Translations under genes and position numbers: made by a program
Part shown: positions 1-64,000 of the stretch, piece after piece
Position numbering within the stretch: the stretch's first letter is position 1
Layout: every line of letters starts with the position of its first letter
Notes under the pieces: model-generated
Told to the model about the DNA's origin: nothing
Seen by the model: the letters and a program-made list of their open reading frames with translations, nothing else
The model's database searches: none
Assembly (NCBI GenBank): GCA_900473915.1
Contig: UCNG01000003.1
Span: forward strand, 62,001-126,000
Length of the DNA: 64,000 nucleotides
Direction: 5' to 3'
Source: Hyphomicrobiales bacterium
Lineage (GTDB): Bacteria; Pseudomonadota; Alphaproteobacteria; Rhizobiales; Rhizobiaceae

Positions 1-568
1 AAAGGAAGCTGGCGTTTCTCCGGTTGCAGAAGCCGAAAAGCCTGCCGTTCCAGCGGCTGAACCCGTGCCTGCACCGGTTGTCGTTGCTGAGGCGGAGACC
101 GAAGCCAAGGTGGACGAAGTTGCTCCTGTGGCAGCGGAAGCGGCGCCGGCCGGTGAAACAGCAGAAGCTGCGGCTGAAGAGCCAAAGCCTGTTCTTCTCT
201 GGCGTCAGGGTCGCTTCGAAGGCCGCAACCGTAATCAGGACCAGAACCGTCAGCGTCAAAATCGCGGCAACCAGAATCGCGGTCATCAGAACCGCGATCA
301 GGGTGGCGAGGCGCGCAAATCAGACGGTGCCGAGCAGCAGGCTCGCAATGATCGCGGCGGCAAGCGCTTCGACAAGCAGAAGCGTCATGACGGTGAAGGC
401 AAGCGTGAAGGCGGGAAGGGCGATTTCCGTGGTGGCAATCAGCGCCAGCCGAAGCGCGATCACGGTCATCAGGGTGCCAAGCGCGTCGAGCAGGAACGCC
501 CTGCGCGTATCGATCCTGACTCGCCTTTCGCCAAGCTTCTGGCTCTGAAAGAACAGATGAAGAAGTAA
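1..568 (+). CDS. C-terminal tail of a probable RNA/DNA helicase (partial, 5' end outside window)
   Basis: The reading frame is already open at base 2, so only the last ~188 residues of a larger protein are present. The visible part is entirely low complexity: an Ala/Glu/Pro/Val-rich acidic stretch, then a basic Arg/Asn/Gln/Gly-rich stretch with repeats of the type NRGNQNRGHQNRDQ, then a short ordered end (DPDSPFAKLLALKEQMKK). No catalytic motif is visible. In Rhizobiales a SUV3-like superfamily II helicase with a long disordered basic tail precedes an S4-domain protein, so this identity is inferred from the tail and the neighbours. It stops one base before the next start, which indicates co-transcription. 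Confidence 0.55.
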   Translation, partial: KEAGVSPVAEAEKPAVPAAEPVPAPVVVAEAETEAKVDEVAPVAAEAAPAGETAEAAAEEPKPVLLWRQGRFEGRNRNQDQNRQRQNRGNQNRGHQNRDQGGEARKSDGAEQQARNDRGGKRFDKQKRHDGEGKREGGKGDFRGGNQRQPKRDHGHQGAKRVEQERPARIDPDSPFAKLLALKEQMKK

Positions 569-569
569 G

Positions 570-953
570 ATGACCGTAGAAACGGGCGCTAAACAGCGAA
601 TCGACAAGTGGCTGTTCTTTGCGCGCGTGGTCAAATCAAGATCGCTGGCGGCGAAACTCGCCGTCGGCGGCAAGGTCCGGGTCAATCGCGACAAGATCGA
701 GCAGGCTGCCCATCAAGTGAAGGTGGGTGACGTGCTGACTATCACGCTGGATCGGCGCATCCTTGTCTATAAGATACTCGCTCCGGGAGAGCGCCGCGGT
801 CCGGCGCCGGAAGCCCAGCTTCTCTATGAAGATCTTTCACCGCCGCCGGCTTCTGCGGCGTCGGTCGAGCCCGCAACGCCTCAGCGCGAGAGCGGCGCGG
901 GAAGGCCGACCAAGAAAGAGCGCCGCGAAACGGATCGGTTGCGCGGAAACTGA
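570..953 (+). CDS. S4-domain RNA-binding protein, Hsp15/HslR-like
   Basis: 127-aa protein with an S4 RNA-binding fold near the N-terminus (RIDKWLFFARVVKSRSLAAK, then GGKVRVNRDKIEQAAHQVKVGDVLTI), followed by a basic, Pro-rich tail. The size and layout match Hsp15 (HslR), which binds free 50S subunits carrying nascent peptidyl-tRNA and helps recycle stalled ribosomes. The start ATG lies one base after the stop of the upstream helicase-like gene, so the two are probably one transcript. The S4 fold is clear; the exact Hsp15 role is a family inference. Confidence 0.8.
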   Translation: MTVETGAKQRIDKWLFFARVVKSRSLAAKLAVGGKVRVNRDKIEQAAHQVKVGDVLTITLDRRILVYKILAPGERRGPAPEAQLLYEDLSPPPASAASVEPATPQRESGAGRPTKKERRETDRLRGN

Positions 954-1306
954 CATGGGCGCGTTGCCGCAGGCGTCTTGCGGTAGTGATGGAAATTGCT
1001 CGGCAGGCCGTTCCGGCGAAAGCGTTTTCCAAGCAGAAGCCGTCAAACGAAATGCTGTTTCAGACATGCGTGACTTCGTGATATTGCGGCGTTTGTACCC
1101 TTGTCACGGCGGGATAAAATCGTTACCTCACGCATTGTCATAAAAGGGCATGGGCTGATACCCGCAACCATTTCCGTGCACGGTGACTTCGTGGCGAGAT
1201 ATTCCAAAGCCCCGGGCTGATTGTCGGCTTGTCGGAGTATCGGCGCAAAGCTGTAGGATAGATAAGCTGCCTGTTCAGGAATTCGGGCAGCAACAGGAGT
1301 TCGACG
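954..1306. other. Intergenic region before fdxA
   Basis: 353 bases with no convincing gene. Open frames here lack ribosome binding sites and recognisable composition. The last part must hold the fdxA promoter; a weak TTGTCG near 1228 followed by AT-rich sequence is possible but not convincing. An AGGAG sequence seven bases before 1307 is the fdxA ribosome binding site. Confidence 0.5.
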
Positions 1307-1645
1307 ATGACGTATGTCGTGACCGATAATTGCATTCGCTGCAAATATACGGACTGCGTCGAGGTCTGTCCGGTCGATTGCTTCTACGAAGGCGAAAACA
1401 TGCTCGTCATCAATCCCGACGAGTGTATCGACTGTGGCGTATGTGAACCGGAATGCCCTGCCGAGGCGATCAGCCCCGACACCGAGCCGGGCCTCGACAA
1501 GTGGCTGGAACTGAATACGGAATATGCGGCAAAATGGCCCAATATTACCGCCAAGAAGGACGCCCTTCCCGAAGCCAAGGAAATGGATGGCGTGGCTGGC
1601 AAGCTGGAGAAGTATTTCTCTGCCGAGCCGGGTAGCGGCGACTAA
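1307..1645 (+). CDS. fdxA: Seven-iron ferredoxin FdxA
   Basis: 112-aa cytoplasmic electron carrier of the Azotobacter FdI type with one [3Fe-4S] and one [4Fe-4S] cluster. Cluster cysteines are visible at residues 9, 17, 21, 25, 40, 43, 46 and 50, in [17 protein letters not shown] and [12 protein letters not shown]; Cys12 is an additional cysteine. The ~50-residue C-terminal extension (GLDKWLELN onward) is typical of the alphaproteobacterial 7Fe family. The start is supported by AGGAG seven bases upstream. It stands between the S4 protein and carD as a single-gene unit. The redox partner cannot be told from sequence. Confidence 0.95.
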
Positions 1646-1690
1646 TACCGGTACGGTATTGCATTTGGTGCTTTCAGGTTCCTGAAAGCA
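1644..1690. repeat. Two adjacent perfect palindromes downstream of fdxA
   Basis: Immediately after the fdxA stop there is AATACCG-GTA-CGGTATT (1644-1660), then TGCTTTCAGG-TT-CCTGAAAGCA (1669-1690), a 10-bp perfect stem with a 2-base loop. Neither is followed by a T-run, so a classical Rho-independent terminator is not obvious. They may stabilise the 3' end of the fdxA transcript or bind a protein. Confidence 0.5.
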
Positions 1691-2208
1691 GGACGGTATT
1701 ATATAAGTATCGCCTTGTTCCAGAAGACTTCGCACTGCTGGAACACTACCGGTTGTCCTGTCAAGACTGACAGGATGAACGGCATTACGGAAAAGCACGA
1801 TTTATCACTTGCATTTTCTGTGATGCACCGGCAAAAGACGAATGAAATCACGGGAAAACGCCCATCTTTTAGGTGTGTTGCGTTGCCGGATACGGCATAT
1901 CCGGCAATTTGTTGATTCTTGCGCAAAATTGTGTTAGGTTGTCTCAATAATTTCGGTGACTGGACGTCAATTCGTGGCGCGATGCGTTAATCTCTGAAAG
2001 GGCTGATCTTTAGTACCGGGCTGAATGGCACCGGGGAAGATGATTGCGATTGGCGTCATTCCCCTCACCGTACACCCGGTCGGTTTGATTTGTCGTCAGA
2101 TACGCTTTCAGTTCCAAGCCGACAAACAGCTTCCGTGCTTCATTTCTCCGGAGCGCGGTCGAACATCATGTGTCAACCGGCGGGTCGCGCCGGGCACAAC
2201 AGGGAGTA
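1691..2208. other. Long intergenic region upstream of carD
   Basis: About 520 bases without a credible gene; the short open frames (for example 1715-1915) have no Shine-Dalgarno sequence and no recognisable product. The region is locally AT-rich around 1900-1960, the likely carD promoter area, but I cannot point to a clean -35/-10 pair. The final bases carry AGGGAG before the carD start. Confidence 0.45.
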
Positions 2209-2799
2209 ATGAAGCGTATGTCATCCCAGCAGAAAAAGTCTCCAGTAGCGCGTGGCGGTTTCAAGGCCGGTGAGGCCATCGTATATCCGGCTCATGGCGT
2301 CGGCCAGATCGTGACGATCGAAGAGCAGGAAGTGGCAGGTCACAAACTCGAACTCTTCGTGATCGATTTCGAAAAAGACAAGATGCGCCTGAAGGTGCCG
2401 GTTGCCAAAGCCGCTTCGATCGGTATGCGCAAGCTGTCGGAGACCGACTATGTTGAACGCGCATTGAAGGTCGTTCAGGGCCGCGCACGTGTAAAGCGCA
2501 CCATGTGGTCGCGCCGCGCGCAGGAATATGATGCGAAGATCAATTCCGGCGATCTCATCTCGATCTCGGAAGTCGTTCGCGATCTTTTCCGTGCTGAAAA
2601 CCAGCCGGAACAGTCCTATTCGGAACGCCAGCTTTATGAAGCTGCCCTTGATCGCATGGCGCGCGAAATCGCTGCCGTGAACAAACTTTCGGAAACTGAA
2701 GCTGTCCGTTTGATCGAGGCCAATCTCGCCAAAGGACCGAAGCGCGGCAAGGCCGATGCCGAGGCCGATCTTGACGACGATGAAGTTGAAGCCGCATAA
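2209..2799 (+). CDS. carD: CarD/CdnL-family RNA polymerase-binding regulator
   Basis: 196-aa protein. The N-terminal CarD_CdnL RNAP-interacting domain (GEAIVYPAHGVGQIVTIEEQ onward, to about residue 75) is followed by the helical DNA-contacting domain (WSRRAQEYDAKINSGDLISI) and an acidic tail. CdnL proteins bind the RNAP beta subunit and stabilise open complexes at rRNA and growth promoters. An upstream GTG at 2170 is in frame, but ATG 2209 has AGGGAG at proper spacing and fits the family N-terminus, so I chose it; ATG 2218 is also possible. A strong terminator follows, so it is monocistronic. Confidence 0.9.
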   Translation: MKRMSSQQKKSPVARGGFKAGEAIVYPAHGVGQIVTIEEQEVAGHKLELFVIDFEKDKMRLKVPVAKAASIGMRKLSETDYVERALKVVQGRARVKRTMWSRRAQEYDAKINSGDLISISEVVRDLFRAENQPEQSYSERQLYEAALDRMAREIAAVNKLSETEAVRLIEANLAKGPKRGKADAEADLDDDEVEAA

Positions 2800-2819
2800 G
2801 CTTCTCTCTCTTCTTTTCT

Positions 2820-2848
2820 AAAAAGCCCGGCTCGAGCCGGGCTTTTTA
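2820..2848 (+). terminator. Rho-independent terminator of carD
   Basis: AAAAGCCCGGCTCGAGCCGGGCTTTTT: a GC-rich perfect stem flanked by an A-run and a T-run, 20 bases after the carD stop. Confidence 0.9.
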
Positions 2849-2999
2849 TTTGCCTTTCATCAGAAAAAGCCGGACCCGCGCCATCTTTCGCGCAGGAAAC
2901 CGCAGTATTGTTTGGTTATAGTTTTATTGAGTTTTGCAATCAGTCATTAACCCTTTCAGTCATCATCCTGCATTCTCAAAGATTTATCCTGATTGGGAG

Positions 3000-3024
3000 G
3001 GAACCTGAACGCGGCTGATGCGTT
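3000..3024 (+). promoter_or_regulatory. EcfG-type (general stress response) promoter of rpoH2
   Basis: GGAAC at 3000-3004, exactly 16 bases, then CGTT at 3021-3024. This matches the alphaproteobacterial EcfG sigma consensus GGAAC-N16/17-CGTT. It lies about 175 bases upstream of the rpoH2 start on the same strand. In Sinorhizobium, rpoH2 is a known target of the EcfG-type sigma factor RpoE2, so position and target agree. Confidence 0.75.
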
Positions 3025-3200
3025 GTTCCGGACACCAGTTCGTAAACGGGTTTGTTTTGCGGCGTAATCATGTTGGCCAAAGAATGGGCCTGGCGGGGAG
3101 TTTTGGGCGGTTTCGCTAGTCGTCCAAGGAGTCTTTGTGGGACTGGCATATCCTTCCACTGAACGCCTGACCGGGCGTGAGTTCAGAACAGGAGAACCAG

Positions 3201-4136
3201 ATGAAGCAGTCATCCATGAGCAGTTCTTCCGCAGTTCCAGCCAATCGTATGCCTATGGTTGCGCGCAGCCTCCCGGCGACAGCAGCATCTTCCCAATCCA
3301 TGATCCGCAGCGCGATGTCGGCTCCTTATCTGGAGCGCGAAGAAGAACGCGATCTCGCCATTCGCTGGAGGGAACTGAAGGATCAGGAAGCCCTTCATCG
3401 CATCACTTCCGCACATATGCGGCTGGTCATTTCGATGGCCGGACGCTTCCGCAAGTTCAAGCTGCCGATGAGCGATCTTATCCAGGAGGGCTATGTCGGC
3501 CTTCTGGAAGCTGCCGCACGTTTCGATCCCGAGCGCGAAGTGCGTTTCTCGACCTATGCATCCTGGTGGATTCGCGCATCGATGCAGGATTATATCCTGC
3601 GCAATTGGTCCATTGTGCGAGGCGGCACGAGTTCGGCGCAAAAGGCGTTGTTCTTCAATCTGCGGCGACTGCGTTCCAAACTGGCCCAGTCCGATGACAA
3701 TATGACCAAGGCAGAGATTTATCGGGAAATTTCCGATCAGCTTGGCGTGTCGACAAGCGATGTCGAGATCATGGATAGCCGTCTTTCGGGGCCGGATAGC
3801 TCCCTGTCGGCGCCCGTAAACAACGAGGAGTCGGGTGCGTCGCGCCGCATGGATTTTCTGGTCGACGATCATCCCTTGCAGGACGAAATCGCGGAAAGCT
3901 CCATCGATATGGAGCGCCGCAACCAATGGCTCAACGTGGCGCTCGACACGCTGAACGAGCGCGAATTGCATATTATCCGCGAGCGGCGTCTCGATGATGA
4001 TGGCGTAACGCTGGAAGCGTTGGGTGAAAAGCTCGGCATCTCCAAGGAACGGGTGCGGCAGATCGAAAGCCGCGCGATGGAGAAGCTGAAGATAGCCTTG
4101 TTGAGCCAGCACGAACTGGCAGCTTATCAGGCATAA
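3201..4136 (+). CDS. rpoH: RNA polymerase sigma factor RpoH2 (sigma-32 family)
   Basis: 311-aa sigma-70-family factor. Region 2 contains MRLVISMAGRFRKFKLPMSD and DLIQEGYVGLLEA, with WWIRASMQDYILRNWSIVR; the RpoH-box-like QKALFFNLRRLR follows; region 4 ends in LGISKERVRQIESRAMEKLK. The variant box and the divergent N-terminus suit the second alphaproteobacterial copy, RpoH2, linked to oxidative and general stress rather than the main heat-shock RpoH1. An in-frame GTG at 3177 exists, but ATG 3201 has AGGAGA five bases upstream and is preferred. The EcfG-type promoter 175 bases upstream supports the RpoH2 assignment. Confidence 0.88.
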   Translation: MKQSSMSSSSAVPANRMPMVARSLPATAASSQSMIRSAMSAPYLEREEERDLAIRWRELKDQEALHRITSAHMRLVISMAGRFRKFKLPMSDLIQEGYVGLLEAAARFDPEREVRFSTYASWWIRASMQDYILRNWSIVRGGTSSAQKALFFNLRRLRSKLAQSDDNMTKAEIYREISDQLGVSTSDVEIMDSRLSGPDSSLSAPVNNEESGASRRMDFLVDDHPLQDEIAESSIDMERRNQWLNVALDTLNERELHIIRERRLDDDGVTLEALGEKLGISKERVRQIESRAMEKLKIALLSQHELAAYQA

Positions 4137-4181
4137 GCCGCAACAATCAGGGCAACACAAGTAGAGGGGCCAGGTGGCTCC

Positions 4182-4886
4182 TTACTTTTGTGGTTCCACC
4201 GCCTTGCCTTCAAGCCGGGAGGACCAGTCCTCGACCTTGCGATTTTCGAGGCGTCGCACGGCATAGCGCTTCCAGCTGTCGGCGAGGTGCGAAAGTCCCG
4301 CCATTGATGCCAGTTCGTCGTAATTCAGCGTATCGACATACAGCAAATGCCAGATACGATGCAGCGTCCAGTCCGGTGAAAGCCGGTCAATGAGCGTCAT
4401 CGCATCTCCGGCTTCCACATGGCCTTCTTCCAGAACGCGATAGTACCATCCCGTCCGTCCCGTCTTCTGGACGCGGACTGCCATGTCGGCTGTTGCAAAG
4501 CGCTCGTTCAGCTTCCAGCAAGGCTGGCGTCCCTGGGATACTTCCACAAGCGCGCTGCCAAGGCGAAACCTGTCACCCACGGCCACATTGCGTTCGTCCA
4601 GACCAGAGGTCGAAATGTTTTCGCCGAACGCACCACGCGCGCTCAGACGCGGGTTGTCGCCGATTTCTTCGCACCAGAGAGCGTAATGGTCGTGCGGATA
4701 ATGATGGAGTGCCTTTTCCGGTCCGCCATGTACCTTTCGGTCGCCCTGCGCATCGCAGTCCAGCCCTTCGAAGGTCACACGAACCTTGCCCGAAACCGGC
4801 TGCTTGTCGATGCCGCTTGGGACGCCGCGGTCTCCAAGAGGAGCGACTTTTCCGGCCAGAACTGAGTGGATCTGTGTTTCGGTCAT
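4182..4886 (-). CDS. MOSC-domain protein, YiiM-like
   Basis: 234-aa cytoplasmic protein with an N-terminal MOSC domain (KVHGGPEKALHHYP, GAFGENISTSGLDE, and the conserved cysteine in QGRQPCWKL) and a C-terminal three-helix domain, as in YiiM. YiiM-type proteins use the molybdenum cofactor to reduce N-hydroxylated compounds such as 6-N-hydroxylaminopurine. It starts six bases after the stop of the M48 protease gene, so the two are likely co-transcribed. Substrate is a family inference. Confidence 0.85.
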   Translation of the reverse strand: MTETQIHSVLAGKVAPLGDRGVPSGIDKQPVSGKVRVTFEGLDCDAQGDRKVHGGPEKALHHYPHDHYALWCEEIGDNPRLSARGAFGENISTSGLDERNVAVGDRFRLGSALVEVSQGRQPCWKLNERFATADMAVRVQKTGRTGWYYRVLEEGHVEAGDAMTLIDRLSPDWTLHRIWHLLYVDTLNYDELASMAGLSHLADSWKRYAVRRLENRKVEDWSSRLEGKAVEPQK

Positions 4887-4892
4887 GCTGTC

Positions 4893-6323
4893 TTACTCGC
4901 TGATCAGCTTCACGCGATCGCCAACCGAAACAGTTGCCCCGGCAGACATGGCATTGAGAAGGCGGAACAGTTCCAGCTTGCGGGTGGTGCCCTGCATGCG
5001 TGCCGACAGGCTGGCCAGCGTGTCGCCCGGCTTCACCGTCACAACGCGGATGCGAAGCGGCTTGATGGCGTTTTGTTCGGCAGGCGACAGCAGGCGGAAC
5101 GACTGCGTGACAGTTTGTGAAGCAGGCAGAAGAGCGTTGCTGCCTTTCGGAGCCGCTGTCAGGAAGCGATAGACCTTGTTGTTGGCGCCGATGACCACAA
5201 TGTCGAACTGCCAGCGGTCGGCACTGGCGCGCGCGGTTGCGGCAGGCAGGCCGTTGATGGTGGTGGTCTGGATCGAACTGTCGTCGAGGCCGGTCACCCA
5301 GCCCGAGCGGATATAATCGGCAAGGTTCGAGCCGTCCGGAAGCGATGCGCCATCGAAACGAATGGCCACTTCGCCGGGGCCGCTCGCCATGACCGCGTTG
5401 GCCGAATTGTCGATGACGAAGCCATCCGGTGCGCGGAAGGTAACGCCGAGCTTGGGATGGAGGAAGGTCTGTTCGCGGACATAACCTTCATTGGGCGAGT
5501 CGCCATAAAGAAGGCCGTCAATGCCGTTAAGGAAGGAATCGCGATCCGTTGTGCCGACACCGGGTGCGCCGATACGGCGTGCATGGCCAAGCGCAAGCTG
5601 GATGCGCTGCGGCGTTGCCGGGTGGCTTGCAAGAAAGTCGAGGCTGGCATCGGTCGCGCCCGAAACCGAACGAAAGCCCTGATAGGCTTCCATCGACTGC
5701 AGGAAACGTGCCGAAGCGAAGGGATCGTAACCGGCTTCGCCGATCATCTTGATGCCGATGGCATCCGCCTGCAATTCCTGATTACGCGAAAACTGGGCAA
5801 GCCGCAGCTTGCCGCGCAGCGCTTCCTCGCGGCTGGCGGATTCATTATGCAGAACTTCGCTGGCGACGCGCCCGGCAATCGCGGTCTCTGCTTCCTTCTC
5901 TTGGCGCAAGATGCCGTGATTGGCAATGACATGGCCCATTTCATGGGCGATCACGGCCGCGACTTCCGAAGAGTCGTTGGCGAGCGCAAGCAGGCCGCGC
6001 GTGACGTAGAGATAGCCGCCCGGCAATGCGAAGGCGTTGATATTGGGACTATCGAGAATGGTGATGCGGTATGTCTGGTCGGGCTTGTCGGTAACGGTCG
6101 TCAGCTTGCCGACGATCTTCGCCACCATGCGCTCAAGCTTCTGGTCCTTGTACTCGCCGCCATAAGTGGCGAGGATGCGCGGGTGCTGCTGGGCGCCAAG
6201 CTGCGCCAGCCGGTCATTGCGCGTCACGTTGTCGACAGTCACGGGATTGTCGGAAGGCTGCAATCCCAGATCCTTGTTGGAATTGATCGACTGGCAACCT
6301 GAAATCAGGGCGACCGCAAGCAA
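4893..6323 (-). CDS. M48-family zinc metalloprotease lipoprotein with C-terminal LysM-like segment; start probably frameshifted
   Basis: 476 aa from a TTG at 6323. The zinc site HEMGHVIANHG is clear, with the distal ligand region in NQELQADAIG. The family (BepA/LoiP-like) acts in periplasmic outer-membrane protein quality control. The C-terminal VVTVKPGDTLASLSARMQG resembles a LysM/GW-type peptidoglycan-binding end. The N-terminus ALISGC is a lipobox, but from TTG 6323 the signal peptide is only nine residues with no positive charge. In frame upstream there is no ATG, GTG or TTG, yet the codons read NWRKPAIGLG, a good signal peptide. An ATG at 6366 is one base out of phase, which suggests an indel near 6350-6355. 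Confidence 0.85.
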   Translation of the reverse strand: MLAVALISGCQSINSNKDLGLQPSDNPVTVDNVTRNDRLAQLGAQQHPRILATYGGEYKDQKLERMVAKIVGKLTTVTDKPDQTYRITILDSPNINAFALPGGYLYVTRGLLALANDSSEVAAVIAHEMGHVIANHGILRQEKEAETAIAGRVASEVLHNESASREEALRGKLRLAQFSRNQELQADAIGIKMIGEAGYDPFASARFLQSMEAYQGFRSVSGATDASLDFLASHPATPQRIQLALGHARRIGAPGVGTTDRDSFLNGIDGLLYGDSPNEGYVREQTFLHPKLGVTFRAPDGFVIDNSANAVMASGPGEVAIRFDGASLPDGSNLADYIRSGWVTGLDDSSIQTTTINGLPAATARASADRWQFDIVVIGANNKVYRFLTAAPKGSNALLPASQTVTQSFRLLSPAEQNAIKPLRIRVVTVKPGDTLASLSARMQGTTRKLELFRLLNAMSAGATVSVGDRVKLISE

Positions 6324-6567
6324 GCCAAGACCGATGGCCGGTTTCCGCCAATTTTGCTGCGTCCATTCTGGCAGGGAGATGGGTAGACACAGGAAGGCCC
6401 GGGAACGGGTCGATTGACGGAACAGTATTTTATCCTCGCTTCTGAATCAGATTGCATGATCCGCGACCAAATCTAGCCACAGAACAGAAAGCCTACAAGA
6501 ATCTGTAGCCGGTTCTTCCGACAGATTGCGAACAAAATATGTCCGCAACCGTAACTCTATTTGAGGC

Positions 6568-7323
6568 TCAGCGCCGCATATCCTGCTTTTCGCCGATATA
6601 GTGCCGCAGTGCCTCCGGTCCAGTCGGTGAAAGCAGTTCAGCAGCAGGTCCCATGGCGGAAATTCGGCCACTGTCGAGAAAAAGCAACACTGCATCGAGG
6701 TAGATCGCATCTTCCGGCGTGTGTGTCACCATCAGCACCGTCATGCCGGTTTCCAGCTGAAGCTGCTTCACCAGATCCAGCATCTGATGCCGCAGGGCAG
6801 GGCCGAGCGAGGCAAAGGCTTCGTCAAGGAGCAGAACAGGGCGCTGGCGTATGAGCGCGCGAGCAATCGCCACGCGCTGGCGTTCGCCTCCTGACAGGGC
6901 TTCGGGCTTGCGCTGTTCCTTGCCTGCAAGTCCGACGCGCGACAAGGCTTCCGCGATGTCGGCGCGATCCTGCGCGGAGAGCTTCAGGTTCGGCGAGCGC
7001 CCGAGACCGACATTTTGCTCGACGGTCAGATGGGCAAAGAGGTTGTTTTCCTGAAACACCATCGAAACAGGCCGGTCCGCCGGTGAAAACGCGCTAACGT
7101 CGTTGCCGCCGATCAGGACGCGGCCGGATTGCGGAAATTCGAAACCGGCAATCAGATTGAGAAGCGTCGACTTGCCGGAACCGCTTGGCCCGACAATCGC
7201 GGCAATGACACCGCCATTTATCGTTGCATCGAAATGCATGGCGGTTTCACCATAGCTGAAACGGACGTCATCAAGGCGAATTTCGGCAAGAGTGCTCATC
7301 GGGGCGTTCACCGGGGCATTCAT
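6568..7323 (-). CDS. thiQ: Thiamine ABC transporter, ATP-binding protein ThiQ
   Basis: 251-aa ABC ATPase: Walker [10 protein letters not shown], signature [15 protein letters not shown], Walker [12 protein letters not shown], switch His in MVTHTPEDA. ThiQ powers import of thiamine, thiamine monophosphate and TPP through ThiP. The chosen ATG 7323 overlaps the thiP stop as ATGA, so translation is coupled; ATG 7299 is an alternative. Last gene of thiB-thiP-thiQ, under the TPP riboswitch at 10001-10143. Confidence 0.93.
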
Positions 7324-8945
7324 AGAGAAGGCGTTTCCTTTCGGGATGCGCGATCCGCGATCATCATCAGGGCAAGGCAAAGCAGCCCGAGAATGAGAGC
7401 CAGACCAGCCGCATCGAATGTGCGATAGCTGCCCATGCGCTGCAAGAGGAGATAGGGCAAGGTCAAAAGCGCGTCGCTGCCGAACAGGGCAATTGTGCCA
7501 AGGTCACCGAGGGACAGTGCCATGGCAAAGGCGAAGGCCATGCCGGAAGGCTTGCGGATCGACGGCCAGTCAATGAGCCGGAGGCGGTTAAGGCCGCGAA
7601 TGCCCAGCTGTGCGCACAGCCGGTTGTGGCGACTGGCCGCCGTGTCCCATGCGGGCCGCAGAAGGCGCACGGCAAAGGGCATGGCCATGGCCGCATTGAC
7701 AGTGACGACCATAAAAGGCGCCATGGCAAACGGATCGGTGAAATGGCGAAGCAGGATGAACCAGCCAGCACCGATCACAATGGGCGGCATGACGAGGATC
7801 AGGCTGGCGCCCGTATCAAAGATGTTGGCCAGTTTGTGCCTTTTCACTGCTTCACGCGCAGATATGAGTGCAAGCGACAGAATGACCGCGAGCAAGGCAG
7901 CAGAGAAGCCGAGCGCGAGGCTGGTGCCGATGGCGCGCCAGACCGTTCTTTCAGTCAGTAGCCGCACGAGATCGGCGGCGAGACCGGAGATGACGACGCC
8001 TGCAATCGGCAGTGCGACATAGAGAAAGCCTATCCCGATGAGGACGATGTTCATGGCGCGTTCAGCCGGAGCTATTTTGCGATAGCGGCGCAGCGTGGCG
8101 GAATGGGTAACGCCTTCTTCGGATGGGCTTCCGGTGAGACGAAGGGCCAGAAGGACGAGTAATGTCAAGGCAAGCTGCGTAAAGGTGAGGGCGACGGCGC
8201 GGCCCGGATCGAAATCGAAATGCAGGCTCTGATAGATTGCGACTTCCAGTGTGGTGGCACGCGGCCCGCCGCCAAGCGTCAGCACGGTCGTGAAACTGGT
8301 CACGCAGAGCATGAAGATGAGGCTGATCATCCCCGGCAGATTGCGGCGGATCACCGGCCATTCGATGAGGCGGAATCGCGCCCCGTTGCCCATGCCGAGC
8401 TGCGCGGAAAGCTTCCAGTAATCGGTCGGTATCGACTCGTATCCCGCCAGAATGAGACGGACCGCAAGCGGCATATTGAAAAAGACATGGGCGATCAGGA
8501 TGCCCGCAATGCCATAGATATCCGGCTGGAACGAATGGCCTGCGACTCCTGACAGATAAGCAATAAGGCCGTTGCGGCCATAGATGCTTGTAACCCCCAG
8601 CACCGCAACAAGGGCTGGCAGAGCAAGCGGCAGGGCAAACAGGCGCAGGATCAGCCCGCGCCCCGGAAAGTCGGCTTCGGCGTAAAGTGCGCGGGCGACC
8701 GGAACTGCAAACAGCACGGAAAGCAGGCTCGAAGCGATTGCCTGCAGGATCGTGAAGCGCGCCACGCGCCACAGATAGGCGTCGAAATTGGCGGCGGCAT
8801 CGAAACCGCCGCTGCCTGCTTCAAAAGCAAGCGCGGCAAGCGCACCACCGGCGAGCACCGTCAGAAAGACAAGCGCCATCATGCCCGCGACGGGTCTGGC
8901 GGTGGATATGCCTTTCAAGCGGTGCTGTGCCGGAAAAGCCGTCAT
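7320..8945 (-). CDS. thiP: Thiamine ABC transporter permease ThiP
   Basis: 541-aa inner-membrane protein with about twelve hydrophobic helices arranged as two homologous permease halves, each with a binding-protein-dependent EAA-type loop ([20 protein letters not shown] and [20 protein letters not shown]). The duplicated layout is diagnostic of ThiP and related fused permeases. ATG 8945 overlaps the thiB stop as ATGA; the in-frame start seven codons earlier lies inside thiB and is less likely. It forms the channel for periplasmic thiamine delivered by ThiB. Confidence 0.93.
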
Positions 8946-9949
8946 TTGCTGGTCGCGGCCAGCCATTCATCGACCCATGACTTGCGGTTCCTGGCCACCT
9001 CGTCGGAGGGGAAGAGAAGCGTCTTTTCGGGTTTGGGCATCGCGTCGAAAGCGGCTGGAAGCGGGGCGGAAATCTTGCCCGCCGGGTACATCCAGTTGGT
9101 TTCGGGGATGGCATCCTGGAAACCGGGGCCGGTCATGAATGCCAGAAACTTTTGCGCCAAAGGATTTTTTGCGCCGGTGACGGTCTGGGCGGCCAGCTCG
9201 ATCTGGAGATAATTGCCTTCCGGATAGGCCAGAGCCTTATAGCGGTCCGTCTTTTCGGCGATCATGTGATAGGCGGGGGAGGTCGTGTAGGAAAGAACCA
9301 TCGGAGCCTCGCCCTTGGTGAAAAGGCCATAGGCTTCCGACCAGCCGGGCGTGACGGTGAGGATGCGCTTTTGCAGTTTCTGCCATGCGGCTTCCGCCTC
9401 ATCGCCATAGACCGATTTCATCCAGAGCAGCATGCCCAGCCCCGGCGTCGACGTGCGCGGGTCCTGCAGCACGATCTTCTGGGAAGGGTCGCCCTCGACC
9501 AGTTCCTTCAGGCTTTTGGGCGGATTGGGCAATTTTTCCGAGTCATAGACCACGGCGAAGTAGCCATAGTCGTAGGGCACGAAGATATCGTCCTTGAAGC
9601 CCCCCGGAACATTCACATTGCTCTGGTCGATGCCGCTTGGAGCGAAAAAGCCGGTAGCACGTGCTTCGGTCGTCAGATTGGTATCAAGACCAAGCACGAT
9701 GTCGGCTTTGGTATTGCCGCCTTCAAGCTTGAGGCGATTGAGCAGGGCAACGCCGTCGGCGGACGCAATCCAGTCAACTTCGCAGTTGCATTCCTTTTCG
9801 AAGTTTTCCTTGACCTTCGGTCCCGGACCCCATTCGGAAACGAAACTGTCATAGGTGTAGACGGTGAGCTTGTCTTTCGCCTGTGCAGAAGGCGTGAAAG
9901 CAACGGCTGCGGAAAATGAAAAGGCCAGCAAAGATAAAAGCCGCATCAC
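8942..9949 (-). CDS. thiB: Thiamine-binding periplasmic protein ThiB
   Basis: 335-aa solute-binding protein with a Sec signal peptide ([18 protein letters not shown], predicted cleavage after AQA) and a ThiB/TbpA body starting [18 protein letters not shown]. It captures thiamine and its phosphates in the periplasm. Two adjacent ATG codons (9949, 9946) are possible; AAAGGAAG lies upstream. It is the first gene of the thi transport operon, about 50 bases downstream of the riboswitch. Confidence 0.94.
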
Positions 9950-10000
9950 GGCACTTCCTTTCTTTTGTTACAAGAGGATCGAGCGCCGTTTATGGAGCGT

Positions 10001-10143
10001 CTAATCCCTCCGCCGGTGCAAACCGGATCAGGTTCAGCGGGTTGGCCGTTTATTCAGGCATTTCCGAACGCAAAACCGCTTTACACTTTTGCTGGAAATG
10101 CTTTGGGCCTCTCAGCCATCCGCGAAAGCAGACGGCACCCCGT
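10001..10143 (-). promoter_or_regulatory. TPP riboswitch (THI element) controlling thiBPQ
   Basis: Read on the minus strand the conserved blocks appear in order: ACGGGGTGCC, GGCTGAGAGG, AACCCGCTGAACCTGATCCG and GGCGGAGGGATTA. These are the core of the thiamine pyrophosphate aptamer. Placement directly before thiB confirms the target. The P3 arm between GAGAGGCC and GGCCAACCCG is long and holds a 44-base hairpin (10058-10101) that matches a dispersed repeat of this genome. High TPP should reduce expression, probably by hiding the thiB ribosome binding site; no clear terminator follows the aptamer. Confidence 0.95.
10058..10101. repeat. Dispersed hairpin repeat inside the TPP riboswitch P3 arm
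   Basis: GCATTTCC (10058-10065) pairs with GGAAATGC (10094-10101), and an inner stem GCAAAA/TTTTGC lies at 10070-10075/10087-10092. From 10069 to 10102 the sequence is nearly identical to 63928-63961 near the window end (two or three substitutions). This is therefore a copy of a genomic repeat used as, or inserted in, the riboswitch arm. Confidence 0.75.
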
Positions 10144-10247
10144 TAGAGCGGTTGCGACAATAATCTTTCGCAACGGGAAGGGCAAGAGATGGCAATGGCA
10201 GCGAATGCAGGCTTCCGGCGCGGATTTGCCCGTGTTATGAGCGGCTT

Positions 10248-10895
10248 ATGAGCACATTCGTCATTCTTCTCGGCGGCGATCTCACCGTGACTGATCGCCT
10301 GAAACGCCAAATTGCAGGCGCGCGTATTCTCGCCGCCGATAGCGGGATCAGGCATGCTGCCGCACTTGGTGTCGAACCGGAACTGTGGCTCGGCGATTTC
10401 GATTCGACCTCCCCGGAGCTTCGCGCTCAATATGGTCACATTCCGCAAAAGACGTTTCCTTCGGCCAAGGACATGACCGACGGAGAACTCGCTTTCGAGG
10501 AAGCCTATGCGCGGGGGGCGGAACGGGTCATCCTGTGCGGAGCCTTCGGCGGGCAGCGCACCGACCATACGCTTTTGCATCTGACCATGGCGACGGCGCA
10601 GGCCGCAAAAGGGCGCAACGTCCTTCTGTCCAGCGGTTATGAAGAAGCCTGGCCCCTGCCGCCCGGCGATTTTGTTTATGATTTCCCGGATGGAACACCG
10701 TTCAGTGTGATTAATTTCAGCACTGTCGAAGGCCTTTCGATCACGAATGCGGAGTGGCCGTTAGATAATGTGACACTGCCATTTGGCTCTTCATGGACAG
10801 TTTCCAACGTGGTTCGTGGAACACTTCGCGTTACTGTGCATTCTGGACTAGCGATACTTGTCGCCAATTTGGCGATGGAGGATCAACCGCACTGA
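10248..10895 (+). CDS. thiN: Thiamine pyrophosphokinase (thiamine diphosphokinase)
   Basis: 215-aa enzyme that transfers pyrophosphate from ATP to thiamine, giving TPP. Family motifs: LAADSGIRHAAALGVEPE, GDFDST, the catalytic acid cluster in DMTDGELAFEEA, and GAFGGQRTDHTLLHL, followed by the small C-terminal thiamine-binding beta domain (SSWTVSNVVRGTL). It is divergent from the riboswitch-controlled thiamine importer, so the pair forms a salvage module: uptake of thiamine and conversion to cofactor. No riboswitch precedes this gene itself. Confidence 0.93.
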   Translation: MSTFVILLGGDLTVTDRLKRQIAGARILAADSGIRHAAALGVEPELWLGDFDSTSPELRAQYGHIPQKTFPSAKDMTDGELAFEEAYARGAERVILCGAFGGQRTDHTLLHLTMATAQAAKGRNVLLSSGYEEAWPLPPGDFVYDFPDGTPFSVINFSTVEGLSITNAEWPLDNVTLPFGSSWTVSNVVRGTLRVTVHSGLAILVANLAMEDQPH

Positions 10896-10923
10896 GGCCG
10901 CTAACCTTACCAATCGAAAGAGC

Positions 10924-10952
10924 TTGACGCTGACAAGTGAAACGTATTGTAA
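10924..10952 (+). promoter_or_regulatory. Candidate sigma-70 promoter of the glycine-zipper lipoprotein gene
   Basis: TTGACG (10924-10929), 17-base spacer, TTGTAA (10947-10952), about 85 bases before the start at 11039. The -35 is good and the -10 is weak. Confidence 0.35.
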
Positions 10953-11038
10953 ATGGGTCAAGCGGGTGTCATCTGCTTTACGCCGAAGTTGGGGACGCAA
11001 AGTCGGTGATTAGTTCAACTCTTGTAGGAGATGTTTCA

Positions 11039-11323
11039 ATGAAGTCACGTCTTACGATGATTGCTGTTGCTGGCGTGCTCGCGTTCTCGACGGCTGCATG
11101 CACGACGAATGAACAGCGCACGGCCGGTTACGGCGTTGGCGGCGCCGCTCTGGGCGCTCTCGCCGGTGGCGCAATCGGTGGCAATGGCCGCGGTGCGCTG
11201 ACGGGTGCTGCGATCGGTGCGGTTGCCGGTACGCTGCTTGGTGCAGCCCAGACCCGCAACGGCGTGCAGTATTGCCGTTACCGCGATCCCTATGGTCGCG
11301 TATACGAAGCGCCTTGCCAGTAA
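11039..11323 (+). CDS. Small glycine-zipper outer-membrane lipoprotein
   Basis: 94-aa precursor. A lipoprotein signal (MKSRLTMIAVAGVLAFSTAAC, lipobox STAAC) is followed by a glycine-zipper 2TM domain (GGAALGALAGGAIGGNGRGA, then GAAIGAVAGTLLGA) and a short C-terminus with two cysteines. Similar small proteins of the Rickettsia 17-kDa antigen type sit in the outer membrane. The ATG at 11039 has GGAG eight bases upstream and gives the correct lipobox, so the longer frame from 10937 is rejected. A strong terminator follows. No specific function is known. Confidence 0.85.
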   Translation: MKSRLTMIAVAGVLAFSTAACTTNEQRTAGYGVGGAALGALAGGAIGGNGRGALTGAAIGAVAGTLLGAAQTRNGVQYCRYRDPYGRVYEAPCQ

Positions 11324-11361
11324 TGGCTTGGCCAGTAATAGCTGGATAATCAGTTTGCCGA

Positions 11362-11391
11362 CAGGCCGGGGAAACCCGGCCTGTTTGCTTT
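11362..11391 (+). terminator. Rho-independent terminator of the lipoprotein gene
   Basis: CAGGCCGGG-GAAA-CCCGGCCTG, a perfect 9-bp stem with a GAAA tetraloop, followed by TTTGCTTTC. Confidence 0.85.
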
Positions 11392-11483
11392 CACGGGTCT
11401 TTTCTTGCCGTTCCATTTGACAGAACGGCTTTTGTCGCGGACAAGCAGGGCGGAATTTTCAATCCTGTTTATCGAAGAGAACC

Positions 11484-13301
11484 ATGGCACCACCACTCCT
11501 GCGCCTCGACCAGATCAAGCTAACCTTCGGGGGCACACCGCTTCTGGAGGACGCAGGCCTTTCGGTGAGCGAGGGCGACCGCATCGCGCTGGTCGGCCGC
11601 AATGGTTCGGGTAAATCGACCCTGCTCAAGATTGCCGCCGGCATGGTGGAAGCGACATCGGGCGAGGTTTTCAAACATCCCGGTGCAACCGTCCGTTATC
11701 TGCCGCAGGTGCCGGATATGGATGGCTTCGCCAATGTGCGCGCCTATGTGGAAGCGGGGCTGGGGCCGACCGACGACCCGCATCGCGTCACCTATCTTCT
11801 CGAACATCTGGGGCTGACTGGTGAGGAAAAGCCGGATCATCTGTCCGGCGGCGAGGCGCGGCGCGCTGCCCTCGCGCGTGTAATTGCGCCGCAGCCTGAT
11901 GTGCTTTTGCTGGACGAGCCGACCAACCATCTGGACCTCACCACCATCGAATGGCTGGAAGGCGAGCTGCGCCAGATTCGCTCGGCCATCGTGCTGATCT
12001 CGCATGACCGGCGCTTTCTGGAAAATGTCAGCCGGGCGACGGTCTGGCTGGATCGCGGCATCACGCGCCGTCTGGAGCAGGGCTTTGGCCATTTCGAGGA
12101 ATGGCGCGACAAGGTGCTGGAAGAGGAAGAGCGCGACCACCACAAGCTCGGTCGGCAGATTGCGCGCGAGGAACACTGGCTGCGTTACGGCGTCACGGCG
12201 CGCCGCAAGCGCAATATGCGCCGCCTCGGTGAACTGCACTCCATGCGTGCCGATTTCCGCAATCATCGCAAGGCGCAAGGGACGGCGGTTCTGGCGGCAA
12301 GCGATGCCAAGGAATCCGGCAAGCTGGTGATTGAAGCCAAGGGGCTGAACAAGGCCTATGGCGAGCGCGTACTGGTCAAGGATTTTTCGATCCGCGTGCA
12401 GCGCGGTGATCGTATCGGTCTTGTTGGTCCCAACGGTGCCGGAAAGACGACGCTTTTGTCGCTTCTGACCGGCAAACTGGAACCGGATTCAGGAACGCTG
12501 CGGCTTGGCGTCAATCTCGAAATGGCCGAACTCGACCAGAAGCGCGAAAGCCTCAATCTGGACGAGACGCTGGCGCATTATCTGACGGACGGGCGCGGCG
12601 AAAGCCTTGTCGTCAATGGCGAGCAGCGGCATGTCGTATCCTATATGAAGGACTTTTTGTTCCAGCCGGAGCAGGCGCGCACGCCCATCCGCGAGCTTTC
12701 CGGCGGCGAACGCGCCCGCCTGATGCTGGCCCGCGTTCTGGCGCGTCCCGCCAACCTGCTGATCCTCGACGAGCCGACCAACGATCTCGATATGGAAACG
12801 CTCGATCTGCTGCAGGAGCTGGTCGCCGGTTTTCCGGGCACAGTCATTCTGGTCAGCCACGACCGCGATTTTCTGGACCGCACCGTTACTTCGGTCATTG
12901 CGCCGGAAGGTGACGGGCGCTGGCTGGAATATGCGGGTGGCTATGCCGACATGATGGCGCAGCGCAAGGAACAGGCCCTGAACCGGCGCTCGGTCAAGGC
13001 ATCCGGTCCAAATGCCGACAGCAGGGGAGAAGAAAGCGCACCCCAGCCAAGACGGGACGAAAAGCGCAAGCTTTCCTACAAGCAGAAATTCGCGCTTGAA
13101 ACGCTGCCCGGCAAGATGGACGCGCTGGCCAAGGAAATTGCAGTGCTGGAAGGCAAGCTTGCCGATCCGCAGCTTTATGCCAAAGATCCGACGCTGTTTG
13201 CCAAGACCGCCGATCTGCTTGAGAAAAAGCGCTCCGAAAATGCGGCCATGGAAGAAGAATGGCTGGAATTGGAAATGCTGCGCGAGGAAATCGAAGGGTA
13301 A
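11484..13301 (+). CDS. uup: ABC-F family ATPase, Uup-like
   Basis: 605-aa soluble protein with two ABC domains and no membrane segments. First domain: GRNGSGKST, LSGGEARRAALARVI, LLLDEPTNHLDL. Second domain: GPNGAGKTT, LSGGERARLMLARVL, LILDEPTNDLDM. A linker with charged helices joins them, and a C-terminal coiled coil (roughly residues 530-600) is typical of Uup. ABC-F proteins act on the ribosome; Uup is also linked to DNA branch structures and transposon excision. Single gene, convergent with the aldo/keto reductase. Confidence 0.85.
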   Translation: MAPPLLRLDQIKLTFGGTPLLEDAGLSVSEGDRIALVGRNGSGKSTLLKIAAGMVEATSGEVFKHPGATVRYLPQVPDMDGFANVRAYVEAGLGPTDDPHRVTYLLEHLGLTGEEKPDHLSGGEARRAALARVIAPQPDVLLLDEPTNHLDLTTIEWLEGELRQIRSAIVLISHDRRFLENVSRATVWLDRGITRRLEQGFGHFEEWRDKVLEEEERDHHKLGRQIAREEHWLRYGVTARRKRNMRRLGELHSMRADFRNHRKAQGTAVLAASDAKESGKLVIEAKGLNKAYGERVLVKDFSIRVQRGDRIGLVGPNGAGKTTLLSLLTGKLEPDSGTLRLGVNLEMAELDQKRESLNLDETLAHYLTDGRGESLVVNGEQRHVVSYMKDFLFQPEQARTPIRELSGGERARLMLARVLARPANLLILDEPTNDLDMETLDLLQELVAGFPGTVILVSHDRDFLDRTVTSVIAPEGDGRWLEYAGGYADMMAQRKEQALNRRSVKASGPNADSRGEESAPQPRRDEKRKLSYKQKFALETLPGKMDALAKEIAVLEGKLADPQLYAKDPTLFAKTADLLEKKRSENAAMEEEWLELEMLREEIEG

Positions 13302-13315
13302 GGCTACCCTTCGAT
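13290..13315. terminator. Hairpin between convergent genes (uup / aldo-keto reductase)
   Basis: ATCGAAGGGTA-AGGC-TACCCTTCGAT, an 11-bp perfect stem that spans the uup stop codon. T-rich but imperfect tails exist on both sides (GCTTTGAAATTT on plus), so it is a likely weak bidirectional terminator. Confidence 0.5.
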
Positions 13316-13325
13316 GCTTTGAAAT

Positions 13326-14273
13326 TTAGCTGCTCGCCTTGTTCAGCAAGGCGATTTCATCGTCGCTAAGCTTCAATTCGGCTGCGGCGATCAGTTCGCC
13401 AAGCTGGGCCAAGCGCGTGGCGCTGGCAATGGGTGCCGTGACTGACGGCTGTGCGATGAGCCATGCGATTGCGACCTGCGCTGGCGTGACATCGAGATTG
13501 CGGGCCACATCATCCAATGCCGCAATGATGCGCGAACCGCGATCCGTCAGATATTTTTCAACTGATTTTCCGCGTGCGCTTTGCCCGAGATCGCCAGCGG
13601 AACGGTACTTCCCGGTCAGAAACCCCGCAGCAAGCGAATAATAGGAAATGACGCCAAGCTCGTTGTCTCGGCAGGTTTTTTCCAGCCCGTTTTCGAAATC
13701 CGCGCGATCATAGAGGTTATAAAGCGGTTGCAGGCTTTCATAGCGCGGCAGATCATGCGTACGAGCAACCTTCAGCGCCTCGGTCAGCCGCTCCGGCGTG
13801 AGATTGGATGCGCCGATGGCCCGCACCTTGCCAGCGTCAATCAGCTCCTTATAGGTGCCGAGTACGTCTTCGAACGGTGTTTCCGGGTCATCCCAGTGCG
13901 ATTGATAAAGATCGATGTAATCCGTCTGCAGCCGTTTGAGGGAGGCGTCGACCGCTTTGCGGATATAGGCCGGGGAGAGGCCCTTTTCGTCAGGGCCCAG
14001 TTCGCCGCCGACCTTGGTGGCGATGACGACCTTGTCGCGCAGGCCACGGGACTTCAGCCAATTGCCGATAATGGTTTCGGATTCGCCGCCCGCATTGCCG
14101 GGCGCCCAGGCGGAATAGACATCCGCCGTGTCGATGAAATTGAATCCCGCATCGATAAAACGGTCGAGAAGCGAAAATGACGTCGCTTCGTCGACCGTCC
14201 ATCCAAATACATTGCCGCCGAAGCACAGCGGCGAGACATTGAGTTCGGTCCGTCCGAGCTTTCTGAATTCCAT
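13326..14273 (-). CDS. Aldo/keto reductase
   Basis: 315-aa NADPH-dependent oxidoreductase of the AKR superfamily. Signature segments: NFIDTADVYSAW (catalytic Asp and Tyr), a Lys in IATKVGG, and the catalytic His in YIDLYQSHWDD; the cofactor-binding end is near QVAIAWLIAQPSVTAPI. It resembles the YajO/Tas-like group that acts on sugars or aldehydes. The true substrate is unknown. It has its own unit, downstream of and on the same strand as gapR, with a hairpin between them. Confidence 0.88.
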   Translation of the reverse strand: MEFRKLGRTELNVSPLCFGGNVFGWTVDEATSFSLLDRFIDAGFNFIDTADVYSAWAPGNAGGESETIIGNWLKSRGLRDKVVIATKVGGELGPDEKGLSPAYIRKAVDASLKRLQTDYIDLYQSHWDDPETPFEDVLGTYKELIDAGKVRAIGASNLTPERLTEALKVARTHDLPRYESLQPLYNLYDRADFENGLEKTCRDNELGVISYYSLAAGFLTGKYRSAGDLGQSARGKSVEKYLTDRGSRIIAALDDVARNLDVTPAQVAIAWLIAQPSVTAPIASATRLAQLGELIAAAELKLSDDEIALLNKASS

Positions 14274-14329
14274 AGACCTCTTCCTCTGAATACGAATCGC
14301 GAATGATTCATCGGGTTTCGATTTCAGGA

Positions 14330-14356
14330 AGAAGAAGGAAGGCTCCGGGAGGAGCC
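14330..14356 (-). terminator. Terminator of gapR
   Basis: On the minus strand GGCTCC-TCCC-GGAGCC followed by TTCCTTCTTCTT, just after the gapR stop at 14361. Confidence 0.6.
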
Positions 14357-14360
14357 GAAA

Positions 14361-14621
14361 TCAGCTCATGCCAAGCGCATCCATATAGAGCTGCAGCATG
14401 GCTTCTTCTTCCTGACGTTCATGGTCTTCTTTTTTACGCAGACGAATAATGGTCCTCACGACCTTGCTGTCAAACCCCGATCCCTTCAATTCCGCGTAAA
14501 CTTCCTTGATGTCGTCGCCGATGGTCTTTTTTTCTTCTTCCAGGCGCTCGATGCGCTCGATGAAAGCGCGCAACTGGCCGACAGCAATCGTTTGGGCTTC
14601 GCTGGTAATGTCGTCGCTCAC
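14361..14621 (-). CDS. gapR: GapR, DUF2312 nucleoid-associated protein
   Basis: 86-aa highly charged helical protein ([40 protein letters not shown]) matching the DUF2312/GapR family. GapR binds overtwisted, AT-rich DNA ahead of replication and transcription forks and stimulates type II topoisomerases; it is near-universal in Alphaproteobacteria. The start is GTG at 14621 with GGAGAA upstream. Length agrees with the family (about 80-90 aa). Confidence 0.93.
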
Positions 14622-14804
14622 GAGGAGTTCTCCAATTCAAATTCTATGATGACGCGGACACGCATTGCGCGAAACCGCTTATCGAAAGTCTGGACTGTTT
14701 TTCCCGCGAGTCGCAGGCAAAATTAAGAGCCTTTTTCGATGCACGACCCGGTTTGACGGGTCAAGCCCTGTGGATAGCGGGTAAAGCATCTCCTGACAGG
14801 CCCG

Positions 14805-15623
14805 TTATCTGCTCCTATCGGCACGCGAGCCGAAATACTGCACCGCATGAATGCCGGGCAAGGTGTTGATCTGCGCGATCATCGGCGCGAGCCTTTCGGC
14901 CCATTCAGCGGCACCCTTGTCATCGGCAATCAGGTCCTGACGGATTTCGATCAGGACATGGGCGAACCCCTTCGCGGTCGCATGCCGGTACATGGCGTCG
15001 TTCTTGAGTGCGCCGTCATAGGGTTCGTTATCGCCAACCGTCAGGTCAGGATTTTCGCGCAGCAGCGCCAGCAGAGGCTTTACGGCACGGTCGTCCTTGT
15101 CCCAGAGAAGGCCGATCTGCCAGGGGCGGGCCTTGTCCTTCCAGCGCGGGGTGAAGGAATGGACCGAAACGATGAATGGTGCAGCCCCGCTTTCCGCCGC
15201 CACGCGTTGGCTCGCCCGCGCGACTGCATCGTGATAGGGACGATAGAAGCGTTGAAGGCGTTCCTCGCGCTCGCCTGCCGACATTGGGTAATTGCCGGAG
15301 ATGACCGCACCGTCGGATAGTTGCATGATAAGCGTCGGATCGTCCTCTCCGCGATTGGGATCGATCAGGAGGCGCGAAAAACCGCCGAGGACCGCTGGCG
15401 CGTTCAAACGGCTGGCAAGCCTGCGCGTCAAATTCTCGACGCCGATGTCATAAGCGATATGCCGGTCGAATTCACTTGTCTGCAAACCAAGCGTGCCATA
15501 TTCGGCTGGAACATCGCGGCGCGCATGGTCGGCGGTCAGGAGCAGGCCAAGGCTGAAATCGCCATCGATAGTGTGTGCTGGCGAGAACGGCGTCGAAGCG
15601 GTTGAACCGGATTGAAGCGGCAT
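14805..15623 (-). CDS. N-formylglutamate amidohydrolase family protein
   Basis: 272-aa hydrolase. Conserved stretches TADHARRDVPAEYG, FDRHIAYDIGVENLTRRLA, SRLLIDPNRGEDDPTL, IVSVHSFTPRW and VLIEIRQDLIADDKG place it in the HutG-type N-formylglutamate amidohydrolase family (zinc-dependent). The usual reaction is N-formyl-L-glutamate to formate and glutamate at the end of histidine breakdown, but no hut genes are nearby, so another N-acyl amino acid could be the substrate. It stands alone. Confidence 0.85.
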   Translation of the reverse strand: MPLQSGSTASTPFSPAHTIDGDFSLGLLLTADHARRDVPAEYGTLGLQTSEFDRHIAYDIGVENLTRRLASRLNAPAVLGGFSRLLIDPNRGEDDPTLIMQLSDGAVISGNYPMSAGEREERLQRFYRPYHDAVARASQRVAAESGAAPFIVSVHSFTPRWKDKARPWQIGLLWDKDDRAVKPLLALLRENPDLTVGDNEPYDGALKNDAMYRHATAKGFAHVLIEIRQDLIADDKGAAEWAERLAPMIAQINTLPGIHAVQYFGSRADRSR

Positions 15624-15879
15624 AGGGCGAAATCCGAGGCTGAACTGTGAAATTATTTCTGTGTTGTGCGGGAAGCTGTTTCAGGTCTGTCATGAGAAAG
15701 CCGGGATTGCAACGATCATTCTTTGATCGAGAGTACCTGTAATCAATGGGTTTGCGTTGACATCAAAGGCGAAACTGCCGAAAAGAGAGCGACCCGAAAC
15801 GGGATGTCCCCGAGATGGATTTCCTTGTGCAATATAAATTGTTCGATAAAACCGATAGCGGGCTGAAGGGGTTCTGCGT

Positions 15880-16341
15880 ATGCGACTTCCACGATCTCTA
15901 GTTTTGTTTGCCGGTGTGCTGATAACTGCGCTGGGCATGACATCCATAGAGGCAAAGGCGGATTTCCGCGTATGTAACGCAACCCAGAACCTGGTCGGCG
16001 TTGCGATCGGCTACCGGGCCAAGACCGGCTGGGTGACGGAAGGCTGGTGGCATATTGAAGGCGCTGCCTGCAAAACGCTGCTCGAAGGCCCGCTTTCATC
16101 CCGCTACTACTACCTCTACGCCGAAGACGCCCAGGGCGGCGGGCGCTGGGAGGGCAAGGTCAACATGTGCGTGGCCGAGAAAGAATTCCGTATTACTGGC
16201 GTCCAGGATTGCTTCGCGCGCGGTTTCCAGCGCAACGGCTTCCAGGAATACGACACCGGGGAACAATCGAGCTGGATGGTTCAGCTCACCGATGAAACGC
16301 CGACAGAAAACCCCACTGTTACAGGAACGAATAGTCAATGA
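15880..16341 (+). CDS. DUF1036 exported protein
   Basis: 153-aa precursor with a signal peptide (LVLFAGVLITALGMTSIEAKA) and a DUF1036 domain: ADFRVCNATQNLVGVAIGY, GWWHIEGAACKTLLEG, YYYLYAEDAQGGG, and conserved Cys residues that could form disulfides in the periplasm. Function is unknown. Its stop overlaps the pyruvate kinase start as ATGA, so the two are translationally coupled, a conserved but unexplained pairing in Rhizobiales. Confidence 0.85.
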   Translation: MRLPRSLVLFAGVLITALGMTSIEAKADFRVCNATQNLVGVAIGYRAKTGWVTEGWWHIEGAACKTLLEGPLSSRYYYLYAEDAQGGGRWEGKVNMCVAEKEFRITGVQDCFARGFQRNGFQEYDTGEQSSWMVQLTDETPTENPTVTGTNSQ

Positions 16342-17774
16342 AGCGCAACCGCAAGGTCAAGATTCTCGCCACGCTAGGTCCGGCGTCAGGCGAGGAAGCC
16401 GTCATCCGCAAGCTGTTTGAGGCAGGCGCGGATGTGTTCCGCATCAACATGAGTCATGCCGACCATGATTTGATGCGCACCCTCGTCAAGCGCATTCGCA
16501 ATGTGGAAAAGGAACTTGGCCGTCCGATCGGCATTCTGGCCGATCTTCAGGGGCCGAAGCTGCGCGTCGGCAAGTTCAAGGACGGCAAGGTCGATCTCGT
16601 TCCCGGCCAGACCTTCACCCTCGACAACAACGAAGCGCCTGGCGATGACACCCGCGTCTATCTTCCGCACCCGGAAATTCTCGAAGCTGTCGAGCCGGGC
16701 CATCGCCTGCTGATTGACGATGGCAAGCTGCATCTCGTCGCCGAAGCGAGCGACGGCAAGTCGATCCGCTGCAAGGTGATTTCTGGAACGCGCATTTCGG
16801 ACCGCAAGGGCGTCAGCCTCCCGGATACGACGCTCGGCGTCGGCGCGCTCACGGAAAAGGACCGCAAGGACCTCGATGCCGTTCTGAAGGAAGAAATCGA
16901 CTGGGTTGCGCTTTCCTTCATCCAGCGTCCGGAAGATCTGGCCGAAGTGCGCAAGGTTTCGCGCGGCAAGGTCGGCCTGATGTCGAAGATCGAGAAGCCG
17001 CAGGCTGTGACGCGTCTCGATGAAATCATCGAGCTTTCCGACGCATTGATGGTCGCGCGCGGCGATCTCGGCGTCGAAATGCCGCTTGAAAGCGTTCCGG
17101 GCATCCAGAAGCAGATCACCCGCAAGGCACGCCGCGCTGGCAAGCCGGTGGTGGTCGCCACGCAGATGCTGGAATCGATGATCACCGCTCCGGTCCCAAC
17201 CCGCGCCGAAGTGTCCGACGTTGCGACCGCCGTGTTCGAAGGCGCGGATGCGATCATGCTTTCGGCAGAATCCGCTTCCGGCCAGTATCCGGTCGAAGCC
17301 GTGGCCACCATGAACCGCATCGCGGAGCAGGTGGAGAAGGAGCCGACCTATTCGACCATCATCGATGCGCAGCGCGCAGCGCCGGAGCCGACGGGCGCCG
17401 ACGCAATCTCGCTTGCCGCACGCCAGATCGCGGAAACGCTGAAGCTTTCGGCCATCGTCACCTATACCGCTTCCGGCACGACTGGCCTGCGTGCTGCCCG
17501 CGAGCGTCCGCGTACGCCGATTATCGCCCTGTCGCCGGTCGTCGATACCGCGCGCAAGCTGTCGCTCGTCTGGGGCCTGCATTGCGTTGTGACCGCCGAT
17601 GCGCATGATCTGGAAGACATGGTCAACCATGCCTGCGAAATCGTCTTCCATGAAGAGTTCGGCAAGGCGGGCGACCGCGTCATCATCACCGCCGGTGTCC
17701 CATTCGGAACGCCCGGCGCGACCAACATGCTGCGCATCGCCTATATAGGTCCCGACGGCAAATCAGGCATCTAG
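16338..17774 (+). CDS. pyk: Pyruvate kinase
   Basis: 478-aa glycolytic enzyme, phosphoenolpyruvate + ADP to pyruvate + ATP. Motifs: KILATLGPAS at the start, ADLQGPKLRVG, the catalytic lysine in MSKIEKPQAVTRLDEI, MVARGDLGVEMP, and VATQMLESM. The C-terminal regulatory domain is present (AIVTYTASGTTGLRAA). Full family length. It overlaps the DUF1036 gene by four bases. A terminator lies about 160 bases downstream. Confidence 0.97.
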   Translation: MKRNRKVKILATLGPASGEEAVIRKLFEAGADVFRINMSHADHDLMRTLVKRIRNVEKELGRPIGILADLQGPKLRVGKFKDGKVDLVPGQTFTLDNNEAPGDDTRVYLPHPEILEAVEPGHRLLIDDGKLHLVAEASDGKSIRCKVISGTRISDRKGVSLPDTTLGVGALTEKDRKDLDAVLKEEIDWVALSFIQRPEDLAEVRKVSRGKVGLMSKIEKPQAVTRLDEIIELSDALMVARGDLGVEMPLESVPGIQKQITRKARRAGKPVVVATQMLESMITAPVPTRAEVSDVATAVFEGADAIMLSAESASGQYPVEAVATMNRIAEQVEKEPTYSTIIDAQRAAPEPTGADAISLAARQIAETLKLSAIVTYTASGTTGLRAARERPRTPIIALSPVVDTARKLSLVWGLHCVVTADAHDLEDMVNHACEIVFHEEFGKAGDRVIITAGVPFGTPGATNMLRIAYIGPDGKSGI

Positions 17775-18113
17775 ACTGGCGATATTCCGGCCGTGACGGC
17801 CTGCAAATGGCGTTGTTTTGCGCTTCCGGTGCTCATGTACCCAAAAGTACATTCCGCTCCGGTTCTCAAACCTCACCATTTTCGACTCGTCACAGCCAGA
17901 ATCTCATCCAGTCATGGTGCTCGGCATCCCAAAAAACGCGCTCCTTCGGGCGCGTTTTTGCTTTGAATAAAGATGAATTGGTGGAGGCGGGGGGCTGCTT
18001 TAAGAGCCTGAATCAAAAAGCGTCATGTGTCTGCGAAATTGGTGATTTTCGAGCACTGAAGCGCAGACAAATTGTCATTTGCAGCTACGCAGGAGCGACT
18101 TCTGGAGCAGGAT
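17775..18113. other. Intergenic region downstream of pyk
   Basis: 339 bases without a gene. It contains a small inverted repeat ATGTAC-CCAAAA-GTACAT (17835-17852) and the terminator at 17932-17959. The remaining 150 bases before the convergent TPR gene show nothing I can name. Confidence 0.5.
17932..17959 (+). terminator. Rho-independent terminator, pyk transcript
   Basis: AAAAAACGCGC-TCCTTCGG-GCGCGTTTTTG: stem flanked by an A-run and a T-run. Confidence 0.8.
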
Positions 18114-18803
18114 CTAAGTGCGCGTCTCTGTGAGTTCGTCCGCCAGATCATTGAAGTTCTTCTGGGCGTCGCGCATCATCGGATAGACGATGAGAGCTTG
18201 TTCATAGGCTTTCAAGGCCTGCTCCTTGAGGCCGCGCAGGCGCAATATGGCTGCCATGCCGGTCAGCGCGCCATAATGGCGGGGTTCCAGCTCCAGCGTA
18301 CGATTGATGTCGTACATGGCGTGAGCATAGTCTTTTTGCAGGAAATAGACCGTAGCGCGGCGGTTCCATGCTTCCGCATATTCCGGGTCGAGCGCGATTG
18401 CTTCATTGAGGAAATCGATTGCCGACGGATAGCGCCGCTCCAGCATCGCGGTGTTCGCCCATTGCATCAGGAGATCGACTGTGGCGCTGCCAGACTGCGA
18501 CCACAGCGTATTGATCTGTGAAGCTATTCGCCGCGCCTTAGCTTCGTCCGTCGTGCGGCGAAGATCGGCAAAGAGCTTGTCGAGCCGCTCTTCAGGTGTC
18601 AGAGCTGCATCCGCTGCAGGTTTCGAGGCAGGCTTCTGTTCACTGTCGGGGCCGGTCTGAACCGGCGTCAGCGGTGCCGTGAGCGGCACTTTGCCGGGTG
18701 CTACTTCGGCATAAGCCGATGGAACAATCGCAGCAGGCGATGCGAACAAAGAAGAAGAAACCAGAAATGCAAAAACGTTCCGCATGCGCATAGATTTTAT
18801 CAT
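18114..18803 (-). CDS. Exported TPR-repeat protein
   Basis: 229-aa precursor: N-terminal signal peptide (FAFLVSSSLFASPAAIVPSA), a Pro/Ala/Lys-rich linker, then at least three tetratricopeptide repeats, e.g. AIDFLNEAIALDPEYAEAWN, AMYDINRTLELEPRHYGALT and QALKAYEQALIVYPMMRDAQ. TPR units mediate protein-protein contacts, here probably in the periplasm. The start is uncertain (ATG 18803 or 18791; no clear ribosome binding site). No specific role is known. Confidence 0.8.
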   Translation of the reverse strand: MIKSMRMRNVFAFLVSSSLFASPAAIVPSAYAEVAPGKVPLTAPLTPVQTGPDSEQKPASKPAADAALTPEERLDKLFADLRRTTDEAKARRIASQINTLWSQSGSATVDLLMQWANTAMLERRYPSAIDFLNEAIALDPEYAEAWNRRATVYFLQKDYAHAMYDINRTLELEPRHYGALTGMAAILRLRGLKEQALKAYEQALIVYPMMRDAQKNFNDLADELTETRT

Positions 18804-18840
18804 GCGCAGCGAAACGTCAAATGCAAAATCAAAAATAAGA

Positions 18841-18966
18841 TTAGCCCTGACGAGCCTTGTAGCGCGGGGCGGTCTTATTGATGATGTAAACGCGGCCCTT
18901 GCGGCGGACCAGCTGGCAGTCGCGATGACGGCCCTTAAGCGCTTTAAGCGAGTTCTTGATCTTCAT
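18841..18966 (-). CDS. rpmJ: 50S ribosomal protein L36 (zinc-independent form)
   Basis: 41-aa basic protein: [20 protein letters not shown], then [20 protein letters not shown] plus G. It matches the longer L36 variant, which lacks the CxxC and Cys-His zinc ligands of the short form; only one cysteine remains. L36 is the smallest large-subunit protein. It is a separate minus-strand unit between the TPR gene and purK. Confidence 0.93.
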
Positions 18967-19168
18967 GTCAATCACCGGTCTTGTTGGCCCGTTGACGTGC
19001 AGATGCCGCGGGGCTTCATAAAAACAGGCGCCTCAGGCGCCAATTGATTACAGGCACTGTTAGATGCCCGAAGGGTTGGCCGAAATACACAAGGTTTCAG
19101 GCAAATGTCAACTGCTGAGCCGCAGATTCAGGGGGCTGGCGCTGAAATTCTTGGCAGGCAGTCAAAGA

Positions 19169-19199
19169 TTCATCGGGAATCGGGAGGATTCCCGATGAA
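19169..19199 (-). terminator. Hairpin downstream of purK
   Basis: TTCATCGGGAATC-GGGAG-GATTCCCGATGAA: a perfect 13-bp stem two bases after the purK stop. The following minus-strand sequence TCTTTGACTG is only mildly T-rich, so this is a terminator or a 3'-end stabiliser. Confidence 0.6.
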
Positions 19200-19201
19200 C
19201 A

Positions 19202-20290
19202 TTATTTGTGGCGGGGGTGAATGCGCGTCACATGACCCATTTTACGGCCCGGGCGCGCTTCCTTTTTGCCGTAAAGATGCAACACCGCATCCTTTTCAGA
19301 GAGAATCGCGGGTACCTTCTCGATGTCGTCACCGATCAGGTTTTCCATCACGCAATCCGAATGCCGGTCGGTATTGCCCAAAGGCAACCCGGCAACGGCG
19401 CGGATATGCTGTTCGAACTGCGAAATGGCGCAGGCCGCTTCCGTCCAGTGGCCTGAGTTATGGACACGCGGGGCAAATTCGTTTGCCAGAAGCGTGCCGT
19501 CCTTCAGGACGAAGAATTCAAGCCCCAGCACGCCGACATAATCCAGTGCGTTCAGAAGCTTTGCTGCGGCCTTGCGGGCAGTTTCTGCCGTGCTGTCGGA
19601 AATGGCAGCCGGTACGGTTGAAGTTGCAAGAATGCCGTCCTTGTGCACGTTTTCGGCAATATCGAAAATGGCTATGTTGCCGCTGCGATCACGCGCTGCG
19701 ATGACCGAGACTTCCCGCTCGAAATCAACGAAACCTTCGAGGATTGCAGGCGCGCGATTGATGGCAAGAATCGCCTTGTGGGCTTCGTTCTCGTCGAGCG
19801 AGGTCAGGCGGACCTGCCCCTTGCCGTCATAGCCCAGGCGCCGCGTCTTGAGGATGCCGCGTTCGCCCAATGCGCCCAAGGCTGCGATCAGGGTCTCTTC
19901 ATCGTCCACGAGGCGCCATGGGGCTGTCTCGATATCGCTTTCATTGAGGAACTGCTTTTCCGTAAAGCGATCCTGCGAGACTTCCAGCGCGGCTGGCGGT
20001 GGCAGAACCAGCGCGGTTTCGGCCAGCCTGTCGGCGGCGCTGACCGGCACGTTTTCAAATTCATAGGTGATGACATCGGACGCAGCGGCAAGTTCCGCAA
20101 GCGCTTTCGGATCATCATAGGCTGCGACGATCTGGCGATTGGCGACCTGTGCTGCGGGGCAATCGGCCTGCGGCTCCAGAATCACGGTTTGAAAGCCAAG
20201 ACGCGCTGCGGCCATGGCCAGCATTCTGCCGAGCTGGCCGCCGCCGATAATGCCGATGGTTGCACCGGGCTGAAGGGGAGAATTTTTCAT
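19202..20290 (-). CDS. purK: N5-carboxyaminoimidazole ribonucleotide synthase PurK
   Basis: 362-aa ATP-grasp enzyme converting AIR, bicarbonate and ATP to N5-CAIR in purine synthesis. N-terminal nucleotide-binding GATIGIIGGGQLGRMLAMAA, ATP-grasp core GILKTRRLGYDGKGQVRL and EVSVIAARDRSG, and the end LANEFAPRVHNSGHWT are diagnostic. ATG 20290 follows the purE stop by one base, so purE-purK are one operon; the longer frame to 20422 runs inside purE and is rejected. Confidence 0.96.
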   Translation of the reverse strand: MKNSPLQPGATIGIIGGGQLGRMLAMAAARLGFQTVILEPQADCPAAQVANRQIVAAYDDPKALAELAAASDVITYEFENVPVSAADRLAETALVLPPPAALEVSQDRFTEKQFLNESDIETAPWRLVDDEETLIAALGALGERGILKTRRLGYDGKGQVRLTSLDENEAHKAILAINRAPAILEGFVDFEREVSVIAARDRSGNIAIFDIAENVHKDGILATSTVPAAISDSTAETARKAAAKLLNALDYVGVLGLEFFVLKDGTLLANEFAPRVHNSGHWTEAACAISQFEQHIRAVAGLPLGNTDRHSDCVMENLIGDDIEKVPAILSEKDAVLHLYGKKEARPGRKMGHVTRIHPRHK

Positions 20291-20291
20291 G

Positions 20292-20786
20292 TCAGGCCTC
20301 GTTGGAAGGGCGCTCGGCCACGCTTTCGGTTTGCGCCCTGCGCCACTCGTCGAGGCGGGCTGCAAGCGCTTCATCGTAAAGCGCCAGAACGGCTGCGGCG
20401 AGGAGGGCGGCATTGACCGCACCGGCGCGACCGATGGCCAGCGTGCCGACAGGAATGCCCGCTGGCATCTGCACGATGGAGAGAAGCGAATCCTGGCCTG
20501 AAAGCGCCTTGGACTGAACGGGAACGCCGAAAACCGGGAGTGGGGTCATGGCTGCGGCCATGCCGGGCAGATGGGCCGCGCCACCCGCGCCGGCGATAAC
20601 GACCTTAAACCCTTCAGCTTTTGCGCCCTTGGCGAAAGCGACGAGCCGGTCAGGGGTGCGGTGCGCGGAAACGATCCGGGCATCGAAGGAAATGCCGAGC
20701 GCCTCCAGTGTGTCTGCTGCATGGCGCATGGTCTCCCAGTCGGACTGGCTTCCCATGATGATGGCGACGTCGGCAGTAACGCTCAT
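20292..20786 (-). CDS. purE: N5-carboxyaminoimidazole ribonucleotide mutase PurE
   Basis: 164-aa enzyme that rearranges N5-CAIR to CAIR. Signatures: [31 protein letters not shown] (catalytic His), [20 protein letters not shown] and [20 protein letters not shown]. The start at 20786 (MSVTADVA) has AGAAAG upstream and fits the family; the in-frame ATG at 20822 is less likely. First gene of purE-purK. Confidence 0.96.
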
Positions 20787-20820
20787 TGATCTTTCTGCTC
20801 CGGTTTTCATTCGTGGTGTC

Positions 20821-20849
20821 AAAACGACAAAGCCGGGCGGACCCCGGCT
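20821..20849 (-). terminator. Terminator of the 67-aa YdcH-like gene
   Basis: On the minus strand AGCCGGG-GTCCG-CCCGGCT followed by TTGTCGTTTTG. It separates this gene from purE on the same strand. Confidence 0.75.
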
Positions 20850-20872
20850 CTCTCATGTATCGTTCTCAGCGT

Positions 20873-21076
20873 TCAGGCGATGATGTCGGGGATGACCTGA
20901 TCTTCCATCTCCTGCAACTTGTCCTTGATTGCGAGTTTTTTCTTCTTCATGCGCTGGACGCGCAACTGGTCGCAGCCCGTTGCTATCATGGCGTTGATAG
21001 CCGCATCGAAATCCGCGTGTTCCTGTTTCAGACGCGCGACGGCCAATCTGATTTCGGCCTGTTCCTGATCGGACAT
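20873..21076 (-). CDS. YdcH-like DUF465 small protein
   Basis: 67-aa charged helical protein (ARLKQEHADFDAAINAMIAT, QRMKKKKLAIKDKLQEMEDQ). The pattern of two helices with a K-rich turn is the DUF465/YdcH fold, an antiparallel coiled coil. Function is unknown; the family is cytoplasmic. A related gene of the same family lies divergently 343 bases away. It has its own terminator. Confidence 0.85.
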   Translation of the reverse strand: MSDQEQAEIRLAVARLKQEHADFDAAINAMIATGCDQLRVQRMKKKKLAIKDKLQEMEDQVIPDIIA

Positions 21077-21419
21077 GCGAACCCCGTTTCGTTGAATAGT
21101 TTTACGGGCCGCACCGAACCCTAAAAAGGCGCGGCATCAGCCCGTTTCAGGCGAAGCCCTTATCACATTTTTCGCGTCAGGAAAATGCTACCACGACAAA
21201 ATCGACTTTGCACCAAACTCGTGCCAAACTGTCATGGTTCTGTCATGGATGCGGCTGTCGAAGGCGACAAAAATACCGCATCCTCGGCAGCCGGGACTGC
21301 GTGTCTGGCCCGGAATACAGGAGGTGTACCGGGCGTTCATGCAGGCTGAATGGCGGGGCAGCGGGCAAGCAAGGTCCAGGTTGCTCCGCAAACCAGGGAA
21401 ATCAACCAAAGGAGATCTG
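21077..21419. other. Divergent intergenic region between two YdcH-like genes
   Basis: 343 bases holding promoters for both directions. It includes short direct repeats with an 11-base period: GCACCAAACTC/GTGCCAAACTG (about 21210-21231) followed by CTGTCATGG at 21229-21237 and again at 21240-21248. No other feature is evident; the frame 21234-21419 in phase with the next gene has no ribosome binding site. Confidence 0.5.
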
Positions 21420-21602
21420 ATGATGGCTATTGAGTCCCATCTTGCCACGCTTGAAAAGAAGCACGGCGCTCTGGAACAGGAAATTTCCGAAGCCATTGCG
21501 TCACCGGCAATGGATGATCTGCATGTTGCATCTCTGAAGCGCAAGAAGCTTATGCTTAAGGAGCAGATTGAAAAATTGAGATCTCAGGTAACCCGCCACT
21601 AA
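21420..21602 (+). CDS. YdcH-like DUF465 small protein (second copy)
   Basis: 60-aa helical protein (SHLATLEKKHGALEQEISEA, HVASLKRKKLMLKEQIEKLR) of the DUF465/YdcH family. ATG 21420 is preceded by AAAGGAGATCTG, a good ribosome binding site; the longer frame from 21234 is rejected for lack of one. It is diverged from the copy at 20873-21076 and transcribed away from it. Function unknown. Confidence 0.85.
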   Translation: MMAIESHLATLEKKHGALEQEISEAIASPAMDDLHVASLKRKKLMLKEQIEKLRSQVTRH

Positions 21603-21774
21603 CGGGAAAAGCCGCGCTTTTGTTCGCGGTTCGATACGGCGTCTCAAGCCATAGACACAAGAAATGCGGTCTTGGCGGCTGTGACACAGCCGCCGAACAT
21701 ATTGATTTAATTATTTAAAAACTGATCACAACGCCGCCGCGCCCAACGCAACTTAAAGCGTGTCGCATTTTATT

Positions 21775-21905
21775 CCGTTCATACGACAGGCTTTAAGCTT
21801 TTGTTTTCACGCATGTCTTGATCCCATCGTGGCGGGATCAGAAATCAGTCCAGTGGACTGATTTCCCCGCGAAGGCGGTTCCCACTTTTGGGAGACATGC
21901 TTTAG
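21775..21905. repeat. Intergenic palindromic repeat, copy 1
   Basis: Contains GAAATCAGTCCA-G-TGGACTGATTTC (21841-21865), a 12-bp perfect inverted repeat with a one-base centre, followed by CCCGCGAAGGCGGTTCCCACTTTTGGGAGACATGCTTTA. The block from GCGGGATCAG to CCGCG recurs at 63035-63073 with one substitution. It lies just past the MFS gene stop (21902), overlapping its end slightly, and may act in termination. Confidence 0.75.
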
Positions 21906-23140
21906 CCATCCGTCTCGGCTCTCGGATCAAGATTGAGCGCTTCCGGCGTTGCGCTGCGCTCGGAAGGCATGCTCTTGAACTGGTCTTTCTCTTCTTTTGG
22001 GACGGATGCGCGCTTGCGTGACCGGAACAATGCATAGCCGGTGATGGAAATATGCGCGAGCATGGTGATGGCGAAGAGGCCGGACGGCCAGAAAATATCC
22101 ATGGCGGCTGCTGCCAGCAACGGCCCGAGCATTGTGCCGAAGCCGTAAAGCAGCAAAAGCCCGCTTGATACTTTCACGAAGCTTTCCGACGTCGCGTGAT
22201 CGTTCGCATGGGCGACGGCAACGGGATAGAGGGCATAGGCGAGCGCGCCATAACAGCCGGTCATTGTAATGATGACAGGACCGCTGGATGGGGCGACGAG
22301 AAAGGCGATGAGACCGACGAGGGCCGCCAGCGCCGCCACGCTTGCCAGCACAAAACGCCGGTCGACCAGATCGGAAATACGCCCGATCGGAATCTGCATC
22401 AGGGCGCCTGCTGCGATGGTGACGCTGACCATCAAGGCGATTTCAGTGGTGGAAATGCCGGATTTCGCGCCGAAGACCGCTCCAAGCGTTCCCCAGGCGC
22501 CATTGGCGATGCCGATCAGGATGCATCCGACGAAGGCGGCAGGCGAATTATTATAGAGCGCCTTGAGATCGAGTTGCACTTCCGTCAGCGGCTTGGGGCT
22601 GACGGCGGTGGAAATCGCGGTCGGGATAAGGGCCAGACAGAAGAAGACGCCGCTTATCATGAACAGGTGGTCGGAGCGCACATCGCCTGCCGCCACCAGC
22701 ATCTGGCCGGTCATGGTGGCCCCATAGTTGACCATCATGTACATGCCGAAAATCTTGCCGCGCGATTCGTTGGTTGCGCGCTCATTCAGCCAGCTTTCGA
22801 TGACCATGAAGGCGCCGGCCATGGAAAAGCCGGTGAACGCGCGCAGGATCACCCAGATGGTGGCGTCCACGAAGATGCCGGACAGAAGGGCGATGATCGC
22901 TGCCGACGCGGCAAAACAGCCAAATGCCCGCACATGGCCGACGCGGCGCACAAGGCGCGGCGCAAACAGACAGCCAGCCACGAAACCTCCGGCCCAGGTT
23001 GTGCCGAGCATACCAAGCGAGGTTACTGAAAAACCTTCCGCGCCGCCGCGCAGCGGCAGCAGAAGGCCATGGAGTCCCGAAGCCATGAGGAGGAAAGCTG
23101 TGCCGCAGAGAAGGGCCAGAACCTGAATGTAAATGCGCAA
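21902..23140 (-). CDS. MFS transporter, YcaD-like
   Basis: 412-aa inner-membrane protein with about twelve hydrophobic helices in two halves. The first half carries an MFS loop (GGFVAGCLFAPRLVRRVGHV) and AFMVIESWLNERATNESRGK, typical of the YcaD group; the C-terminus is a polar tail with a potential charge cluster. Members export or import small molecules by ion coupling, but the substrate is unknown. It is preceded by a DUF1192 gene on the same strand 149 bases upstream. Confidence 0.87.
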   Translation of the reverse strand: MRIYIQVLALLCGTAFLLMASGLHGLLLPLRGGAEGFSVTSLGMLGTTWAGGFVAGCLFAPRLVRRVGHVRAFGCFAASAAIIALLSGIFVDATIWVILRAFTGFSMAGAFMVIESWLNERATNESRGKIFGMYMMVNYGATMTGQMLVAAGDVRSDHLFMISGVFFCLALIPTAISTAVSPKPLTEVQLDLKALYNNSPAAFVGCILIGIANGAWGTLGAVFGAKSGISTTEIALMVSVTIAAGALMQIPIGRISDLVDRRFVLASVAALAALVGLIAFLVAPSSGPVIITMTGCYGALAYALYPVAVAHANDHATSESFVKVSSGLLLLYGFGTMLGPLLAAAAMDIFWPSGLFAITMLAHISITGYALFRSRKRASVPKEEKDQFKSMPSERSATPEALNLDPRAETDG

Positions 23141-23289
23141 AATTCTATTCCCGAAATCTGAAGCCGGATTGTCAGTGTTGAGACCGATGCGTGATCTTTG
23201 CGATCAATGACTGTTGTTCCTAAAGCCCGTCGCCCGGAAATGGTTCCGGCTGTTTGTCTCGGCATCCATTCCCGTCGACGACCTCATTC

Positions 23290-23481
23290 CTATCGAAACA
23301 ATGCTTCTGCCGCAGCGCGGCTGTCGCCCTTCTTGAGGCGTTCTGTCTTCAATCGCTCTATTTCGGATTGCAGCAGGGCAATGCGCTGATCGATCTCCGT
23401 GACCGAAAGCAACGATAGCTCCTCTTCGCTTAGCGTCACGCTGTTGCGGGGCTTCACCATATCCTCATCAAAACCGCTCAT
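23290..23481 (-). CDS. DUF1192 small protein
   Basis: 63-aa protein, MSGFDEDMVKPRNSVTLSEE then SVTEIDQRIALLQSEIERLK, a short coiled coil ending in DSRAAAEALFR. Length and sequence match DUF1192 of Alphaproteobacteria, of unknown function. Located between the MFS gene (same strand) and a divergent quinone reductase gene. AGGACGG lies just upstream of the start. Confidence 0.85.
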   Translation of the reverse strand: MSGFDEDMVKPRNSVTLSEEELSLLSVTEIDQRIALLQSEIERLKTERLKKGDSRAAAEALFR

Positions 23482-23649
23482 AGCCGTCCTCCGTGGTCAA
23501 TGATGGCTCAGAAAAGATTTAACACCTTGAATCGTCGCATATATATTTGGGAAAATCGATGACGATTTCCCTAACGTGGCGTCTTGCATCCGTCATGCGG
23601 CAATTCTGCGACGACGCGCAGGGCTAGAAATCTGAATGGAGTTTTGAAG

Positions 23650-24654
23650 ATGATGGCCGACCTGCCTTCCCAAATGACCGCTATCGAAATTTCCGCACCG
23701 GGCGGACCGCATATGCTTCGCCCGGTTCAGCGCTCGGTGCCGGAACCGGGGGAGGGTGAAATTCTGGTGCGGGTGCGCGCGGCCGGGGTCAACCGGCCAG
23801 ATGTTTTGCAGCGGCTGGGACAATATGCGCCGCCGCCCGGCGCCTCCGATATTCCGGGGTTGGAGATTGCCGGTGATATCGTTGCCGTCGGCCGCGGGGT
23901 GAAGCGTTTCAAGACCGGCGATCAGGTGGTCGCATTGCTGGCCGGCGGCGGCTATGCCGAATATGCCGCCGTGCATGAAACCAATGCGCTGCCCCTGCCT
24001 TCCGGCTATGGCTATATCGAAGCGGCTGCGATCCCGGAAACATTCTTCACCGTCTGGCACAATGTGTTCGAACGCGGAGGATTGAAGAAGGGTGAGGCGT
24101 TTCTGGTTCATGGCGGCTCATCCGGGATCGGCACGACGGCCATCCAACTGGCCAAGGCGTTTGGCGCGACCGTGATTGCAACCGCCGGCTCGAAGGAAAA
24201 ATGCGACGCCTGCCTGAAGCTCGGGGCAGATCGCGCCGTCAACTATCGCGACGAGGATTTTGTCGAGGTCGTAAAGGAAGTGACCAACGGCAGGGGTGCC
24301 AATGTGATTCTCGACATGGTCGGCGGCGATTACGTGGACCGTAATTACAAGGCTGCAGCTGAAGATGGTCGCATCGTTCAGATCGCTTTTCTCAATGGTG
24401 CGAAAGCCACGGCCAATTTCGCGCTGTTGATGACCAAGCGTCTGACCCATACCGGCTCCACGCTGCGTCCGCGGCCCGTCGATTTCAAGGCTGGCATCGC
24501 GCGCGAACTGGAGGCGAAGGTCTGGCCGCTTCTGGCGCAGCGCCGTGTTGCGCCGGTGATGGATATGATCTTTTCGCTGAAAGACGCCTGGCGTGCGCAT
24601 GAGCGCATGGAGGAGGGAAGGCATATCGGCAAGATCGTACTCGATATTGCTTAA
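23650..24654 (+). CDS. NAD(P)H:quinone oxidoreductase (zeta-crystallin/PIG3 type)
   Basis: 334-aa medium-chain dehydrogenase/reductase without the zinc site. Motifs: AAGVNRPDVLQRLGQYAPPP, GLEIAGDIVAVGRGV, VHGGSSGIGTTAIQLAKAFG (nucleotide-binding), AGSKEKCDACLKLGAD. This subgroup reduces quinones with NADPH, giving semiquinones. ATG 23650 has GGAG eight bases upstream; the frame to 23584 is an unlikely extension. It stands 121 bases before trcR. Confidence 0.9.
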   Translation: MMADLPSQMTAIEISAPGGPHMLRPVQRSVPEPGEGEILVRVRAAGVNRPDVLQRLGQYAPPPGASDIPGLEIAGDIVAVGRGVKRFKTGDQVVALLAGGGYAEYAAVHETNALPLPSGYGYIEAAAIPETFFTVWHNVFERGGLKKGEAFLVHGGSSGIGTTAIQLAKAFGATVIATAGSKEKCDACLKLGADRAVNYRDEDFVEVVKEVTNGRGANVILDMVGGDYVDRNYKAAAEDGRIVQIAFLNGAKATANFALLMTKRLTHTGSTLRPRPVDFKAGIARELEAKVWPLLAQRRVAPVMDMIFSLKDAWRAHERMEEGRHIGKIVLDIA

Positions 24655-24775
24655 GCCTGAGAGCCATTCTTGCTCTGGCGATAAAAAAACGATATATAGG
24701 CCGTGATTTCCCGGAAATTGTGGTTTTGCCCACGTCCCGCGCCACCGGAGCGGACGAACAGAAGGATTATATCTA

Positions 24776-25465
24776 ATGGCCACCCAGCTTCTTATGCCGA
24801 AGGCAACGGCCGTTTGGCTTGTCGATAATACGGCTCTGTCGTTTGACCAGATTGCCGCTTTCTGCAAGCTGCACCCGCTGGAAGTGAAGGCTATTGCCGA
24901 CGGTGAAGCTTCGCAGGGCATCAAGGGTCTCGACCCGGTCATCACTGGCCAGATTTCGCGTGAAGAAATCGCGAAGGGCGAAAAGGACCCATACTATCGC
25001 CTGAAGCTTTCCGAACCGAAGGTTCGCGTTCCTGAAGCCAAGCGCAAGGGCCCGCGTTACACGCCGCTTTCCAAGCGTCAGGACCGCCCGAATGCGATTC
25101 TCTGGCTGGTGCGCAATCATCCTGAGCTGAAGGATGCGCAGATTTCCCGCCTGATCGGCACGACCAAGTCGACCATCGAGCAGATTCGCAATCGCACGCA
25201 CTGGAACTCCGCCAATCTGACGGCGATGGACCCGGTGACGCTTGGTCTTTGCTCGCAGATCGATCTCGACATCGAAGTCGAACGCGCGTCGCGCAATCGT
25301 CCGGCCACGCCGGAAGCGGACAGCACCTTGCTTCCAGCTTCCGCGACCGAGAATTTCGACTATCGTGATGAGCAGCCCGCGGAAGACGAACTCGACGCGG
25401 ACAAGGTTTTCGCCAAGCTCTCTTCGCTCAAGAGTTCGACCCCGGACGAAGACGAAGAAGAATAG
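24776..25465 (+). CDS. trcR: TrcR/DUF1013 cell-cycle transcriptional regulator
   Basis: 229-aa cytoplasmic protein matching DUF1013. Conserved segments: TAVWLVDNTALSFDQIAAFC, GLDPVITGQISREEIAKGEK, and a helix-turn-helix-like part AQISRLIGTTKSTIEQIRNR; the tail is acidic. DUF1013 proteins were named TrcR in Rhodobacter/Rickettsia work, and bind promoters of cell-cycle genes. The start has AGAAGGA eleven bases upstream. A shared terminator follows. Confidence 0.85.
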   Translation: MATQLLMPKATAVWLVDNTALSFDQIAAFCKLHPLEVKAIADGEASQGIKGLDPVITGQISREEIAKGEKDPYYRLKLSEPKVRVPEAKRKGPRYTPLSKRQDRPNAILWLVRNHPELKDAQISRLIGTTKSTIEQIRNRTHWNSANLTAMDPVTLGLCSQIDLDIEVERASRNRPATPEADSTLLPASATENFDYRDEQPAEDELDADKVFAKLSSLKSSTPDEDEEE

Positions 25466-25496
25466 TCTGGACGAGAAATCGCTTTACAGAAATGCC

Positions 25497-25528
25497 AAAA
25501 AAGCCCGGTTTTATCAGCCGGGCTTTTT
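25497..25528. terminator. Bidirectional Rho-independent terminator (trcR / WYL regulator)
   Basis: AAAAAAGCCCGG-TTTTATCAG-CCGGGCTTTTTCTTTT: A-run before and T-run after the stem, between convergent genes. Confidence 0.88.
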
Positions 25529-25547
25529 CTTTTGCCTTGGGAGGTAC

Positions 25548-26249
25548 TCAGTCCTTGAAGGCGTTATATTCGCTCAGTTCCATGAGGCGGTAGAAATCCG
25601 CCAGCGTCTTGCCGCGTTCCGCCCGGAAGAGACGACCAGCGTCGCTCGCTTCCACGATGCGGTCGGTGCGGAATGTGCGGAAGGCGTTGCGCAATTCGCA
25701 CCAGCCGATAACCGTCCAGACCTTGCCCCAGAACCAAAGGCCGAGCGGGCGAATATCGCGCTCGCTTTCACGCGATTCCAGATCGCGATAGCGGATATTG
25801 AGTACATTGCCCTGATCGACCGCGCGTTCCACCGCGTCGATGATGCGGCGTTCGTCCATGCTGATACGCGCCGTCGGCGCGTGAATCTGCGTGCTGGTGA
25901 TGCGGGCACGCTCTTCCTTGGGCAGCACGGCTTCGATCTTGACGAGAGCCTCTTCCGCGCCGCGCGCCATGGAAACGCCGCCCCATGCGCGGATGAGGCG
26001 CGCCCCGGCGACAAGAGCCACGATTTCGTCGCGCGTGAACATCAGTGGCGGGAGTTCAAAGCCCTGTCGCAGAATATAACCGACGCCGGCTTCGCCATCG
26101 ATGGGGACGCCGGTCGATTGCAGATCGGAAATGTCGCGATAGATGGTGCGTTCGGAGACTTCCAGCCGTTCGGCCAATTGGCGCGCGGTGACAAGCCTGC
26201 CACCGCGCAGGTGCTGAACAATCTGGAAAAGGCGGTCCGCGCGGCGCAT
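25548..26249 (-). CDS. WYL-domain transcriptional regulator, YafY family
   Basis: 233-aa regulator. N-terminal DeoR-type helix-turn-helix (LVTARQLAERLEVSERTIYR, DISDLQSTGVPIDGEAGVGY) followed by a WYL domain (VLNIRYRDLESRESERDIRP, LGLWFWGKVWTVIGWCELRN, FRTFRTDRI). WYL domains sense nucleotides, nucleic acids or other ligands. The start lies seven bases after the stop of the DUF1127 gene on the same strand, so they are co-transcribed. Target genes are unknown; autoregulation is likely in this family. Confidence 0.88.
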   Translation of the reverse strand: MRRADRLFQIVQHLRGGRLVTARQLAERLEVSERTIYRDISDLQSTGVPIDGEAGVGYILRQGFELPPLMFTRDEIVALVAGARLIRAWGGVSMARGAEEALVKIEAVLPKEERARITSTQIHAPTARISMDERRIIDAVERAVDQGNVLNIRYRDLESRESERDIRPLGLWFWGKVWTVIGWCELRNAFRTFRTDRIVEASDAGRLFRAERGKTLADFYRLMELSEYNAFKD

Positions 26250-26256
26250 TCCGGTC

Positions 26257-26442
26257 TTACTCTCCGCTGCAATAATTGGTGTTACGCTGTTCCAGATAAC
26301 GATCCGGCCAGCCCAGATCCTTGCGCAGGTCTTTTGGCAGACCGTCGATGACGCGCTGGGTGCGGATAAACCGGCGGCGTTCGTCCTGCCTGCGCCTGTA
26401 TTCCTTCAAAACTGCGATCAATGGTGCGATTGCGAGTGCCAT
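26257..26442 (-). CDS. DUF1127-like small basic protein
   Basis: 61-aa protein. The motif RVIDGLPKDLRKDLGWPDRY resembles the DUF1127 (YjiS-like) core 'L..L....L.DIGL.R'. DUF1127 proteins of Alphaproteobacteria are small, arginine-rich and have been tied to phosphate, RNA turnover and stress responses. ATG 26442 has AGGGAG eight bases upstream, so the frame to 26481 is probably too long. A perfect 24-base palindrome lies 44 bases before the start. It forms an operon with the WYL regulator. Confidence 0.75.
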   Translation of the reverse strand: MALAIAPLIAVLKEYRRRQDERRRFIRTQRVIDGLPKDLRKDLGWPDRYLEQRNTNYCSGE

Positions 26443-26485
26443 GGTGAAAACTCCCTCATCCTTGGATACGCAGTATCGCACACCC

Positions 26486-26509
26486 CTCCTGACAGCTATC
26501 TGTCAGGAG
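26486..26509. repeat. Perfect palindrome upstream of the DUF1127-WYL operon
   Basis: CTCCTGACAG-CTAT-CTGTCAGGAG: 10-bp perfect arms with a four-base centre, 44-67 bases before the DUF1127 start. No T-run follows on either strand, so it may be an operator or a 5'-leader hairpin rather than a terminator. Confidence 0.65.
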
Positions 26510-26554
26510 CGAATGCGTGTTTTATTATCATCCTGTTAAGGCGGGATCGCAACA

Positions 26555-27346
26555 TCATGCCTTGTAGCGCGGCGCAGCCATATAGCTGAGGGGCAGGCGC
26601 CCGCCATCTGCATAGATGGTCTGGCCCGTCACATAGCTTGCATCCTCCGACGCCAGAAATGACGCTATCGAAGCAATTTCAGAAGCTTGGCCGATGCGCC
26701 CGAGCGGAGTTCTGGACAATATCCTGTTGCGGGATTCCGCATCGGTATTCACGGCGGAAAGCATGTCCGTCTCAATGGAGCCGGGGCCGATAGCGTTGAC
26801 GCGAATCCCCCAGCGCGCGAGCGCTACTGCCATAGTGCGTGTCAGTTGGTTCAATCCGCCCTTGGAAACGGAGTAGGCGAGCTGTTCCGGCAGGCCATAG
26901 ATGGCGTTGATCGATGACATGTTGATGATCGTGCCGGGTTCGCCGCCCGATTCGACCCGTTCCACCATGCGCCTGGCCACGGCTTGCCCGCAGAGAAATG
27001 CGCCTTTGAGATTGACCCGCATCACGCGGTCGAAATCTTCTTCCTTGAGATCGAGGAAATCCGCCTGATGCACGATACCGGCATTGTTCACCAGAATGTC
27101 GATCTCTCCAACATTGGTGACGGTAAAAGTCAGAAGATTGTGGACGTCGAGCTTGTCGCCCACATCCGCCGCCATGTGGCGCACCGGACCGAACTGTTCC
27201 AGATCCCTGGCAGCGCGCGTGGCTGCGGCATTGTCGATGTCGGAGAGGACGACACTCGCACCGTCCATCAGGAAGCGCTTTGCTATGGCGTAGCCAATAC
27301 CGCGGGCAGCGCCGGTGACAATCGCCACCTTGCCTTCTAATTGCAT
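26555..27346 (-). CDS. Short-chain dehydrogenase/reductase
   Basis: 263-aa Rossmann-fold oxidoreductase. Cofactor site TGAARGIG, then NNAG (in ILVNNAGIVHQA), catalytic Ser in IINMSSINAIYG and Tyr-Lys in AYSVSKGG. An acidic residue after the second strand (LSDID) suggests NAD(H). Substrate unknown. ATG 27346 (MQLEGKVAIV) has GGAG upstream; the frame to 27397 is rejected. It lies 69 bases downstream of the propionyl-CoA synthetase gene on the same strand and may share its transcript. Confidence 0.9.
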   Translation of the reverse strand: MQLEGKVAIVTGAARGIGYAIAKRFLMDGASVVLSDIDNAAATRAARDLEQFGPVRHMAADVGDKLDVHNLLTFTVTNVGEIDILVNNAGIVHQADFLDLKEEDFDRVMRVNLKGAFLCGQAVARRMVERVESGGEPGTIINMSSINAIYGLPEQLAYSVSKGGLNQLTRTMAVALARWGIRVNAIGPGSIETDMLSAVNTDAESRNRILSRTPLGRIGQASEIASIASFLASEDASYVTGQTIYADGGRLPLSYMAAPRYKA

Positions 27347-27414
27347 GATCGATCTCCAGTTTGCGTGGAGAGTGGACCGGCGGCAACCGCCGGTCAATAG
27401 CCGGGGAGCCCCGA

Positions 27415-29325
27415 TCAGGCGAAGGCAAGGCCGGTGTGCCGCTCGCGCAGAACGGTGCTGATTTCGTCCAGAATTGCCGGGTCATCGATGGTCGCGGGCA
27501 TCTTCCATTCTTCCCCATCGGCGATCTTCTGGATGGTGGAGCGCAATATCTTGCCGGAGCGGGTTTTCGGCAGGCGCTTCACGGTCAGCGCCAGCCGGAA
27601 GGCTGCAACCGGGCCGATAACGTCACGCACCATGCTGACACATTCCTTCTCCACCTCCTGCGGATCGCGTTCGATGTTGGATTTCAGCACCAGAAAACCG
27701 CAGGGAACCTGCCCCTTCAGGGGATCGGAAATACCCAGTACCGCGCATTCGGCGACGTCGGGATGGCTGGAAAGCACTTCTTCCATCGCGCCTGTCGACA
27801 GGCGATGGCCAGCGACGTTGATGATGTCATCGGTGCGGCTCATGATGTAGAGATAACCGTCCTCGTCCATATAGCCCGCATCGGCGGTTTTATAGTAGCC
27901 CGGAAACTCGTTCAGATAGGCCTTGCGGAAGCGCTCGTCCGCATTCCAGAGCGTCGGCAGGCAACCCGGCGGCAGCGGCAGCTTGATGAGAATATTGCCG
28001 AGCTGGCCACGTTCGAGTTCATGGCCTTCATCGTCGAGCACGCGAATGTCGTAACCCGGAAGACAGACGGCAGGAGAACCATATCTGGTTTCCAGAAGAC
28101 CGAGGCCGAGCGGATTTGCGACCATGGGCCAGCCGCTTTCCGTCTGCCACCAATGGTCGATCACGGGACAGCCAAGCAGGTTCTCAGCCCAGTGGATCGT
28201 GTCGGGATCGGCGCGCTCGCCCGCAAGATAAAGGGCGCGGAAACCAGAAAGATCATGGCGGCGGACGAAATGGCCGTCCGCATCCTCCTTCTTGATGGCG
28301 CGCAGCGCGGTCGGTGCGGTGAACATCACTTCAACGCCGTGTTCTTCAATAATGCGCCAATATTCGCCAGCATCCGGTGTGCCGATGGGCTTGCCTTCAA
28401 ACAGGACGCTGGTCGCGCCAAGAAGCAGAGGCGCATAGACAATATAGGAATGGCCGACGACCCAGCCCACATCGGATGCCGCCCACCAGACTTGGCCCGG
28501 TTCGACGCCGAAGACATTTTTCATCGACCACAGCAGCGCCACCATATGCCCGCCATTGTCGCGCACGACGCCTTTCGGCTCGCCGGTCGTGCCGGAGGTG
28601 TAAAGCACATAGAGCGGGTCGGTCGCGGCCACTGGCACGCAAGGCACAGCACGGCCACGCGCGGCGTCGACAGCTTCGCGATAGTCGATGTCACGGCCAG
28701 CCACAGGTTCGTGCCGGTGCTGTTCGCGCTGCAGGATTATGCAATGATTGACCTTGTGGCGCGCAAGTGAAATCGCCTTGTCGAGCATGGCCTGATAGGG
28801 AACGACGCGTGTCGGCTCGATGCCGCAGGAGCCTGCAATAATCATGACGGGCTTTGCATCGTCGATGCGGGTTGCAAGCTCGTTGGCGGCAAAGCCGCCG
28901 AACACGACGGAATGAATGGCCCCAATGCGCGCCGATGCCAGCATGGCGACGGCTGCTTCCGGCACCATCGGCATATAGATGAGGATGCGGTCGCCCTTCT
29001 TCACGCCATTGTCGAGCATGACGGCGGAAAGCGCCTCTACTTCTTCCAACAGTTCGCGATAGGTAAACTTGCGCACCTTTCCGGTGACCGGACTTTCGTA
29101 GATCAGCGCGACCTGATCACCGCGCCCATTGACGACATGGCGGTCAAGCGCATTGTAGCAGGTATTGCATTCGGCTCCGACATACCACCGGCCATAGACG
29201 CCTTCGTCGCCTGCAAAAACCCGGTCCCACGGCTTGAACCAGTCAATTGCCGCCGCAGCATCCGCCCAGAAGCCTTCAGGATCGTTCTGCCATGCGGCAT
29301 AGGTTTCGGCATATTTCGAAGTCAT
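27415..29325 (-). CDS. prpE: Propionyl-CoA synthetase (acyl-CoA synthetase, PrpE type)
   Basis: 636-aa enzyme that activates propionate (or acetate) with ATP and CoA through an acyl-adenylate. AMP-binding motif YTSGTTGEPKGVVRDNGG, the acetyl-CoA synthetase N-terminus (AWQNDPEGFWADAAAAIDWF), and the C-terminal catalytic lysine in RLPKTRSGKILRSTI. The sequence pattern fits PrpE better than Acs. ATG 29325 has GGGAGGAA upstream; the upstream extension to 29535 is out of character (Arg/Trp-rich) and rejected. No methylcitrate genes are adjacent. Confidence 0.9.
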   Translation of the reverse strand: MTSKYAETYAAWQNDPEGFWADAAAAIDWFKPWDRVFAGDEGVYGRWYVGAECNTCYNALDRHVVNGRGDQVALIYESPVTGKVRKFTYRELLEEVEALSAVMLDNGVKKGDRILIYMPMVPEAAVAMLASARIGAIHSVVFGGFAANELATRIDDAKPVMIIAGSCGIEPTRVVPYQAMLDKAISLARHKVNHCIILQREQHRHEPVAGRDIDYREAVDAARGRAVPCVPVAATDPLYVLYTSGTTGEPKGVVRDNGGHMVALLWSMKNVFGVEPGQVWWAASDVGWVVGHSYIVYAPLLLGATSVLFEGKPIGTPDAGEYWRIIEEHGVEVMFTAPTALRAIKKEDADGHFVRRHDLSGFRALYLAGERADPDTIHWAENLLGCPVIDHWWQTESGWPMVANPLGLGLLETRYGSPAVCLPGYDIRVLDDEGHELERGQLGNILIKLPLPPGCLPTLWNADERFRKAYLNEFPGYYKTADAGYMDEDGYLYIMSRTDDIINVAGHRLSTGAMEEVLSSHPDVAECAVLGISDPLKGQVPCGFLVLKSNIERDPQEVEKECVSMVRDVIGPVAAFRLALTVKRLPKTRSGKILRSTIQKIADGEEWKMPATIDDPAILDEISTVLRERHTGLAFA

Positions 29326-29585
29326 GCTGTTCCTCCCAGAAGCACGCGCCAAACCCCACCCCGACAGAGGGCGGTCGTCGCGTGGTGATGATCCGGTGAC
29401 AAAAACGCAAGATCGGCCTCCTCCGGCCCATCTCCTCCATGCGCGTTCGTCTCCTCCAGAAACGCAGTTTACGCCGCCGGGTTGCGGCTCGTCCATGAAA
29501 CTTAAGAAGGAGGCGGAACGGTTTGGCGTTTCCAAGCCTTGCGGCAGGGGCCTGACTGCGCCACAAGAAGACAGAGAGGTGCGTC

Positions 29586-29750
29586 GTGACCAAAATCCTG
29601 CCCGTATTGCTGGTTCTCCTGATGGGGCTGCACATCATCAAACCGTTCGGCCTGCCGGGACTGAAGCGACGCAGCGATTTCTGGAAAATCGGCGTGATTT
29701 CCATTCTGGCCATGGCACTGGCAGTAGGCTTCCACTTCCACGAAGGATGA
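29586..29750 (+). CDS. Small predicted two-helix membrane protein, 54 aa
   Basis: GTG at 29586 opens a 54-codon frame: MTKILPVLLVLLMGLHIIKP, a short polar turn (LPGLKRRSDFWK), then IGVISILAMALAVGFHFHEG. Two hydrophobic helices with a basic loop suggest an inner-membrane hairpin. GAGAGG lies seven bases upstream, and a strong bidirectional terminator begins at the stop codon, which supports a real transcript. No known family is recognised with certainty. Confidence 0.65.
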   Translation: MTKILPVLLVLLMGLHIIKPFGLPGLKRRSDFWKIGVISILAMALAVGFHFHEG

Positions 29751-29774
29751 AAAGGCGGGTCAGGCCGCCTTTTC
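29750..29774. terminator. Bidirectional terminator (small ORF / aldolase)
   Basis: AAAAGGCGG-GTCAGG-CCGCCTTTT, between the stop at 29750 and the convergent aldolase gene whose last codons (to 29760) lie inside it. Confidence 0.75.
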
Positions 29775-30785
29775 CATATCCTTCTTCCAGCCGCCGGTTG
29801 CGGCAAGACCGTTCATCCTTGCGCGATGCGCGAAAGCCCGCTGCCCGGCTGCGATATTTTCTTCCTTGCCGCCCCATGCCTCAAGCGCCGCCGCCTGCAA
29901 TGCGCGGCCATAGGAAAAAGTCATTTTCCACGGCATGTCGAAGCCCGCATTCATCGCGGAAAGATGGGCTGTCGCTTCCTCGCCGGTCTGTCCTCCAGAG
30001 AGGAAGGCGATGCCCGGAACCGCCGCCGGAACCGTATTGCGGAAACAGCGGACAGTCTTTTCCGCCACTTCCTCGACGGAAGCCTTGCGGGCGTTCTTGC
30101 CGTCGATAACCATGTTCGGCTTGAGGATCATGCCTTCCAGCCTGACGCGGGCATCGTAGAGCTCGCTGAATACCGCCTTGAGGACCCATTGCGTCACATC
30201 ATAGCAGCGGTCGATGGTATGATCGCCCGGCTTGCCATCCATCAGCACTTCCGGCTCGACGATGGGGACGATGTTCGCCTCCTGACAAAGCGCTGCATAG
30301 CGGGCGAGAGCCTGCGCATTCTGTTTCACCGCGCCCCATGTGGGCAGGCCATCGGAAATGGAAATCACTGCGCGCCATTTGGCGAAACGGGCGCCAAGTC
30401 CGTAATATTCGGAAAGCCGTTCCCGCAGACCATCAAGACCTTCGGTAATGGTTTCGCCCGCGAAACCTGCAAGCGGCTTTGCGCCCGCGTCCACCTTGAT
30501 GCCCGCAACAGCGCCAGCGTTGTGGATGATCTCGACAAGCGGCGTGCCGTCGCGTGCTTTCTGCCTTATGGTTTCATCATAGAGAATGACGCCGGAAATA
30601 TAGTTCTTCATCGCATCGTCGGCGCGGAACAGCATCTCGCGATAGTCGCGGCGCGAGTCTTCGGTGGACTCCAGATGGATCGCGTCAAACCGCTTCTTGA
30701 TGGTGCCTGAGCTTTCATCGGCGGCGAGAATGCCTTTTCCCGCCGTCACCAGTGCAATCGCAATATCTTCAAGACGTTCAGTCAT
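29760..30785 (-). CDS. fba: Class I fructose-bisphosphate aldolase
   Basis: 341-aa class I (Schiff-base) aldolase, fructose-1,6-bisphosphate to DHAP and glyceraldehyde-3-phosphate. Motifs: GILAADESSGTIKKRFDAI, GVILYDETIRQKARDGTP, IVPIVEPEVLMDGKPGDHTI, and the Schiff-base lysine in GMILKPNMVIDG, then GIAFLSGGQTGEEATAHLSA. Unlike many bacteria it is the eukaryote-like class I enzyme. It starts the reverse-strand block after the gdh-like gene and may work mainly in gluconeogenesis and the pentose phosphate cycle. Confidence 0.95.
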   Translation of the reverse strand: MTERLEDIAIALVTAGKGILAADESSGTIKKRFDAIHLESTEDSRRDYREMLFRADDAMKNYISGVILYDETIRQKARDGTPLVEIIHNAGAVAGIKVDAGAKPLAGFAGETITEGLDGLRERLSEYYGLGARFAKWRAVISISDGLPTWGAVKQNAQALARYAALCQEANIVPIVEPEVLMDGKPGDHTIDRCYDVTQWVLKAVFSELYDARVRLEGMILKPNMVIDGKNARKASVEEVAEKTVRCFRNTVPAAVPGIAFLSGGQTGEEATAHLSAMNAGFDMPWKMTFSYGRALQAAALEAWGGKEENIAAGQRAFAHRARMNGLAATGGWKKDMEKAA

Positions 30786-31008
30786 AATGCAACGCTCCTT
30801 CTATCAAGGCGATGAGGGAGTGTTGGTTAAAACTGTGGCAAGCGCAAGTCCTTGAAACGATTGAAATATTTTTCAAACGGTTTAGGCATCCATACTTCCT
30901 GTCGCAGGTTTTTGCCGAAACAGGTTTTATATCCGGGGCTCAAACCCCATGTAAGAAACCAGTGAGGAAACCCCGCCCGTTTCTCTTGTCCGGATTTGAG
31001 GAGAAAAT

Positions 31009-32157
31009 ATGCGACGCGTCCTTTTTAGCCTGCCTTTTGTACTGGCCGCATCGATGGTTGCCCTGCCGGTGCTGAACGCTTCGGCTGAGAGCATCAACGC
31101 TGGCGGCAGGCAGGCCGCAGCAAATGCTCCGTTTGCGGTAACGCCGGTTGCCGAATTCGATACGCCGTGGGCGATTGCATTCCTGCCTGATGGCAGGCTT
31201 TTACTGACGGAGAAGGGCGGCAAGATTTTCGTCGTCACGCAAACGGGTGACAAAACTACCGTCGATGGTGTGCCGGAAGTCGCCTTTGGCGGCCAGAACG
31301 GTCTGCTCGATATTGCACCCGCGCCCGACTTCGAAAAGAGCAGGGCGGTCTATTTTTCCTATAACGAACCGGCGAAGAATGGCAGCAGCGTCGTTCTGGC
31401 ACGTGCCGTGCTGGAAGAAGGCGACGGCAAGGCCGCGCTGAAGGACAGAACCACGATCTGGAAACAGGATGCTGCGGCTCGCGGCGGACAGCCTGGCGGC
31501 ATTATCGCCTTTGCGTCGGACGGCAAGCATCTGTTCTTCTCCGTCGGTGATCGCATGTTGCCTGCAACCGCGCAGGACGATGCGGCACCCATGGGGAAAA
31601 TTCTCCGCATGAACCTCGATGGTTCCGTTCCGAAGGATAATCCTCATGCCGATGCGGAAGGGGTGCGGGCGCTGACATGGACCACCGGCCACCGTAACCC
31701 CTACGGGCTGGCCTTCGGTCCCGACGGAAAACTCTGGGAGCATGAGATGGGGCCGCGGGGCGGTGACGAGTTCAATCTCATCAAGCCCGGTCTCAATTAC
31801 GGCTGGCCGGTTGTTTCCAATGGCGACAATTATAGCGGCAGGCCGATCCCGCGCCATAGCACACGCCCGGAATTCGAGCCGCCGCTGGTCTATTGGACGC
31901 CGGTGATCGCCCCGGCCGGGCTTGCCTTTTACGAGGGAGACATGTTTCCCGAATGGCGCGGTTCGGCGCTGATCGGAGGGCTTGCCTCCATGGCGCTGGT
32001 GCGGGTGGCAATCGACAAGGACGGCAAGGCGGATGAAGCCGAGCGCTTTGAAATGGAAAACCGTATCCGTGATGTGGCCGTCGGGCCGGACGGTGCCATC
32101 TGGCTGATTGAGGACGACAACCCGGGCCGGTTATTGAAACTGACGCCCAAAAAATAA
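31009..32157 (+). CDS. PQQ-dependent sugar (aldose) dehydrogenase, periplasmic
   Basis: 382-aa protein with a signal peptide (FSLPFVLAASMVALPVLNAS, cleavage after ASA) and a six-bladed beta-propeller of the soluble glucose dehydrogenase/YliI family. Diagnostic segments: AFLPDGRLLLTEKGGKIFVV, GGQNGLLDIAPAPDF, TTGHRNPYGLAFGPDGKLWE and RGGDEFNLIKPGLNYGWPVV, which carry metal and PQQ ligands. It oxidises aldose sugars in the periplasm with PQQ. No PQQ synthesis genes are in this window. Confidence 0.9.
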   Translation: MRRVLFSLPFVLAASMVALPVLNASAESINAGGRQAAANAPFAVTPVAEFDTPWAIAFLPDGRLLLTEKGGKIFVVTQTGDKTTVDGVPEVAFGGQNGLLDIAPAPDFEKSRAVYFSYNEPAKNGSSVVLARAVLEEGDGKAALKDRTTIWKQDAAARGGQPGGIIAFASDGKHLFFSVGDRMLPATAQDDAAPMGKILRMNLDGSVPKDNPHADAEGVRALTWTTGHRNPYGLAFGPDGKLWEHEMGPRGGDEFNLIKPGLNYGWPVVSNGDNYSGRPIPRHSTRPEFEPPLVYWTPVIAPAGLAFYEGDMFPEWRGSALIGGLASMALVRVAIDKDGKADEAERFEMENRIRDVAVGPDGAIWLIEDDNPGRLLKLTPKK

Positions 32158-32176
32158 GCCCGGCATCAACCGGGCT
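32148..32176 (-). terminator. Terminator of pgk
   Basis: On the minus strand AGCCCGG-TTGATG-CCGGGCT followed by TATTTTTTGGG. It overlaps the 3' end of the convergent sugar dehydrogenase gene. Confidence 0.8.
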
Positions 32177-32198
32177 CATGAGAAGATGATTTATCGCA

Positions 32199-33389
32199 TT
32201 ATTTCTTCAGCACATCGACGCCGGGAAGCGGCTTGCCTTCCATCCATTCAAGGAAAGCGCCGCCTGCGGTCGAAATGTAGGTGAAGTCGTCGGCAACGCC
32301 TGCATGGTTGAGCGCTGCGACCGTATCGCCGCCGCCGCCGACCGAAACCAGCTTGCCTGCCTTGGTGCGCGCTGCGACGTGCTTGGCGGTCTTGACCGTA
32401 GCGGTGTCGAATGGGCGCAGTTCGAAAGCACCGAGCGGACCGTTCCAGACAAGGGTGGCGGCGTCATCGATAGCCGAGGCGATCAGGTCGGTCGAAAGCG
32501 CGCCCGCATCGAGAATCATGCCGTCGCTCGGCACTGCATCAACGCCATAGGTCTGGTTCGGCGTGTCGGCTGCAAAGTGCCAGCCGACGACGGCGTCGAC
32601 CGGCAGGATGATCGCGCATTTGGTGGTTTCGGCCTTGGCCATGATTTCGCGGGCGGTCGAAGCGAGTTCATGTTCGCAGAGCGACTTGCCGACATCGTAT
32701 CCCTTGGCTGCAAGGAAAGTGTTGGCCATGCCGCCACCGATGACGAGCGCATCGACCTTTTCGATCAGGTTGGACAAGAGGTCCAGCTTGGTCGAGACCT
32801 TTGCGCCGCCGACAATGGCGACAACCGGGCGAGCCGGATTGCCGAGGCCCTTTTCCAGCGCTTCGAGTTCGGCCTGCATGGCGCGGCCTGCGAAAGCAGG
32901 CAGGACATGCGCCAGACCTTCGGTCGAGGCATGGGCGCGGTGGGCGGCGGAAAAGGCGTCATTCACATAAAGATCGCCATTGGCGGCGAGCGCCTGCACG
33001 AATTCCGGATCGTTCTTTTCCTCACCCTTGTGGAAACGGGTGTTCTCCAGAAGCAGAACATCGCCGTCCTTCAGCGCATCGACAGCGGCCTTGGCCTTGT
33101 CGCCAATGCAGTCCTCAGCAAAATGAACGCCGTGACCCAGAACCTTGGAGAGCGGCTTCACGACATGCTTCAGCGAGTTTTCATCTGACGCAACGCCCTT
33201 GGGACGACCGAAATGGGCGAGCAGGATGACCTTTGCGCCTTTCCGGGAAAGTTCGGCAATAGTCGGCACGATGCGCTCGATACGGGTCAGGTCGGTGACC
33301 TCGCCATTCGCCATCGGCACGTTGAGATCAACGCGGACCAGTACGCGCTTGGACTTGACGTCGGCATCGTCGAGAGTGCGGAAACTCAT
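32199..33389 (-). CDS. pgk: Phosphoglycerate kinase
   Basis: 396-aa glycolytic kinase, 1,3-bisphosphoglycerate + ADP to 3-phosphoglycerate + ATP. Signatures: [70 protein letters not shown] and [15 protein letters not shown] 33389 has GGGAGAAAGATC upstream; the frame to 33605 overlaps the upstream gene's region and is rejected. It is the last gene of a minus-strand gap - glycolipid-binding - pgk group. Confidence 0.97.
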
Positions 33390-33438
33390 GATCTTTCTCC
33401 CATAACTGTCTTTCGGGTGCCGGTGGAGCGGGGATCGC

Positions 33439-34008
33439 TCAGACAGGCAGGCGCCGGAAAAGGGTTGGATAGTCGGTGACAAGCCCGTCCTCATCGACAG
33501 GCAATTCGGCGGTGAAGGTGCGGTCAGCTGCCTCGTAGCGATAGCGCCGCCCTTCCTCGATACAGGTATAGCGCTGCTGGTCGCGCAGCGGGCGGAAACT
33601 GTCAAACGGCACGTAAAGCATGTCGAGCTGAACGGTGCCGCTTTCCGGTGTCAGGCCAAGGCGGCGGATGGGCAGCGTGTTGGTGAAGGGTGTTCCCGCC
33701 AGATCGATATCGATGCAGCCGTCGAATTCGGGCAGTGCATCGCCAGCCATCGTGTTCCAGCGGCCCTCGCCGTCGGAAACAAGCTCCAGCCGGTGGCCGG
33801 ACGTGGTTTCGATCAGGAAATGGAGGACATGCCAGGCGCTGTTGCAGTCGATGCTGTAGCGCACGCCATAAGGGGCGCCGCCGCGATCGCCAATCACCAC
33901 GCTTTCAGCACGGATCGTGCGGCCCGTGAGGCCGAGATTGAGATGTTCGAGCCCTTCTCCTTCCAGCGGACGCCAGCGCGCAACGGTGGGGAGAAGGGCG
34001 CGAAACAT
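33439..34008 (-). CDS. Putative glycolipid-binding family protein
   Basis: 189-aa cytoplasmic protein with the features of the PF06475 putative glycolipid-binding family: [79 protein letters not shown]. The family is beta-rich; its biochemical role is not established. It begins nine bases after the gap stop and ends 50 bases before pgk, so it is in the glycolytic operon, a position without an explained reason. Confidence 0.82.
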
Positions 34009-34017
34009 GATCGGAGC

Positions 34018-35025
34018 TTAGATCAGCTTGCCGAAGGCGACAGCAGTATCGCCCATGCGGCTGGAGAAGCCCCACTCATTGTCGTACCACGACAGGATGC
34101 GCACCATGGTGCCTTCCATGACCTTGGTCTGATCCGTGTGGAAGACCGAGGAATGGGAGTCATGATTGAAGTCGTGCGAGACGAGCGGCTCGTCCGTGTA
34201 GCCGAGGATGCCCTTCAGGCGGCCATTGGCGGCGGCACGGATCGCATTGTTGACTTCATCGACAGTCGTTTCGCGCTTGGCGATGAAGGTCAGGTCCACG
34301 ACCGAGACGTTCGGGGTCGGCACGCGGATGGCGACGCCGTCGAGCTTGCCCTTGAGCTCCGGCAGAACGAGGCCGACAGCCTTGGCTGCGCCCGTCGAGG
34401 TCGGGATCATGGAAAGAGCTGCGGCGCGGGCGCGGTAGAGATCCTTGTGCATGGTGTCCAGCGTCGGCTGGTCGCCCGTATAGGAATGGATCGTGGTCAT
34501 GAAGCCCTTTTCGATGCCGATGGCATCGTTGAGGACCTGAGCCACCGGCGCAAGGCAGTTGGTGGTGCACGAAGCGTTGGAAATGACCAGATGATCCTTG
34601 GTCAGCTTGTCGTGGTTGACGCCATAGACGACGGTCAGGTCGGCACCATCGGCAGGAGCCGAAACGATAACGCGCTTGGCGCCTGCTTCCAGATGCATGG
34701 CGGCCTTGTCGCGCGAGGTGAAGATGCCGGTGCATTCCAGAGCGATATCGACGCCTTCTTCCTTCCACGGCAGCTCAGCCGGGTTGCGGACGGCGTGAAC
34801 CTTGATCGGGCCATAGCCGACGTCGATGGTATCGCCTGCAACCTTCACTTCCTTGGGGAAACGGCCATGAACGCTGTCATAGCGCAGGAGATGCGCGTTG
34901 GTTTCGACAGGGCCGAGATCGTTGATGGCGACGACCTGGATATCGGTGCGGCCCGACTCGACGATGGCGCGGAGGATGTTACGACCGATGCGGCCAAAGC
35001 CGTTGATTGCGACGCGAACTGCCAT
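34018..35025 (-). CDS. gap: Glyceraldehyde-3-phosphate dehydrogenase, type I
   Basis: 335-aa NAD-dependent enzyme. NAD site [20 protein letters not shown], catalytic cysteine in [14 protein letters not shown], catalytic His in [11 protein letters not shown], and the end [18 protein letters not shown]. Full length. A terminator separates it from the transketolase gene upstream, and the glycolipid-binding gene follows at once. TTAAGAGAAA precedes the start; the ribosome binding site GGGAGATTAAGAG is reasonable. Confidence 0.97.
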
Positions 35026-35097
35026 TTTCTCTTAATCTCCCGATGGGGTTCTGCATCTTGCGATGCGTCTCATTCGAACTGATACGTTCAAAAACTC

Positions 35098-35132
35098 AAA
35101 ACGCCGGCGTTTTTGGGGCGCCGGCGTTTTTC
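35098..35132 (-). terminator. Terminator of tkt
   Basis: On the minus strand AACGCCGGCG-CCCCAAAAA-CGCCGGCGTT followed by TTGAGTTTTTG, five bases after the tkt stop. Confidence 0.85.
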
Positions 35133-35136
35133 TAAA

Positions 35137-37128
35137 TCATGCGGCGTTGAGCTTCTTCTCCGCAGCTTCGGCGGCATGTTCTGCCGTGATGCCGAAATGC
35201 TTGTAGAGATCGTTGATCTCACCCGAAGCGCCGAAGCCCTTCATGCCGATGAAGATGCCGTTTTCGCCGATGAAGCGTTCCCAACCGAGCGAGATTGCCG
35301 CTTCGATGGCCACTTTCACGGGCGCATCGCCGATGGTCGCCGTCTTGTAGGCGTCGCTCTGCTGTTCGAAAAGCTCGAAGCAGGGGACGGAAACGACGCG
35401 GGTCGCGATGCCCTTGCCTTCCAGAAGGTCGCGGGCCTTGAGTGCGATTTCCACTTCCGAGCCGGTTGCGAAGATCGTCACCTTGGCGTCCTTGCTTGCG
35501 GCAGCAAGCTCATAGGCGCCGTAAGCCGACAGGTTTTCGTCGCGATGCTCGGTGCGGACCGTCGGCAGGTTCTGGCGGGTGAGCGCCAGCGTTGACGGGG
35601 TCTTCTTCGATTGCAGGGCGATCTGCCAGCATTCGGCGGTTTCGACCGCGTCGGCGGGACGGAACACATTGTGGTTCGGAATGGCGCGCAGCGCAGCCAG
35701 ATGCTCGACCGGCTGGTGGGTCGGACCGTCCTCGCCAAGACCGATGGAGTCATGCGTCATGACATAGATGGTGCGGATGCCCATCAGCGAGGAAAGACGC
35801 ATGGCCGGACGTGCATAATCCGAGAAGGTCAGGAAGGTGCCGCCGTAAGGGATGAGACCGCCGTGCAGCGTCATGCCGTTCATGGCGGCAGCCATGCCGT
35901 GTTCGCGGATGCCGTAATGGACGTAACGCTGGCCGTAATCTTCCGGCGTCACAGCCTTGGTCTGGCTCGTCTTGGTGTTGTTGGAGCCGGTGAGGTCGGC
36001 AGAGCCGCCAATAGTTTCCGGCACAACGCCATTGATGACTTCCAGCGCCATTTCTGAAGACTTGCGGGTCGCGACCTTCGGCTTGTCGGCGGAAAGCTTC
36101 TTCTTGTATTCGATGATGGTTGCATCGAAGTTTGCAGGCAGGTCGCCACGCATGCGGCGCTCGAATTCAGCGCGGGTCTCAGCGTCGGCGGCAGCAAGGC
36201 GCTTTTCCCACTCCTGGCGCTTCTTGGCCGCATTGAGGCCAGCCACACGCCATGCGTCCAGCACTTCAGCCGGAACGACGAAAGGTTCAGCGCTCCAGCC
36301 CAGAGCCTTGCGGGTGGCGGCGATTTCTTCAGCACCGAGCGGCGAGCCATGCACCTTGTTGGTGCCAGCCTTGTTCGGTGCGCCGAAGCCGATGGTGGTC
36401 TTGCAGGCGATAAGCGTCGGCTTGTCGGAAACCTTGGCCAGCTCGATGGCCTTGGCAATGGCGTCCTGGTCATGGCCATCGACAGCCATGGTGTTCCAGC
36501 CGGAAGCGGCGAAACGGGCAGGCTGGTCGGTATTGTCGGAAAGCGTGACTGGGCCGTCGATCGAGATGTTGTTGTCATCCCAGAACACGATCAGCTTGTT
36601 CAGCTTCAGGTGGCCGGCAAGCGCGATCGCTTCCTGGCTTATGCCTTCCATGAGGCAGCCGTCACCGGCGATCACATAGGTATAGTGGTTGACGAGGCTG
36701 TCGCCGAACTGCGCATTGAGGATGCGTTCGGAAAGCGCCATGCCGACGGCATTGGCAATGCCCTGGCCGAGCGGGCCGGTCGTCGTTTCGATACCGGCGG
36801 CGTGGCCATATTCGGGATGTCCTGCCGTGCGCGAGCCGAGCTGGCGGAAATTCTTGATCTCGTCGATGGTGATGTCTTCGTAGCCCGAAAGATAGAGCAG
36901 CGAATAAAGCAGCATCGAGCCGTGGCCTGCGGACAGCACGAAACGGTCGCGATCCGGCCAATGCGGGTTCTGCGGGTCGTGCGAGAGGAAACGGGTGTAA
37001 AGCGTCGTCGCTATATCGGCTGCGCCCATCGGCAGGCCGGGATGGCCCGAATTGGCTTTCTCGACCGCGTCCATGGAGAGGAAGCGGATTGCGTTTGCCA
37101 TCTGGTTTTGTTTGTCGGAATTGGTCAT
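35137..37128 (-). CDS. tkt: Transketolase
   Basis: 663-aa thiamine-diphosphate enzyme of the pentose phosphate pathway. N-terminal signature [20 protein letters not shown], the TPP motif [20 protein letters not shown] to [11 protein letters not shown], and the pyrimidine-domain signature [20 protein letters not shown]. The C-terminal domain is complete. It provides sugar interconversion in a genome region that lacks phosphofructokinase, and uses the TPP supplied by the thiamine genes elsewhere in this window. Confidence 0.97.
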
Positions 37129-37521
37129 GGTCTCAGCCGTCTTTCCTTGGGAGGGGTTAACGGGGTTGCGGCGATGCCTTTTGCCTGAGCACGATCCGTA
37201 TCGAGAACGGTTTCATGCGTTTTAGGATCACGCTCCAGAAGGCACCGGGACACATAGCACCTGCACATAAGGAGTCAATAAACCGATGAGTTTTGGGCAA
37301 TAAACTGTCCGCGACTAATCGATTGAGTAGCGCCGACAGCTTAATTGCAACCACCGAAAAGCCGTTTTTGCACCGATAACGGTGTATGAACGCTCGTATA
37401 TGCCCCTCATTTGTTGCTTATCGGGCAGTCGATTATTACAATCTTTTCAAAGATGCCCGTCCCGCAGGCGCGATTCGATGTCCCTGAATAGGGCTTGCGA
37501 TTGGCATTGGAAAGGACATGG
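37129..37521. other. Divergent intergenic region between tkt and the DUF4164-zapA operon
   Basis: 393 bases. A repeat-like stretch occurs at 37190-37260 (TATCGAGAACGGTTTCATGCGTTTTAGGATCACG), reminiscent of the palindromic repeat family but not matched well. Promoters for both directions must lie here; I cannot define them. No gene seen. Confidence 0.45.
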
Positions 37522-37794
37522 ATGGCACCCGATACGACCCTCAGGCAAGTCTTGGAACGGCTCGAAAAGGCACTCAACGCGCTTGAACAAGCGGTCGATC
37601 TGCGGCTGGACAAGGAAGGCGATTTCGCCGAAGCGGAGGAAGAGGTGCAGCGCATGAATGCGGATCGCAGCCGTCTTGCCCAGGAACTCGATCAGTCCGA
37701 AGCGCGCGCCGAGCGGCTTGAAGCCGCCAACCGGGAGGTTTCGCGCCGTCTCGTGACCGCCATGGAGACAATCCGCGCTGTTCTGGACCGATAG
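37522..37794 (+). CDS. DUF4164 coiled-coil protein
   Basis: 90-aa charged helical protein, TLRQVLERLEKALNALEQAV to LAQELDQSEARAERLEAANR, almost entirely coiled coil. Matches the DUF4164 family, found directly before zapA in Rhizobiales. ATG 37522 is preceded by GGAAAGG; TTG 37495 would extend it by nine residues. It ends nine bases before zapA, so it is in the same operon and is likely a partner in division-site assembly, an inference from position only. Confidence 0.82.
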   Translation: MAPDTTLRQVLERLEKALNALEQAVDLRLDKEGDFAEAEEEVQRMNADRSRLAQELDQSEARAERLEAANREVSRRLVTAMETIRAVLDR

Positions 37795-37803
37795 GAGGCT
37801 ACC

Positions 37804-38169
37804 ATGGCGACCGTTACCGTTACCATCGATGGCAAAGCTTACCGTATGGCCTGCGACGAGGGGCAGGAGGAGCATCTGTCCGGGCTTGCCGACCGCTTCG
37901 ACCAGTATGTGACCCATCTGAAATCGTCCTTCGGGGAAATCGGCGATCTGCGCCTGACCGTCATGGCGGGCATCATGGTGATGGATGAACTGGCCGAGAT
38001 GCAGAAGCGCATCACGGGGCTGGAGAACGAGGCGGAAACGCTGCGCCGCTCGCGTGACGAGGCTTTGGGGCGCGCCGACAGCAACGATGCCGCCCTGACC
38101 GGCTTGCTGACGGAAGTCGCATCGCGCATCGAGCAGGTGGCATCGCGCATTGCGCCGCGAAACAGCTAG
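37804..38169 (+). CDS. zapA: Cell division protein ZapA
   Basis: 121-aa protein. N-terminal ZapA dimer domain VTVTIDGKAYRMACDEGQEE, LADRFDQYVTHLKSSFGEIG, LRLTVMAGIMVMDELAE, then a C-terminal coiled coil. ZapA binds FtsZ and bundles protofilaments at mid-cell. A good AGGAGG-like sequence (TAGGAGGCTACC) precedes ATG 37804. It is followed by the 6S RNA gene, a conserved order in Alpha- and Gammaproteobacteria. Confidence 0.93.
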   Translation: MATVTVTIDGKAYRMACDEGQEEHLSGLADRFDQYVTHLKSSFGEIGDLRLTVMAGIMVMDELAEMQKRITGLENEAETLRRSRDEALGRADSNDAALTGLLTEVASRIEQVASRIAPRNS

Positions 38170-38280
38170 GGTCGGGACCATGATCCTGCCCTGATCGCCG
38201 TCCGGATTTTTCTGAAAAGATTTCCTGTCAAGCCAGCGCAAGCCACTGGCGTTCCCGTCCGGCAGATACTATATTGGCTT

Positions 38281-38438
38281 TTGGCGAACTGCGCTTCCCG
38301 ACAGGTGTAACAGCATCCCCGGGGCCTTATTGATCTCTAAGGGAGCTGTCCCTGTGAAGGCTTGCGGGCTTTCGCATATGGCGCCCACCTACTTTGTAGG
38401 TTCCCGGGATCAATCACTACCATCGGTCGTCGTGGTCG
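38281..38438 (+). ncRNA. ssrS: 6S RNA
   Basis: The sequence between zapA and the folate cyclo-ligase locus shows the alphaproteobacterial 6S pattern: 5' GGCGAACTGCGCTTCCCGAC, a central CCCCGGGGCCTTATTGATCT that mimics an open promoter, CTAAGGGAGCTGTCCC, and a 3' part GGTTCCCGGGATCAATCAC to GGTCGCC that can close a stem with the 5' GGCGA. A -10-like CTATAT lies at 38269-38274, about ten bases before the 5' end. 6S RNA binds the housekeeping RNA polymerase holoenzyme. Ends are estimated to within roughly ten bases. Confidence 0.85.
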
Positions 38439-38538
38439 CCGCTTTCTTCTCTCGATTTGCCGCAGCTCCTCTATGAGCTTGATCTAACGGACAATTTGTT
38501 CGTAAACAGGCGCAAACTCCAACAATTTGCGCTTCCTG

Positions 38539-39534
38539 ATGAAATCTCCCGAAACAGCATCGCCCGTAACATCGGAAAGACTGGCCGTCGCGATACCCGT
38601 CGCATTCGTCTACGGGCTTCTGCTTTATCTCATGATCTGGTCGCGCCATTACATGGACGCGATGCCGGTCATTGCCGGGATGGCGCTGCTGCCGATGGCG
38701 GTTGCGAGCCTTGCTTCCTGCCTGTCCGATCCGCGTGCGCAAAAGAGCCTGTGGCGGCATGTCCGCATGGGGTGGGCTATCATTGCTGGACTCGTCATCA
38801 CCAGCATGGTCCTTTTCCATGAGGCCGGCATTTGCGTGGCCATGGCTGCTCCGTTTTTCATGGTGTTCTCGGCGCTGGGGTCGGCTGTGACCTTGTGGAT
38901 TATCCGGCAGTTTCGCTCGCGGCGTTCGACCACTCTGGTCATTGCGCTGCCGCTGCTTGTGCTGCCCGCCGAACTCCAGATCACTTATGCTCCGCATGAC
39001 AGCTTCGTCACGACAATAGTTGAGATCGCGGCCCCGCCGGAGGTGGTGTGGCGGCAGACGGTCGAGATTCGCAACGTGCGCCCGGAGGAACTGTCGTGGA
39101 CATTCAGCCACGGCATATTGGGCGTGCCGCAGCCGGTCGATGCGCGGCTGGAAGGGAAGGGCGTCGGGGCTGTGCGTCAGCTTCGGTGGACACGTGGGGT
39201 GAACTTTCAGGAAATCGTCACGCGCTGGGAGGAAAACCGGTTGCTGGCATGGGACTTCCGCTTCGGTCCCGGTTCCATCCCGCCCGAGGTGGAAGCGCAT
39301 ATCAAGGTCGACAGCACCTATCTGAAGCTTGCGCAGGGCAACTATAGTCTTGAACCGCTGGCGAACGGCCATACGCGGCTTACGCTGACGACCCATTACC
39401 GGATCGCAACGCCGATCGATTTCTATTGCGACCTGTGGGGCAAACTGTTCCTGAACGACTTCCATGGCGTTGTCTTGAAGGTCATTCGCGACCGTTCCGA
39501 GAAGATCGCTCAAGGGGCAACCGGAGTCACTTGA
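38539..39534 (+). CDS. Membrane protein with C-terminal SRPBCC (START-like) domain
   Basis: 331-aa protein from ATG 38539. The N-terminal third has about four hydrophobic helices (AVAIPVAFVYGLLLYLMIWS, MPVIAGMALLPMAVASLASC, GWAIIAGLVITSMVLFH and two more). The C-terminal half is an SRPBCC/polyketide-cyclase-like domain (FVTTIVEIAAPPEVVWRQTV, LAWDFRFGPGS, HTRLTLTTHYRIATPI). SRPBCC folds bind hydrophobic ligands. The combination is not one I can assign to a function. It sits between the 6S RNA and folate cyclo-ligase genes. The start is uncertain. Confidence 0.75.
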   Translation: MKSPETASPVTSERLAVAIPVAFVYGLLLYLMIWSRHYMDAMPVIAGMALLPMAVASLASCLSDPRAQKSLWRHVRMGWAIIAGLVITSMVLFHEAGICVAMAAPFFMVFSALGSAVTLWIIRQFRSRRSTTLVIALPLLVLPAELQITYAPHDSFVTTIVEIAAPPEVVWRQTVEIRNVRPEELSWTFSHGILGVPQPVDARLEGKGVGAVRQLRWTRGVNFQEIVTRWEENRLLAWDFRFGPGSIPPEVEAHIKVDSTYLKLAQGNYSLEPLANGHTRLTLTTHYRIATPIDFYCDLWGKLFLNDFHGVVLKVIRDRSEKIAQGATGVT

Positions 39535-39594
39535 CGGATTGTCATATTGCGGTTCCACTGCATGACGAAACACGGCAGCAGGGAGTGGCTTGGA

Positions 39595-40191
39595 ATGACG
39601 GCAGCGGAGCGCGATCCCATTCAAAAGCAGGAACTCAGGCGCAGGGTTCTGGCGATTCGCGATGCGCTTGATCCCCGCTTTCATTACGAGGCCTCACTGG
39701 CGGCTGCGAAAATCGGCGAAGCCGCAATCGATGTTCCCAAGGGTACATTGATCGCGGGCTATTGGCCGATCCGGTCTGAAATCGATCCGCGCCCGCTCTT
39801 GTCGGCCTTTCGCGCCAGGGGCGCACGGCTCTGTCTCCCCGTCGTTCTGGACAAGGAAACGATTGCCTTTCGTGAATATCTGCCGGATGCCGAGCTGGTG
39901 CAGACCGGCTTCGGCACTATGGGCCCGGGAGACGATGCGCCGGTGGTCGATCCGGCGATCATGCTGATGCCGCTTGCGGGCTTCGACCAGCGCGGGCATC
40001 GGCTCGGCTACGGCGCCGGGCATTACGACCGCGCGCTGGCGCGTTTCACGCAGCGCGGCTTGCAGCCGCTTCTGATCGGCATGGCCTTCGACTGTCAGGA
40101 AGTCGAGCATGTGCCCGATGAGTCGCATGATATCGCGCTCAACCAGATCTTGACTGAAAGCGGCTTGCGTTCGCTTGGCGCAGGTTTATAA
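39595..40191 (+). CDS. 5-formyltetrahydrofolate cyclo-ligase
   Basis: 198-aa enzyme converting 5-formyl-THF to 5,10-methenyl-THF with ATP. Motifs: IAGYWPIRSEIDPRPLL, MLMPLAGFDQRGHRLGYGAGHYDRAL (ATP/folate loop; here only the family pattern is cited in part) and FDCQEVEHVPDESHDIALN. In many bacteria this gene (ygfA/fau) is transcribed with 6S RNA. ATG 39595 has GGAG nine bases upstream, so the earlier in-frame ATGs (39547, 39562) are less likely. Confidence 0.92.
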   Translation: MTAAERDPIQKQELRRRVLAIRDALDPRFHYEASLAAAKIGEAAIDVPKGTLIAGYWPIRSEIDPRPLLSAFRARGARLCLPVVLDKETIAFREYLPDAELVQTGFGTMGPGDDAPVVDPAIMLMPLAGFDQRGHRLGYGAGHYDRALARFTQRGLQPLLIGMAFDCQEVEHVPDESHDIALNQILTESGLRSLGAGL

Positions 40192-40200
40192 GGCGGTTTC

Positions 40201-41025
40201 ATGAGATTGCTTTTTCTTGGTGATATGGTGGGCCGGTCGGGCCGCACCGCAGTATATGAAAAACTGCCAGGGCTGATTTCCGATCTGAAGCTGGATTTCG
40301 TCATCGTCAACGGCGAGAACGCCGCGGGCGGATTCGGCATTACCGAAGAGATTTTCCACGACACCATCCGTGCCGGTGCCGACGTGGTGACGACCGGTAA
40401 CCACGTCTGGGATCAGCGCGAGGCGCTGGATTTCTCCCGCCGCGAGGATCGCTTCCTGCGCCCGGCAAATTTTCCGAAAGGCACGGCCGGAAAAGGCGAG
40501 GGACTTTATATCGCCAAAAACGGCGCGCGCGTTCTGGTGTCGAATGTGATGGGCCGCGTGTTCATGCATCCCGATCTCGACGATCCGTTCATCGCGGCCG
40601 AGAAAATTCTGGAAGCCTGTCCGCTCGGTGAGCAGGCCGATGCCGTCTTTTTCGATTTCCATGCCGAAGCGACGAGTGAAAAGCAGTGTTTCGGTCATTT
40701 TGTCGATGGTCGCGCCAGCGCGGTTGTCGGCACCCATACGCATGTGCCGACGGCAGATTGCCAGATATTGCGCAATGGCACGGCCTATATGTCGGATGCG
40801 GGCATGTGCGGCGATTATGATTCATCGCTCGGCATGGACAAGGAAGAGCCGCTCAACCGTTTCCTGTCGAAAGTGCCGAAAGGACGTTTCGAGGCGGCCA
40901 ATGGTCCGGCGACTGTCTGCGGCGTTGGCATAGAGATTTCGGACCGTACAGGGCTGGCCGAAAAGGCTGCTCCCCTGCGCATCGGTCCTCATCTGGAAGA
41001 AACTGTTCCGGCGTTCTGGCGATAA
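40201..41025 (+). CDS. YmdB-type metallophosphoesterase
   Basis: 274-aa phosphodiesterase. Metal ligands: FLGDMVGRSGRTAVYEKLP, NGENAAGGFGITEE, TGNHVWDQREALDF, DFHAEATSEKQ and VGTHTHVPTADC. The YmdB/TIGR00282 family hydrolyses cyclic nucleotides (2',3'-cNMP or cAMP) and influences biofilm and RNA turnover in Bacillus. It starts nine bases after the folate cyclo-ligase stop, giving an operon of these two. Confidence 0.92.
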   Translation: MRLLFLGDMVGRSGRTAVYEKLPGLISDLKLDFVIVNGENAAGGFGITEEIFHDTIRAGADVVTTGNHVWDQREALDFSRREDRFLRPANFPKGTAGKGEGLYIAKNGARVLVSNVMGRVFMHPDLDDPFIAAEKILEACPLGEQADAVFFDFHAEATSEKQCFGHFVDGRASAVVGTHTHVPTADCQILRNGTAYMSDAGMCGDYDSSLGMDKEEPLNRFLSKVPKGRFEAANGPATVCGVGIEISDRTGLAEKAAPLRIGPHLEETVPAFWR

Positions 41026-41163
41026 CGTCTTATTTTCAGTTGAAGCATGATGTTATCTGCTGGCGGCCCTCTATTGTCGTCCGGCAGCTTTTTGCCCGTT
41101 GAACGGGCTTTTCGCGTTCCTATCTCCTTGCAACGAGTTTTTTTTGCAAGGGGACGCCGCCTG

Positions 41164-41910
41164 ATGGATTTTCTTACCGAGTATCTGGGATTTCTTTCGA
41201 CCCCCGCCGGCTGGGCCGCGCTGGTTACGCTGGTGACGATGGAAGTCGTCCTCGGTATCGACAATCTGATCTTTATCTCGATCCTCACCAACAAGCTCCC
41301 CGCTTCGCAGCAGGCGCGTGCGCGGCGCATCGGTATCGGTGCGGCGCTCATTCTGCGTCTGGCGCTTCTTTTCACCATCTCGATCATCGTCCAGCTCAAG
41401 GCCCCGATTTTCGAGGCGTTCGGTCACGGCTTCTCATGGCGCGATATCATCCTGATTGCCGGCGGCCTGTTTCTGGTCTGGAAGGCGACCAAGGAAATTC
41501 ACCACACGGTCGATCCCGATGACGGCAAGGAAAATATCGGCGGCAAGGTGGCGCAGCTCACCATGGGCGCCGCCATCGTGCAGATCCTCATTCTCGATCT
41601 GGTTTTCTCGGTCGATTCGATCATCACCGCCGTCGGCATGACCGACGAGATCGCCATCATGGTCATTGCCGTGGTCGCGGCCGTCACCGTCATGCTGCTC
41701 GCAGCCGATCCGCTGTCGCGCTTCATCGCGGCCAACCCGACCATCGTCATGCTGGCGCTGGGCTTCCTGCTGATGATTGGCATGACGCTGATAGCCGACG
41801 GTTTCGGCTTCCATGTGCCGAAGGGCTATATCTATGCGGCCATGGGCTTTTCGGCGCTGGTCGAGGCGCTCAACATGCTGGCGCGGCGAAAGCGCAAGAG
41901 CCAGCAGTAA
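41164..41910 (+). CDS. TerC-family integral membrane protein (YgdQ-like)
   Basis: 248-aa membrane protein with about seven helices. The TerC signature acidic residues lie in [19 protein letters not shown] and [20 protein letters not shown], which form a possible metal site. Recent work links TerC proteins to manganese export coupled to secretion. ATG 41164 has AAGGGGA ten bases upstream; the frame to 41047 adds a non-membrane stretch and is rejected. A bidirectional terminator follows. Confidence 0.9.
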
Positions 41911-41920
41911 GGTTCTGCAA

Positions 41921-41958
41921 AAAGGCCACCCATCTCATGCCGGGCTGGGTGGCCTTGT
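41921..41958. terminator. Bidirectional terminator between terC-like gene and DUF1284 gene
   Basis: AAAAAGGCCACCCA ... TGGGTGGCCTTGTTATTTT, a 9-bp stem (41924-41932 with 41946-41954), A/T-rich on both sides. It covers the final codons of the DUF1284 gene. Confidence 0.8.
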
Positions 41959-42384
41959 TATTTTAACGCCGTGAAACTGGTCTGTTGTGGCAATTCGCGT
42001 GCAGAGGTCCGACCATTCGCAACCCTCGCAGGCTTTGCGCAATGTGCCTTTTGCAAATGCACGGCGCAACGCGGCAAGCCGCTCCGCGTCAAGATCGAAT
42101 GCGTTTTGCGTGGAAAGCGTCTGGCCGAAAAGTTCGCCCACTGCCTCCATCGCAAGCCGGTCGCGTATCCGGACACTTGTTTCGTAGCAATGGCAATTGC
42201 CCTCGGCACCCCCGCAGAGCAGGGGCGCACAGATGTCATCCGGGCCATCGACCAGAAAAATATCTTCTCCCTGGCTCAGCCGCCCGGCAATCGCGTCGTA
42301 GTTTTCCACGAAAGCCGGGCTGTAGCCCTTGCCGACATAAGTCAGCATGCAAAGAAGATGATGGCCACGCAGACGTATGGTCAC
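41935..42384 (-). CDS. DUF1284 cysteine-rich protein
   Basis: 149-aa protein, TIRLRGHHLLCMLTYVGKGY at the start and several paired cysteines: CAPLLCGG, CHCYE, CEGCEWSDLC. The pattern resembles an iron-sulfur or zinc site; DUF1284 is listed as possibly iron-sulfur binding. The start is a GTG that overlaps the bioY stop (GTGA), so it is translated with bioY and under BioR control. Function unknown; a link to biotin use is inferred from position only. Confidence 0.85.
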   Translation of the reverse strand: MTIRLRGHHLLCMLTYVGKGYSPAFVENYDAIAGRLSQGEDIFLVDGPDDICAPLLCGGAEGNCHCYETSVRIRDRLAMEAVGELFGQTLSTQNAFDLDAERLAALRRAFAKGTLRKACEGCEWSDLCTRIATTDQFHGVKITRPPSPA

Positions 42385-42950
42385 CGGTTCGGTGCTGCCG
42401 CCTTGAGGATCGCAGCGCCGAGGGCCGACTTGATAAGGCCGCCGACGAGGAAGGGCGTCACGCCGAAGGCGATGGCCTTTTCGGCGCCGATGATGCTGGC
42501 GAGCCAGGCCGCGCCAATGGCAAGGCAGATCACATTGGCTGCAAGGAACGAAACAAAGGCGAGACCGACGCGGTTACCGTTCCAGCCACGTTCTGCCAGA
42601 TAGCCGGTGAGGGCAGCGATGATCGGGAAGGACGCGAGATAGCCAGCGGTCGGGCCTGCAAAATGCGCGATGCCGCCCGCGCCGCCAGCCAGAACCGGCA
42701 GGCCCATCATGGCTTCGCCGAGCCAGGCCAGAACCGTGGCCATGCCAAGACGCCAGCCATAGAGCGCGCCGATCAGCGGAACGATCAGAGTCTGCAGCGT
42801 GATCGGAACCGGGATCATCGGAACTTCGATTTGCGATGAGACAGCGAGAACCAGCGTGCCGAATGCAACGGCCGCAAGGCGCATTGCAGGGGAGCGGGCT
42901 TCCAGATTAAGCGGGCTGAAGGATGGGCGCGTCTGAGTGATGGTGGTCAT
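42381..42950 (-). CDS. bioY: Biotin transporter substrate-binding component BioY
   Basis: 189-aa membrane protein, about six helices, with the BioY pattern (MIPVPITLQTLIVPLIGALY, WLGEAMMGLPVLAGGAGGIA, FAGPTAGYLASFPIIAALTG). BioY is the S-component of an energy-coupling factor importer and can act alone at low rate. A BioR box lies 13 bases upstream, so it is repressed when biotin is sufficient. No bioM or bioN is in this window. Confidence 0.95.
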   Translation of the reverse strand: MTTITQTRPSFSPLNLEARSPAMRLAAVAFGTLVLAVSSQIEVPMIPVPITLQTLIVPLIGALYGWRLGMATVLAWLGEAMMGLPVLAGGAGGIAHFAGPTAGYLASFPIIAALTGYLAERGWNGNRVGLAFVSFLAANVICLAIGAAWLASIIGAEKAIAFGVTPFLVGGLIKSALGAAILKAAAPNR

Positions 42951-42962
42951 GGTTTCCTCAAA

Positions 42963-42972
42963 TTATAGATAA
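42963..42972. promoter_or_regulatory. BioR operator of bioY
   Basis: TTATAGATAA exactly matches the known alphaproteobacterial BioR box, 13 bases upstream of the bioY start. Confidence 0.85.
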
Positions 42973-43142
42973 AATTGAGATTCGATCTATATCTTTTTAA
43001 AGCTCCTGACGATAAACGCAAGAGGCGGAACAAAAAGCACTCCGCATGGCGGTGCAAGTTCTACGCGAAAGCCGTTCCCGCCGCCTGAAATCTGCGTGCG
43101 GAATCGAAGTTGGTTAAGGCGGGATTGCAGGGTGCGATGGTG

Positions 43143-43823
43143 TCAGCCGACGATCGCGAACGAATCGCGCGTCTTGCCCGAAGCTGTCTTGACCGGACGG
43201 TGTCCGATCCATTGCACGTGCCGGGCGAGGATCGTGGCGGCGCTGTCGACATCGTTCTGGCGCAGTGCCTGCAATATGGCGCGATGGTCGTGGTCGGTGC
43301 GGGCTTCCCATTCCGAACGCCACGTGGCGAAAAGAAACCGTGCGCTGGCGGCATGAAGATCATCGATGGCAGCGAGCAGGCGCGGCATTTTGCACGGTTC
43401 GAGGATGAGCCGGTGGAAGCGGCGGTTGGCATCTTCCCAGCTTCGAACGTCGCGAGACTTGTCGCCTTCAAGCGTTGCCTGTTCGGCAGCATCGAGCGTT
43501 GCCTGCGTGATGTGCGGTGCGGCATGGCGCAGCGCCAGAACCTCCAGCGCGGCCCGCATTTCCGCCACTTCCCTGATCTCGCTGATATCGAAGGACGCGA
43601 CACGAACGCCGCGCCGCGGTTCCGACACAGCGAGGCCTTGAGCCTCCAGTCGCCGGAACGCTTCGCGGACCGGCACATGGCTGGTCTCGAATTCTTCGGC
43701 AATGTGATCTTGTCGCAGTTTTGTGCCGGGTTCGATCTCGCCCGCAATGATGCGGTCGGCAAGGATACGGCTGATGCGGGCTGCGATGGTTTCGCCGGGA
43801 GTGTTCTGGGCAAGCTGAATCAT
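43143..43823 (-). CDS. bioR: GntR-family biotin repressor BioR
   Basis: 226-aa regulator with a GntR winged helix (GTKLRQDHIAEEFETSHVPV, REAFRRLEAQGLAVSEPRRG) and an FCD-type C-terminal helical domain (AALEVLALRHAAPHITQA, FHRLILEPCKMPRLLAAIDD). In Brucella and Agrobacterium BioR represses biotin synthesis and uptake genes. Identity is supported by a BioR box four bases before its own start (autoregulation) and another before bioY downstream. Confidence 0.9.
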   Translation of the reverse strand: MIQLAQNTPGETIAARISRILADRIIAGEIEPGTKLRQDHIAEEFETSHVPVREAFRRLEAQGLAVSEPRRGVRVASFDISEIREVAEMRAALEVLALRHAAPHITQATLDAAEQATLEGDKSRDVRSWEDANRRFHRLILEPCKMPRLLAAIDDLHAASARFLFATWRSEWEARTDHDHRAILQALRQNDVDSAATILARHVQWIGHRPVKTASGKTRDSFAIVG

Positions 43824-43827
43824 GAAT

Positions 43828-43837
43828 TTATAGATAA
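43828..43837. promoter_or_regulatory. BioR operator of bioR
   Basis: A second exact TTATAGATAA, four bases upstream of the bioR start, placing it over the ribosome binding region and consistent with autorepression. Confidence 0.85.
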
Positions 43838-44049
43838 TCTGCTTTGCCGGGCGGGTCGAGCGATATTGCCTTTATTGACAGAGATTCGAGGGCAGCGGCG
43901 CTTTTGCTGGACGAATGGGCCTGAATTCCTTATAACGCGGCCATTCTGCACGGAAAGCACTGTGGCCCGACATGCGGCCCTTCTCTGCTTGATCTCTGTT
44001 TCATGCGTGACGCTTCCGTGCGCAGCATTTTAAACAGAACAGGGGTGCC

Positions 44050-44796
44050 ATGGCCGGCCATTCACAGTTTAAGAATATCATGCACCGCAAGGGCCGTCAG
44101 GATGCGGTGCGGTCGAAAATGTTTTCCAAGCTTGGGCGCGAAATCACCGTCGCCGCCAAGCAGGGTTTGCCTGACCCTGCGATGAACCCGCGCCTGCGTC
44201 TGGCGATCCAGAACGCCAAGGCGCAGTCCATGCCGAAGGACAATATCGAACGCGCCATCAAGAAGGCCGCCGGCAATGACGGCGAGAATTATGATGAAGT
44301 GCGCTACGAGGGTCGCGGCCCGGGCGGCGTGTCGGTTATCGTGGAAGCGCTGACGGACAACCGCAACCGCACGGCATCCAACGTGCGCGCAGCCTTCACC
44401 AAGTCGGGCGGCGCACTGGGCGAAACCGGTTCGGTGTCCTTCATGTTCGACCGCGTTGGCGAAATCATCTACAAGGCCGCTGTCGGCGACGCCGACAAGG
44501 TCATGGAAGCGGCGATTGAAGCCGGTGCCGACGATGTGCAGTCCGGCGAAGAAGAACACGTCATCATCTGCGCCTTCGAGGATATCGGCGACGTGTCGAA
44601 GGCTCTGGAAGCTTCGCTCGGCGAAGCCGAATCGATCAAGACGATCTGGAAGCCGCAGACCAATACCGAGCTGGATGAGGAAAAGGCCCGTTCGGTTCTC
44701 AAGCTTCTCAACGTGCTCGAAGACGATGACGACGTGCAGAACGTCTACACCAACTTCGAAGTCAGCGACGAAGTCATGGAAAAGCTGAGCGCCTGA
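44050..44796 (+). CDS. YebC/PmpR-family protein (TACO1-like)
   Basis: 248-aa protein with the classical N-terminus [40 protein letters not shown] and [18 protein letters not shown]. YebC proteins are described as transcription regulators and more recently as translation factors easing polyproline stalling, which would fit with efp in the same window. Full length. ACAGGGGTGCC precedes the start. A terminator follows at 44821. Confidence 0.94.
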
Positions 44797-44820
44797 TTTC
44801 TGACGCTCACGGATTTTCGA

Positions 44821-44850
44821 AACTCCCGGCTTGTCCGGGAGTTTTTTATT
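44821..44850 (+). terminator. Rho-independent terminator of yebC
   Basis: AACTCCCGG-CTTGT-CCGGGAGTTTTTTATT; it overlaps the first bases downstream of the convergent ATPase gene. Confidence 0.85.
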
Positions 44851-45448
44851 GCGCGTTATTCTTGTCGGCAAACCGCTGCAACAGTTCTTCGTACAAGCAG
44901 TCCAGCGCTTTTCGATCAGCGACATTCACCAGTTTTATCCCGTGCTGCCGTGCGGCAGCCTCCAGCTCGACAATGTCACGGAGCGAACGTTCGATGAATC
45001 GGTCAATGGCGGTGCGAGTATGGGCATCGGCATGATCATAATCCGCCTCACGGCATATTCTGTCGCGCAGGAAGCCTGCCTCGGCATGAAGGAAGATGCT
45101 GACTGTCGATGTCGGCGCAAGGTCCGCGACATATTCCGGGCGCAGCGCCGAGCCTTCGAGGATGAAACCCCTGTGGGTACGGTGCATGTCCTCGATTCTC
45201 CTTTGCAGGAGAGGCCACATGTTCGCGTGATGAACTTTCAGGAACCAATGAATGGTTTCGGGTGAAAGGGATGTGTAAAATTCCATGACGGCGGGCGGAG
45301 GCGAGGGCCAGGGGCGACCCGGATGGCGCGCAAGCCGGTCGGTGGAATCAAGATGCCATCCAAGGGCGTTCGCCAGCTTTTCCGCGAATGTGGTTTTCCC
45401 GACATGCGATGTTCCGGCAATCAACAGGCTGCCTTGCGCTTGTTCCAT
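44846..45448 (-). CDS. P-loop ATP-binding protein (kinase-like)
   Basis: 200-aa protein with Walker A GTSHVGKTTFAEKLA, an Asp pair in HLDSTDRLARHPG, and an acid/hydrophobic strand FILEGSALRPEYV, the layout of small nucleotide or shikimate-type kinases (AAA_33 group). The C-terminus ELEAAARQHGIKLVNVAD resembles other members. Substrate unknown. ATG 45448 (MEQAQGSLLIAGT) is the natural start; the frame to 45547 runs into the rpmE terminator. Confidence 0.8.
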   Translation of the reverse strand: MEQAQGSLLIAGTSHVGKTTFAEKLANALGWHLDSTDRLARHPGRPWPSPPPAVMEFYTSLSPETIHWFLKVHHANMWPLLQRRIEDMHRTHRGFILEGSALRPEYVADLAPTSTVSIFLHAEAGFLRDRICREADYDHADAHTRTAIDRFIERSLRDIVELEAAARQHGIKLVNVADRKALDCLYEELLQRFADKNNAQ

Positions 45449-45512
45449 TGTGCTTTCCGCTGCAAAAGAACAGAAATACAGGGCGCTGCCGGTCTTCGCA
45501 AATTCAGGCAAT

Positions 45513-45540
45513 AAAAAACCCCGCCGAAGCGGGGCTTTTT
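45513..45540 (-). terminator. Rho-independent terminator of rpmE
   Basis: On the minus strand AAAAAGCCCCGC-TTCG-GCGGGGTTTTTT: strong stem with UUCG loop and T-run, 18 bases after the rpmE stop. Confidence 0.9.
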
Positions 45541-45557
45541 GAACCATGCAAACCGGA

Positions 45558-45779
45558 TTAGATACCGAGATTGCCGAAACGGTTCTTGAACTTGGTAACG
45601 CGACCGCCGCGATCGAGCAGGGTCTGCGAGCCGCCCGTCCAGGCCGGATGGGTGGTCGGGTCGATATCGAGGTTCATCGTATCGCCTTCCTTGCCCCAGG
45701 TCGAGCGGGTCGTGTATTCGGTGCCATCGGTCATCACGACCTTGATGGTGTGGTAGTCGGGATGGATATTGGCTTTCAT
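45558..45779 (-). CDS. rpmE: 50S ribosomal protein L31
   Basis: 73-aa protein [20 protein letters not shown], with [20 protein letters not shown] and the conserved [20 protein letters not shown] near the end. It has no cysteine, so the CxxC zinc ligands of the zinc-type L31 are absent. Single-gene unit with its own strong terminator; divergent from the ABC exporter. GATTGAGAAG upstream acts as ribosome binding region. Confidence 0.95.
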
Positions 45780-45950
45780 CTTCTCAATCCTGAAAGTCTG
45801 GGGTGAAAAGCGCAGCCTTGACTATCGAAACTGCGGCACTTTCGCCCAATGGCAGATATGAAGACCCATTACCTATCGGCAACGGCTTCCAAAAGGGTTG
45901 GCGAGCCTATACATCAGGCGCACGGCAATAACAAGGGCGCAAACACAAGA

Positions 45951-47777
45951 ATGGCCGACCGGGATACTGAAATTGATATGAATCACGAATTGACTGCAGA
46001 AGAAAATCGCAAACGCCGCTCGCTGAAGCCGCTCAAGAGAATGGCGCCCTTCCTCGCGCCTTACAAGGGACTGGTTGCCGGTGCGCTCTTTTCGCTGGTG
46101 CTGGCTGCGGTGACGACCCTTGCCGTGCCGGTCGCGCTGCGCCGCATGATCGACCATGGATTTACCGGCTCGAATGCGATCTTCGTCAACAACTACTTCG
46201 GCATGCTGGTGGCGCTGGCGCTCATTCTGGCACTGGCGTCGGGCCTGCGTTACTTCTTCGTGATCTCGCTTGGCGAGCGGGTGGTGGCAGACCTGCGCAA
46301 TGCGGTCTTTTCGCATGTGACGGCGCTTTCGCCGGAATTTTTCGACCGGTCGCAGTCCGGTGAAATCGTGTCGCGCCTTTCCTCCGACACGGTGCAGATC
46401 AAGTCCGTGGTTGGCGCTACGGCATCCGTGGCGCTGCGCAACATGATTCTGGGCATCGGCGCGCTGGCGATGATGGTTGTCACGAGCCCAAAACTTTCCG
46501 CGCTGGTTATCGCGGCGATCCCGGTCATCGTTATTCCCCTGATCGCCTTCGGACGCTCCGTGCGGCGGCGCTCGCGCATGACACAGGACATGCTGGCGAG
46601 GGCCAATGCCTATGCCAGCGAACAGATTGGCGCGATGCGCACCTTGCAGGCGTTCACCAACGAGAAGATGGTGGTGGGGCGGTTTGGCAGCGCGGTGGAA
46701 AAATCTTTCCAGGCGGCGCGCTCCTCCATTCAGGCGCGTGCCATTCTGACAGCTTTCGCCATTTTCCTGATCTTTTCCAGTATCGTGGCCGTGCTGTGGT
46801 TCGGTTCGCGTGACGTGCTGGCCGGTACGATGTCCGCCGGCACGCTCGGCCAGTTCGTGCTTTATGCCGTGTTCGCGGGCAGTTCCTTCGGGGCTTTGTC
46901 GGAAGTGGGCGGTGAACTGGCGCAGGCCGCAGGCGCGACGGAGCGGCTTGTCGAGATTCTCGATGAGCAGCCGGGTATTGCCGCGCCTCTGAAGCCGGTT
47001 GCCATGCCGGTGCCGCCGCGCGGCGAGATCGTGTTCGAGTCAGTGCACTTCTCCTATCCGACGCGGCCTGATGCGCCGTCGCTGAACGGTGTCAGCTTCA
47101 CGGTGAAGCCGGGTGAGACGGTTGCCATTGTCGGTCCGTCCGGCGCAGGCAAAAGCACGATCTTCGCGCTCGTCATGCGCTATTACGATCCGCAGTCGGG
47201 CAGGATACGGATCGATGGCGTGGCCTTGCCGGATGCCGATCCGCAGGCCGTTCGCGGGCGGATTGCAACCGTGCCGCAGGACGTGGCGATCTTCGCAACA
47301 AGCGTGCGCGAAAACATCGCCTTCGGCAGGCCGGGAGCGAGCGATGAGGAAATCGTCGCGGCGGCAAAGGCGGCCCTGGCTCATGATTTCATCATGGCGC
47401 TCGACAAGGGCTATGATACGGAAGTGGGCGAACGCGGCGTGACGCTTTCAGGCGGCCAGCGCCAACGTATCGCCATTGCGCGGGCAATCCTGCGTGCCGC
47501 GCCCATCCTGTTGCTCGATGAAGCTACATCGGCGCTCGATGCCGAAAGCGAAATGCTGGTGCAAAAGGCCCTCGACGGTCTGATGGCTGACCGTACGACG
47601 CTTGTCGTCGCGCATCGCCTTGCGACCGTGCTCAAGGCCGACCGCATCCTCGTGCTCGACCATGGCCGCATCGTCGAAGAGGGGACGCATCAAAGCCTTG
47701 TCGAGAAGGGCGGTATTTATGCCCGCCTCGCCAGGCTGCAATTCGATGCGGGCGCGGGAGCCTTCGCCATGAAATGA
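45951..47777 (+). CDS. ABC exporter, fused permease and ATPase (MsbA-like half transporter)
   Basis: 608-aa half transporter from ATG 45951. Six transmembrane helices (e.g. GLVAGALFSLVLAAVTTLAV, YFGMLVALALILALASGLRY), coupling loop in LSPEFFDRSQSGEIVSRLSS, then ABC ATPase with GPSGAGKST, LSGGQRQRIAIARAIL, LLLDEATSALD and the switch His in VVAHRLATV. Such proteins flip lipids, peptides or drugs out of the cell; the substrate is unknown. The start is uncertain (45849, 45951 or 45978; none has a clear ribosome binding site). Convergent with the stator-like pair. Confidence 0.88.
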   Translation: MADRDTEIDMNHELTAEENRKRRSLKPLKRMAPFLAPYKGLVAGALFSLVLAAVTTLAVPVALRRMIDHGFTGSNAIFVNNYFGMLVALALILALASGLRYFFVISLGERVVADLRNAVFSHVTALSPEFFDRSQSGEIVSRLSSDTVQIKSVVGATASVALRNMILGIGALAMMVVTSPKLSALVIAAIPVIVIPLIAFGRSVRRRSRMTQDMLARANAYASEQIGAMRTLQAFTNEKMVVGRFGSAVEKSFQAARSSIQARAILTAFAIFLIFSSIVAVLWFGSRDVLAGTMSAGTLGQFVLYAVFAGSSFGALSEVGGELAQAAGATERLVEILDEQPGIAAPLKPVAMPVPPRGEIVFESVHFSYPTRPDAPSLNGVSFTVKPGETVAIVGPSGAGKSTIFALVMRYYDPQSGRIRIDGVALPDADPQAVRGRIATVPQDVAIFATSVRENIAFGRPGASDEEIVAAAKAALAHDFIMALDKGYDTEVGERGVTLSGGQRQRIAIARAILRAAPILLLDEATSALDAESEMLVQKALDGLMADRTTLVVAHRLATVLKADRILVLDHGRIVEEGTHQSLVEKGGIYARLARLQFDAGAGAFAMK

Positions 47778-47799
47778 CGGGAAAGGCTTTGCCTCCCGT
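47777..47799. terminator. Hairpin between convergent ABC exporter and OmpA/MotB-like gene
   Basis: ACGGGA-AAGGCTTTGCC-TCCCGT, with an inner GGC/GCC pairing and TTCTCATTCT after it. A weak bidirectional terminator. Confidence 0.45.
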
Positions 47800-47806
47800 T
47801 CTCATT

Positions 47807-48838
47807 CTATCGTTCGGTCAGTTTTAGCTCGATGCGCCGGTTTTTGGCGCGGGCATCCGGCGTGTCGGAGGCGTCGAGCGGCTGATATTCCCCGAAGCCC
47901 GCAGCAACGAGCCGGTTGGCCGGGACGCCATTTGCAATCAGGAATTTGACCACTGCGGTAGCGCGGGCTGACGAAAGCTCCCAGTTGTCGCGGAAGCGTC
48001 CGGTGCCTGCCAGCGGCACGTTATCCGTGTGGCCGTCGACGCGCAGCACCCAGTTGATGTCGTCGGGTATTTCCTGATTGAGCTGGTTGACAGCATCGGC
48101 GAGTTTCTTCATCTCGTCCTGACCGGCCGGATTGATATCCGCCGAACCTGTCGGGAACAGCACTTCCGACTGGAAGACGAAACGGTCGCCGACGATACGG
48201 ATGTTTTCCTTGTCCGACAGGATTTCACGCAGACGCCCGAAAAAGTCCGAGCGGTAGCGGTTCAGTTCCTGCACACGCTGCGCCAGAGCCACATTCAGAC
48301 GGCGACCGAGATCGGCGATCTTGGCATTCGATTCGCGGTCGCGGCTTTCAGAAGCATTGAGCGCATCTTCAAGCGCCGCGATCTGGCGGCGAAGCGCCGA
48401 AATCTGCTGGTTGAGCAATTCCACCTGGCTGAGCGCGCGAGCGCTGACCTGCTTTTCGGCATCAAGACTTTCGGACAGTTCACCGGCGCGCTTTTCAGCG
48501 GCGGCACCCGCTCCGCTACCTTCGTTCAACAGGCTTTGCAGGCGCGAGCGCTCGCTTTCGGCGGTGGAAAGCGACGCTTGCAGATTGGCGATGGTGTCCT
48601 GCATGTCCTGCGAATTGCTGCGCTCCAGCGACAGGAGCTGCGTCAGTTCCTGTATCTGGCTGTTGAGGCGCGCAAGAACGCTGTCCTTGTTGTTTACTTC
48701 TCGGCTGAGCAGAAATTGCGCCAGCACGAAGACGGTCAGCAGGAACATGATTGCCAGGAGCAGCGTCGTCAGCGCGTCAACGAAGCCCGGCCAGTAATCG
48801 ACATGCCTTTGTGTGCGGCGGTTGCGGGCAAGAGCCAT
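47807..48838 (-). CDS. MotB/OmpA-like peptidoglycan-binding protein with long coiled coil
   Basis: 343-aa protein. A single N-terminal membrane helix carries an aspartate in the MotB-like position (YWPGFVDALTTLLLAIMFLL). A ~130-residue coiled coil follows (LNSQIQELTQLLSLERSNSQ to IAALEDALNASESRDRESN), then an OmpA-like peptidoglycan-binding domain (LFPTGSADINPAGQDEMKKL, VDGHTDNVPLAGTG, NRRIELKL). It starts six bases after the MotA-like gene and forms a stator pair with it. Not flagellar by context. Confidence 0.85.
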   Translation of the reverse strand: MALARNRRTQRHVDYWPGFVDALTTLLLAIMFLLTVFVLAQFLLSREVNNKDSVLARLNSQIQELTQLLSLERSNSQDMQDTIANLQASLSTAESERSRLQSLLNEGSGAGAAAEKRAGELSESLDAEKQVSARALSQVELLNQQISALRRQIAALEDALNASESRDRESNAKIADLGRRLNVALAQRVQELNRYRSDFFGRLREILSDKENIRIVGDRFVFQSEVLFPTGSADINPAGQDEMKKLADAVNQLNQEIPDDINWVLRVDGHTDNVPLAGTGRFRDNWELSSARATAVVKFLIANGVPANRLVAAGFGEYQPLDASDTPDARAKNRRIELKLTER

Positions 48839-48844
48839 GGCGTC

Positions 48845-49882
48845 TTACTCCGGCTTGTCGCTGCGATTGTGCTGCCGCTCGCCGATGGCCTTGGTCAGAC
48901 GGTCGAGCGTATGGCGGATGGCCTTCTGCTCGTCCGCCTGTTTTTCCACCCAGTCACGCATGATCTGCTGTTCGTTGCGCATGTTCTTGACGAGGCCCTG
49001 TATGCCTTCGGCGAGATTGGCAAGGGCCGCCGTGGTGCGCTGGGTGGATGCATCGCCGCCATGCAGGTTTTGCAGCCGGTCGGCCAGAACGCGGATTTCT
49101 TCCGTGCCGCCATGATGATCGCCGGACAGGTCCGAACCAAGGTCGGTGACGGAGGAAAGCCAGTTTTCCAGTTCCGTATAGAAGCGGTTTTGCGCGCGGC
49201 CCGCCTGAAGATCGAGGAAGCCGAGGATCAGCGAACCCGAAAGACCGAACAGCGAAGACGAAAATGCCGTGCCCATGCCGGAAAGCGGGGCCTGCAGGCC
49301 GGCTTTCAGGGCATCGAGAACGTCGCCGGTGCTGCCAGAGTTGGGGTCGAGGGTCTGGATGGTGCGCCCGATGGAGCCGACGGTTTCCAGAAGCCCCCAG
49401 AAGGTGCCGAGGAGGCCCAGAAACACCAGAAGCCCGATCAGATAGCGCGATATATCGCGGCTTTCATCAAGGCGTGTCGCTATGGAATCGAGAATCGAGC
49501 GCATGGATGCGGTGGAAAGCGCCATCGACTGGCGGCGGCCGATCAGGGCGCGCATCGGCGCAAGCAGGACGGGCGGTCGCGTGGTGTCGTCGCGGTCGCC
49601 CTCGCGGAAAGAATTGACCCAGCGGATTTCAGGCAGAAGCCGCAGCACCTGCCCGAAAGCGAGCAGAATGCCGACCAGCAGAACGCCGAGGATAAGTCCG
49701 TTGAGGCCGGGATTGGTGATGAAGAACGTATGGATCTGGCGCATCAGGACCGCAGCCAGAAAGGCGACGATGATGAGGAAGATCACCATGGAGAGAATGA
49801 CGACACGCGGGCTCGACAGGCGGTAGGGGTCGTAATCGCGTCCCTCATCCAGACGTTCCCGGGAAAGTCTCAAATCGCTCAT
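48845..49882 (-). CDS. MotA/TolQ/ExbB-like proton channel protein
   Basis: 345-aa inner-membrane protein with helices at about residues 27-50, 58-80, 145-165 and 205-225. The last two carry the MotA/ExbB signature (YLIGLLVFLGLLGTFWGLLE and GMGTAFSSSLFGLSGSLILG). With the OmpA-like partner it should form an ion-driven complex. It is longer than MotA or TolQ, with polar ends. No flagellar, tonB or tol genes adjoin it. Conserved in Rhizobiales to my knowledge; role unknown. Confidence 0.83.
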   Translation of the reverse strand: MSDLRLSRERLDEGRDYDPYRLSSPRVVILSMVIFLIIVAFLAAVLMRQIHTFFITNPGLNGLILGVLLVGILLAFGQVLRLLPEIRWVNSFREGDRDDTTRPPVLLAPMRALIGRRQSMALSTASMRSILDSIATRLDESRDISRYLIGLLVFLGLLGTFWGLLETVGSIGRTIQTLDPNSGSTGDVLDALKAGLQAPLSGMGTAFSSSLFGLSGSLILGFLDLQAGRAQNRFYTELENWLSSVTDLGSDLSGDHHGGTEEIRVLADRLQNLHGGDASTQRTTAALANLAEGIQGLVKNMRNEQQIMRDWVEKQADEQKAIRHTLDRLTKAIGERQHNRSDKPE

Positions 49883-50039
49883 GCGTTGCGCTCCATGGTC
49901 GCGTGTGTGAACAGGAGCCTACTTCATTAATTCGTGAAGCGGAATCGTCTGGAGGGAAAAAATGAAGGCAAAAATGATTTGGGCCTCAAGCGCGCCGCTT
50001 TCATGCGACGCGCTGATTTGAAAAGCCCGCAGTCAGAAA

Positions 50040-50831
50040 TCAGATCGGCTTGTTGATCGTCTTGAGCAAGGCTTTCTGAATGATTTCATTGCCTGCAACG
50101 ATGGTTTTGGTGCCGAAAATATCCTGTCCGCCCTTCTTGTCGGAGACAAAGCCACCGGCTTCGCGGATCATCAGCATGCCCGCGCCGAGATCCCAGGGAT
50201 GCATGCCGTCTTCCCAGAAACCGTCGAGACGACCGCCTGCGACATAGGCCAGGTCGAGCGCGACAGCGCCCATACGGCGAATGCCTGCGGTTTCGGCCAT
50301 GACGTTGCGCAGTTCGACCAGATAATGGCCGTGATGGCCGCGACCCAGATGCGGGATGCCCGTTCCGATGACGGAATCGACCAGCTTGTTACGCGATGCG
50401 ACGCGCAGGCGGCGGTCGTTGAGGAATGCGCCACCACCGCGTTCTGCGGTGTAAAGCTCGTCCATGGCCGGATTGTAGATGACGCCGGCGACGATCTGTC
50501 CCTGGCGCTCAAGCGCGATGGAGACTGCGAAGACCGGGATGCCGTGCAGGAAATTCGTGGTGCCGTCGAGCGGATCGACCAGCCAGCGATGCTGTCCGTC
50601 CTTGGCTTCAACCTCGCCGGATTCTTCCATCAGGAAGCCATAATCCGGGCGGGCGCGGCTCAATTCCGTGTAGACGATCTTTTCAGCGCGGCGGTCTGCC
50701 TGGCTGACATAGTCGCCGGGGCCCTTGAGGGAAACCTGAAGATTCTGGACTTCGCCAAAATCGCGGGCGAGGCTGCGGCCGGCCTTCATAGCGGCCTGTA
50801 CCATAACGTTGAGAAGGGCTGAGCGGGCCAT
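50040..50831 (-). CDS. suhB: Inositol monophosphatase family protein SuhB
   Basis: 263-aa Mg-dependent phosphatase. Metal-binding motifs DPLDGTTNFLHGIP and GGRLDGFWEDGMHPWDLGAG, plus AERGGGAFLNDRRL. In enterobacteria SuhB also joins the rRNA antitermination complex. Full family length. Monocistronic by appearance, on the same strand as efp upstream (about 190 bases). Confidence 0.94.
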   Translation of the reverse strand: MARSALLNVMVQAAMKAGRSLARDFGEVQNLQVSLKGPGDYVSQADRRAEKIVYTELSRARPDYGFLMEESGEVEAKDGQHRWLVDPLDGTTNFLHGIPVFAVSIALERQGQIVAGVIYNPAMDELYTAERGGGAFLNDRRLRVASRNKLVDSVIGTGIPHLGRGHHGHYLVELRNVMAETAGIRRMGAVALDLAYVAGGRLDGFWEDGMHPWDLGAGMLMIREAGGFVSDKKGGQDIFGTKTIVAGNEIIQKALLKTINKPI

Positions 50832-51023
50832 TTCATTGTCCTTGTAAGCACGATCCCGAAGCGTGGATTTGGAGAGGGATCACGCAGTTAGTTAAAAAGA
50901 GAGGGCGAACATCCAGCCGCAAACATGGGCGGTGGACGGTCGGGGAATTGAGCGATCTGAGAAAGAACGGTCGCAAGGATGCGACATGCGGCGCCCCGTG
51001 GGACGCCGCAGCTATTGCGCGGT

Positions 51024-51584
51024 TCAGGCGCGGCTGACGTAGGTCAGTTCGTTGGTGTCGACGATCACGCGTTCGCCCGATTCGATGAATGGCGGAACGA
51101 GGATGCGGATACCGTTTTCAAGCACAGCCGGCTTGTAGGACGAGGCAGCGGTCTGGCCCTTGACGACCGGATCGGCTTCGGTGATGGCGAGCGTGACCTG
51201 GTCCGGCAGGCGAATGCCGATCGGCTTTTCTTCGTAAAGTTCGACGGTGACCATCATGCCGTCCTGCAGGAAGGCAGCGCGGTCGCCAACGAAATCCTTG
51301 GCCAGCTCAAGCTGTTCGTAGGATTCGGTGTCCATGAAGATCAGCGCTTCGCCCTGCTCGTAGAGGAACGAGAAATCCTTCTGTTCCAGACGAACGCGCT
51401 CTACGGTTTCAGCGGCGCGGAAACGTTCGTTGAGCTTGGTGCCGTTGATGAGGTTCTTCAGTTCGACCTGATTATAGGCGCCGCCCTTGCCGGGCTTGAC
51501 GGCATTGGTCTTGACCGCAACCCACAGGCCGCCAGCATGTTCGATGACATTGCCGGGGCGGATTTCGTTACCATTGATCTTCAT
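51024..51584 (-). CDS. efp: Translation elongation factor P
   Basis: 186-aa three-domain protein: [20 protein letters not shown], then the loop with the modified lysine in [11 protein letters not shown] (Lys33), and C-terminal OB domains ending [18 protein letters not shown] binds between the P and E sites and relieves ribosome stalling at polyproline. The position of Lys33 fits EpmA/EpmB-type beta-lysylation. ATG 51584 is chosen over the longer frame to 51770, which adds an Arg-rich non-family stretch. Confidence 0.96.
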
Positions 51585-51772
51585 GAGCTTGATCCGGAAT
51601 GAAAATGTGAAACCATGTGCGGTTCGGCGACGACGAAAAGGCAATCTCAAGAGATTGCGCACCTGCCCTATGTTCGAACCGCGATAATCGCGTCTCCAAG
51701 ACCATAAAACTGCGTCTGACGCAAGCCTGACCACGAAAAGAGAGCGGGTCTGGCCTGATAATTCGCCCAAAA

Positions 51773-52813
51773 TCAGCGGACGCGGAGACTGTTGGCGGTT
51801 TCGATAGCCTGCTTGATCTGGTCGTCAGCCAGTCCGTCCATCATGTCGTTGAGGTCCGGCGCGCGGAAACCGGCGCGCTGGGCGACGATATACCAGGCCG
51901 CCGCCTTGACCTGATCGCCCTCGGTGCCGATGCCGTCGCGATAGAGGCGAGCGAGCCACGCCTGCGCCATCACCATGCCGCGCTGCGCGCCCAACTGCAT
52001 CCAGCCGAAACCCTGCTCATAATTGCGGTCGCCGCCGCGCCCTTCGATCAGCCAGCGGCCAAGGTCGAACTGCGCGGTGTCGTATCCTTGCGCGGCCGCG
52101 AGCAGGAGATAGACACGCGCCTTCTTGTCGTCGCGCGGGATGGTGGGGGTGCCATTGGCGTAAATCTGGCTGAGTGCATATTGAGCGTCGGCAAGCTTGG
52201 CCTCGGCTGCTTTCTCGAACCAGGGAAAGGCGAGATCGATGCCGGGCTTGCCCGGCGTCTTCACCATCAGCATCTGGCCGTAGTTGAACTGCGCCATGGC
52301 GTTGCCGCCCTCGGCAGCCTTCTTCATCAGCTCTTCGGCCTTGACGGGGTCCTTCTTGGTATAGGTGCCCTGAAGCAGGAGGGCGGCATAGCGGAACTGC
52401 GCCTCGACAACACCGTTATTGGCCGCTTTCTCATACCATTCCGCCGCCAGTTTCTGATTGGCGGGAATGCCAAGGCCGCGCGCATAAATTTCCGCGACGA
52501 GCGCCTGCGATGCCGGGTCGCCTTTTTCAGCCTGCGGCTTGGCCAGATTGAATGCGGTCAGATAGAGACCACGCTGAAACGCGCCGAAAGCCTCGTCTGT
52601 CGGCTTGTCGCCGAAACGGCTCGGATCGATGTGCGGCACCGGTTCCGTGGTTGCCGGTTGCGGCAGCATGACCGGCTTGGACTGTTTGTCGGCCTTCTTG
52701 CCCTGCTGGCTGCTTTTCTGACTGTGCGCAGGCTCGTTTGCTGCCGAGGCAGGCAGGATCGGCAGAGCGAATGTCAGAACAGCAGCGAGAAGAATTTCGT
52801 TCTTCATGGGCAT
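51773..52813 (-). CDS. Exported Sel1-repeat (SLR) protein
   Basis: 346-aa precursor with a signal peptide ([20 protein letters not shown]) and a Lys/Gln/Pro-rich spacer. About five Sel1-like repeats follow, e.g. [40 protein letters not shown] and [20 protein letters not shown]. Sel1 solenoids act as adaptor scaffolds in the periplasm or at membranes. ATG 52813 (with AAGG upstream) or 52807 is the start; the longer frame overlaps thiE. It follows thiE by 22 bases on the same strand. Confidence 0.82.
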
Positions 52814-52835
52814 CGGCAAGACCTTGACGAAGGGA

Positions 52836-53501
52836 TCAGTTTTCAAAGCGCGGCGCTTGTTCATCAAGCAGCCGGTTGGCTTCGGCGACGGCTTTCGCCG
52901 GATCTTCCGCATCGAAGACGGCGCGTCCGAGCGCAACGAAATCCGCGCCGGTTTCGGCTGCGGGGATAATGCTTTCCAGCGCACTTCCGGCCTGCGCAAT
53001 GCAGGGAATTTCCACCATCTGCGCCCACCATTCGGCCAGCGACAGGTTGCGCGGATGGGCGTCCGGCTTGTTGTCCGCACCGATCTTGCCGAAGAACACG
53101 TAATCGGGCTGCAATTCGCCGATTTCCATTGCGCCATGGCGGTCGCGCAGATTGCCGGTGCCGACAATCATCTTCGGCGTATGCTTTTCTATCGCCTCGG
53201 CCAGATCGGCGGCCTTGCCTTCGATGTGAATGCCGTCGGCCCCGACGCGGCCTGCGATGCGCGTATCATTGAGGATAAGCGCGGCAGCACCCTTTTCCTG
53301 AATGACGGGGATGGCCTTTTCGGCCGCGGCCTGAAAAGTGGCTTCGTCGAGATCGCCGGTGTCGAGAATGACGCTCGCAACGTCGCCGCCCGAGAGCGCA
53401 GCCGTCAAAAGCTTTGCGAGCGCCGCGCCGTCGGCAAGCGGGGGCGCAACCAGCACGATGCGGCAGCGGTCTGTTTCAGTCTGGTGAGCGGGCGTGTTCA
53501 T
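52836..53501 (-). CDS. thiE: ThiE-like thiamine phosphate synthase family protein
   Basis: 221-aa TIM barrel of the thiamine monophosphate synthase family: RIVLVAPPLADGAALAKLLT, LILNDTRIAGRVGADGIHIE, MIVGTGNLRDRHGAMEIGEL, YVFFGKIG and ADFVALGRAVFDAEDPAKAV. The usual enzyme joins HMP-PP and HET-P to thiamine phosphate. The segment after YVFFG (KIGADNKPDAHPRN) lacks the canonical P-x-x-T-K motif, so activity is not certain. It is followed by the Sel1 protein gene, without other thiamine synthesis genes and without a riboswitch. Confidence 0.75.
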   Translation of the reverse strand: MNTPAHQTETDRCRIVLVAPPLADGAALAKLLTAALSGGDVASVILDTGDLDEATFQAAAEKAIPVIQEKGAAALILNDTRIAGRVGADGIHIEGKAADLAEAIEKHTPKMIVGTGNLRDRHGAMEIGELQPDYVFFGKIGADNKPDAHPRNLSLAEWWAQMVEIPCIAQAGSALESIIPAAETGADFVALGRAVFDAEDPAKAVAEANRLLDEQAPRFEN

Positions 53502-53889
53502 GAACGAAGCCTAACGGGAAAAACGTGATGGAATTCGGGCAATAGAAGCACTGTGTTTACCGGAAACGGAAGCCGCGCTCTATCTATTTGTTTTGCCGCA
53601 TTTATGCGACGCAACCGCGCTTCGGCAAGTATTCATTGGCTAAGCACCCTTCGGTCGGCGTCTGTCCGGGCTGGCATAATGTTATCCACTGGAACGAAAG
53701 TTGATCGGAACCAACCCGGTTCTGCTCGGATTTAAGCGTATATAACCCGCACTGAGATCGGGGCACTGGTTGGCCCGAAAAACGTGTGAAACCGTTCCGG
53801 ATCACCCGTCCGGAAATGACACGAAGAAGATTGGAAAGCCTTGCAATCCCAAGTGCAGGTGCTTTCCGTCAATGACAGGTAGGCTGGTA
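53502..53889. other. Divergent intergenic region between thiE-like gene and opgC
   Basis: 388 bases. It contains a hairpin TTCCGGA-TCACCCG-TCCGGAA (53795-53815) in the opgC leader and an AT-rich segment GCATAATGTTATCC near 53674 that could be a -10 region. The in-frame extension of opgC from 53770 has no ribosome binding site. No gene seen. Confidence 0.5.
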
Positions 53890-55113
53890 ATGAATATTGC
53901 GACCGCTGGAAAGGCGATGCCCGCACCGACCGTAAAAATGCGCGACACGCGCATTGACGTGTTTCGTGCGCTCGCGCTGCTGACGATCTTCATCAACCAT
54001 GTGCCCGGCACGATCTACGAGCATCTTACACACAAGAATCTCGGCTTTTCCGATTCGGCAGAAGCCTTCGTGCTGATTTCCGGCATGGCCGTGGCACTGG
54101 CCTATGGATCGAAGTTCGCTCCCGGCAGCCGCCTGCTTCTGTCGCTCAAGATGTGGCGCCGCGCCGGTGTGCTTTATACAACGCATATCATGACCACCAT
54201 GGCGACCATCGCCATTTTCGCCGCCGCCGCAATCTTCCTCAAGCGTTCGGAATTGCTCACGCAGATCAACATCGCTCCGCTGGTCAAGCACCCGGTCGAG
54301 GCGCTGTTCGGCATCGTCACCATGGGCCACCAGCTCGGCTATAACAACATTCTGTCCATGTATGCCGTCATGCTGGTTCTGACGCCGATCCTGCTTCTCC
54401 TGGCGCGCGTCAGCCTGCCGCTGATGCTTGGCGTTTCCGGCACCGTCTGGTTCCTTTCGGGCCTCTATCATGTGGCGCCCGTCAATTATCCGACAGAGGG
54501 CGTCTGGTTCCTCAATCCGCTGTCGTGGCAGTTCCTGTTCGCGATCGGTATCGCAGGCGTGATGCATGTGCGTCGCGGCGGCGAACTGCCGAAGCATCCG
54601 CTGCTCATCGGCCTCGCCGTCGGCTATCTGGTGCTGGCGCTGGCGTGGGTGCGCATCCCGCTGTGGGGCATCGATGCATCGATGGGAATGCCGATGGTCA
54701 TTACCGGCTTCGACAAGACCTTCCTGTCGGGCCCGCGCCTGCTGCACGTGCTGGCGATTGCCTATCTCATTGCCGTCGTTCCGACGCTGAACAACATCGC
54801 CCGCACTGCGCCAGATAATCCACTCGCCATTCTCGGCAAGCATTCGCTGCCGGTCTTCATTGCCGGTACGCTGCTGGCTATGGTTGCGCAGGTGATGAAG
54901 CTCGTGAATCCCGGCGGCCTGCCATATGACACGCTGCTGATTGCAACCGGCATCGTGATGCAGTTCGCGCTGGCCTATTATCTGGAATGGCTGCCGACCA
55001 TCGGCTGGAGCAAGAAGGGTGCGCGCGCTTCGGCAAAGCCCGTCGTGCCCGCTGCCGAACCGGTCAAGATGCAGCTTGCATCCGGCACCAAGCCTGCGAT
55101 GCAGCGTTATTGA
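53890..55113 (+). CDS. opgC: OpgC-family membrane protein, probable cyclic glucan succinyl modifier (Cgm-like)
   Basis: 407-aa integral membrane protein with about ten helices. OpgC pattern: RDTRIDVFRALALLTIFINH near the start, GFSDSAEAFVLISGMAVALA, LWGIDASMGMPMVITG and ILGKHSLPVFIAGTLLAMVA. OpgC adds succinyl groups to osmoregulated periplasmic glucans. In Brucella the gene cgm (which I recall as BAB1_1718, a few genes from the ruv/tol cluster) succinylates cyclic beta-1,2-glucan, and this gene fits that position. ATG 53890 is chosen because AGGTAGGCTGG precedes it. Confidence 0.85.
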   Translation: MNIATAGKAMPAPTVKMRDTRIDVFRALALLTIFINHVPGTIYEHLTHKNLGFSDSAEAFVLISGMAVALAYGSKFAPGSRLLLSLKMWRRAGVLYTTHIMTTMATIAIFAAAAIFLKRSELLTQINIAPLVKHPVEALFGIVTMGHQLGYNNILSMYAVMLVLTPILLLLARVSLPLMLGVSGTVWFLSGLYHVAPVNYPTEGVWFLNPLSWQFLFAIGIAGVMHVRRGGELPKHPLLIGLAVGYLVLALAWVRIPLWGIDASMGMPMVITGFDKTFLSGPRLLHVLAIAYLIAVVPTLNNIARTAPDNPLAILGKHSLPVFIAGTLLAMVAQVMKLVNPGGLPYDTLLIATGIVMQFALAYYLEWLPTIGWSKKGARASAKPVVPAAEPVKMQLASGTKPAMQRY

Positions 55114-55121
55114 GCAGTGAT

Positions 55122-55148
55122 AAGCCGCCCCGTTTCGGGCGGCTTTTC
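55122..55148 (+). terminator. Rho-independent terminator of opgC
   Basis: AAGCCGCCC-CGTTTC-GGGCGGCTTTT, nine bases after the opgC stop. Confidence 0.85.
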
Positions 55149-55200
55149 CTTGGGGGGAAGTGCGGTCCCGCGTGAGAATATCCACAGTGCGGAACCGAAA

Positions 55201-55215
55201 TTAACCATTCATTAA
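55201..55215. promoter_or_regulatory. CtrA-binding site, full consensus
   Basis: TTAACCATTCATTAA = TTAA-N7-TTAA, and it also contains the extended TTAACCAT half-site. It lies about 21-35 bases before the likely 5' end of the small RNA that follows, the -35 position typical of CtrA-activated promoters. Confidence 0.65.
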
Positions 55216-55235
55216 TCTTAACGGTGTTAAATGGT

Positions 55236-55334
55236 TTACATCCAGTTCGGCTGGATTCTTACCGAGTGGTTTAGCCACTCTGTTTGACGCCTCCCTGTTA
55301 AACTCCTGAGAGCCGCCCTTGCGGCTCTTTTTTT
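55236..55334 (+). ncRNA. Predicted trans-acting small RNA with three hairpins
   Basis: No ORF. Three stems in a row: ATCCAG-TTCGG-CTGGAT (55240-55256), GAGTGG-TTTAG-CCACTC (55264-55280), then after an unpaired stretch containing CCTCCC (55290-55295) and CTCCT (55303-55307) an 8-bp terminator AGAGCCGC-CCTT-GCGGCTCT followed by seven T. This layout is typical of alphaproteobacterial trans-acting sRNAs that pair with ribosome binding sites. I cannot assign it to a named family. The 5' end is estimated. Confidence 0.65.
55309..55334 (+). terminator. Rho-independent terminator of the predicted sRNA
   Basis: AGAGCCGC-CCTT-GCGGCTCT with a seven-T tail. No protein gene ends just before it (opgC already has its own terminator 160 bases earlier), which argues for a separate short transcript. 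Confidence 0.9.
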
Positions 55335-55376
55335 ATGCGCTTTTTGCCGCGTCTTCATAAAAACCCTTCGAAAATA

Positions 55377-55391
55377 TTAACCGAACGTTAA
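55377..55391. promoter_or_regulatory. CtrA-binding site upstream of rcdA
   Basis: TTAACCGAACGTTAA = TTAA-N7-TTAA, about 165 bases upstream of the rcdA frame and downstream of the sRNA terminator, so it belongs to the rcdA promoter. Confidence 0.65.
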
Positions 55392-55555
55392 ACATAAACT
55401 TGCGCGACCGTGCATGAAGGTGCAGTTTGTCGTGGACTTGTTTAGCGTAGCTGTTCCGTCTCAGCCTCCCCCATGGTCGAACAGCGGTTCAATGGTTTCA
55501 TTCGTATCCGCCTGGAAAATCCCACAGGCGTATACGGCAACGGAATGGGCCGCCG

Positions 55556-56113
55556 ATGCAGGCGGTCATGCAAGGTGGCAGAGCAGTGATTAGCGAACAG
55601 GGTCAGATGCCGAGCAATATGATCAGCCTCGCGGAGCGCATGGTCTTCTCGGATTCGTTCAAGCCGATCTATACGCAAGGCATGGATATGGTCGAGGAAG
55701 CGGCAAGCTATCTTGACGGCGAGGGCCGCGAGGATGCGCGCAACCTGTCGCGCGTCGCCGCGACGCTTTATGCCGCCGAATCGATGCGGCTGACCACGCG
55801 CCTCATGCAGATTGCCTCCTGGTTGCTGCTTCAGCGCGCGGCGCGCAGCGGAGAAATGTCCCGCCAGCAGGTTGCCGCCGAAAAGGCCAAGGTGCGCCTC
55901 GACACGCCGTCGGCGGGTGAGGCCGCGCAGGGCTGGTCCGAGCTGCCCGCCGCATTCGTGGAACTGGTTGAGCGGTCCATGCGCCTGCAGGCCCGCGTGC
56001 GCCGCATGGACCGTGAGGTCTATGGCGAGGTGGTTTCGTTGCAAGGCGTCCCGCGCGGCAACCCGGTTTCCGAGCAGATTGTGCTGTTAAAAACCGCTTT
56101 CGGCGCTTCATAA
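55556..56113 (+). CDS. rcdA: RcdA/DUF1465 regulator of CtrA proteolysis
   Basis: 185 aa from ATG 55556; GTG 55586 (with AAGGTGG upstream) and ATG 55607 are alternatives. The DUF1465 core is clear: MISLAERMVFSDSFKPIYTQ, MDMVEEAASYLDGEGREDAR, LYAAESMRLTTRLMQIASWL, then a helical end VERSMRLQARVRRMDREVYG. RcdA is an adaptor delivering CtrA to ClpXP in Caulobacter, together with CpdR and PopA. A CtrA site upstream suggests a feedback loop. Followed by ruvC. Confidence 0.87.
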   Translation: MQAVMQGGRAVISEQGQMPSNMISLAERMVFSDSFKPIYTQGMDMVEEAASYLDGEGREDARNLSRVAATLYAAESMRLTTRLMQIASWLLLQRAARSGEMSRQQVAAEKAKVRLDTPSAGEAAQGWSELPAAFVELVERSMRLQARVRRMDREVYGEVVSLQGVPRGNPVSEQIVLLKTAFGAS

Positions 56114-56123
56114 CCATTGAACA

Positions 56124-56155
56124 TATGCGCCCTTCGGGGCGCATGTTTCTCTTTT
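56124..56155 (+). terminator. Possible terminator downstream of rcdA
   Basis: ATGCGCCCC-type stem, ATGCGCC-CTTCGG-GGCGCAT (56124-56143), followed by GTTTCTCTTTT. Moderate quality. Confidence 0.55.
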
Positions 56156-56204
56156 GTTCACTTTTCTGCTGTCAAGTGAATCCGTCTGAGGATAGGGTTC
56201 GCTT

Positions 56205-56723
56205 ATGAAAGAAACGATTCGCATCATTGGTATCGATCCGGGCCTGCGCCGTACCGGCTGGGGCATTGTCGAATCGCTTGGCAATTCGCTGCATTTCATT
56301 GGTTCGGGGACCGTGACCTCGAATGCCGAGATGGACCTCGCATCCCGCCTCTGCCAGCTTCATGAAGGGCTTTCCAAAGTCCTGCACGAATATATGCCGC
56401 ACGAGGCGGCGGTCGAACATACCTTCGTCAACAAGGACGCAACGGCGACATTGAAGCTTGGGCAGGCGCGCGGCATTGCGCTGCTGGCCCCGGCGCAGGC
56501 TGGCCTGCCGGTTGCCGAATATGCGCCGAATGCCGTCAAGAAGGCGGTGATCGGCGTCGGCCATGGTGAGAAGCAGCAGATTCATATGATGGTGAAAGTG
56601 CTGATGCCGCGCGCATCCTTCGATACGAGCGATGCCGCCGATGCGCTTGCCATCGCCATTTGCCATGCGCATCACCGGCAGAGCATCGCCAGTGCGCGCC
56701 GGTTGCAACAACTTATCGCGTAG
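56205..56723 (+). CDS. ruvC: Holliday junction resolvase RuvC
   Basis: 172-aa RNase H-fold endonuclease that cuts Holliday junctions. Catalytic acids are visible in [13 protein letters not shown] (Asp11), [19 protein letters not shown] (Glu) and [20 protein letters not shown] (two Asp). First of ruvC-ruvA-ruvB; its stop lies six bases before ruvA. Standard length. Confidence 0.96.
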
Positions 56724-56729
56724 GTGGCC

Positions 56730-57347
56730 ATGATCGGTAAACTCAAGGGTGTGATCGATGAAATCGCCGAGGATCATGCGGTTATCGACGTGCATGGCGT
56801 CGGCTATGTCGCTTTTTGCTCGGCGCGCACGCTGGGCAATCTGGGTGGCGCAGGCGAGGCGGCGGTGTTGTTCATCGAAACCTATGTCCGCGAGGACATG
56901 ATCCGCCTTTACGGATTTGCCAGTCAGCTTGAGCGCGAATGGTTCCGCCTGTTGCAGAGCGTGCAGGGCGTCGGCGCGAAAGTGGCGCTTGCCGTGCTTG
57001 GCACGCTGTCGCCGTCGGAACTCGCCAATGCGATTGCGTTGCGTGACATCGCCATGGTGTCGCGCGCGCCGGGCGTGGGCAAGAAAGTGGCGGAGCGCAT
57101 CGTCACGGAATTGAAGAACAAGGCTCCTGCCTTCGCCGGTGATGCGAGCGGCACGATCGGGCTCAAGCAGGAACTTGGTGCAGGCGCTGCACCGGCGCCG
57201 GTAGCCGATGCGGTATCTGCGCTTTCCAATCTTGGTTATTCACGCGACCAGGCTGCCAATGCGGTTGCCGCTGCGCTGAAAGAGGCGGGCGAGGATGCCG
57301 ATTCGGCAAAGCTCATCCGGTTGGGTTTGAAGGAACTTTCCCGATGA
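56730..57347 (+). CDS. ruvA: Holliday junction DNA helicase subunit RuvA
   Basis: 205-aa junction-binding protein: [20 protein letters not shown], helix-hairpin-helix motifs in [20 protein letters not shown] and [20 protein letters not shown], and a C-terminal RuvB-binding domain ([20 protein letters not shown]). An in-frame GTG at 56724 would add two residues. It targets RuvB to junctions for branch migration. Confidence 0.96.
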
Positions 57348-57402
57348 TGGACTGCCGGGCGAGAGACTTGCCTGAACGATATGTTCATGCGAGGAGGAAG
57401 GC

Positions 57403-58443
57403 ATGAGCGACCGCAACCCTCTCATTGATGCAGATAGACGCGTAGACGAAGACAATACGCTGCGCCCCCAGACGCTCGACGATTTCGTCGGCCAGGCGGC
57501 AGCGCGCGCCAATCTGAAAGTGTTTATCGAAGCCGCCAAGGTGCGCGGCGAGGCGCTGGACCATGTGCTGTTCGTTGGCCCTCCCGGTCTCGGCAAGACG
57601 ACGCTGGCGCAGATCATGGCCAAGGAACTCGGCGTCAATTTCCGTTCGACGTCCGGCCCGGTCATCGCCAAGGCGGGCGATCTGGCGGCGCTGCTCACCA
57701 ATCTCGAAGAGCGTGACGTGCTTTTCATCGACGAAATCCATCGCCTGAGCCCGGCAGTGGAAGAAATTCTCTATCCGGCGATGGAGGATTTCCAGCTCGA
57801 CCTCATCATCGGTGAGGGACCGGCGGCGCGCTCCGTCAAGATCGATCTGGCCAAGTTCACGCTGGTTGCGGCGACGACCCGTCTGGGCCTCCTGACCACG
57901 CCGCTGCGTGACCGCTTCGGCATTCCGGTGCGGCTCAATTTCTACACGGTCGAGGAACTGGAATATATCGTGCGGCGCGGCGCGCGCATCATGCAGATGG
58001 GCATTTCGCCGGACGGCGCGATGGAAGTTGCCCGCCGTTCACGTGGTACGCCGCGCATTGCCGGGCGGCTGTTGCGCCGCGTTCGCGATTTCGCGCTGGT
58101 CGCGGGCGCTGATGTCATCGATCGCAAGATCGCCGATGAGGCGCTGTCGCGTCTGGAAGTGGATAATCGCGGGCTGGACCAGCTCGACCGGCGTTATCTC
58201 AACATCATCGCGCGCAATTTCGGCGGCGGTCCGGTGGGGATTGAAACAATCGCTGCCGGCCTGTCCGAGCCGCGTGACGCGATTGAAGACATTATCGAAC
58301 CCTATCTGATCCAGCAGGGTTTCCTGCAACGCACGCCGCGTGGCCGGGTGCTCACGGCTGTCGCCTGGCAGCATCTGGGACTGCCTGCGCCCGCTGAAAT
58401 CATCCAGCAGTCGCAATACGGCCTCTTCATGGAAGACGAATGA
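57403..58443 (+). CDS. ruvB: Holliday junction DNA helicase RuvB
   Basis: 346-aa AAA+ motor. Walker [21 protein letters not shown], Walker [21 protein letters not shown], sensor 1 [20 protein letters not shown], arginine finger region and the C-terminal winged helix ([20 protein letters not shown]). GGAGGAAGGC precedes the start. Its stop overlaps the ybgC start as ATGA, linking DNA repair and tol-pal genes in one transcript. Confidence 0.97.
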
Positions 58444-58889
58444 CCGACAAGCAGCAACAGGCCGTATCCGGCGAACTCAAAGACGGCGCGCATCTTCTTT
58501 ATGCCCGCATCTATTATGCCGATACGGATTTTTCCGGCTTCGTCTATCACGGCCGCTATCTGGAATTCTATGAGCGTGGACGCACGGACTTCCTGCGCTT
58601 GCAGGATGTTCACCATATCGAGCTGGCCGAAGGCGCGCTCGGCGAAGAAATGGTCTGGGTCGTTCGCCGCATGGAGATCGACTATAAATCGCCCGCGAAG
58701 ATGGACGACCTCATTCTGATCGAAACCCGCGTCAGCGAAATTCGCGGCGCGCGGGTTATCATGGCGCAGAAGATCACCTGCGAGGGCCGCCTGCTTTCGG
58801 AAGCGAGGGTTGAAGCGGTCATGATAACCAAGGCAGGTCACCCGCGCCGCATTCCCGATGAATGGCGGGAAGCTTTTACCGGTTCCTGA
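58440..58889 (+). CDS. ybgC: Tol-Pal associated acyl-CoA thioesterase YbgC
   Basis: 149-aa hotdog-fold thioesterase. The catalytic Asp lies in [20 protein letters not shown], followed by ERGRTDFLR and the sheet [18 protein letters not shown]. YbgC is regularly found before tolQ and hydrolyses short acyl-CoA or binds acyl carrier protein in lipid metabolism. Start overlaps the ruvB stop. A 332-base gap separates it from tolQ here. Confidence 0.93.
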
Positions 58890-59221
58890 GCGGTTCCCAC
58901 TTTTTTAGGATGGATGCAAACGCTAACGCATCTTTAACCATAATATCCCATTAATCACCCTGACGGAATCGGTTGAGAGGCTGGCTTGAAGCGCAGCGCC
59001 TTCCTTTCACCAAAATTAACCGTAACAAGCGCCTGATGGATTTAAAGTTGAAATCCGGGATGGCGGTTGCGGTGCGAAGTGTCGGCCGCTCGTCGGGCAG
59101 GTACGGCTTCACGTTGAAAAGCTGCGCAAGGTTAGAGTGTCTGTTTTCAGACGCTGGGTAACGGATTTGCGATACCGCCCGGTCAAGTGGCCGGGCGTTT
59201 GGATTCGAGGACGGTAGATCG
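58890..59221. other. Intergenic region before tolQ
   Basis: 332 bases. Contains a fragment of the dispersed repeat (GAGCGGTTCCCACTTTTTT, 58888-58906), CtrA-like half sites TTAACCAT (58934-58941) and TTAACC (near 59016), and a GC-rich hairpin CGCCCGG-TCAAGTGG-CCGGGCG-TTT at 59176-59200 only 22 bases before the tolQ start, which may attenuate or stabilise the leader. The open frame at 58973-59161 looks non-coding. Confidence 0.5.
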
Positions 59222-59932
59222 ATGGAAAATGTTGCGTTAGCGGCCCCCGCCGCCGATGTTACCCTCTGGGGCCTGTTCATGCAGGCGAACTGGGTCGTCA
59301 AGCTGGTTATGCTTGGCCTGTTGTTCGCCTCGATCTGGACCTGGGCTATCATCGTGGACAAGACGATTGCCTACGGACGTGCGCGGCGCGCGATTGATCG
59401 CTTCGAGCAGACGTTCTGGTCCGGCCAGTCGCTGGAAGAACTTTATCGCAATCTCGGCGAACGCCGCACCACCGGCATGGCATCCATCTTCATGGCCGCG
59501 ATGCGCGAGTGGAAGAAATCATTCGAAAAGGGCGCCCGCTCCCCCATCGGTCTCCAGATGCGCATCGACAAGGCCATGGATGTCGCGCTGGCGCGTGAAA
59601 GCGAAAAGCTGGAATCGCGACTGGGCTTTCTGGCGACCATCGGTTCTGCTGCTCCCTTCATCGGCCTGTTCGGCACGGTTGTCGGCATCATGACCTCGTT
59701 CCAGGCCATCGCCGCTTCCAAGAACACCAGCCTTGCCGTCGTTGCGCCGGGTATCGCCGAAGCGCTTCTGGCGACGGCCATCGGCCTTCTCGCCGCTATT
59801 CCTGCCGTTATCGCCTACAACAAGCTGTCTGCGGATGCGGGCAAGATTGGCGGGCGGCTGGAAGGTTTTGCGGACGAGTTTTCCGCCATACTGTCGCGCC
59901 AAATTGATGAGAAGCTGACGCCGCGTAATTAA
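59222..59932 (+). CDS. tolQ: Tol-Pal system protein TolQ
   Basis: 236-aa inner-membrane proton-channel subunit with three helices (WVVKLVMLGLLFASIWTWAI; FLATIGSAAPFIGLFGTVVG; IAEALLATAIGLLAAIPAVI). It works with TolR to energise TolA for outer-membrane constriction during division. ATG 59222 follows ACGGTAGATCG. Spacing of 46 bases to tolR. Confidence 0.96.
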   Translation: MENVALAAPAADVTLWGLFMQANWVVKLVMLGLLFASIWTWAIIVDKTIAYGRARRAIDRFEQTFWSGQSLEELYRNLGERRTTGMASIFMAAMREWKKSFEKGARSPIGLQMRIDKAMDVALARESEKLESRLGFLATIGSAAPFIGLFGTVVGIMTSFQAIAASKNTSLAVVAPGIAEALLATAIGLLAAIPAVIAYNKLSADAGKIGGRLEGFADEFSAILSRQIDEKLTPRN

Positions 59933-59978
59933 GCGGCATCAAGCATCGAGTGTAGTTTCAGCCTTCGGGAATCTTGCA

Positions 59979-60431
59979 ATGGGCATGTCGGTCGGAAATC
60001 AGGGAATGCAGTCGGGCGGACGCCGCAGGCGCGGCCGCAAGAAGGCGCTCATGAGCGAAATCAACGTGACGCCGTTCGTCGACGTGATGCTCGTTCTCCT
60101 CATCATCTTCATGGTTTCCGCGCCGCTTCTGACGGTTGGCGTGCCGATTGACCTGCCCGATACGCAGGCCAAGGCCATGAATGCCGACACGCAGCCGATC
60201 ACCGTTTCGGTCAACAGCGAGGGCAAGATCTACCTGCAGGAAACCGAAATTCCCATCGAAGAAGTGGTACCGAAACTCCAGGCCATCGCCAAGACGGGCT
60301 ATGAGGAGCGCATTTTCGTGCGCGGTGACAAGGCTGCCGATTACGGCACCGTCATGAAAGTCATGGCCCGCATTTCCGCCGCCGGTTTCAAGAATATCGG
60401 CCTTGTGACCCTCCAGGAGCAGGATAGCTGA
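59979..60431 (+). CDS. tolR: Tol-Pal system protein TolR
   Basis: 150-aa ExbD/TolR protein with one helix carrying the proton-coupling aspartate (MSEINVTPFVDVMLVLLIIF) and a periplasmic domain (VPIDLPDTQAKAMNADTQPI, YGTVMKVMARISAAGFKNIG). A basic N-terminal extension (GGRRRRGRKKA) precedes the usual start; ATG 60051 would be the shorter option, but ATG 59979 is plausible in Rhizobiales. It forms the TolQ-TolR motor. Confidence 0.94.
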   Translation: MGMSVGNQGMQSGGRRRRGRKKALMSEINVTPFVDVMLVLLIIFMVSAPLLTVGVPIDLPDTQAKAMNADTQPITVSVNSEGKIYLQETEIPIEEVVPKLQAIAKTGYEERIFVRGDKAADYGTVMKVMARISAAGFKNIGLVTLQEQDS

Positions 60432-60438
60432 CGCCATC

Positions 60439-61509
60439 ATGAAGGCTGGCCTGACATCTTCTGTTGCCTTGCATGCCGTTGCGGTTGCGCTGGCAGTGGT
60501 TTCGTTTTCCTCGCCGAAGGCTTTCGACGTGCAGGATTCGGAGTCATTTCCGGTCGATATCGTACCGATCGAGTCGATAACCCAAATCCAGCAGGGCGAC
60601 AAAAAAGCGCCCATGAAGGAAAAATCCGCGCCGATCCCGACGACGAAGCCGCAAACCGTTCCCGACGCCCAGAATGTCGGCGATCAGGACGTGGACACCA
60701 CGACGCCCCCGAAGCCCGACCCGAAGGCGAAACCGATTGAGGCGGCCGAGGAGCCGAAGGCGCAGCCGGAACCGGTGAAAAAGCCAGAGCCGAAGCCTGA
60801 TCCCAAGCCGGAACCGAAGCCCGAGGAAAAGCCGACGCCGGTTCCCGCGACCGAAGTTCAGACCAAACCCGAGCCGAAGCAGGAAGTGAAGCCTGACCCG
60901 GTCGCCGAAGCCATCGAAAAGCAGGCTGAAGCACCGGATGCTGAGGCGCCGAAGCTGCCGGACAAGGTGCCTGCACCGGAGGCAAAGCCGAAACCGCCGC
61001 AGGCGCAGACGGCCAAGACCAACGAGCGCAAGCAGCCGGAAGAAAAGAAGAAGACGCAAAGCGCCTCGCAGACTTCGCAGTCGAAGAATGATGCAATTGC
61101 CGATGAGGTCGCAGCCCTTCTCAACAAGCAGAAGGCGTCCGGCGGCGGCGCCAAGCGTTCCACCGATCAGGCATCGCTGGGCGGCAAGAAGAATACCGGC
61201 GGCTCCAAGCTCAGCCAGAGCGAAATGGACGCGCTGCGCGGTGCGATTTCGAAGTGCTGGAACGTTCCCGCCGGTGTGGCGGACGCGCCGGGACTGGTCG
61301 TGACCGTCAAGATGAAGCTCAACCAGGATGGCTCCATTCAGGGGGTTCCGGAAGTGACATCGGGCGGCGGCGGTGATGGTGTGGGTCGTGCAGCAGCCGA
61401 GAGCGCCAAGCGCGCTGTCGCACGCTGCGCACCGTACAATCTGCCAGTCGACAAATATGATTCATGGTCGGAAGTGATCGTCAATTTCGACCCAAGCGAA
61501 ATGTTCTGA
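60439..61509 (+). CDS. tolA: Tol-Pal system protein TolA
   Basis: 356-aa protein. N-terminal membrane anchor ([20 protein letters not shown]), a long Pro/Lys/Glu-rich linker (about residues 45-220, repeats such as [18 protein letters not shown]) and a C-terminal TolA/TonB-like domain ([20 protein letters not shown] to [16 protein letters not shown]). It bridges TolQR to Pal and TolB across the periplasm. Starts seven bases after tolR. Confidence 0.93.
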
Positions 61510-61567
61510 CCGGGTTTCCGGTCGCCAACCAAACTTACTTGCCAAGGACAAAGAGGTCCCAGAAGAC

Positions 61568-62899
61568 ATGAAAATCGGCATCATCAATACAAAGATCCGG
61601 ACGGTCTTTTCGGCTTTCGCGTGTATGATTGCCGCAAGCCTTGTCTGCACCATGCCGGCGCGCGCCGTCGTGGAAATCAACATCAACAAGGGTGTGATCG
61701 AGCCGTTGCCGATCGCCATCACCGATTTCCTTTCGGCCGACCAGCTCGGGCCGAATATCACCTCGGTCATCGCGGCCGATCTTGAGCGGTCTGGCCTGTT
61801 CGCGCCGATCGACAAGGGCGCCTTCATCGAGAAGATTTCCAATCCCGACGCGGCTCCGCGTTTCGAGGACTGGAAGGTCATCAACGCGCAGGCGCTGGTC
61901 ACGGGCCGCATCACCAAGCAGCCGGATGGCCGTCTCAAGGCCGAGTTCCGCCTGTGGGATACGTTCGGCGGCCAGCAGATGATCGGCCAGCAGTTCTTCA
62001 CCACGCCGGACAACTGGCGCCGCGTCGCGCATATCATCGCTGACGCCATCTATGAGCGCCTGACCGGTGAAAAGGGCTATTTCGATACGCGCGTCGTTTT
62101 CGTAGATGAATCCGGCCCGGCACAGAAGCGCGTGAAGCGTCTGGCCATCATGGATCAGGATGGCGCCAATGTGCGTTACATTTCGGACGGCCGCTCCATT
62201 TCGCTGACGCCGCGTTTCTCGCCGAACCGTCAGGAAGTCACCTATATGTCGTATGAAGGCGGCTCGCCGAAAGTGTATCTGCTGCAGCTCGAAACGGGCC
62301 AGCGTGAGCTTGTCGGCAACTTCCCCGGCATGACGATTGCCCCGCGCTTCTCGCCGGATGGCCAGAAGGTGGTGATGAGCCTGCTTCAGGACGACGGCAG
62401 CGCCAATATCTATTCGATGGACCTGCGCAATCGTTCGACCACACGCCTGACCAACAGCCAGGCGATCGATACGAGCGCGTCCTATTCGCCGGACGGTTCG
62501 CAGATCGTTTTCTCCTCCGACCGGGGCGGGCGTCCGCAGCTTTATGTCATGGGTGCCGATGGCTCCAATCCGCGCCGCATCTCGATGGGCGACGGCAGCT
62601 ATAACACGCCGGTCTGGTCTCCGCGCGGCGATCTCATCGCCTTCACCAAGCAGTCGCAGGGCCAGTTCTCCATCGGCGTGATGAAGACGGACGGCTCGGG
62701 CGAACGCCTCTTGACCTCCGGCTTCCACAATGAAGGTCCGACCTGGGCACCGAACGGCCGCGTTCTGATGTTCTTCCGCAAGGCAGCCGGTGCCGGTGGC
62801 CCGAAACTCTTCACCATCGACCTGACCGGCCGCAACGAACGCCAGATCCAGACGCCGAACTTCTCGTCCGACCCGGCATGGTCGCCGCTGCTCGAATAG
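61568..62899 (+). CDS. tolB: Tol-Pal system beta-propeller protein TolB
   Basis: 443-aa periplasmic protein with a signal peptide ([20 protein letters not shown]), an N-terminal domain ([36 protein letters not shown]) and a six-bladed WD40-like propeller with repeats such as [20 protein letters not shown] and [20 protein letters not shown]. It binds Pal and is released by TolA. The terminator at 62926 ends the tolQRAB transcript, so pal has its own promoter. Confidence 0.97.
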
Positions 62900-62925
62900 A
62901 CTTGCGCAAAGCGTTGCCAAAGTTG

Positions 62926-62957
62926 AAGGCGCGAAGCTTCGGTTTCGCGCCTTTTTT
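62926..62957 (+). terminator. Rho-independent terminator of tolQRAB
   Basis: AAGGCGCGAA-GCTTCGG-TTTCGCGCCTTTTTT: long stem with T-run, 27 bases after the tolB stop. Confidence 0.9.
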
Positions 62958-62959
62958 AT

Positions 62960-63105
62960 GCTGGAGCGGCTCCCGTTGAACCGGAATCGGAGAACCGCTT
63001 TGTTGTTTTATCGCATTATCCTCACGTATCGAAGCGGGATCAGAAATCAGTCCAGTGGACTGATTTCGCCGCGCAGGCGCTTCGCAGTTTTGCTGGAAAT
63101 GCTAA
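62960..63105. repeat. Intergenic palindromic repeat, copy 2
   Basis: Contains GAAATCAGTCCA-G-TGGACTGATTTC (63043-63067), the same 25-base palindrome as at 21841-21865, and ends TTCGCAGTTTTGCTGGAAATGCT (63079-63102), related to the hairpin repeats at 10058-10101 and 63917-63960. It lies between tolB and pal. Confidence 0.75.
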
Positions 63106-63267
63106 ATTTGCCACAATCCTTGCCCGAAAGCCGTGTTTCTGCCGCATTTTGCCGCCAAGGGCTGGGACAGCAGGAATTCATTAACCATACTTCTTGAGCC
63201 TGTCTTAACCTCAATATGATTATTGGGGGGTTACGCAGGAACATCAAATCTTAAGGAGCTCCGGCCC
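63106..63267. promoter_or_regulatory. pal leader and promoter region with CtrA-like half sites
   Basis: Holds TTAACCAT at 63181-63188 and TTAACC at 63205-63210, half-sites resembling CtrA boxes, and TAAGGAG as the pal ribosome binding site. No full TTAA-N7-TTAA site is present and no clean -35/-10 pair was identified. Confidence 0.4.
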
Positions 63268-63777
63268 ATGCGCCGTATCCAGTCGATTGCACGTAGCCCG
63301 ATCGCTATTGCCCTTTTCATGTCGCTCGCCGTTGCCGGCTGTGCGTCCAAGAAGAACCTTCCGAACAATGCCGGCGATCTTGGCCTCGGTGGTGCAGGCG
63401 CGGCAACGCCCGGCTCCGCGCAGGACTTCACCGTCAATGTCGGCGACCGCATCTTCTTCGATCTCGATTCTTCGCTGATCCGCGGCGATGCGCAGCAGAC
63501 GCTTTCCAAGCAGGCCCAGTGGCTGCAGCGTTATCCGCAGTACTCGATCACGATCGAAGGCCATGCCGACGAACGCGGTACGCGTGAATACAACCTCGCT
63601 CTCGGCCAGCGCCGTGCAGCCGCCACCCGCGACTTCCTCGCTTCGCGCGGCGTGCCGACCAACCGCATGCGCACCATCTCCTACGGCAACGAACGTCCGG
63701 TCGCAGTCTGCGATGCCGACTCGTGCTGGTCGCAGAACCGCCGCGCCGTCACCGTTCTCAACGGTGCGGGCAGCTAA
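63268..63777 (+). CDS. pal: Peptidoglycan-associated lipoprotein Pal (Omp16)
   Basis: 169-aa outer-membrane lipoprotein. Signal peptide MRRIQSIARSPIAIALFMSL with lipobox AVAGC, then the OmpA-like domain with FFDLDSSLIRGDAQQTLSKQ, TIEGHADERGTREYNLALGQ and NRRAVTVLNGAGS. It anchors the outer membrane to peptidoglycan and is the Brucella antigen Omp16; by memory it differs from classical Brucella Omp16 at a few positions and is one residue longer. ATG 63268 has TAAGGAG upstream and a correct lipoprotein signal. Confidence 0.97.
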   Translation: MRRIQSIARSPIAIALFMSLAVAGCASKKNLPNNAGDLGLGGAGAATPGSAQDFTVNVGDRIFFDLDSSLIRGDAQQTLSKQAQWLQRYPQYSITIEGHADERGTREYNLALGQRRAAATRDFLASRGVPTNRMRTISYGNERPVAVCDADSCWSQNRRAVTVLNGAGS

Positions 63778-63803
63778 TCTGCGAACACCTGACAGTGTTA
63801 CGG

Positions 63804-63829
63804 AAAAGCGGCTTTCGGGCCGCTTTTTT
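63804..63829 (+). terminator. Rho-independent terminator of pal
   Basis: AAAAGCGGC-TTTCGG-GCCGCTTTTTT, 26 bases after the pal stop. Confidence 0.9.
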
Positions 63830-63916
63830 CGTGTTGGGGCGCCTGTTTGGGCGCTTTGACAAACTTTGGCCGAAGTCACCCCTGTCATAGTGAGCGTCAG
63901 GATGCCTTCGCTTTTC

Positions 63917-63960
63917 GCATTTTGCGGCGCAAAACCGCTTCGCACTTTTGCTGGAAATGC
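63917..63960. repeat. Dispersed hairpin repeat near the window end
   Basis: GCATTT ... GCAAAA-CCGCTTCGCAC-TTTTGC-TGG-AAATGC: the same nested hairpin as in the TPP riboswitch arm at 10058-10101. No gene is seen in 63830-64000 apart from this element. Confidence 0.75.
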
Positions 63961-64000
63961 TCTAAAAGCGGAGCTGATCGTGCGGCAAACGCATTCAGCG

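What the first reader, a model, noticed from the sequence alone, without database searches (positions are those of the whole stretch)
55201..55391. Two full CtrA sites around a small RNA and rcdA suggest a feedback loop on CtrA
Seen directly: TTAACCATTCATTAA (55201-55215) and TTAACCGAACGTTAA (55377-55391), both exact TTAA-N7-TTAA. The first sits in the -35 region of a predicted sRNA, the second before rcdA. Known: RcdA helps deliver CtrA to ClpXP. Inference: CtrA drives its own turnover adaptor and also a regulatory RNA from adjacent promoters.
Basis: partly seen in the sequence, partly recalled or inferred. Interest (0 to 1): 0.7.

Follow-up and report, generated by a model that had tools for sequence, protein, structure and literature searches.

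The report
Cell-cycle switch beside a small RNA

Summary
The RNA is Rfam RF02356, BjrC1505; the next gene is DUF1465, RcdA's family. The motif is not enriched genome-wide (35 sites against 42 for the reversed pattern), so conservation is the evidence. Box 1, before the sRNA, matches at least 7 of 8 positions in 181 of 186 loci, a control stretch in 3 of 186. Box 2 is exact in 50 of 62 Rhizobiaceae loci, 2 of 114 others. In three Rhizobiaceae genomes where sRNA and rcdA lie apart, each has its own exact box; six genomes without DUF1465 keep sRNA and box. So these look like two independent CtrA-type promoters, the older being the sRNA's. This may explain why S. meliloti CtrA binds at rcdA without changing its mRNA (PMC4433202, passages). 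Binding and transcription were not tested here. Suggestive extra: in the Rhizobium clade the sRNA seed is complementary to rcdA's ribosome-binding site, hinting at an incoherent feed-forward loop; this is weak in the window's genus.

The parts
55201..55215 (+). Box 1: TTAACCATTCATTAA, CtrA-type site, probably over the -35 region of the sRNA promoter; conserved across the order
55227..55232 (+). Possible -10 element (TTAAAT) of the sRNA promoter, placed by comparison with other loci (inference)
55193..55334 (+). Span of the Rfam match RF02356 BjrC1505 (takes in box 1)
55240..55334 (+). Predicted sRNA transcript, about 95 nt: two hairpins, conserved core, terminator (start inferred)
55283..55299 (+). 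Core TTTGACGCCTCCCTGTT; in the predicted fold of the window's RNA CCUCCC is a hairpin loop
55308..55334 (+). Intrinsic terminator of the sRNA
55377..55391 (+). Box 2: TTAACCGAACGTTAA, CtrA-type site upstream of the likely rcdA promoter; conserved in Rhizobiaceae
55399..55404 (+). CTTGCG, likely -35 element of the rcdA promoter, part of the conserved context of box 2
55596..55602 (+). AACAGGG, likely ribosome-binding site of rcdA, complementary over 7 nt to CCCUGUU of the sRNA core
55607..56113 (+). rcdA (PF07323, DUF1465); the listed ORF starts at 55556, ATG 55607 is the likeliest start (inference)

Best explanation
The stretch holds two independent, tandem CtrA-type promoters. The upstream one (box 1 over the -35) drives a short terminated sRNA, BjrC1505; it is old and kept across most of the order. 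The downstream one (box 2 ahead of a CTTGC -35) drives rcdA and is mostly a feature of Rhizobiaceae. Active CtrA would switch on the sRNA and, in this family, add control over the gene for its own proteolysis adaptor. Shown: the boxes, their positions and conservation, the RNA family and its fold, the synteny with rcdA, and separation of the two units in some genomes. Inferred: that CtrA is the protein that binds, that it activates, and the transcript ends. The sRNA probably acts by offering a C-rich anti-Shine-Dalgarno seed (CCUCCCUGUU) to mRNAs (inference).
For: Only two sites in 64 kb. Box 1 at least 7/8 in 181 of 186 loci and 8/8 in 100, against 3 and 0 of 186 in a stretch further upstream and 11% and 1% of shuffles; the best match starts 74-88 nt before the core in 178 of 186. 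Box 2 exact in 50 of 62 Rhizobiaceae loci and 2 of 114 others. Of 80 titled Rhizobium-type records 79 carry the sRNA-like seed and terminator; in these 79 box 2 is exact in 79 and box 1 at least 7/8 in 75. In G314, G214 and G227 the sRNA and rcdA are apart and all six units have an exact box. Six genomes with the sRNA and no DUF1465 match keep a box of 7/8 or 8/8. rcdA lies downstream on the same strand in 187 of 199 loci. The window RNA folds with z = -5.95; 11 of 26 consensus pairs have two-sided changes that keep the pair. Published: CtrA ChIP-seq peak at S. meliloti rcdA (PMC4433202, passages); multiple TSSs and possible CtrA sites before rcdA in agrobacteria (PMC10469942, passages).
Against: No CtrA binding or transcript data for this organism were seen. 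TTAA-N7-TTAA is not enriched over its reversed control in G001 (35 against 42), G262 (18, 27) or G036 (38, 37), only in G255 (36, 24) and G301 (22, 15). S. meliloti rcdA mRNA did not respond to CtrA depletion (PMC4433202), and in Hyphomonas neptunium CtrA does not regulate the proteolysis genes (PMC7200025; passages). A sigma-70 consensus scan finds no promoter in 55100-55650. In 12 of 62 Rhizobiaceae loci box 2 is not exact, in 10 of these 6/8 or less. The stem around the core has no two-sided changes.
Confidence: 0.75

Rival explanations
1. The 'sRNA' is only the terminated leader (attenuator) of the rcdA mRNA: one CtrA promoter at box 1 serves rcdA by read-through.
For: Order sRNA-rcdA on one strand in 187 of 199 loci; outside Rhizobiaceae no exact box lies between terminator and rcdA in 112 of 114 loci.
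Against: The sRNA with its box is kept in six genomes without a DUF1465 match, lies apart from rcdA in three Rhizobiaceae genomes and on another contig in three more, some of them short contigs, and in three of six loci read outside the order has no rcdA within the locus. The core is identical in 140 of 199 loci.
Confidence: 0.1
2. CtrA binds the region but does not matter for rcdA; the functional target is the sRNA alone.
For: S. meliloti ChIP peak at rcdA without a change of rcdA mRNA on depletion (PMC4433202, passages); box 2 is rare outside Rhizobiaceae.
Against: Box 2 is exact in 79 of 79 scorable titled Rhizobium-type loci and stays with rcdA where the sRNA lies elsewhere (3 of 3 Rhizobiaceae genomes).
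Confidence: 0.12
3. The boxes are AT-rich promoter elements or sites of another regulator, not CtrA sites.
For: The motif is not enriched over its reversed control in three of five genomes.
Against: Half-sites and spacing of 7 are held at one place over loci from 44 family labels while the stretch further upstream is not conserved; CtrA ChIP enrichment is published for this promoter region in S. meliloti.
Confidence: 0.05

Closest known systems
CtrA control of rcdA in Caulobacter crescentus
   Same: rcdA as a direct CtrA target; RcdA takes part in CtrA proteolysis (PMC4433202, passages)
   Different: Here an sRNA with its own CtrA-type site lies in front, and in Rhizobiaceae rcdA has a second site of its own
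CcnA (CCNA_R0094), CtrA-linked ncRNA of Caulobacter (PMC8959179, passages)
   Same: Small RNA with a predicted CtrA site in its promoter and a C-rich loop
   Different: CcnA lies at the replication origin and pairs with ctrA and gcrA leaders; this RNA lies by rcdA and shows no conserved pairing of its core to ctrA leaders. The paper reports no clearly detected CcnA homologue in S. meliloti. Sequence kinship was not tested
BjrC1505 (RF02356) and, probably, SmelC671/Sm84/ReC71
   Same: RF02356 membership met. SmelC671 is a 100-nt single-copy sRNA 14.2 kb from 6S RNA on the other strand (PMC2873474, PMC7143759; table passages); in S. fredii USDA 205 and Ensifer BR816 this sRNA lies about 12 kb from 6S on the same contig, also on the other strand
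   Different: No link to CtrA in the listings and passages seen. That SmelC671 is this sRNA is inferred from place, size and spread; in the window 6S and the sRNA are on the same strand, 17 kb apart
EcpR1 (SmelC291) and GspR (SmelC775), S. meliloti cell-cycle sRNAs
   Same: Rhizobial sRNAs acting on cell-cycle mRNAs (PMC4414408, PMC5928217; passages)
   Different: Other loci (by pleD-divK; between SMc03844 and SMc03845); GspR was reported only from Sinorhizobium

Membership tests
RF02356 BjrC1505 sRNA | Covariance-model score above gathering | tested here: met
   78.2 bits against 50
RF02356 BjrC1505 sRNA | Hairpins and terminator supported by paired changes | tested here: met
   11 of 26 pairs with two-sided changes in 20 sequences, none of them in the stem around the core
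RcdA (PF07323) | Profile match above cut-off | tested here: met
   190.3 bits against 25
RcdA (PF07323) | Promotes CtrA proteolysis | not testable with these tools
   Taken from S. meliloti and Caulobacter literature
Direct CtrA target promoter | TTAA-N7-TTAA at a conserved position | tested here: met
Direct CtrA target promoter | CtrA occupancy and CtrA-dependent transcription | not testable with these tools
   Published for S. meliloti: occupancy at rcdA, rcdA mRNA unchanged; 'sRNA' and 'small RNA' do not occur in that main text
CcnA-like regulator of ctrA mRNA | Conserved base-pairing of the core to the ctrA leader | tested here: not met
   26 leaders read of 27 ctrA loci; longest exact match 7 nt (4 genomes), at unrelated places
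GspR | Sinorhizobium-only locus between SMc03844 and SMc03845 | tested here: not met
   Order-wide, next to rcdA; sequences not compared
EcpR1 | Locus downstream of pleD-divK | tested here: not met
   opgC upstream, rcdA downstream; sequences not compared

The most novel reading that the evidence does not exclude
CtrA, the sRNA and rcdA form an incoherent feed-forward loop: CtrA switches on rcdA and, from the neighbouring promoter, an sRNA whose CUCCCUGUU seed covers the rcdA ribosome-binding site, so that RcdA is made only once CtrA activity and the sRNA fall. For: in Rhizobium-type loci 69 of 87 rcdA start regions have at least 6 nt and 33 of 87 at least 8 nt of exact complement to the sRNA, against 10% and 2% of 330 background genes (many of the 87 are close kin); of 15, 26 and 23 genome-wide matches to AACAGGGA-N3-10-ATG in three genomes, rcdA is the only gene shared by all three. 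Against: in the window and in G001, 16 of 56 and 15 of 73 background genes pair as well or better than rcdA; a same-genus locus (L151) has lost the match; over all 274 loci the shift is modest (median percentile 0.197).
Probability: 0.25. Interest if true: 0.8.

Novelty: new variant of a known kind. Interest (0 to 1): 0.55.

Why it matters
It gives an orphan sRNA family found in 166 of 199 sampled genomes of an order a likely master regulator and a cell-cycle role. It offers a testable explanation for the published S. meliloti puzzle of CtrA binding at rcdA with no effect on rcdA mRNA: the peak may be the sRNA promoter. It also suggests that CtrA sites predicted upstream of rcdA in this group (PMC2877005, passages) may outside Rhizobiaceae mostly belong to the sRNA.

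Tried and rejected
Direct pairing of the sRNA core with ctrA: no conserved complement in 26 leaders; the ctrA start region ranks at a median percentile of 0.41, rcdA in the same genomes at 0.16. A first energy script timed out. A search for the complement of the 13-nt core with up to one mismatch in 8 genomes found the sRNA itself in all eight, two other exact hits (G035, G011) and one-mismatch hits; 30 places had loci, 28 of these were read at the match and no recurrent start region was seen. The leader/attenuator reading was set low because of separated and rcdA-less loci. Papers gave no flanking genes for SmelC671, so its identity is inferred from distance to 6S. EcpR1 and GspR were rejected by locus. 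As targets: rcdA pairs better than ruvC in 18 of 23 loci that hold both; 29 of 41 family groups have a median percentile below 0.5, 27 of 41 after adjusting for Shine-Dalgarno strength, three of these groups being parts of one family; outside the Rhizobium clade at least 6 nt are found in 22 of 67 and 37 of 115 loci against 13-15% of background. So rcdA as target stays a hypothesis. The five background genomes were chosen after I had seen rcdA start regions, which may bias (0 of 61, 0 of 69, 0 of 65, 5 of 62 and 15 of 73 genes as strong or stronger).

Full report
What is there. The two sites are as described and are the only TTAA-N7-TTAA matches in the window. A match alone is weak: in the nearest held genome there are 35 sites against 42 for the reversed pattern; over five genomes the motif exceeds its control clearly in two. 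Between the boxes lies an Rfam sRNA, RF02356 BjrC1505, matched at 55193-55334 with 78.2 bits. Upstream is opgC, downstream a DUF1465 gene, then ruvC. That DUF1465 is RcdA's family is recalled; Caulobacter vibrioides is the one of 14 control genomes that rings for it. The Rfam match takes in box 1; the transcript probably starts near 55240 (inference).

Structure. The predicted RNA folds at -39.3 kcal/mol, z = -5.95. Twenty members give four stems; 11 of 26 pairs are kept through two-sided changes, none of them in the stem around the core. The core TTTGACGCCTCCCTGTT is identical in 140 of 199 loci. A terminator follows, stem 55308-55329 and T-run to 55334.

Spread. RF02356 is found at E <= 0.001 in 166 of 199 genomes of the order, 96 of 121 of the family and 20 of 190 of the class, two of these within the order. 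I read 200 loci, 130 from the order search and 70 from the family search; the other matches, mostly weaker or second ones, were not fetched. Two loci were dropped as duplicates and the window added: 199. rcdA lies downstream on the same strand in 187 of 199; in four weak ones the script misplaced the core, though the unit can be seen upstream of rcdA in three of these that I printed.

Genomes that the Rfam model misses. PF07323 was sought in 30 genomes, most of them without a hit, and found in 24. Eight of these 24 rcdA loci (L258-L265) are of Rhizobium type, and all eight carry a shorter seed, CTCCCTGTTTTACC, with a terminator at the same place. Four others (L266, L269, L275, L276; L269 is from a genome with a hit) hold the CTCCCTG seed; twelve of 24 do not, three of them from genomes whose sRNA lies elsewhere. 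Of 80 titled records, the best 80 for a Rhizobium-type query, 79 have seed and terminator, among them S. fredii USDA 205 and Ensifer BR816; at least two of the 80 are genomes also in the 199.

The boxes. Twelve loci with a core below 13/17 and one with a short flank were left out. Box 1 is at least 7/8 in 181 of 186 and exact in 100; a control stretch at -300 to -235 gives 3 and 0 of 186, shuffles 11% and 1%. By family: Rhizobiaceae 65 of 65 at 7/8 or better, others 116 of 121. Box 2 is exact in 50 of 62 Rhizobiaceae loci and 2 of 114 others. In the 79 titled loci box 2 is exact in all, box 1 exact in 51, 7/8 in 24 and 6/8 in 4. Box 2 has the context gTTAACCnTttgTTAAacATgngCTTGC, that is, a -35 of its own; box 1 seems to cover the -35 of the sRNA (inference).

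Natural separations. In G314, G214 and G227, all f1, the sRNA (L155, L179, L139) and rcdA (L267, L268, L274) lie apart, in G214 by under 5 kb; all six units have an exact box. In G008, G010 and G017, of other families, the two lie on different contigs, some of them short; the sRNA boxes are 8/8, 7/8 and 7/8, while rcdA has no exact box (best 7/8, 6/8, 6/8), as expected if box 2 is a family trait. G122, G199, G151, G121, G018 and G132 have the sRNA but no DUF1465 match; their boxes are 7/8 (four) or 8/8 (two). Of six loci read outside the order three boxes are exact and three 7/8; three of the six loci have no rcdA match. So box 1 goes with the sRNA and box 2 with rcdA.

Literature. In S. meliloti CtrA binds at the rcdA and cpdR1 promoters by ChIP-seq, yet neither mRNA changes on CtrA depletion; rcdA is essential there, and CtrA rises on RcdA depletion and falls on its overexpression (PMC4433202, passages). 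CtrA control of rcdA was predicted as conserved in this group (PMC2877005, passages). Agrobacteria show several TSSs and possible CtrA sites before rcdA (PMC10469942, passages); the far TSS may be the sRNA's (inference). In Hyphomonas neptunium CtrA does not regulate the proteolysis genes (PMC7200025, passages). BjrC1505 occurs in one held paper, in a list (PMC6337395, one passage). SmelC671, the likely S. meliloti counterpart, is given no function in the passages seen, and no predicted promoter motif in one review's table (PMC3927594, PMC2873474, PMC7143759). No listing or passage that I saw links this sRNA to CtrA (searches; most listed papers were not opened). Subscription papers, such as any Brucella CtrA ChIP study, are not held.

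What the sRNA may do. It shows no conserved complement to ctrA leaders. Its C-rich seed can pair with ribosome-binding sites in general. rcdA is above average as a partner, clearly so in the Rhizobium clade (69 of 87 with at least 6 nt, 33 of 87 with at least 8; background 10% and 2% of 330 genes), and it is the one gene shared by three genome-wide lists; two of these genomes share three further genes. In the window's genus the match is 7 nt (window, L078, L158) or lost (L151). I hold this as a one-in-four hypothesis.

Organism. The window's own genome is not held; G001 is nearest.

Noticed in passing
38283-38441 (+): 6S RNA (RF00013), 17 kb before the sRNA on the same strand; in S. fredii USDA 205, Ensifer BR816 and G269 it lies about 12-15 kb away on the other strand.
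   Followed up: partly
9988-10152 (-): TPP riboswitch (RF00059, 57.3 bits).
   Followed up: no
55254-55258: A GANTC site (CcrM type, recalled) lies inside the sRNA gene; such a site is present in 48 of 65 Rhizobiaceae sRNA genes against 18 of 122 others.
   Followed up: partly
L258-L265, L282-L361: A divergent Rhizobium-type form of the sRNA that the Rfam model misses or scores low; the family could be widened.
   Followed up: partly
L110, L113, L120, L105, L118, L122: Six genomes keep the sRNA and its box but have no DUF1465 match.
   Followed up: partly
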